Shown here in pieces: positions 1 to 22,702 of a DNA stretch of 22,702 nt; the first letter of the stretch is position 1; the number at the start of each line of letters is the position of its first letter. The stretch comes from a virus, in IMG/VR virus record IMGVR_UViG_3300003691_000056, positions 1-22,702 of that record; one strand, written 5' to 3'. The position numbers and the translations under genes are program-made. Below the pieces are notes generated by a model. That model worked only from the letters and a program-made list of their open reading frames with translations, was not told where the DNA came from and did not search any database.

Positions 1-39
1 TTCTTCTAAGAGCCTGACTGCTAGTTTTTTATCGCTCAT
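1..39 (-). CDS. Partial CDS, N-terminal 13 codons of an unknown phage gene
   Basis: An ATG on the minus strand (37-39) opens a frame that runs out of the window at base 1, giving MSDKKLAVRLLEE. An AAGGAA element followed by AGAGAA lies just upstream of the ATG, as for other genes of this operon, so the start is believable. It follows the sliding-clamp gene on the same strand after a 42-base gap and is probably the next gene of the replication operon. Thirteen residues are too few to assign a function. Confidence 0.6.
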   Translation of the reverse strand, partial: MSDKKLAVRLLEE

Positions 40-81
40 TTTCTCTATTCCTTAGTTGTTAATATCCGACATTAAAGAAAC

Positions 82-1044
82 TTAAGCCCTTAACCCAATC
101 AAGATACCCTTCAGCAAACCGTTGAACCCAATAAAGGGAACGGGCTTCGGGTACTGGTTAAAATCGGCGTATTCTGCCACATCTAACACCCTTAAAAGCA
201 TTTGTGCATGAAAGATATTCTCACCTTCAAAAACACATCCCTCAACCTGTGCGGACATAGCGCCCTCATCCGTACAAACGCCGCTAGGCGTTAATTTGAT
301 CTTAGGTATATCAGCATTAGGGCAGAAGGGTAGGATCTGTTTTACGGCACTACAGAGGCCATCAGGAACAGGGACGTCTGTGGTAACCCCTTCAAGGTGT
401 TCATCTAGGTTTGGCCAATCCTTATCAAATAGATTAGTTCTTAGCCATGATCCATTTTCATACAGGAATGTAGCGGATGTTTTTGTTACCTGAAGGGTTT
501 TTGGCGGCTCACCTATGCGTAGAAGCTCCTCAATGGCATAGCTTGGAATCGTTGTACCAAGTTTAACATCCAAACCGGCATCAATACCGACCAAAATTTT
601 ATTATTCGATGCATACATTGATCCTTTTTTTATTAACACCCCACAAGACCACACTTGATTTGCATCATCATTCATAAAGGGTTTAATCATTCGAATAAAA
701 TCAATAAAGTTTTCTGACAGGGGGAACTCTTCACCTTCTGGTTCTAGATCCGGAAAAGGTTCATTTGATATTGGAAGCATCACGCGAAACTTTCCCGCCT
801 TAATGATCATGTTCCCTTTATCGGTTACTTTAAAATTAGGAACCGTTTTACCGCAACCCTTGATTGCTTTTACAAATCTATCCGCAGGAACTTTAACATC
901 TAGATCCAAATCAATAGCGCAATCTATTGTTAGATTCCCATTGCTTCCCTGTATACGACCCTCTTTAATTCTAAAGTGGGTTAACACTGGGGTGTGGTCT
1001 TTCTTTGCAACTGCACCCTTAACAAAGTTTAATGTTTTAAGCAT
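82..1044 (-). CDS. dnaN: Phage DNA polymerase III beta-like sliding clamp
   Basis: The 320-residue protein looks like a short DnaN (bacterial clamps are about 366 residues). Domain 1 (about 1-110) carries the clamp pattern: a TPVL segment near the N-terminus, a VPADRF helix start around 53, and a GKFRVMLP strand followed by PFPDL. Domain 2 (about 110-220) repeats it: SENFIDFIRMIKP, then TIPSYAIEELL and a strand ending WPNLDEHL. A weaker third domain ends in FNGLLKGILIGLRA in place of the usual MPMRL-type end. The family forms a ring that tethers DNA polymerase to DNA. The gene begins directly after the stop of the upstream gene (ATG 1042-1044, stop 1045-1047), so it is likely translationally coupled. 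With the primase, SSB-like protein and helicases on the same strand it fits a phage replisome. The assignment rests on motif order only. Confidence 0.8.
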   Translation of the reverse strand: MLKTLNFVKGAVAKKDHTPVLTHFRIKEGRIQGSNGNLTIDCAIDLDLDVKVPADRFVKAIKGCGKTVPNFKVTDKGNMIIKAGKFRVMLPISNEPFPDLEPEGEEFPLSENFIDFIRMIKPFMNDDANQVWSCGVLIKKGSMYASNNKILVGIDAGLDVKLGTTIPSYAIEELLRIGEPPKTLQVTKTSATFLYENGSWLRTNLFDKDWPNLDEHLEGVTTDVPVPDGLCSAVKQILPFCPNADIPKIKLTPSGVCTDEGAMSAQVEGCVFEGENIFHAQMLLRVLDVAEYADFNQYPKPVPFIGFNGLLKGILIGLRA

Positions 1045-1317
1045 CTAGCGAAGCCTTGTTATTAGTTTTAATAGAATGTTCCATATACTGAAAATAGTTT
1101 CAGTTAATGAAACAAGGAAGTAACCAAATTCTGTGTTGTTGATGAACCAACTAGACAGGGCTTTCATCACCCCTACCACCTTGTTCAAGCAAACCTGTAA
1201 CGGCTTCAACAAGGTGGCCCACTTCGGGTACTCCAATTGAACGATCTCAACCATCAACGAGAAGCGGCCTACCATTTGTTCGAACTCAATTACTAAACTT
1301 TTATTAGATTGCATCAT
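1045..1317 (-). CDS. Small hypothetical protein, 90 aa, amphipathic
   Basis: I do not recognise this protein. It sits tightly between two coding frames: its stop touches the start codon of the clamp gene, and its start overlaps the end of the preceding gene by 14 bases. The frame could begin at a TTG (1324-1326) or at two successive ATGs (1315-1317, 1312-1314). I chose the first ATG because ATG is the commoner start and an AGAG element lies about ten bases upstream. The sequence is rich in hydrophobic and aromatic residues, especially the C-terminal half (SSWFINNTEFGYFLVSLTET onward), and ends in basic residues. It could be a membrane-associated or clamp-associated peptide; there is no motif evidence for either. 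Confidence 0.6.
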   Translation of the reverse strand: MMQSNKSLVIEFEQMVGRFSLMVEIVQLEYPKWATLLKPLQVCLNKVVGVMKALSSWFINNTEFGYFLVSLTETIFSIWNILLKLITRLR

Positions 1318-1507
1318 GTTTTTCAATCTCTGCTTCTAACTCTTCAATTTTTGCTTCTAAGTTATCATACATTGTTGCGCTTTCTGCAAAACGTTTACAA
1401 GCTTCATCCCTTATAAACACCCGTTCAAGTGTTGGATAAGTGTGGATCACGTCTAGAGCGGTAGCAAGCTCTTGATGTGTTAAACTTTTTGCGGTTGATT
1501 GATTCAT
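1304..1507 (-). CDS. Small hypothetical protein, 67 aa, C-terminal coiled coil
   Basis: This is an unknown small protein. Its ATG (1505-1507) overlaps the TGA of the upstream gene in the classic ATGA arrangement, and a GGGAAAAAG element precedes it, which supports real translation. The C-terminal third (about 49-65, LEAKIEELEAEIEKHD) is a near-perfect heptad pattern, so a short coiled coil and oligomerisation are likely. The N-terminal part, TAKSLTHQELATALDVIHTY, looks helical. No enzymatic motif is visible. It overlaps the next gene by 14 bases. Confidence 0.65.
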   Translation of the reverse strand: MNQSTAKSLTHQELATALDVIHTYPTLERVFIRDEACKRFAESATMYDNLEAKIEELEAEIEKHDAI

Positions 1508-2163
1508 ATCTTTTTCCCGTCGATGACTTTTTCAGCGGATTCACGGGAAAGACCAAACGATTTACAAAGGTCGATAATACAGAACTCACGTGTTTTATTA
1601 CGTCGTCTATTATCATCAGCGATTGCTTTGTAAATCAAGTTAGGTCGGTTAGGTATTTTTAATAAAATTGGGTTATCTTGCCGTATTTCAGTATACAGAA
1701 CTTTTACGGTGTCCGGTGCTAAATCATGTTTAGCACCAAAACGCTCTGACAAGGAATCTCTATTCTCCCAAAGTCGAAGGTTACGATAGATTGCAATCAG
1801 GTATTCCTTAAGATCAAGGTAACAATCACGCTTGCGGTTACCGTGGTTAGGGTGATCTTTTGGCAACTTACCCACGTTAACCTTTGGGAAGAGTTCAATA
1901 CTTTCATCCGCTTCCCAAACGGCCAACAGTTTCTTTGCTGTTTCCGCTGGAACACGTGCACGAATCCCTTTTGTGTGTAGGTAAGTCCGCGACATTTGGC
2001 CAATTTCTTTTTGACTGTATTGCAGGACACTTTCCACATCCTGAAAAATATCATAACCTTCGATACGTTCCGGTAGTCCTTCCAAAGCGGCTTGGTTCTT
2101 AAACGTTTCTTCTGATATACGGAACTCAATTTTAAAATCGAGTAGGTTCACTATGAACGGCAT
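1504..2163 (-). CDS. Hypothetical protein, 219 aa, possible helix-turn-helix segments
   Basis: I cannot assign a family. The protein is soluble in character, with no signal peptide or membrane segment. Two C-terminal stretches have a helix-turn-helix look: DSLSERFGAKHDLAPDTVKV (about 136-155) and CIIDLCKSFGLSRESAEKVI (about 196-215). A basic patch DDNRRRNKTR lies just before the second. This makes nucleic-acid binding plausible but unproven. The middle is basic too (NHGNRKRD near 107-113). The start is ATG 2161-2163 with AAGGGAAA upstream, one base after the preceding gene's stop. The downstream 67-aa gene begins inside its stop codon. Confidence 0.65.
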   Translation of the reverse strand: MPFIVNLLDFKIEFRISEETFKNQAALEGLPERIEGYDIFQDVESVLQYSQKEIGQMSRTYLHTKGIRARVPAETAKKLLAVWEADESIELFPKVNVGKLPKDHPNHGNRKRDCYLDLKEYLIAIYRNLRLWENRDSLSERFGAKHDLAPDTVKVLYTEIRQDNPILLKIPNRPNLIYKAIADDNRRRNKTREFCIIDLCKSFGLSRESAEKVIDGKKI

Positions 2164-2164
2164 G

Positions 2165-2395
2165 TTAGTTTTTTCCCTTGTGATTATTTACAAAAATTAG
2201 GGCTTCATCAAAGCTCAGTTTTTTACCCAAGTACTTCCTTTTTTCGCCATAACATTCAAAACGAAGCTTTGCAAAGTCTAAATCTTTTCTGGTAAAAACA
2301 GGGGTAATTCGTGGGTGTTTCCCAACAAAGCTTCTTCTTTGCAGCTCCATTGGGTGTGTTTTGAGTGTCTTTAATTCACCGGCTGTCATCATCAT
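2165..2395 (-). CDS. Small hypothetical protein, 76 aa
   Basis: This is an unknown, basic, probably soluble protein. The frame opens at GTG 2423-2425, but I place the start at ATG 2393-2395. That ATG overlaps the upstream TGA (2392-2394) in an ATGA junction, and a GGGAG element lies nine to ten bases upstream. Two further ATGs follow directly (MMM). The protein has a Lys/Arg-rich middle (KTHPMELQRRSFVGKHPR) and a C-terminus FVNNHKGKN. There is no recognisable domain. It belongs to the string of small genes between the zinc-ribbon gene and the clamp. Confidence 0.6.
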   Translation of the reverse strand: MMMTAGELKTLKTHPMELQRRSFVGKHPRITPVFTRKDLDFAKLRFECYGEKRKYLGKKLSFDEALIFVNNHKGKN

Positions 2396-3216
2396 CGTCG
2401 TTTTCTCCCGTATTCCTTCTGCCACGCATGACGTTCTAAATCACGAAACACTTGATCTAAAACAGGGGTTTTTAATTCAAGTTCCAAGATGTTACACGGC
2501 GCTACTTCTTCTTTGCATTTGGTACATGAATACCAATGATGTAACGCTTCATCTTCAAAAGATTCATCAGGTGCTTCAAAGTTAAGCATTCCCTGATACC
2601 CACAACCATACTCGTGGGATTTACACCAACCATAAACGGCGTTGGCTTTTAGGGTTCCCTTTGGATCAAAGTAGTCGGGGTTGTTATATTCAGGTTTCCA
2701 TGGAAGTAACGTGTGCGCGGGTTCACCCTCTTTTGTGCTATCTACTTTGTGTTCAAAACATGTTTTACATTTTGACACGCGCCACGTTCTTTCTTCATAA
2801 AGATATTGACGCCAAACGTGTAATTGATGCGCGCCATGATTACAGCGCATCGGTTCGGTTTTCCAACCATAACCAAAGCTTGGTGTTGCAAAAAACGTTC
2901 TCTCGCAACTATCACATCCGTATTCTTGCGCTTCACCTTCCTTTCGGGGGTCGATAGATTCCCACCAATCTTCCTGCTTAGTTTTACAGTATGGACAGAA
3001 TACTTCTTCCACATCGTCACAATCTTTATCGTAAGACTCCTGCATTAACACAGAAGGTCTTTCAACATCAACATTGTAGTCCGTAATCATTTCAGGTTTA
3101 CCTTCCCACCCTGAATTCCGAACCGCCACACCATTGATGTGGTACACCCGTTTCTTTTCGGCTTCATGTTCCGCGCGTTGTTCTTTGGTCATATCCCACG
3201 TGTTTAAATAGCTCAT
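2392..3216 (-). CDS. Multi-zinc-ribbon hypothetical protein, about 274 aa
   Basis: The protein carries a series of Cys/His pairs. C74-x2-C77 with C101-x2-C104 form a typical zinc ribbon. A second set uses C125, H127, H130 with C150-x2-C153. A third uses C198, H201, C205 with H226/H227, C231-x2-C234 and C241. Up to three metal sites are therefore likely. Such modules usually bind nucleic acid or proteins; I see no nuclease or methylase motif. The start is uncertain. An ATG at 3226-3228 is possible, but the ATG at 3214-3216 overlaps the TGA of a 25-codon ORF (ATGA), so I favour the shorter form. Neither start has a strong Shine-Dalgarno site, which fits translational coupling. Confidence 0.75.
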   Translation of the reverse strand: MSYLNTWDMTKEQRAEHEAEKKRVYHINGVAVRNSGWEGKPEMITDYNVDVERPSVLMQESYDKDCDDVEEVFCPYCKTKQEDWWESIDPRKEGEAQEYGCDSCERTFFATPSFGYGWKTEPMRCNHGAHQLHVWRQYLYEERTWRVSKCKTCFEHKVDSTKEGEPAHTLLPWKPEYNNPDYFDPKGTLKANAVYGWCKSHEYGCGYQGMLNFEAPDESFEDEALHHWYSCTKCKEEVAPCNILELELKTPVLDQVFRDLERHAWQKEYGRKRR

Positions 3217-3290
3217 GATAGCAACCATAAAACAATAGGGAGTGAAATAATTACAAACATTTCACATTCGTGATCTAGATAATCAAGCAT
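3213..3290 (-). CDS. 25-codon ORF encoding a hydrophobic peptide (possible leader)
   Basis: ATG 3288-3290 opens a 25-residue frame beginning MLDYLDHECEMF and continuing as a hydrophobic run (VIISLPIVLWLL) that could span a membrane. Upstream is a purine-rich AAAGAGAGAA resembling the ribosome sites of other genes in this operon. Its TGA (3213-3215) overlaps the ATG at 3214-3216 of the zinc-ribbon gene. The longer reading frame that contains it runs back through the tRNA gene and is not meaningful there. It may be a genuine micro-gene or a coupling leader. Evidence is moderate only. Confidence 0.4.
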   Translation of the reverse strand: MLDYLDHECEMFVIISLPIVLWLLS

Positions 3291-3324
3291 GAATTTCTCT
3301 CTTTCTGAATTTCTGTTTTTAATT

Positions 3325-3401
3325 TGGTCGGGACGGTAGGATTCGAACCTACGACCAAGGGCATCCAAGGCCCCTACGCTACCAGACTGCGCTACATCCC
3401 G
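3325..3401 (-). tRNA. tRNA-Pro (anticodon UGG), CCA encoded
   Basis: Read on the minus strand, 77 bases fold as a complete cloverleaf. The acceptor stem is CGGGATG/CGTCCCG with one G-U. The D stem GCGC/GCGT encloses a loop containing GGT. The anticodon stem GGGGC/GCCCT carries the loop CTTGGAT, so positions 34-36 are TGG (proline, reads CCA and related codons). The T stem GTAGG/CCTAC encloses TTCGAAT. The discriminator A is followed by an encoded CCA (3325-3327). All canonical positions are intact, so it should be functional. It is co-oriented with the replication operon and lies 35 bases before the 25-codon ORF. Confidence 0.95.
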
Positions 3402-3569
3402 TTTCATAACTGTATTGGACGACCTAACATAATCCAGCTAAGTGACTGGTAATCACCTCTTAGGCTTTCTTATGACGGGAGCAGATCGTCTCCAACTTTG
3501 CCCCGCATTGTTCACATACTCTATGGTTACCAAACCATTACCCTTTGCAAAATTCTTGAATTCTGTTCA

Positions 3570-3629
3570 TCCTCTAGGTATCGGTATGGGGCCGATAAGT
3601 TAACCGGTTGAGGTACGGTTACTAGAGGA
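3570..3629 (-). ncRNA. Predicted three-way-junction structured RNA (60 nt)
   Basis: A perfect 8-bp closing stem TCCTCTAG/CTAGAGGA (3570-3577 with 3622-3629) encloses two perfect 6-bp hairpins. These are TATCGG/CCGATA (3579-3584 with 3592-3597, 7-base loop) and TAACCG/CGGTTA (3601-3606 with 3616-3621, 9-base loop). Only four bases at the junction are unpaired. Such compact three-way pairing is unlikely to be coding drift, as no gene covers it. The strand is chosen because the flanking genes and a TATAAT ending nine bases before it are on the minus strand, but the structure would form in either transcript. It lacks a terminal T run, so it is not a standard terminator, and it lacks the conserved cores of hammerhead or purine-riboswitch RNAs. 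Confidence 0.5.
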
Positions 3630-3637
3630 CTAAACCT

Positions 3638-3643
3638 ATTATA
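3638..3643 (-). promoter_or_regulatory. Possible -10 element (TATAAT) upstream of the structured RNA
   Basis: A perfect TATAAT occurs on the minus strand. Initiation about seven bases downstream would fall near 3631, immediately before the 8-bp closing stem of the predicted RNA. No good -35 hexamer is found at 16-18 bases spacing, so this is a weak call based on one hexamer and its position. Confidence 0.3.
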
Positions 3644-3690
3644 GATAACACCCCAATAGAATGCTTCCACGTTTCGGCCATGTGTTAATA

Positions 3691-5211
3691 CTAGTGCTTC
3701 TTTTCCCGTTCGTCAATTGATGGTTGCCATGGAAACGAATATTTTTTAGATGTTTTAGATTCAACGATATAAAGGTTGTGTTTTGCGCGGGTAACGCCAA
3801 CGTAAAAAACACGGTGCATTTCATCGGGAAACTGTTTGTATTCATCAAAACAACGTTTAGTCATATCCGACAATAAAACAACATTATCTGATTCACCTCC
3901 CTTTGCTGCGTGGATCGTGGATATTTTGATGCGTGGGGTCTTTTTAAGTGATTCCCCATGCCTTAGTACCTCCCTATAATAGTCACGGTCACGGGTTGAT
4001 ATACCAAGCAGAACATCAAACCATGCACCGGTTGCTTTTACGTTCATGTGTTTACGGATAGTTTCAAGACTAAAAACGGTATCATCGGTTGCTTTATCAA
4101 ATATTTTACAGTCGGTGGAGGCTTCTGGTATTAGTTCGATAATCTTTCGCGCATTCCATTTACAGACTTCCCCGCCTTTGTTCAACGTCGTCCAACCTTC
4201 GATAGCCTCCAAGTGGTCTTCATTAACAGAAAGCTTTCCTTCTCTGATGTATGCATAACCTAATTCACGAACCCTTTTTGTGAATGTGGACAATAGTTTT
4301 TTGTTTCGGGCCATCAATAACCATTCCCCTTTGCTGATATCCAAGGATTCAAAATCTTTGCTATGCTCTACTAACCCTTTTTCATCACGTGGGTTCCACG
4401 TTTTTGGCTGTCTATCATGGATCTGTTCAACGATTCCGTTTGCGAGTTCCCAAACCGCTTCAGGTAATCGGTAAGACTGGTGTAGTACTTCCGTTTCCCC
4501 TGGACGATTACGGAACAGTTCCGCCTCAGCCCCCGCCCATTTGTAAATCGCTTGGTCGTCATCCCCCGCCATATACATTCTATCCGCGTTCGCAAAAGCA
4601 CAATCAACCACACGCCATTGTAATGGTGATAAATCCTGTGCTTCATCAATGATAGCTACATCAACCGGGAGAACGTCTGTAAAGTTTTCCAACATATCCG
4701 TAAAATCAATCAAACCTTTTTGGTCTTTATATTTTTGAAGCACGCGTTGAAACTGCAATAACCTAGACCATTCTAATTCAACATTCAGTTGATAGTAGGT
4801 TTCATCTACAGAAGCCATTTTGTTTCGAGATAACCCTGTAATCAGGTTACATAGATCACCTACTTTATCTTTACCGGGAATACCGGACATAACATGATTG
4901 TTACTGGTGTGCTCCATGCCCAATAAATCAAAAAGCTCTTTCCAATGGCCATCATGCATAACTTCCCCCAAGCTTACACCCATAGCCCTGAAAGCTAATG
5001 AGTGAAGTGTTCTAAAATAGGGAAGGTCACCTTCTAACAAGTCAAACTTTTCAATAGCGCGTTCTTTTGCTTCTTCTGCACCTTTCTTTGTGAACGTAAC
5101 TAAAGCTATTCTGGAAGGGTCGGTTCCATTTTTTAATTCCTGTTCCATGATGCTCATTAACTGATGCGTTTTACCACATCCAGGGGGGCCGAATATTTTA
5201 ATACACTTCAT
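3691..5211 (-). CDS. UvrD/PcrA-like superfamily 1 DNA helicase
   Basis: The 506-residue protein contains the ordered SF1A motifs. Motif I is GPPGCGKT (8-15), motif Ia TFTKKGAEEA (39-48) and Ib around RTLHSLAF (67-74). Motif II is IIDEAQDL (187-194) and motif III GDDDQAIYKWAGA (216-228). SYRLP (246-250) corresponds to motif IV, STIHAAKGGESDNVV (431-445) to motif V, and VFYVGVTRAKHNLYI (468-482) to motif VI. These enzymes are ATP-driven 3'-5' DNA translocases. It is about 200 residues shorter than UvrD or Rep, implying reduced accessory 1B/2B subdomains, as in many phage versions. It begins three bases after the primase stop codon with AAGGCGAA upstream of ATG 5209-5211, so it is likely co-expressed. 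A role in fork unwinding or recombination is inference. Confidence 0.92.
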   Translation of the reverse strand: MKCIKIFGPPGCGKTHQLMSIMEQELKNGTDPSRIALVTFTKKGAEEAKERAIEKFDLLEGDLPYFRTLHSLAFRAMGVSLGEVMHDGHWKELFDLLGMEHTSNNHVMSGIPGKDKVGDLCNLITGLSRNKMASVDETYYQLNVELEWSRLLQFQRVLQKYKDQKGLIDFTDMLENFTDVLPVDVAIIDEAQDLSPLQWRVVDCAFANADRMYMAGDDDQAIYKWAGAEAELFRNRPGETEVLHQSYRLPEAVWELANGIVEQIHDRQPKTWNPRDEKGLVEHSKDFESLDISKGEWLLMARNKKLLSTFTKRVRELGYAYIREGKLSVNEDHLEAIEGWTTLNKGGEVCKWNARKIIELIPEASTDCKIFDKATDDTVFSLETIRKHMNVKATGAWFDVLLGISTRDRDYYREVLRHGESLKKTPRIKISTIHAAKGGESDNVVLLSDMTKRCFDEYKQFPDEMHRVFYVGVTRAKHNLYIVESKTSKKYSFPWQPSIDEREKKH

Positions 5212-5213
5212 TT

Positions 5214-6740
5214 CTAGAATTCGCCTTCTGGTAGTTCAGGGTCTTTCGTATCAATAGCGTTTAGATAGGTTTCACTTAATGTCCACACCCGTTGGTTACG
5301 GCTATTACCAATGGATAGCTGTTTAGCTTCACCACCCATTCTACGCAATTCAGCCCAAACTTCACTTCCGCTTAAGGATATTCGATGTTGAGAAAGATAT
5401 TCTATAAACTTGTTGCCAACAAAATGCACAAGCCCCTCTTCCACCCACACCATTGATTTTGTTACATCCGCCCTTTCACGTGCGCGGGGTCGATTTATCA
5501 AGAAGTCTTCCACATAATAAGCCAGTTGGCCATTGTTCGTGATTTCTTCCGGTGCGGCGATGATTTCAACACTTTCCATCAGCTCACCTATTTTCTTCAA
5601 CCAAATAGGCTGCTTTGCAACACCATGTACTTTGTTCAATCTTTCTAAGATCATTTTTTGGTACAAAGTTTGATTCATTAATTGATCCGTATTACATTCT
5701 AAACGGTCACCTTCCACACCTATGATCCAAATAGGGGGCTCAGTCATAATCTTTTGTATGTTCTCAGGAAACACAGGGGCCATTAACGTAAGTGTAGCAC
5801 CACCCACACCGAATTCTGCTTTTTTGCATATCGTTTTATTACAGAATTGTTGAATAGGTGGGGTGTTGCATGAATAAAAATAGTCTTTTCTGTTAATGGA
5901 TTTAACAACATCAATAACTTCTTTGTTGGTTAACGCGGGGTTAATGTACTGTGCGTTAAATTCATTGGCTTTAGCTTCCCAACTATCCGGCCAACGTTGT
6001 TTACAATACACAGCGAAATTGTACATTGCATTGTTTCGGCCCCCTTCACCAACGGTTTGTTGTGCAAGTGCAACCAAACAAGGTGGCGCACCCTGCAACA
6101 TATCATTAACTTCAGGGATGATATTTATCTTGTAGAAATCTTCTGGCGTTAACCTTTTTTCCCAAGCGTGTTCAATGAACTGTTCCAGTTCTGCGGGTTC
6201 CTCGTCAATAATTGCATAGCGGTTTGTTAGTTCTGAATCACAGTAAGGAATATTAATCCAGTTCCCCACATCTTTATCACTTGCAAGGTTCCGTTGTTTA
6301 GGGAATATTTCTACCCCTGGATAGCCTAGCTCTACTGCAATCATTGACATTGTATCTAGCATGTCACCAGCGGGTATTGGTTCCGTTAAAAACAGGTAAC
6401 AATGCGCCCCACCGGATTTACTTCGACAAATAACGAGGGGGAGCTTTAAACGTTTCGTCTCACGTTCTAATACGGCGTGATTAGTTGCCCCGTTATATTC
6501 ATCAATATCTATAACACCAAAAGAACACGTACTATCTTCTCTAATCGGTACAACACCAATGGGGGTTTTTCCGCTTAGATGGTTTATGTATTTTTGACGT
6601 GTTAGTTCTTCATTTACCGTTTGAGCTTTGCCGCCAACTTTCCCGTTGGCCGCTGTTGATCCTAATCTATAAATTCCATGTGCTCTTTTTAAACCAGTGT
6701 ACAAAGAAATAAATCTATCAAGAATTTCTTTTTTGTCCAT
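5214..6740 (-). CDS. Archaeo-eukaryotic-type primase (TOTE-like AEP)
   Basis: The N-terminal half matches the AEP primase/polymerase fold seen in TOTE-type and phage primases. Motif I is GVIDIDEY with metal ligands D78 and D80, motif II CRSKSGGAHCYLF with S109 and H113, then GYPGVEIFPKQ (139-149) and GNWINIPY (159-166). A helical region (about 230-285, GRNNAMYNFAVYCKQ onward) resembles a PriCT-type domain. It is followed by cysteines C291, C300 and C305, which could bind zinc. The remaining 190 residues are unassigned; no helicase Walker motif is present, so this is a primase without a fused helicase. It would make primers for phage replication, with unwinding by separate helicases encoded nearby. 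The start ATG 6738-6740 has AAGGAA upstream. A terminator hairpin lies between this gene and the upstream SSB-like gene. Confidence 0.85.
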   Translation of the reverse strand: MDKKEILDRFISLYTGLKRAHGIYRLGSTAANGKVGGKAQTVNEELTRQKYINHLSGKTPIGVVPIREDSTCSFGVIDIDEYNGATNHAVLERETKRLKLPLVICRSKSGGAHCYLFLTEPIPAGDMLDTMSMIAVELGYPGVEIFPKQRNLASDKDVGNWINIPYCDSELTNRYAIIDEEPAELEQFIEHAWEKRLTPEDFYKINIIPEVNDMLQGAPPCLVALAQQTVGEGGRNNAMYNFAVYCKQRWPDSWEAKANEFNAQYINPALTNKEVIDVVKSINRKDYFYSCNTPPIQQFCNKTICKKAEFGVGGATLTLMAPVFPENIQKIMTEPPIWIIGVEGDRLECNTDQLMNQTLYQKMILERLNKVHGVAKQPIWLKKIGELMESVEIIAAPEEITNNGQLAYYVEDFLINRPRARERADVTKSMVWVEEGLVHFVGNKFIEYLSQHRISLSGSEVWAELRRMGGEAKQLSIGNSRNQRVWTLSETYLNAIDTKDPELPEGEF

Positions 6741-6766
6741 CCTGATTCCTTAATTGATAGGGTTAA

Positions 6767-6793
6767 AAAAGGGCTGTGGAAAACAGCCCTTTT
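6767..6793 (-). terminator. Rho-independent terminator, possibly bidirectional
   Basis: An 11-bp perfect inverted repeat AAAAGGGCTGT/ACAGCCCTTTT (6767-6777 with 6783-6793) has a 5-base loop. Read on the minus strand, the GC-rich part is followed by a run of six Ts (rc of 6765-6770); read on the plus strand it is followed by TTTTATTT. It lies in the 78-base gap after the SSB-like gene, so it would end or attenuate the early message before the primase. Confidence 0.85.
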
Positions 6794-6818
6794 ATTTGTC
6801 ACTTATAAAGTGTCAGTC

Positions 6819-7613
6819 TTAAAACGGGCAAGCCCCGTCATTGTCGGGTGCTGAACCACCTGATTCTTCTTTGGCCTCAACTTCACCCGCGTTAACCTGT
6901 TCAGCAAAACCTTTTGCAAGAGTATACAAAGGCGCATCCTGAATCAAACCAAGGCGCTCAAACTTGTAACCTTTCCAAGAACCTTTTTTGTTTTCTTCGC
7001 CAACGGTTACCATGTGCCATTGGTTAGCAAACAAAGGTGGTGTGAACTTACCCTTTGCACCGGGAACTTTAATGCTGTTCATGATAGTCATTAGAGACTT
7101 AGACTTTTTAACCTGTGTTGATGCAAAAGACATTAACGCGGGAAAAGGATCTTGACCTTCAAGCAATACGATTACCGCATGTTCACGAGTATCAACAAGA
7201 TTGTTGTTTGTTCCAACAACCCAATCTTTGTTACCTTCTTTTTCTGGGCGCTTCTCGGTTTGAATGGCCATGCCTTCAGCAGGATTGTAAACGTTTTGAA
7301 TCCCGCCCCCATCCGCTCTATCAGCCCATTCAATAAACTTTCGTGTGTATGTACAGATAACCATACCCATACCCACCTTACCATCGTACACTTCTTGTGT
7401 TGCAGTATTTAGAAGCATTCCAGGTTTTGAATTTTTAATAAATTCAGGTTTTTCATCATCCACTTGTGGTGAATTACTTTGAAGTACAACAATACGGGGA
7501 ACAATAAAAGTGTCCACATCCGCATTTTCAAAACCGGAACCCGCATCCGATTCCATGTCAATTACCATTGGTAAATTTTCTTCAATTGCTGCTTTATTTT
7601 CTTTCTTACTCAT
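6819..7613 (-). CDS. Putative phage single-stranded-DNA-binding protein
   Basis: This 264-residue soluble protein has no enzymatic motif. The clue is its C-terminus: a disordered, acidic, Glu/Asp/Gly-rich tail (about 241-264, EAKEESGG ... DNDGACPF) ends in Pro-Phe, like the protein-interaction tip of bacterial SSB (DDIPF) and comparable to the acidic, Phe-terminated tail of T7 gp2.5. The body is rich in beta-prone segments (IVPRIVVLQSNS, GMGMVICTYTRKFIEWADR, HAVIVLLEGQDPFPALMSF), consistent with an OB-like fold. Position supports it: it lies in the replication operon directly before the primase and helicase. The start ATG 7611-7613 has GTGAGAA upstream, seven bases after the preceding stop. 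It is followed by a strong terminator, which could give it a higher transcript level. Family identity is inference. Confidence 0.55.
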   Translation of the reverse strand: MSKKENKAAIEENLPMVIDMESDAGSGFENADVDTFIVPRIVVLQSNSPQVDDEKPEFIKNSKPGMLLNTATQEVYDGKVGMGMVICTYTRKFIEWADRADGGGIQNVYNPAEGMAIQTEKRPEKEGNKDWVVGTNNNLVDTREHAVIVLLEGQDPFPALMSFASTQVKKSKSLMTIMNSIKVPGAKGKFTPPLFANQWHMVTVGEENKKGSWKGYKFERLGLIQDAPLYTLAKGFAEQVNAGEVEAKEESGGSAPDNDGACPF

Positions 7614-7620
7614 TTTTTTC

Positions 7621-8169
7621 TCACTTAGTTATAATTGCTTTAGGGAATGAATCGATCTTGATTGTTTCTGGCGTCGATAGTCCAGATTCTAAAGCATCAG
7701 TACCCCACTTTTTTAATGTTGCCGCGTGGATATCCTGACTACTACCAAAGTCAAAATTATTATCGTTTAAATACTTAAGTAATTCATCAGCGCGTTCTTT
7801 CTCGCCCATACCAAAGTTTAAAACGATTTTCGTTTTGACTAAAGATCCGAAACCATTGTCGTTCATCCATTTATAAGCAAGGGGTTTATCTGCTTTTTTG
7901 ATGTTTGTAACAATGGTGTCTTTTATACTGATACCTTCACCGGAAGGCATTGTGAAACTAGCCACACCTGCACGTTTAAGTGCATCAGGTAAGGTGTCCG
8001 TTTCAATTTTCGTGGCTTGCTTTGCAAGTTCCGCAAGGTACTTTGTACCGTTTGCAATCCGCTTTTGCAAGACCAATAAATTATTTGTGATCACAGAAAT
8101 TTCTTGTAACTGTGAATCACTTGGACCAAGTTTTTCTTCTTCCACACTATCGTTTTCGAAGTCGATCAT
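7621..8169 (-). CDS. Conserved phage protein of unknown function, 182 aa
   Basis: The frame is open back to a GTG at 8224-8226, but that would overlap the upstream gene. ATG 8167-8169 has a purine-rich GCGAGAAAG just upstream, so I use it (MIDFENDSVEEEKL). The protein has an acidic N-terminus and a helical region (about 20-60, LQEISVITNNLLVLQKRIAN) suggesting a coiled coil. It continues LPDALKRAGVASFTMPSGEGISIKDTI and WMNDNGFGSLVKTKIVLNFGMGE, and ends in an FGSSQDIHAATLKKW segment. From memory this order occurs in an uncharacterised phage family usually found beside SSB and recombination genes; I cannot name a function. Seven bases separate it from the SSB-like gene. Confidence 0.75.
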   Translation of the reverse strand: MIDFENDSVEEEKLGPSDSQLQEISVITNNLLVLQKRIANGTKYLAELAKQATKIETDTLPDALKRAGVASFTMPSGEGISIKDTIVTNIKKADKPLAYKWMNDNGFGSLVKTKIVLNFGMGEKERADELLKYLNDNNFDFGSSQDIHAATLKKWGTDALESGLSTPETIKIDSFPKAIITK

Positions 8170-8186
8170 TTTTACTTTCTCGCTTT

Positions 8187-8516
8187 CTAGGATACTACAA
8201 TATACATTCTGTTGTGACGGTCCCACTTCAGAATCTTAACGTTACCACGATTATGTTTCGCGGCCAATACCCCGGCCCAAATCATTGCTGTGGGATCACC
8301 AACGGCTAACAGATAATCATCATCACAGAAATCTTTTAAGTAAGTTTCCATGCGTGCTTTCAACGGTGCCGATTCAAACATGGTTGCACCATTGGGCAAC
8401 ATGATTTTAATTTCCCCGAATTTTTGCGCAGGTGCCAAATTTACAGAAGGTACTAATTCACCCTCCACACGGCGTGTTGGCATCTGTGGTACATAAACAA
8501 TACTTTTGCTACTCAT
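8187..8516 (-). CDS. Conserved small phage protein, 109 aa, first gene of the minus operon
   Basis: This is an unknown protein with a compact alpha/beta look: KFGEIKIMLPNGATMFESAP, then LKARMETYLKDFCDDDYLLAVGDPTAMIWAGVLAAKH and a final strand VKILKWDRHNRMYIVV. No catalytic motif is seen. ATG 8514-8516 is preceded by AAGCGAGAA, eight bases upstream. Its stop lies inside a 14-base element that is repeated upstream of this gene and of the next one. As the first gene downstream of the divergent control region it is probably expressed early. Confidence 0.75.
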   Translation of the reverse strand: MSSKSIVYVPQMPTRRVEGELVPSVNLAPAQKFGEIKIMLPNGATMFESAPLKARMETYLKDFCDDDYLLAVGDPTAMIWAGVLAAKHNRGNVKILKWDRHNRMYIVVS

Positions 8517-8561
8517 TTTCTAAATTCTCGCTTTCTAGTTGATTCGTTTGTGACTGAACCA

Positions 8562-8589
8562 AGTATAAGCGCTAACCAAATAAGCGCAA
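8562..8589 (-). promoter_or_regulatory. Candidate leftward promoter for the replication operon
   Basis: On the minus strand TTGCGC (8584-8589) and TATACT (8562-8567) are separated by 16 bases, matching sigma-70 elements at 3/6 and 5/6 positions. Initiation would be about 40 bases before ATG 8516. A direct repeat ATAAGCGC overlaps both elements with 15-base spacing, so a regulator could bind here. Confidence 0.45.
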
Positions 8590-8737
8590 GTCTAGTATTA
8601 ACAAAGTTTTTGTGTTATCACGCGCGCCAACATATGCGTGTGTGCGAAGATAATTTTCAGGACAGGGATTTTCACCCGCCATAAGGTCTTAAAACACCTG
8701 TAAACTCAATGACTTAGACTATTTTGTAATTCTTGTT

Positions 8738-8768
8738 CAATACCGGTAATATCGCTGCTACTTATTGG
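8738..8768 (+). repeat. Imperfect direct repeat, copy A (with TACCGGTA palindrome)
   Basis: This unit begins CAATACCGGTA, then ATATC, and ends CTTATTGG. It matches copy B at 8823-8850 apart from a few small gaps and substitutions. Both contain the 8-bp palindrome TACCGGTA (8741-8748 here). Starts are 85 bp apart. Candidate operator or iteron. Confidence 0.6.
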
Positions 8769-8822
8769 TGGTATTTTGTACCTGCTACCATGCAACCCAC
8801 GTATCCTGTACCTTCTAGAGCT

Positions 8823-8850
8823 CAATACCGGTATATCACTAACTTATTGA
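8823..8850 (+). repeat. Imperfect direct repeat, copy B (with TACCGGTA palindrome)
   Basis: This second unit begins CAATACCGGTA, then TATC, and ends CTTATTGA. The palindrome TACCGGTA is at 8826-8833. The end of the unit overlaps a TTGACC hexamer (8847-8852), a possible -35 element although no good -10 follows it. Same family as copy A. Confidence 0.6.
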
Positions 8851-8935
8851 CCAGATTTACTAAAAAATTTTTCTTCCCACGCGTACGTAGGGTATGCGCG
8901 CGACCTGCACGCGCAGTTATACTAAGACCAACACT

Positions 8936-8964
8936 TTGTAAATACTTTGAAGAAAAAATATTTA
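8936..8964 (+). promoter_or_regulatory. Candidate rightward promoter for the SNF2-helicase operon
   Basis: TTGTAA (8936-8941) and TATTTA (8959-8964) are separated by exactly 17 bases; each matches the sigma-70 hexamer at 4/6 positions. The spacer is A-rich. Initiation near 8971 would leave a leader of about 60 bases before ATG 9033. A second possible -10, TATACT at about 8919-8924, has no matching -35. Confidence 0.4.
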
Positions 8965-9032
8965 TACGGTACCACCCCTTTTTTTGAGCGTTTAAAATAT
9001 GCTTAGAAATTCAGAAATCAAAAAGGAACCAC

Positions 9033-10709
9033 ATGACAGAATTAACCTGTGTAGATTACCGCTACAAGACAACCCCCTTTGTTCATCAGCATAAAACGTT
9101 TTTAGCATCCCGCAATGAAACCGCGTGGGGCTACCTGATGGAACAGGGTACCGGGAAATCTAAAGTTGCTATCGATAAATCCGCGTATCTTTACGGAAAG
9201 GGTTTAATTGATTGTGTAATCATCCAAGCCCCCAACGGTGTTCATACCAATTGGACGTTGAATGAATTTCCGATACATTGCCCCCTTGCACCTGAGATGC
9301 AAGTAAGTGCGCATTGGACAGGATCAACACCCCGCAAAAAAGATCGTGAAGCAATTGAAGAATTATTTAATGTGGGTCGAATGGGTCTTCGTATTTTTTC
9401 AATCAACATGGAAGCCATGCAGCAAACAAAAGGTAAGGGTGTCTTACTTGTTGAAAAATTATTACGTTGTTTCCGCTGTCATTACATCGTGGATGAATCA
9501 AGCCGGATTAAAACCCCCGGTGCAAAGGTAACAAAGAATACGTTACGTCTGGGTAAGCAAGCACACTACCGCTCAATACTTTCTGGAACACCTAACCCAC
9601 AAAGCCCCTTTGATTTATATTCACAGTTTAAATTCTTAGATCCTGATATTTTGTGGTACCCCTCCTTTCAATCATTTAAACACCATTACGCTGAATTTGA
9701 ACAAGGTTATAACCACAATACGAAAAAGAATTATGATATTCTTGTTAGCTATAAAAATTTACCTGAATTAAAAAATAAAATACAAAACCATTCTACACGT
9801 GTATTAAAGCGTGATTGTTTGGATCTACCGGATAAAGTATTCATAACACGAACTATCCACATGTCTAAACAACAAAAGAAACATTACGAATCCATGGACG
9901 TAGATTTAAAAGTTGAGATGGCGGAAGGTTCTATCACTGTGAAAGAGGCCATTGTTCGAATGATCCGATTACAACAAATATTAGGCGGCCACATTCCCCT
10001 TGTTGTTGGAACAAAAGAAATCATTCATGAAACACCTATTGGTGAAATGATTGAAATGCAAGAGATAGTGGAACTCACACCTATTGATGAAGTGAACTAT
10101 CGAATGAAAGAAATGTTATCTTATCTTGAAGAGGTTCAAGGTAAGGTAATTATTTGGGCGCGGTTTACAAGTGAAGTCGAAATGATTGCAAACGCACTTA
10201 CTGAAGTTTACGGGAAACAGTCCGTTGTTACTTATTACGGCGCAACGACCACGGAAGAACGACAACAAGCGGTTGATGAATTCCAAAACATTGGACGTGA
10301 TCCCGAAGATCAAAAAATAACGTTTGAAAAACAATCCAAGGTTCAATTCTTTGTAGCGAACCAAGCCGCTGCGGGAATAGGTATAACTTTAACCCAAGCC
10401 GAGTACTGTATTTATTATTCTAATTCATTCAACCTTGAACACCGTTTACAAAGTGAAGACCGGGCGCATCGAATTGGACAAAAGAAAAACGTAACTTATT
10501 TGGACTTTGAAGTTCCCGAAACGATCGACACACAACTTTTGGATTCACTGGTTCGTAAGCGTGGAACCATGGAAGAGGTCTTGGGGGATGAGTCACAAGA
10601 TTGGATCTCACGTATTTTGAACAGTTCACAGGATTTGGATGAAAAAGAACCAGAAACAGTGGAACCCCAGAATGAGCAGCTACCCTCATTTATGGATCAC
10701 CCCTACTAA
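9033..10709 (+). CDS. SNF2-like superfamily 2 DNA helicase/translocase
   Basis: The 558-residue protein has the ordered SF2/SNF2 motifs. Motif I is QGTGKS (38-43), with MEQGTGK typical of phage SNF2-type proteins. A VIIQAPNGVHTNW segment (62-74) corresponds to motif Ia. Motif II is the DEAH-box variant VDESSRIKT (153-161) and motif III is SGTPNPQSPFDLYSQ (184-198). VIIWARFTSE (372-381) starts the second RecA domain, GIGITLTQA (448-456) is motif V and QSEDRAHRIGQ (473-483) is motif VI. SNF2 proteins translocate on duplex DNA; phage relatives are linked to replication, recombination or packaging. A Glu-rich tail ends the protein. AAAAGGAA precedes ATG 9033. It leads the plus-strand operon, divergent from the other replication genes. 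Confidence 0.92.
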   Translation: MTELTCVDYRYKTTPFVHQHKTFLASRNETAWGYLMEQGTGKSKVAIDKSAYLYGKGLIDCVIIQAPNGVHTNWTLNEFPIHCPLAPEMQVSAHWTGSTPRKKDREAIEELFNVGRMGLRIFSINMEAMQQTKGKGVLLVEKLLRCFRCHYIVDESSRIKTPGAKVTKNTLRLGKQAHYRSILSGTPNPQSPFDLYSQFKFLDPDILWYPSFQSFKHHYAEFEQGYNHNTKKNYDILVSYKNLPELKNKIQNHSTRVLKRDCLDLPDKVFITRTIHMSKQQKKHYESMDVDLKVEMAEGSITVKEAIVRMIRLQQILGGHIPLVVGTKEIIHETPIGEMIEMQEIVELTPIDEVNYRMKEMLSYLEEVQGKVIIWARFTSEVEMIANALTEVYGKQSVVTYYGATTTEERQQAVDEFQNIGRDPEDQKITFEKQSKVQFFVANQAAAGIGITLTQAEYCIYYSNSFNLEHRLQSEDRAHRIGQKKNVTYLDFEVPETIDTQLLDSLVRKRGTMEEVLGDESQDWISRILNSSQDLDEKEPETVEPQNEQLPSFMDHPY

Positions 10710-10772
10710 CCACACATCGGAGGCGTTAAAACGCCGTGTACCCCACTTAAATCAATTATTAGAGGTATATTT

Positions 10773-11285
10773 ATGGACTTTGATTGGAAAAGTTTAGTTA
10801 GAACCGCTGCACCCATCCTTGGAACGGCTATTTCTGGAGGTAACCCCCTTGCTGGAATGGCACTCCAAGCGGTTGCTAATGCAGTAGTGGGTCGACCGGA
10901 TGCAACAGAGGCACAAATAGCTTCTGTTTTAAAAACCAGCGACCCAACCATGTTGCTTAAATTAAAACAGGCGGATAACGACTTTGATAAACATTTAGCA
11001 ACGGTAGGTCTAGATGCTAAAAAACTAATTCTTGAGGATAAAGATTCCGCACGTAACAGGGAGATAAAAACAAAAGATGATACCCCAAGAAAATTATTAT
11101 ACGTTTTATCCTTAATGGTCGTCGCTATTATTTGTTTGATATCTTTTGTGGATCTTGAACAAGCAAAGCTGAATATGTTACTACCTATCACAGGTGCAAT
11201 CATGACCGCTTGGATTGGAGCCGTTCAATATTTTGTAGGGACCACCCTTAGCAGTTCACAGAAAAACCAATGGAAAATAAAATAA
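10773..11285 (+). CDS. Holin, three-TM gene-transfer-agent/phage type
   Basis: The 170-residue protein has an N-terminal hydrophobic, glycine/alanine-rich segment (about 12-40, APILGTAISGGNPLAGMALQ), a charged middle (about 45-105), and two clear membrane helices (about 107-126, LLYVLSLMVVAIICLISF; about 135-156, LLPITGAIMTAWIGAVQYF). It ends VGTTLSSSQKN and a basic tail. The arrangement and the YFVGTT-S-S...K ending resemble the three-TM holin family found in GTA and phage genomes. Holins open the inner membrane for lysis enzymes at a set time. GAGG lies eight bases upstream of the ATG. It is unusual that it is inside the helicase/ThyA operon and not beside a muralytic enzyme. The stop overlaps the next start (TAATG). 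Confidence 0.75.
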   Translation: MDFDWKSLVRTAAPILGTAISGGNPLAGMALQAVANAVVGRPDATEAQIASVLKTSDPTMLLKLKQADNDFDKHLATVGLDAKKLILEDKDSARNREIKTKDDTPRKLLYVLSLMVVAIICLISFVDLEQAKLNMLLPITGAIMTAWIGAVQYFVGTTLSSSQKNQWKIK

Positions 11286-11605
11286 TGAATGAGGAACAAA
11301 AAGAAGTTTCAAAACATTACCGCGCGACAATTCGAATACCTTTAACAGATCAACAACGCATTGATGGTGTAGTTGATTTTAAACTAGATCCTTATCGGAT
11401 TTTAAAAACATACCAAATTGGTAATTCTGCAATTGAACATGTAGTTAAAAAAGGTTTGCGTTGGACTTCGAAAGGACACGAGCCAAGAAAAGTTATCCAT
11501 GAAATGATGGCTACGTTACAACGTGAATTGGAAATAATGGATGAAATAGAATTTGTACCAAGTCCATCTTTGGAAAGTATTGCTAGTGGGAGAAGTGTAA
11601 AATGA
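11285..11605 (+). CDS. Small protein, possibly DUF3310-like, 106 aa
   Basis: The ORF can start at ATG 11270 or ATG 11285. I choose 11285 because it overlaps the holin stop codon (TAATG) with GGAAAA upstream. An early KHYRAT motif is followed by a middle segment LDPYRILKTYQIGNSAIEHV and a terminal helix of the type HEMMATLQRELEIM. This order (His-Tyr-Arg, then a hydrophobic-Gly-Asn helix, then a C-terminal helix rich in L/E/R) is like the small DUF3310 proteins common in phages next to nucleotide-metabolism genes. The match is from memory and weak. Its TGA overlaps the ATG of thymidylate synthase (ATGA), so both are probably coupled. Confidence 0.6.
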   Translation: MNEEQKEVSKHYRATIRIPLTDQQRIDGVVDFKLDPYRILKTYQIGNSAIEHVVKKGLRWTSKGHEPRKVIHEMMATLQRELEIMDEIEFVPSPSLESIASGRSVK

Positions 11606-12429
11606 AACAATATTTAGATTTATGTAAAAAAGCATTAGATGGAAATGTTAAACAAAATAGAACGGGTATTGATACGATTGGGTATATTGGGGATTTCTGT
11701 AAATATGATTTGGCGGATGGGTTCCCCGCAGTCACTACAAAGAAGTTAGCTTTTAACTCTGTTGTTGCTGAAATGTTGGGTTTCTTGCGCGGCTATAGTA
11801 ACGCGGAAGACTTCCGTAAACTTGGTTGCAAGGTTTGGGATGCAAACGCCAATGAAAATGAAACGTGGCTAAATAATCTTTATAGAAAGGGTGAAGATGA
11901 TTTAGGTAGAATTTATGGTGTTCAAGCACGAAGTTGGGAAGGTGGTGTTGATCAATTAAAAAGTTGTGTTTCGGATTTATCTTGTGGTGTGGATAACCGG
12001 CGTGAAATTGTGACACATTGGAACCCGTCTGAAACACACAAAATGGCGTTGCCACCTTGTCACTTGTTATACCAATTTGGAATTGATAACGGAAAGCTTC
12101 ACCTTTCAATGTACCAAAGAAGTTGTGATTTACCGTTGGGTGTTCCGTTCAATGTTGCGGGTTACTCTTGGCTACTCTCTGTTATCGCACAAATAACAGG
12201 TTTAGAAGTTGGAACGTTTAACCACTTCATGCATGACATACACGTTTATTCTAATCAGGTTGATAACCTTAAACTACAAATAGAACGTGAACCAATGAAG
12301 TTACCTAAATTACTTATCAACCCAAATATAGAAACCTTGGAAGATTTGGAAACGTGGGTTACTGTTGATGATTTCCAACTTGTAGATTATGTTCATCATG
12401 ATCCAATAAAATACGCTTTTGCAGTGTAG
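11602..12429 (+). CDS. thyA: Thymidylate synthase (ThyA)
   Basis: The enzyme methylates dUMP to dTMP with methylene-tetrahydrofolate. All key parts are visible in 275 residues: the NRTG phosphate loop (R21), catalytic Cys in LPPCHLLYQF (C153), QRSCDLPLGVPFNVAGYS with R173, D176 and the dUMP-selecting Asn184, and HDIHVYSNQ with H214 and Y216. The C-terminal residue is Val, as required for closure in the family. The motifs EMLGFLRG, VWDANANENETW and RIYGVQAR, and an end like VDDF...HHDPIKYAFAV, resemble the ThyA subtype of Vibrio and related bacteria more than the E. coli type. The phage would use it to raise dTTP for DNA synthesis. GGGAGAAG precedes the ATG. Confidence 0.95.
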   Translation: MKQYLDLCKKALDGNVKQNRTGIDTIGYIGDFCKYDLADGFPAVTTKKLAFNSVVAEMLGFLRGYSNAEDFRKLGCKVWDANANENETWLNNLYRKGEDDLGRIYGVQARSWEGGVDQLKSCVSDLSCGVDNRREIVTHWNPSETHKMALPPCHLLYQFGIDNGKLHLSMYQRSCDLPLGVPFNVAGYSWLLSVIAQITGLEVGTFNHFMHDIHVYSNQVDNLKLQIEREPMKLPKLLINPNIETLEDLETWVTVDDFQLVDYVHHDPIKYAFAV

Positions 12430-12438
12430 GAATAAATA

Positions 12439-12948
12439 ATGCCTGAAGATAGCTTAGTATCAAAACAAGGTTTTCGGCGGAAGGTTCAGGACTTAGAAAA
12501 GAGTTTAGCGTCTTCTGTTGATACAAAAAAGATTGACTTGGAAACAGCGCATTTTTTTGCACATCGAACATATGGGAGACAACTGTTTATTCCTAAAGGG
12601 TGCACCGTAACCGGAAAGATACATCGGTACAGTTGTATTAATGTTATATTGAAAGGTGACATAACGGTTAATACAGAACAAGGTAAGCGAAGGGTAAAAG
12701 CACCCCATGCTTTTGTAAGTCCACCAGGAACAAAGCGTGCATGTTATGTCCATGCGGATACTTTGTGGATGACCCTACATCACACCGAACAAACGGAACC
12801 GGAAAAAGCGGAACAGGAACTCGTTACAGAAAGCTATTATGCTTTTGAGAACGAACCACCCCCGCAATTTCCGCCGGGGGGTTTAACTGAAGTAGAAGAA
12901 CAAACGCTCAAACATTTATTAGAAAAGAAACGGCTCGCAATACGCTAA
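12439..12948 (+). CDS. Cupin-like phage protein
   Basis: A 169-residue soluble protein. The central part has a cupin-like series of strands: FIPKGCTVTGKIHRYSCINV (about 50-69), LKGDITVNTEQGKRRVKAP, FVSPPGTKRACYVHADTLW (about 92-110) and MTLHHTEQT. H62 and H105 with a PPGT turn could bind a metal. Similar single-domain cupins occur in many tailed phages, where no function has been shown to my knowledge. The C-terminus is Pro/Glu-rich (NEPPPQFPPGG) followed by a charged helix. AGGAA lies upstream of ATG 12439. It sits between thyA and a secreted protein. Confidence 0.7.
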   Translation: MPEDSLVSKQGFRRKVQDLEKSLASSVDTKKIDLETAHFFAHRTYGRQLFIPKGCTVTGKIHRYSCINVILKGDITVNTEQGKRRVKAPHAFVSPPGTKRACYVHADTLWMTLHHTEQTEPEKAEQELVTESYYAFENEPPPQFPPGGLTEVEEQTLKHLLEKKRLAIR

Positions 12949-12965
12949 AACATAGAGGGTAGGTC

Positions 12966-13499
12966 ATGTCTTATATTAAGTTAACCGCAGTGATTTTAAT
13001 ATTTTTGTGTGGCCTAACCTCTGCACGTTTTGGTCATACAGAACCCCGTGTTGTGAAATTATCTATAGTGTCAGGAAATTTTACATTATCACAAGCAGGT
13101 GTTCCGGTAGAAGGTCTCGAATACGCTAAAGATGGAACAGCAAAAGCAGGAGCTATTATCCGATCCTTTGCTTGTGATTGTGAGGTACGTATACATAGAC
13201 CTGACATTCGAGTGAATGCGAAACTAATCCAAGATACATCTACGGATACCACCGCTACCGTAACCTGGAATAATCCACCAAAAAGAGAAAATGGTGACCC
13301 GTTGCTCTTGGGTGAGATACAGCATTATGTTTTGCAGTACTGGCTAGAAGGTGGGGCCGTTATTTCAATAACAGTAGGAAAGAATAACCGCTTTGTTGTA
13401 AATAACTTAACCCCTGGAGTTTGGATGTTCAAGCTAGCAACGGTGGATACAGATAGCTGGCAGTCTATCTGGACCAAAACGGTTACTAAAACGATTTAA
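12966..13499 (+). CDS. Exported protein with C-terminal fibronectin type III domain
   Basis: The N-terminus is a clear signal peptide: MSYIK, then LTAVILIFLCGLTSA, with cleavage likely after Ala20. There is no lipobox, because the residue before the Cys is Leu. The first mature part (about 25-90) is beta-rich and has two Cys (CDCEV). The C-terminal part (about 95-177) fits an Fn3 fold: TATVTWNNPP, then IQHYVLQYWLEGG, NRFVVNNLTPGVWMFKLATVD and a last strand TKTVTKTI. Fn3 domains in phages are mostly on virion proteins; a free secreted one from an early-type operon is unusual. It is the last gene of the plus operon and its end overlaps the convergent gene by 14 bases. AGGG/AGGT lies upstream of the ATG. 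Confidence 0.7.
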   Translation: MSYIKLTAVILIFLCGLTSARFGHTEPRVVKLSIVSGNFTLSQAGVPVEGLEYAKDGTAKAGAIIRSFACDCEVRIHRPDIRVNAKLIQDTSTDTTATVTWNNPPKRENGDPLLLGEIQHYVLQYWLEGGAVISITVGKNNRFVVNNLTPGVWMFKLATVDTDSWQSIWTKTVTKTI

Positions 13500-13926
13500 C
13501 ATCTTCGATTAAAAGATACTTTTCGGTTTTCAGTAAAGGTAGTAATCGTGTAAATGTTTCCCGACTATTTAACACAGACCACTTTCCATCTAAGAACCCT
13601 AGTGAATCCCCCGGTGCAATACAACCCTGTAGTTGCTCTGCTTTATTTGCAGGATGAAACAAACACGAGAAGCGTGTCATTCGATTAATCATATCTCCTT
13701 TGCTAACCACAACATTTAGTGTTGGGTTACATAAGGCAACCGTTTCCCCATACTTAGGGGAATCAATGTTTACTAATTCATAAAGACCCGGAGGGACACA
13801 TGATATAAAGGGGGTGTTATGGTTGTCTTGTGGTTCCACTGTTTGACAAAGTGGGTCGTCTTCCAGGAAGATCTGTCCGAACGTTCCCATTATTGGGTGC
13901 TTGCTGTATCGTTTGATTGTTAACAT
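13486..13926 (-). CDS. DUF5675 family protein, possible lysis-group enzyme
   Basis: The 146-residue protein matches the DUF5675 outline: MLTIKRYSKHP at the start, TFGQIFLEDDPLCQTVEPQ, NTPFISCVPPGLYELVNIDS (38-56), then FHPANKAEQLQGCIAPGDS with H91 and G101-C102, and an NSRETFTRLL helix. The family has no proven function that I know. The His...Gly-Cys-Ile arrangement recalls the catalytic region of L,D-transpeptidases, which is inference. AAAAGGA lies eight bases before ATG 13926. The first 110 bases lie inside the end of the upstream coiled-coil gene in another frame. The 3' end overlaps the convergent Fn3 gene. It is the last gene of the structural operon in this window. Confidence 0.75.
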   Translation of the reverse strand: MLTIKRYSKHPIMGTFGQIFLEDDPLCQTVEPQDNHNTPFISCVPPGLYELVNIDSPKYGETVALCNPTLNVVVSKGDMINRMTRFSCLFHPANKAEQLQGCIAPGDSLGFLDGKWSVLNSRETFTRLLPLLKTEKYLLIEDVKSF

Positions 13927-14284
13927 TTATGTCCTTTTGGAAACCTACCCAAACATACCCAGCAAGAACGACACACGCCCCCGTTACCGCAGAGGTTAAA
14001 ATAGTTTTCATTATTTGTTGGTTTCGGGATTCAATGGATGACTTTCTTTTTCGAACCCATGATAGAAGTTCACGAAAGTCATTCGCTTCGGAGTAATCAA
14101 TACCAAGATGACTCAACTTTTTTTCTACACTGTTCAAAGATGCAACGTGTGCTTCCACTTCAGTAATTTTTTCACGTACTAGGGTGTGGTCCTCTTTCAT
14201 TTCAAGAAGGCTAACGTTAACCCCTTTCATCAGACCACTTAGTTCACCTAATCTTTCATACAGTGGACCCAATTCATCACTCAT
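13817..14284 (-). CDS. Coiled-coil, single-TM protein (possible holin/lysis accessory)
   Basis: The frame is open further upstream, but ATG 14282-14284 has a perfect GGAGG eight bases before it and overlaps the upstream TGA (ATGA), so I start there (155 residues). About 1-65 is helical with heptads (LGPLYERLGELSGLMKGVNV, then EVEAHVASLNSVEKKLSHLG). A basic patch WVRKRK is followed by one membrane helix at about 93-113 (ILTSAVTGACVVLAGYVWVG). The last about 40 residues are polar (Asn/Gln/Pro/Arg). The layout (coiled coil then a single C-terminal TM) is like XhlA-type membrane proteins of phage lysis modules, but sequence identity is not claimed. Its last 110 bases overlap the DUF5675 gene. Confidence 0.65.
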   Translation of the reverse strand: MSDELGPLYERLGELSGLMKGVNVSLLEMKEDHTLVREKITEVEAHVASLNSVEKKLSHLGIDYSEANDFRELLSWVRKRKSSIESRNQQIMKTILTSAVTGACVVLAGYVWVGFQKDINVNNQTIQQAPNNGNVRTDLPGRRPTLSNSGTTRQP

Positions 14285-14991
14285 TTCGATCCCTCCATAT
14301 AGCCCTTTAGTATCAGAACAACGCCTTCCAGGGAAAGGGGGTGCCCCCATTTCACTATCGGGTACAATACCGTCTGACAATTGTGGTTCCATTTCCATGG
14401 GCTCCCAACGGCTTCTTCTAACCGTCTAATTTTTGCAACGTTTGTTGGCTCTCCTTTTTTGATTTGCCATTTTGCACGCATTGCTTTGGTGAATTTAGAG
14501 TACTGTGTGCGCTTCAGCTCGCCTTTGTGAAAGTGGTACACAATACCATTTTGGTAAATAGCATTTCCCCCCGTTGGGGAACCAAACAAAGCTACTACAG
14601 AATCCTGTAAGGAATCTGGCCTATGTTTGAAATAGAAAAAATGATTTAGGTCAATTGTATCATTGGGTATCCGGTAACTTCTCAGCACGATAAACAGTAA
14701 CCATGATGTAAACACAGAAAGCGACAAAAGGAAAATAGGTAGATTTTCATCCGTTAGCAACATGATTTGTAGAGCAAGGGCTATTTCCTGAAGGGCGTAA
14801 ATCATTAGAATACATTTGTACATCAGTTGCTTATAAGGAAGGAAAGTTATAAAAGCAAATAACCAAACCGATATTTGGAGGTGTGTTGTTGCTATGTAAA
14901 CTACGGTCGAAAGGTATTCGTTTGTTTCAGGAACCAAGAGATAACTATTCTGTAACAAGGTGGTTAACAGAATAGATATAAAAATGATCAT
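14281..14991 (-). CDS. Four-TM protein with a possible permuted papain-like C-terminal domain
   Basis: The N-terminal half (about 1-104) has four hydrophobic helices, around 2-20, 28-50, 55-78 and 84-104. The C-terminal soluble part (about 110-236) includes GGNAIYQNGIVYHFHKGELK (H153, H155) and, 50 residues on, SPWKWNHNCQTVLYP (N204-C205). A His in a strand followed later by Asn-Cys-(Gln/Glu) is the order seen in LRAT-like, circularly permuted NlpC/P60 (papain-fold) hydrolases or acyltransferases. If correct, this would be a membrane-anchored hydrolase, in a likely lysis group. I do not recognise the protein as a known family and no close relative comes to mind. Start ATG 14989-14991 overlaps the upstream stop by one base. 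Confidence 0.6.
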   Translation of the reverse strand: MIIFISILLTTLLQNSYLLVPETNEYLSTVVYIATTHLQISVWLFAFITFLPYKQLMYKCILMIYALQEIALALQIMLLTDENLPIFLLSLSVFTSWLLFIVLRSYRIPNDTIDLNHFFYFKHRPDSLQDSVVALFGSPTGGNAIYQNGIVYHFHKGELKRTQYSKFTKAMRAKWQIKKGEPTNVAKIRRLEEAVGSPWKWNHNCQTVLYPIVKWGHPLSLEGVVLILKGYMEGSK

Positions 14992-15179
14992 TAGGTTGTC
15001 CTTACGCGCCTTATAGCCCGTCCACTTATTCGTCTAGTAGCGTTGACAGGTAACCCCAGACCCGCAACTCGTGAGCGCCTATTATTGACCATACCCCCAC
15101 GTTTTGCAAATTGCCCCGCTTTATTGCGGGGTTGGTTCTTCACCATGTTCCTTCTTTGCTGACTTGTGAAACGTGCCAT
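14991..15179 (-). CDS. Small, very basic protein, 62 aa
   Basis: About 18 of 62 residues are Arg or Lys and there are almost no acidic residues. It contains RNKAGQFAKRGG (about 18-29), like the NKAGQF... motif of some nucleic-acid-binding or ribosomal-type basic peptides, and ends RRISGRAIRRVRTT. No membrane segment is present. A nucleic-acid, membrane-surface or virion role would fit; nothing decides between them. It follows the J-like gene after a 14-base gap and its stop overlaps the next start. GAGGA lies upstream of the ATG. Confidence 0.6.
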   Translation of the reverse strand: MARFTSQQRRNMVKNQPRNKAGQFAKRGGMVNNRRSRVAGLGLPVNATRRISGRAIRRVRTT

Positions 15180-15193
15180 AGTGCATTAATCCT

Positions 15194-18100
15194 CTAAAAA
15201 GTAAGTGTATTATTCACATGTTGCCACGATTCTATTAACACCGTTTCTGAGTTAATCACCTCTTCCCTACCACTATAAACATCAAACCGTATAGAGTTGT
15301 TCAACGCTTGTGTTGTCGGACCGTCCACTATATCAAACAAAGAGAACTGAACGGGGGGCGCTGTTTGTGTCGCGATAGTAGGTAGGTACCTAAACGAAAA
15401 TCTTACATCCGCACTTAGTGAACGGATGGAAATAGAGGGTACAATATCCGTAACTGTTATTGTGTGTACGACCCCCACCGCCTCACCATTTTTAAAAAAC
15501 TGCACTTGGTTATTAGTGGCATCAACAGCAACACCGATACGGTCGAAAATTGTATAGGTATCTGTAGTAACCACCACCGTTCCATCAACTCGAACATCAC
15601 CATTCGGAGCCCATCCAGCTTCCCCAACAGCTCCGAGAATTGTAGCCACCCCTCCAGTGGATGCTTGAACACCGATGTACAGGTGGGTAGTGTCATCAAT
15701 TCTTGTAGGGATTGCCTCAAAATACCAACGTCCTTCGGTCTTGGTAGTAATAGTTTTCGCACGCTGCCAAATCGTAACGATAGTTGAACTAACTGAAATA
15801 AGATCCGGCCCTATTACTAACCCGGTACCTATTTCCGCATTATCCACAACGGTGGTCGCTACCGCGTCAGGTCTATATGCACTAAACCCTGTTGGAACAG
15901 AATGTGAGAAAGCACTGGCACCAAAATTAAAACTAATTTCAGTGGCTTCTGTTGGTGCGGTTACACCATCATTTGCTACCGCTAAATAAAAGTATTGTTC
16001 TTCAACCACTGTTGTCGTCAACGTGCTAAAGCTAATCCCCCCGGTACTAGTTTGAGGGTCACCGTCCCGCCAAGTTCCGTTGGTGTTGCGAAGCCAAAAA
16101 GTTTTAGCTACCACGTCAATAGCAATTGCACCAATACCCCCCGTTATAGTTCCTGTTCCGCCACTACCTGTAGCACTTCCAATCACGGTGTTATCTTTAA
16201 CACGCAAATAGGCAATATTTAGGGTGTCCGTTGCTCGATATAACGTTTCATTGTTGCTCACACCAACACAAAAACTTTCATTGTCTACGGTGAACTCCGC
16301 ATAAACTTTTTCATCGGTTATTATTGCTGAAGTAGGTCTAGCCCTCGCCTCACTACCTGCGGCTGGAAAAGAGGCTGCTAAGTTTGATGGGTTAGTTGCA
16401 CTTATTGTATCAAGAAGAACTTCATTTCCTGGCGCAATTAAATTGGCATCGCGAGCTTCATCTAAAATAGTGTAGTCATAGGTATACGAAGTGGAAACGG
16501 GTTGTCGATCCACTTTTATTATATTAACTAGCAAATCATTCTCATCATGCACATTTATGTAAAAGTCTGTTTCTTCTTCTGAAACGTTAACCCCTGATGT
16601 AGAGTAAAAGCTGTTGAAGGGTTTTGTGATTTGCAAAAGTCTATTTCTGGAGTGCCACGTTAAGGTAGTAGTATCTCCCGTTGGTGCCAGTCTAACCGTA
16701 GGGAAAAAGTCCCCTTCAATTTTTAAAGCGGCTGGTGGAAAAGGCCTTGCTTGTCGTCCAATAAAATCTATTGTTAGCTCGGTACTATCCCCAATGGCTA
16801 AGACACCAATATCTGTTTGTGTTAGTACTCTTGCATAGGCGGTGTCCCCTCCTAATCCCGTAACAGGATCACCAATATATTGAAGGGTGCCTTGGGTATC
16901 TTGTCCTTCAACAAAATAAAGTATGGATGAGGCCGAATGCGGTTGCGGGGTACTATCCATTACAGCACGCTTTATGGTCACTGTTCCCACACCAACATCC
17001 ATTGCTACAATCTCAACCACTTCATCATCTATATAAGCATAACTACCTAATTCAATATCAAAAAACAAACCTTTACCATTTGCAAAGGAAACCGTTTCGT
17101 TGGTTTCTGACGTTGGTATAGCTAACGCCGGTACAATTTCCACTGTAGCCGTATAAGCACCATCAATATCAAACGCAAAATCAGGAATAGACGAGGTGCT
17201 ACTTAACCATAATTGATAGCTAGCGCTTGCTGATGCGGGAGCCGTGGCCAACACTTGCAAAAATGATGTGAATGAATCAAACGTACTTTGGTCACCATCT
17301 GAAAAGTTTGTGACTATTTCATAGTAAGGTAATTCAAACAAAGCCGTTGCAGGGGAAGGCACCGGTAATTGAACAGGCTCAACCCAATTAGTTTCCTGTC
17401 CTGCCAAATAAGACGCTTGGGGTAATGTGAAAATGTCTTGAGTTCCATCAATGGTGATATCCCCATTGAGTAGCGTTCCATAATTGACGCTAAAAACCCT
17501 AACAATGAGTTCCGTAATACCTAACCCATCATTCTTGTATTTTATAATATCACCAGGGGACACATTCCAACCATCGCGGTTACAATCAAACTGTACTTTT
17601 GCTAATGGTGTAGAATATTGCGCTATTTCTCGTGAACCAATGCGTGCCGCTATCGTAGCGTTATCAATACCAGGAAACTGTACTGTTTGAGAAACAACAG
17701 CGCCTTCGGCTTCAACTGCGGCTAGATCCTGCAACGTGATAGAGGCGTCTTTTAATGCTCCTTGTGGTCTATAATTAAGAACAACTTCATTAATCATTTC
17801 ACCAAAGCTCGGTCTCTCAAAAGAGGTGTGTGTAATGATATTGGAATCATCAAAAACAAGCGCATCATCGATTTCTTGCGTAGTCGGTTGACGTATTAAC
17901 CGTAGAACAAAGGCCCCCGTTTCATTGTCCGTATATAATATCGCACCTATGTGTTGGATAATGGTTTGTATAAACTCTTCTACGGAGGACTGGCGTGAAA
18001 ATATCATGGATAAACCAAAATTTTCAGCAAAAAGAATGTCCGCAGCATCCCGAAAGGCGGAATCTGTTAGCAATGTTGTTGGTAAGCCTAAACCCCAATC

Positions 18101-18607
18101 AGGATTAGTCATTGCCTCATATATAATATGCGCCCCTGTAGTAGAGCCACTCGGTATAAAGCTAGGATCTCCAGGGGAGCCCACACCTACAATACTACTC
18201 GTTTCTGGATACCAAGAAGTAGCGGCGGCACGCCTTACCAGAACAGCCCACGGTTTAATGTTTCTGGTCATGGCTGTTAAATAGCAACGTCTGAGAATTA
18301 AAGACAAGGTTCCCCTAAATGCGGGAACATCCGCACCTAGCTGTTCAACCAAATAATCATTCTTTCCTTGGGTTAGTTCTCCCATTGCTATATCAACGGT
18401 ACCTTGGGTTCCTCCCTCCTTTTTTTCACCCCCGAACATGTCGGGGTTATCAATAAAGATGGAACCACTGGTAGTAACATTACCTTCCCACGCTAAGCGT
18501 TCACCTACAATTATTTGTTCCACGGCATCCACGGGACCATGACAAATAGCCAAGTGCATTCCCATAAAATAACGGTACCCGATCCTAACCCGACTGCTAC
18601 CACCCAT
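15194..18607 (-). CDS. J-like tail-tip (host-attachment) protein with SPRY-like domains
   Basis: With 1137 residues this is the largest gene. The first about 430 residues have the phage tail-tip signature: an N-terminus IGYRYFMGMHLAICHGPVDA (about 9-28) with an IIVGERLAWEG strand, RRCYLTAMTRNIKPWAVLVRR, NPDWGLGLP and INEVVLNYRP. This corresponds to the baseplate-hub-like core of lambda gpJ-type proteins. A middle region has Fn3-like strands (ARPFPPAALKI, TTLTWHSRNRL). The C-terminus has two SPRY/B30.2-like domains. The first (about 755-910) ends SFNFGASAFSHSVPTGFSAY. The second (about 930-1090) runs from GRWYFEAIP through DRIGVAVDATNNQVQFFKNG. It is probably the host-recognition protein. It overlaps the upstream gene by 11 bases. 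Confidence 0.85.
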   Translation of the reverse strand: MGGSSRVRIGYRYFMGMHLAICHGPVDAVEQIIVGERLAWEGNVTTSGSIFIDNPDMFGGEKKEGGTQGTVDIAMGELTQGKNDYLVEQLGADVPAFRGTLSLILRRCYLTAMTRNIKPWAVLVRRAAATSWYPETSSIVGVGSPGDPSFIPSGSTTGAHIIYEAMTNPDWGLGLPTTLLTDSAFRDAADILFAENFGLSMIFSRQSSVEEFIQTIIQHIGAILYTDNETGAFVLRLIRQPTTQEIDDALVFDDSNIITHTSFERPSFGEMINEVVLNYRPQGALKDASITLQDLAAVEAEGAVVSQTVQFPGIDNATIAARIGSREIAQYSTPLAKVQFDCNRDGWNVSPGDIIKYKNDGLGITELIVRVFSVNYGTLLNGDITIDGTQDIFTLPQASYLAGQETNWVEPVQLPVPSPATALFELPYYEIVTNFSDGDQSTFDSFTSFLQVLATAPASASASYQLWLSSTSSIPDFAFDIDGAYTATVEIVPALAIPTSETNETVSFANGKGLFFDIELGSYAYIDDEVVEIVAMDVGVGTVTIKRAVMDSTPQPHSASSILYFVEGQDTQGTLQYIGDPVTGLGGDTAYARVLTQTDIGVLAIGDSTELTIDFIGRQARPFPPAALKIEGDFFPTVRLAPTGDTTTLTWHSRNRLLQITKPFNSFYSTSGVNVSEEETDFYINVHDENDLLVNIIKVDRQPVSTSYTYDYTILDEARDANLIAPGNEVLLDTISATNPSNLAASFPAAGSEARARPTSAIITDEKVYAEFTVDNESFCVGVSNNETLYRATDTLNIAYLRVKDNTVIGSATGSGGTGTITGGIGAIAIDVVAKTFWLRNTNGTWRDGDPQTSTGGISFSTLTTTVVEEQYFYLAVANDGVTAPTEATEISFNFGASAFSHSVPTGFSAYRPDAVATTVVDNAEIGTGLVIGPDLISVSSTIVTIWQRAKTITTKTEGRWYFEAIPTRIDDTTHLYIGVQASTGGVATILGAVGEAGWAPNGDVRVDGTVVVTTDTYTIFDRIGVAVDATNNQVQFFKNGEAVGVVHTITVTDIVPSISIRSLSADVRFSFRYLPTIATQTAPPVQFSLFDIVDGPTTQALNNSIRFDVYSGREEVINSETVLIESWQHVNNTLTF

Positions 18608-18806
18608 TTTTTTCGTTCGCCTCTTTAATTGCTAGTTGTGCCATGTTAATCGCAAGACCATCACCGGTAGCAATTAATATATTAACATCAAGACCTCTAC
18701 GGACTAACTCAAGAAAATTCAGGTCATATGTTTTACAAAATAAACGTATACCCGAACTGCAATAATCCAATTGTCTTGCATGCGTCATTCCTGCTTTAAT
18801 GACCAC
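18597..18806 (-). CDS. Small tail-tip-associated protein, 69 aa
   Basis: Read with GTG 18804-18806 as start because GGGAAG is well placed upstream; the ATG at 18786-18788 has a Shine-Dalgarno site too close to it. The protein contains SSGIRLFCKTYDLNFLELVR (about 17-36) and DVNILIATGDGLAINMAQLA. From memory this pattern (a Cys/Gly motif, a helix, then L-ATGDG) recurs in small proteins between the J-type gene and its neighbours in phages with this tail layout. The function is not known. It lies two bases after the preceding gene's stop codon and overlaps the J-like start. Confidence 0.7.
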   Translation of the reverse strand: MVIKAGMTHARQLDYCSSGIRLFCKTYDLNFLELVRRGLDVNILIATGDGLAINMAQLAIKEANEKNGW

Positions 18807-18808
18807 TG

Positions 18809-19039
18809 TTACTTCCCGCCTCTAGTAGTAACGGCGGCATAAAATAAATCACCATACCAAACCACATTCGGGCTAGTTACAGTAACACGTCCGAAAACAA
18901 CCGGAATGGGGCGACCCTCCTCAGCGGTGGGGACATCGATATCTGTTAGAGATCCGGGTCTAGCGTTCGGTGGTTTAGGTGATAAAGCAACGGCAACAAC
19001 CACGGCTATAACTAGGATTGCAATATAAGCGTAAGACAC
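18809..19039 (-). CDS. Small tail-tip protein with N-terminal hydrophobic helix, 76 aa
   Basis: GTG 19037-19039 is the start because AGGAG lies seven bases upstream. The N-terminus (about 3-20) is a strong hydrophobic helix, AYIAILVIAVVVAVALSP. Next comes a Pro-rich link and DIDVPTAEEGRPIPVVFGRV, then VTSPNVVWYGDL. The latter segments are typical of the N-terminal part of phage tail-tip proteins, where they form a strand block. Here they are on a separate gene. The helix could anchor it in the tail tube or membrane; this is not known. It follows the BR0599-like gene by nine bases. Confidence 0.75.
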   Translation of the reverse strand: MSYAYIAILVIAVVVAVALSPKPPNARPGSLTDIDVPTAEEGRPIPVVFGRVTVTSPNVVWYGDLFYAAVTTRGGK

Positions 19040-19048
19040 GTATTTCTC

Positions 19049-19864
19049 CTAAAATATAGGTGATCCACTAAAAGGGTTTTTAGATGGGATATAGGGAAAG
19101 CCCCCATAATTTTCCTCATTGGAAAATTTCGTTACACACGTATTTAATGTGTGGTCGCAACCGGGGAAAACTCGCACACTCGCCCCATCCTCAAGTCCTG
19201 TAAAAGGGATATTTATTATTATCCCACCACCGGTATGGCTAAGTATAAAACGTTTGTCCGTGGCCCCTTCATTTGTCCACTCAACAAAACCCCCTGTATA
19301 GAAACCTGCGGGTTGCCCTGTGAAATCAACGGAAGTTAACGAGGTGCCATCGGTAACGTTAACAGACGTATCTAGTTGTAAACCGGTTCTTACAAAACGG
19401 CAAACAGGTCCATATAAAACATGGGGGCAAGTAGCTTGATACAATCTACGTAAAGCAGGTCTTTTTAACGATGTAAATATAGGTTCACATCTAATCGCCA
19501 CCTCATTGATCTCAAACTTAACGTTTATCACACGTCCCATCCAAACGACTACCGTTTGTGAATCAATATCCTCAGTGTGGTAACGTCGAATAACCAAACT
19601 TACTACATCGGTAGGAGGTGATTGTACGTATTGTGCAGCAAAAGATAATGACCGAGTAGCTGTTAGCGTAAGCGGTTTTCTTCCAGGGTCTTGGCTTTGT
19701 TCAATCAAAGGTCGTTGAATAGGTACCGCGAGGAAGACAGAGCCCTGAAAAGTCACATCTTGATCTGACGAGGTATATCGCCAAATTTGTGAGTCACGCG
19801 TAAATTCGTATAACTCTATCGGGGTGCCTTGTTCGGTACTTCGTTCAATTAAATCAATTGTCAC
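19049..19864 (-). CDS. BR0599-family (DUF2163-like) tail protein
   Basis: The protein of 271 residues matches the family outline: PIELYEFTRDSQIWRYTSSD near the N-terminus, EPIFTSLKRPALRRLYQATCPHVLYGPVCR in the centre, and the Cys-rich end FPGCDHTLNTCVTKFSNEEN followed by YGGFPYIPSKNPF. The Cys pairs (CPHVLYGPVC; GCDHTLNTC) are the family hallmark and are intact. It is found in tail-tip clusters of siphophages and GTAs beside the J-like protein, as here. The GTG start (19862-19864) overlaps the TGA of the upstream gene. The upstream GAG is weak, so coupling probably drives translation. A role in linking tail tube and tip is inferred from context. Confidence 0.85.
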   Translation of the reverse strand: MTIDLIERSTEQGTPIELYEFTRDSQIWRYTSSDQDVTFQGSVFLAVPIQRPLIEQSQDPGRKPLTLTATRSLSFAAQYVQSPPTDVVSLVIRRYHTEDIDSQTVVVWMGRVINVKFEINEVAIRCEPIFTSLKRPALRRLYQATCPHVLYGPVCRFVRTGLQLDTSVNVTDGTSLTSVDFTGQPAGFYTGGFVEWTNEGATDKRFILSHTGGGIIINIPFTGLEDGASVRVFPGCDHTLNTCVTKFSNEENYGGFPYIPSKNPFSGSPIF

Positions 19865-21522
19865 GGTTGAATCTCAGTGATGGGAACAACAACTTGAGCT
19901 ACGTAATTAGGTAACCAATTTATCCGTATTGTATCAGAAGTTAACCTTTTTAACCCCATATAAGAAATATAGTTGATCTCGCTACTGTCAATATTTAGGG
20001 GGGAACTGATTGCAACAAGGGTGTTTCCATCAATGTCTACAGAGTATCCTGTGACAGAGCGGAACAGCCAACCCGTGGTTGTGTTGACGGCAATAGTCAC
20101 ACGATCAGAGCCCTGTGTTGCTGTAGCATCAGAGCCGACAATTAAAGGCGTTGTAACCAATCCTGTAGAAAGCAGGCGTAAGTTACTTTCAAAAGTCGGC
20201 ATGTAAAACGATTTTAAGCGGCCTTGTCTAGATGCCAAGAAACTTTTAAAATCCCACACCTCTTCCAAACTTGCGAATTGTAATAAAAATTCACGGTTAA
20301 TCTTTGTGTATGTCCAAGGTGCAAATATCTCGACAGTTCCCGTTCTGAAGTCAACAAGATCCGTTCGTTTGCGGTAACTATCCGTAACACTATCAGGGTT
20401 CCGTAGAGGCTGTTGTAGGTACACGTCTACACCATTAAATGTTTCGCTAACGTCAAAAATCTTTGGGGTGTATGTAGGGTTATCACGAACAGTGAAATTA
20501 CCTTGGATGTCACCATTAAAACCCGTTGTATTCCGCACTGGGTCACCGATTAGTCGTGCAATTCGAATAGGCATAACAAAACCACTGAGATAATCAGCGT
20601 TCACGGTCCTATCCAATACCAAAGTGGTATCCGTTAGTGATAGTATTTCAAAAACATCAAACACACGGGGGCTTTTCCAAATCATGGCTAAACCCCCCAC
20701 CCTGAAATCCCCATAACGGGTATCAACAGTAATGGTACTTTCTGTATCCGTAACAGGGCTCGCTGTGCGGCCTTCGGTCCATGTTGGGAGTGCCCAGAAA
20801 CGATCACGCCACCCGTAGAGTAAATTTTCGGAACGCGTTAGTTCACTTGGAATAATGCTAGCGGTCACAGAAAAAGATTGTCGTGGTAACGTTCTATTAC
20901 GAACACGTTGCTCGGTTCCATTCACACTAGTAAATACATTGGTTGACCACTCCAAAGATTCATTAGCCGGTGCATCAATATAGTAAGGAAGAATCACGAT
21001 GCGGGAACCGGTCACGGTTAAAACAGGTTGCTCGGCACCTTGGAAATTAAACATGAATTGAGCGTTAATTGAGGGGGGACCATCAATCGCTACATCCAGG
21101 TTATACGTACGTTCCTGCAATACACCATAGATTACATCTGGTGGGGGTAGGTCACCCGTTAACGTTACATCATCATCACCACTAGCAACTACAGCTTCCA
21201 AGGTTCTTTGGCTAAAATGACCATTGAAAACGGTAACCGTTCTTGTCTGACCTGATACAAGGTTCCCTAAATCTATATTGGAGGGTTCAAGTAAAAGACG
21301 GTTATAAAAGATATCACCATACCCTCCACCCAAAACTCCAGTGTAGTTGGATTCGGCGTAATCAGGGGGAACCTGTGTTAAAGAACCTTCTCCGGGAGGG
21401 TTCGACGCAAGGAACCCATCGGAGGTAGTCACAAGTATTGTTTGTGCCATCAACCACGCGGGTCTACTTGCGGGGAAACCCGTCTCTATGCCGGGGGGAA
21501 TTATCCCGGTAAAAGCGGCCAT
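19861..21522 (-). CDS. Virion/tail structural protein with ASH-like domain, 553 aa
   Basis: This is probably a tail-associated structural protein. After an N-terminal Pro/Gly segment there is an ASH/BACON-like Ig fold (about 76-120, LLLEPSNIDLGNLVSGQTRT). The rest is beta-rich with several Thr/Asn-rich strands. Near the C-terminus is EFLLQFASLEEVWDFKSFLA (about 420-440), then RQGRLKSFYMPTFESNLRLL, a pattern that recurs in phage proteins next to BR0599 genes. It ends ISYMGLKRLTSD and NWLPNYVAQVVV. I know no named function. The ATG (21520-21522) overlaps the preceding stop (TAATG). Gene order and style place it in the tail-tip operon. Confidence 0.75.
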   Translation of the reverse strand: MAAFTGIIPPGIETGFPASRPAWLMAQTILVTTSDGFLASNPPGEGSLTQVPPDYAESNYTGVLGGGYGDIFYNRLLLEPSNIDLGNLVSGQTRTVTVFNGHFSQRTLEAVVASGDDDVTLTGDLPPPDVIYGVLQERTYNLDVAIDGPPSINAQFMFNFQGAEQPVLTVTGSRIVILPYYIDAPANESLEWSTNVFTSVNGTEQRVRNRTLPRQSFSVTASIIPSELTRSENLLYGWRDRFWALPTWTEGRTASPVTDTESTITVDTRYGDFRVGGLAMIWKSPRVFDVFEILSLTDTTLVLDRTVNADYLSGFVMPIRIARLIGDPVRNTTGFNGDIQGNFTVRDNPTYTPKIFDVSETFNGVDVYLQQPLRNPDSVTDSYRKRTDLVDFRTGTVEIFAPWTYTKINREFLLQFASLEEVWDFKSFLASRQGRLKSFYMPTFESNLRLLSTGLVTTPLIVGSDATATQGSDRVTIAVNTTTGWLFRSVTGYSVDIDGNTLVAISSPLNIDSSEINYISYMGLKRLTSDTIRINWLPNYVAQVVVPITEIQP

Positions 21523-22535
21523 TAGGCGATCCTTTCATAAGCAAAACCTAACGAGTCGCTTATTGGTGCAACGTTAGAAACACCTATCTTCTGAACTACA
21601 GGGTAGGTTTGCCAATTCGTGTTGATGATCTCTTTTGCGTTTAATTCAGAAATGTTACACATCCGAACACCGGGAACAACCCCCGCTACAAAATACGCGT
21701 CTAAGGTTGCTGGGGTGTTTGCGTTATAGTCCCTTAGTCGTACATACATTGGGAACAAAGGGGTTCTAAGATTACCCTGGTTTGGTGCATCAAATAACAT
21801 GCCGGACAACATAGAATTATTTTGTATGTCTTTAGGTTCAATCATGTTGCACATGCGTGCTCTTTGGTTATTTAAGTTGAATGAACCTATGGGAGCAAAA
21901 TCGTCTAAACTCGTTCCTGTTTGGTCATACCTAACAAAGCCTATACAGGGGGAGTCAAACCCTGTGCCCGTTCCTGGAAGGTGACCACTCCCCTCTACAT
22001 CTGAAAAAGGAAGTTGGGAGAATGCAGAAGCATACTGTCGGGTACTCGATTGTATTCGCTGGTAACTCCCTGCGGTTAAATATTCACCCCCTGTCCAAGT
22101 TCCAAACTTAGTAATTGAACCAAATGATAAATGTTGAAACACATTAGGGAATACCTCTAACGCGGCATGTACAGCATCCCCTTCGGTATAAAATATATGT
22201 CCGGTATACGGTCCCGCGTTGGCAAACGTTCCAAAGCAACTAAACCTTGGTTGCCCAATCGGAATAGAGTCTGTAAAACCTGTTCCGCTGGTGGGTTGTG
22301 AATATGTCATTCTCATTCGTGCGTAGTTTTCAGTGAGCAAAGGGCTCGCCTGAAGTGTCACAGTCAGTGTTTCTTCAAAACTCCAGTGAATACCCGCTTT
22401 AGACAAACGGTGGACAGTGTTTGTGTTAATCGTATCTGTACCCCCATCCGTAAAACCTGCGTTAGAAGTTGCAAAGGCTCTGAGCTGGGTAAAAAAGTTA
22501 CCCATACTTGTTGCGGTGCCGGTTTGAAAAGCCAT
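21522..22535 (-). CDS. Virion structural protein, 337 aa
   Basis: Unnamed virion protein. It is rich in Gly, Thr, Asn and aromatic residues. The central part GHIFYTEGDAVHAALEVFPN (about 112-131) with FQHLSFGSITKFGTWTGGEY is a pattern found in structural proteins of siphophages near tail genes. No enzymatic motif or membrane segment is present. AGGAATTAAT precedes ATG 22533-22535, a good start. It is eight bases from the stop of the upstream partial gene. Its neighbour on the other side, the 553-residue protein, shares the beta-rich, virion-type composition. It could be part of the tail tip or fiber base; this is not decided by the sequence. Confidence 0.7.
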   Translation of the reverse strand: MAFQTGTATSMGNFFTQLRAFATSNAGFTDGGTDTINTNTVHRLSKAGIHWSFEETLTVTLQASPLLTENYARMRMTYSQPTSGTGFTDSIPIGQPRFSCFGTFANAGPYTGHIFYTEGDAVHAALEVFPNVFQHLSFGSITKFGTWTGGEYLTAGSYQRIQSSTRQYASAFSQLPFSDVEGSGHLPGTGTGFDSPCIGFVRYDQTGTSLDDFAPIGSFNLNNQRARMCNMIEPKDIQNNSMLSGMLFDAPNQGNLRTPLFPMYVRLRDYNANTPATLDAYFVAGVVPGVRMCNISELNAKEIINTNWQTYPVVQKIGVSNVAPISDSLGFAYERIA

Positions 22536-22543
22536 ATTAATTC

Positions 22544-22702
22544 CTATCCAAGTTTAATAGCGACGTAATCATAAGTAGGGTTTTGTCTGTGTGCGGATCT
22601 TACAATTAAATAGGTATCCCCGCCGATTGTTAGGGTATCAGTGGGGCTTCTTCCCGAACCCGATACCCAAAACACGCCATCCAATTCACCATAAACATTA
22701 CC
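22544..22702 (-). CDS. Partial CDS, C-terminal 52 residues of a probable virion protein
   Basis: The reading frame enters from the right edge and ends with TAG (22544-22546). The visible residues begin GNVYGELDGVFWVSG, continue SGRSPTDTLTIGGDTYLIV, and end DYVAIKLG. The beta-rich content and the ending of a strand plus Y-x-A-I-K-L are seen in small structural proteins upstream of tail operons. The start lies outside the window. It is the first minus-strand gene seen in the structural operon. Confidence 0.75.
   Translation of the reverse strand, partial: GNVYGELDGVFWVSGSGRSPTDTLTIGGDTYLIVRSAHRQNPTYDYVAIKLG

Follow-up and report, generated by a model that had tools for sequence, protein, structure and literature searches.

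A compact three-way-junction fold between the helicase and tRNA-Pro genes of an uncultured siphophage, possibly a structured transcript spacer

A 60-nt stretch on the minus strand of the window (the whole 22.7-kb virus record that was analysed) forms three perfect Watson-Crick helices, one of 8 bp and two of 6 bp, which leave four junction bases unpaired, and one tentative reading, to which we give a probability of about 35%, is that the fold serves as a cis-acting structured spacer in the transcript joining the helicase and tRNA genes, where it would block exonucleases or guide processing. Three observations speak for this reading: the 20-pair fold is exact, and chance would rarely produce that exact form; a tRNA needing release from the transcript comes next; and the sense-strand fold stays well defined whether 60 nt or as much as 1.2 kb of sequence is folded. 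That the fold is fortuitous has almost the same probability. The searches brought up no related copy, and the fold is presented as a modest lead and not as a discovery.

The window derives from an uncultured siphophage with a Yuavirus-like tail type. Its tail genes are nearest to those of Pseudomonas YuA-like siphophages (~37% identity) and its replication proteins to those of phage DSL-LC04 and others (34-40% identity); the lineage is accordingly without close relatives in the collections. Read along the minus strand, the gene order is a gp34-like gene, a terminator, an AEP primase, a UvrD-type helicase, the gap containing the fold, tRNA-Pro and a 278-aa protein (Table 1). The terminator, AAAAGGGCTGTTTTCCACAGCCCTTTT, occupies the gap at 6741-6818 between the gp34-like and primase genes, with A and T runs flanking its stem and a fold z-score of about -5 on both strands. 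The 278-aa protein (2392-3228, minus) is cysteine-rich with many cysteine pairs, and has neither a Pfam match nor a relative in the phage collection. ARAGORN and Rfam report the tRNA-Pro as the only tRNA in the window, and a degenerate tRNA or tRNA remnant was rejected as a reading of the fold.

Table 1. Coordinates of the fold, its helices and neighbouring features in the window
Feature	Position	Strand	Remarks
tRNA-Pro (TGG)	3325..3401	minus	168 nt downstream of fold
Gap holding the fold	3402..3690	minus	289 nt; no convincing gene
Three-way-junction fold	3570..3629	minus	60 nt
P1 3' strand CTAGAGGA	3570..3577	minus	includes AGAGGA purine run
P3 hairpin TATCGG-(CCCCATA)-CCGATA	3579..3597	minus	
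P2 hairpin TAACCG-(TACCTCAAC)-CGGTTA	3601..3621	minus	stacked directly on P1
P1 5' strand TCCTCTAG	3622..3629	minus	pairs with 3577-3570, 8 bp
TATAAT, -10-like hexamer	3638..3643	minus	without -35, without extended -10
UvrD/Rep-type helicase gene	3691..5211	minus	ends 61 nt upstream of fold
Near-symmetric intrinsic terminator stem	6767..6793	minus	upstream of primase-helicase genes

Positions 3629-3570 read, on the minus strand, TCCTCTAG TAACCG TACCTCAAC CGGTTA ACT TATCGG CCCCATA CCGATA C CTAGAGGA, and the three nested helices with four junction bases described in the original prediction are exact on these letters. P2 pairs 3621-3616 with 3606-3601 (6 bp, 9-nt loop), P3 pairs 3597-3592 with 3584-3579 (6 bp, 7-nt loop), and the junction bases number zero between P1 and P2, three between P2 and P3 and one between P3 and P1 (0/3/1). 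The final A of the P1 3' strand doubles as the A of an ATG, and in a longer transcript a ninth pair (G-U) is added to P1. Within the helices there are no G-U pairs, and because all 20 of the 20 pairs are Watson-Crick, both strands of the stretch can fold.

The minus-strand fold has a predicted stability of -20.4 kcal/mol (z -4.4), with the minimum free energy (MFE) and centroid structures both equal to the three-helix fold, and the plus-strand fold has one of -24.8 kcal/mol (z -3.9); the fold's stability was matched by 0 of 200 shuffles. The two strands differ in how well the fold is defined. On the minus (sense) strand the mean probability of the 20 pairs was 0.95-0.97 in contexts of 60-1200 nt, versus 0.68-0.81 on the plus (antisense) strand, and the genes on either side of the fold are encoded on the minus strand as well. 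These pair probabilities, together with the strand of the flanking genes, are modest evidence that sense RNA is the relevant molecule, and they agree with the earlier placement of a compact junction on the operon strand. The lack of internal G-U pairs is neutral in this respect, or slightly favours a DNA-level dyad. As a whole, the 289-nt gap is not unusually structured relative to its shuffles (z -1.2 on the minus and +0.3 on the plus strand), and the three-way fold is present in both its MFE and centroid structures.

As a structured spacer, the fold would act as follows. A minus-strand transcript would run from the primase and helicase genes through the fold and into tRNA-Pro, and the 60-nt stretch would then fold into a 14-bp coaxial stack of P1 and P2 with P3 at its side. 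Being compact and closed, such a structure might resist exonucleases as a mechanical, passive block, and it could also show nucleases where the helicase mRNA ends and the tRNA precursor begins, the place at which they would cut. Structured stability elements of intergenic regions and 5' leaders, including 5' stem-loops, REP-like 3' barriers and phage processing hairpins, are alike in placing a compact closed fold in a polycistronic spacer, here beside a tRNA needing processing. Such elements are usually simple hairpins, whereas the present fold is a predicted three-way junction. For an RNase III site, 14 bp of stacked helix is short.

Other comparisons are with RNAs that are built on junctions. 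Hammerhead ribozymes, purine riboswitches and S15 leader sites likewise combine three helices with a small junction, but the conserved core of each is missing here. Moreover, the predicted P1/P2 stack, together with a linker from P3 to P1 that is shorter than the one from P2 to P3, presumably places the fold in another junction family than the hammerhead and purine riboswitch. The phi29 pRNA is also a phage-encoded RNA with a three-way junction, but it is about twice as long and works in the packaging motor of phi29-like phages, whereas the window is from a Yuavirus-like siphophage; Rfam gave no match for the fold. The view that the fold belongs to no nameable RNA class is upheld by Rfam, which returned nothing even at E<=10 over 3400-3750 and, for the whole window, tRNA-Pro as the sole family match by the gathering threshold. 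There is a slender chance that the fold represents a new class of small phage RNA, a three-way junction peculiar to this lineage, which sits between helicase and tRNA genes and stops exonucleases or directs processing. If the spacer reading holds, phage transcripts would gain one more small structured element, in which a three-way junction instead of a hairpin would guard a tRNA precursor. As a single-copy prediction without relatives, its main use is as a query for closer phage relatives found in future.

The strongest competitor is that drifting spacer DNA has come by accident to allow a neat three-armed fold, which was then singled out among many windows, a possibility that is only slightly less credible than the spacer itself. 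Two structural classes were counted in sequence simulated from an order-1 Markov model of the window. The stricter, exact class (Watson-Crick helices of 8/6/6, at most 4 junction bases, loops of up to 10) occurred 0 times in 163.4 Mb, and a uniform-base estimate puts it at ~5e-5 per window; the relaxed class (7/5/5, junction <=4, loops <=13) occurred 86 times, or ~0.012 per window. These chance figures refer to a single window, the number of windows originally scanned lying outside them. The absence of the exact geometry from 163 Mb of simulated sequence argues against a fortuitous origin, as does the location of the fold in non-coding DNA, a minor share of the window. On the other hand, the relaxed class at ~0.012 per window would be expected to turn up by chance once some hundred windows are scanned. 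By local z-score, the fold ranks 11th of 4528 strand-positions in the window, with ten others scoring better, so it is the geometry and not the stability that is unusual. The geometry is uncommon for one window, yet within reach of a many-window scan. The z-score rank, the unremarkable gap and the lack of homologues all count against a structured spacer, and all-Watson-Crick pairing would fit a DNA-level dyad equally well.

Searches for relatives also bear on a fortuitous origin, as nothing similar was found in 142 loci of helicase and primase relatives (1.29 Mb). Alignment scans had yielded 80 helicase and 80 primase relatives with identities of at most ~42%; next to the helicase relatives the following gene mostly begins directly and no comparable gap was recognised, and scans with the helicase, the 278-aa protein and the primase as single proteins gave no homologue of the fold. 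A descriptor search of the 1.29 Mb turned up a single AT-rich case, in two registers at one place, which is ascribed to chance, and an equal-size Markov control likewise gave one. When the gap was compared by BLASTN with 50,697 phage records and 72,556 plasmid records, short chance matches alone were returned. In exact-motif scans, three of viral contigs and one of genome contigs, no sequence formed the whole fold; one of the four gave a single match, within a reading frame on a contig that is unrelated, and another of them gave 40 matches versus an estimated ~30 expected, none of the 40 folding. The covariance search proposed for the 60-base fold likewise failed to uncover homologues: with a model built from the single 60-nt sequence, the window alone scored well, the 142 loci gave nothing, and matches in 369 genomes (from the class of an Erwinia contig, a guessed host class) were at chance level. 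The best of these had E=5e-4 per genome, or ~0.2 when corrected for the number searched, left P3 unaligned and lay inside a reading frame. Rfam, the phage and plasmid BLAST searches, the motif scans, the relatives' loci and the 369 genomes thus yielded neither a homologue nor, in consequence, any covariation. In this weak sense the outcome that the original prediction named as speaking against it, a lack of homologues that keep the helices, was observed, but the result is not proof of absence for close homologues since the collections may omit records very near the window. A keyword search of the literature gave no paper matching the fold.

Two partial resemblances emerged from these scans. 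Two T7-like phage contigs, L126 and L127, share TATCGG...CCGATA..CCTAGAGGA with the fold and were rejected as homologues; they are without the P1 5' strand and may hold a small open frame there. Over ~125 nt (L126 ~873-1000; L127 ~5685-5815, minus) the two contigs are near-identical to each other. This stretch is placed differently relative to neighbouring genes, might code for a basic peptide of 35 aa (MTDKPRGKVSKSKRADTHHKFGIPVSIRPQYTSGR) and has no match in Rfam or the phage collection. In a further contig, L196, a long hairpin at 3735-3769 (TCCTCTA...TAGAGGA) directly precedes a ribosome-binding site and ATG; that it has closing-helix letters in common with the fold is probably due to selection by the search pattern.

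It is also conceivable, if unlikely, that the structure functions as DNA, that is, as a cruciform or composite operator on double- or single-stranded phage DNA, recognised by a regulator or recombinase or serving as a secondary replication site. Its pairing is perfectly Watson-Crick on both strands, each of which also folds as single-stranded DNA (z -4.6 to -5.5), and P2 carries AACCGGTT, which loosely resembles TACCGGTA, the core of a repeated sequence from the window's divergent control region. The better-defined fold is nevertheless that of the sense strand, there are no iterons nearby, and ACCGGT is not enriched in the window (9 versus 5.6 expected). Moreover, GC skew and repeats place the likely control or origin region at 8.5-10 kb, for which reason the fold was rejected as the main replication origin; an integron attC site was likewise rejected, its core motifs being absent by eye. 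The divergent region itself (8517-9032, 516 nt), likely a control or origin region, holds longer inverted repeats and an exact 12-nt repeat, TCAATACCGGTA, at 8737-8748 and 8822-8833, 85 nt apart. The 11-nt core of this repeat occurs twice, versus none in shuffles.

Little of the window is non-coding, and the gap is the sole large non-coding one of its gene block. It was treated as non-coding because none of its three small frames is convincing, and the fold does lie, as claimed, in a stretch without a gene. The first frame (3537-3463, minus; WFGNHRVCEQCGAKLETICSRHKKA), downstream of the fold, encodes a CxxC...CxxH zinc-binding pattern, has no start codon and follows an in-frame TAA; its codon score is at wrong-frame level, and the phage collection contains no relative of its 25-aa version. 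A small gene that is broken, or one that depends on a frameshift, is conceivable, with codon usage unsupportive. The second frame, of 19 codons (3681-3622; MAETWKHSIGVLSIIGLVL), has its stop inside the P1 5' strand, and the third, of ten codons, begins with the final base of P1. From this arrangement a role in translational control can be imagined, in which P1 would hide the AGAGGA of its 3' strand and a ribosome finishing the 19-codon frame would open it. We consider this quite improbable: the ATG abuts AGAGGA with no spacer and opens just ten codons, the zinc-binding frame downstream is startless, and the 19-codon frame lacks a good ribosome-binding site.

The original suggestion that the fold could form the 5' end of an RNA behind TATAAT is weak. 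Eight bases separate the hexamer from P1. At spacers of 15-19 the -35 hexamer matches at 0-2 of 6 positions, ATC instead of TG precedes the hexamer, and a promoter scan did not list the site. Promoter-like sites are fewer in the region than in shuffles, and TATAAT itself occurs nine times in the window, this copy included, versus 19 expected. Since -35 and extended -10 are both missing, the hexamer is all that marks the proposed start site, and it hints only weakly at a promoter; of the sequence features expected if the fold stabilised an RNA 5' end at a sigma-70 start, neither was present. The absence of a terminator T run was confirmed, none following the fold on either strand, and an intrinsic terminator was dismissed for this reason. 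Least probable of all is an independent small phage RNA starting at ~3631 with a role in trans, for which TATAAT is suitably placed (start at 3630-3631) and for which there is no -35, extended -10, terminator after the fold or homologue.

Elsewhere in the window, a 15-nt inverted repeat (1176-1217; 93% complementary, 12-nt loop) lies inside a minus-strand reading frame and ranks among the window's most stable folds.
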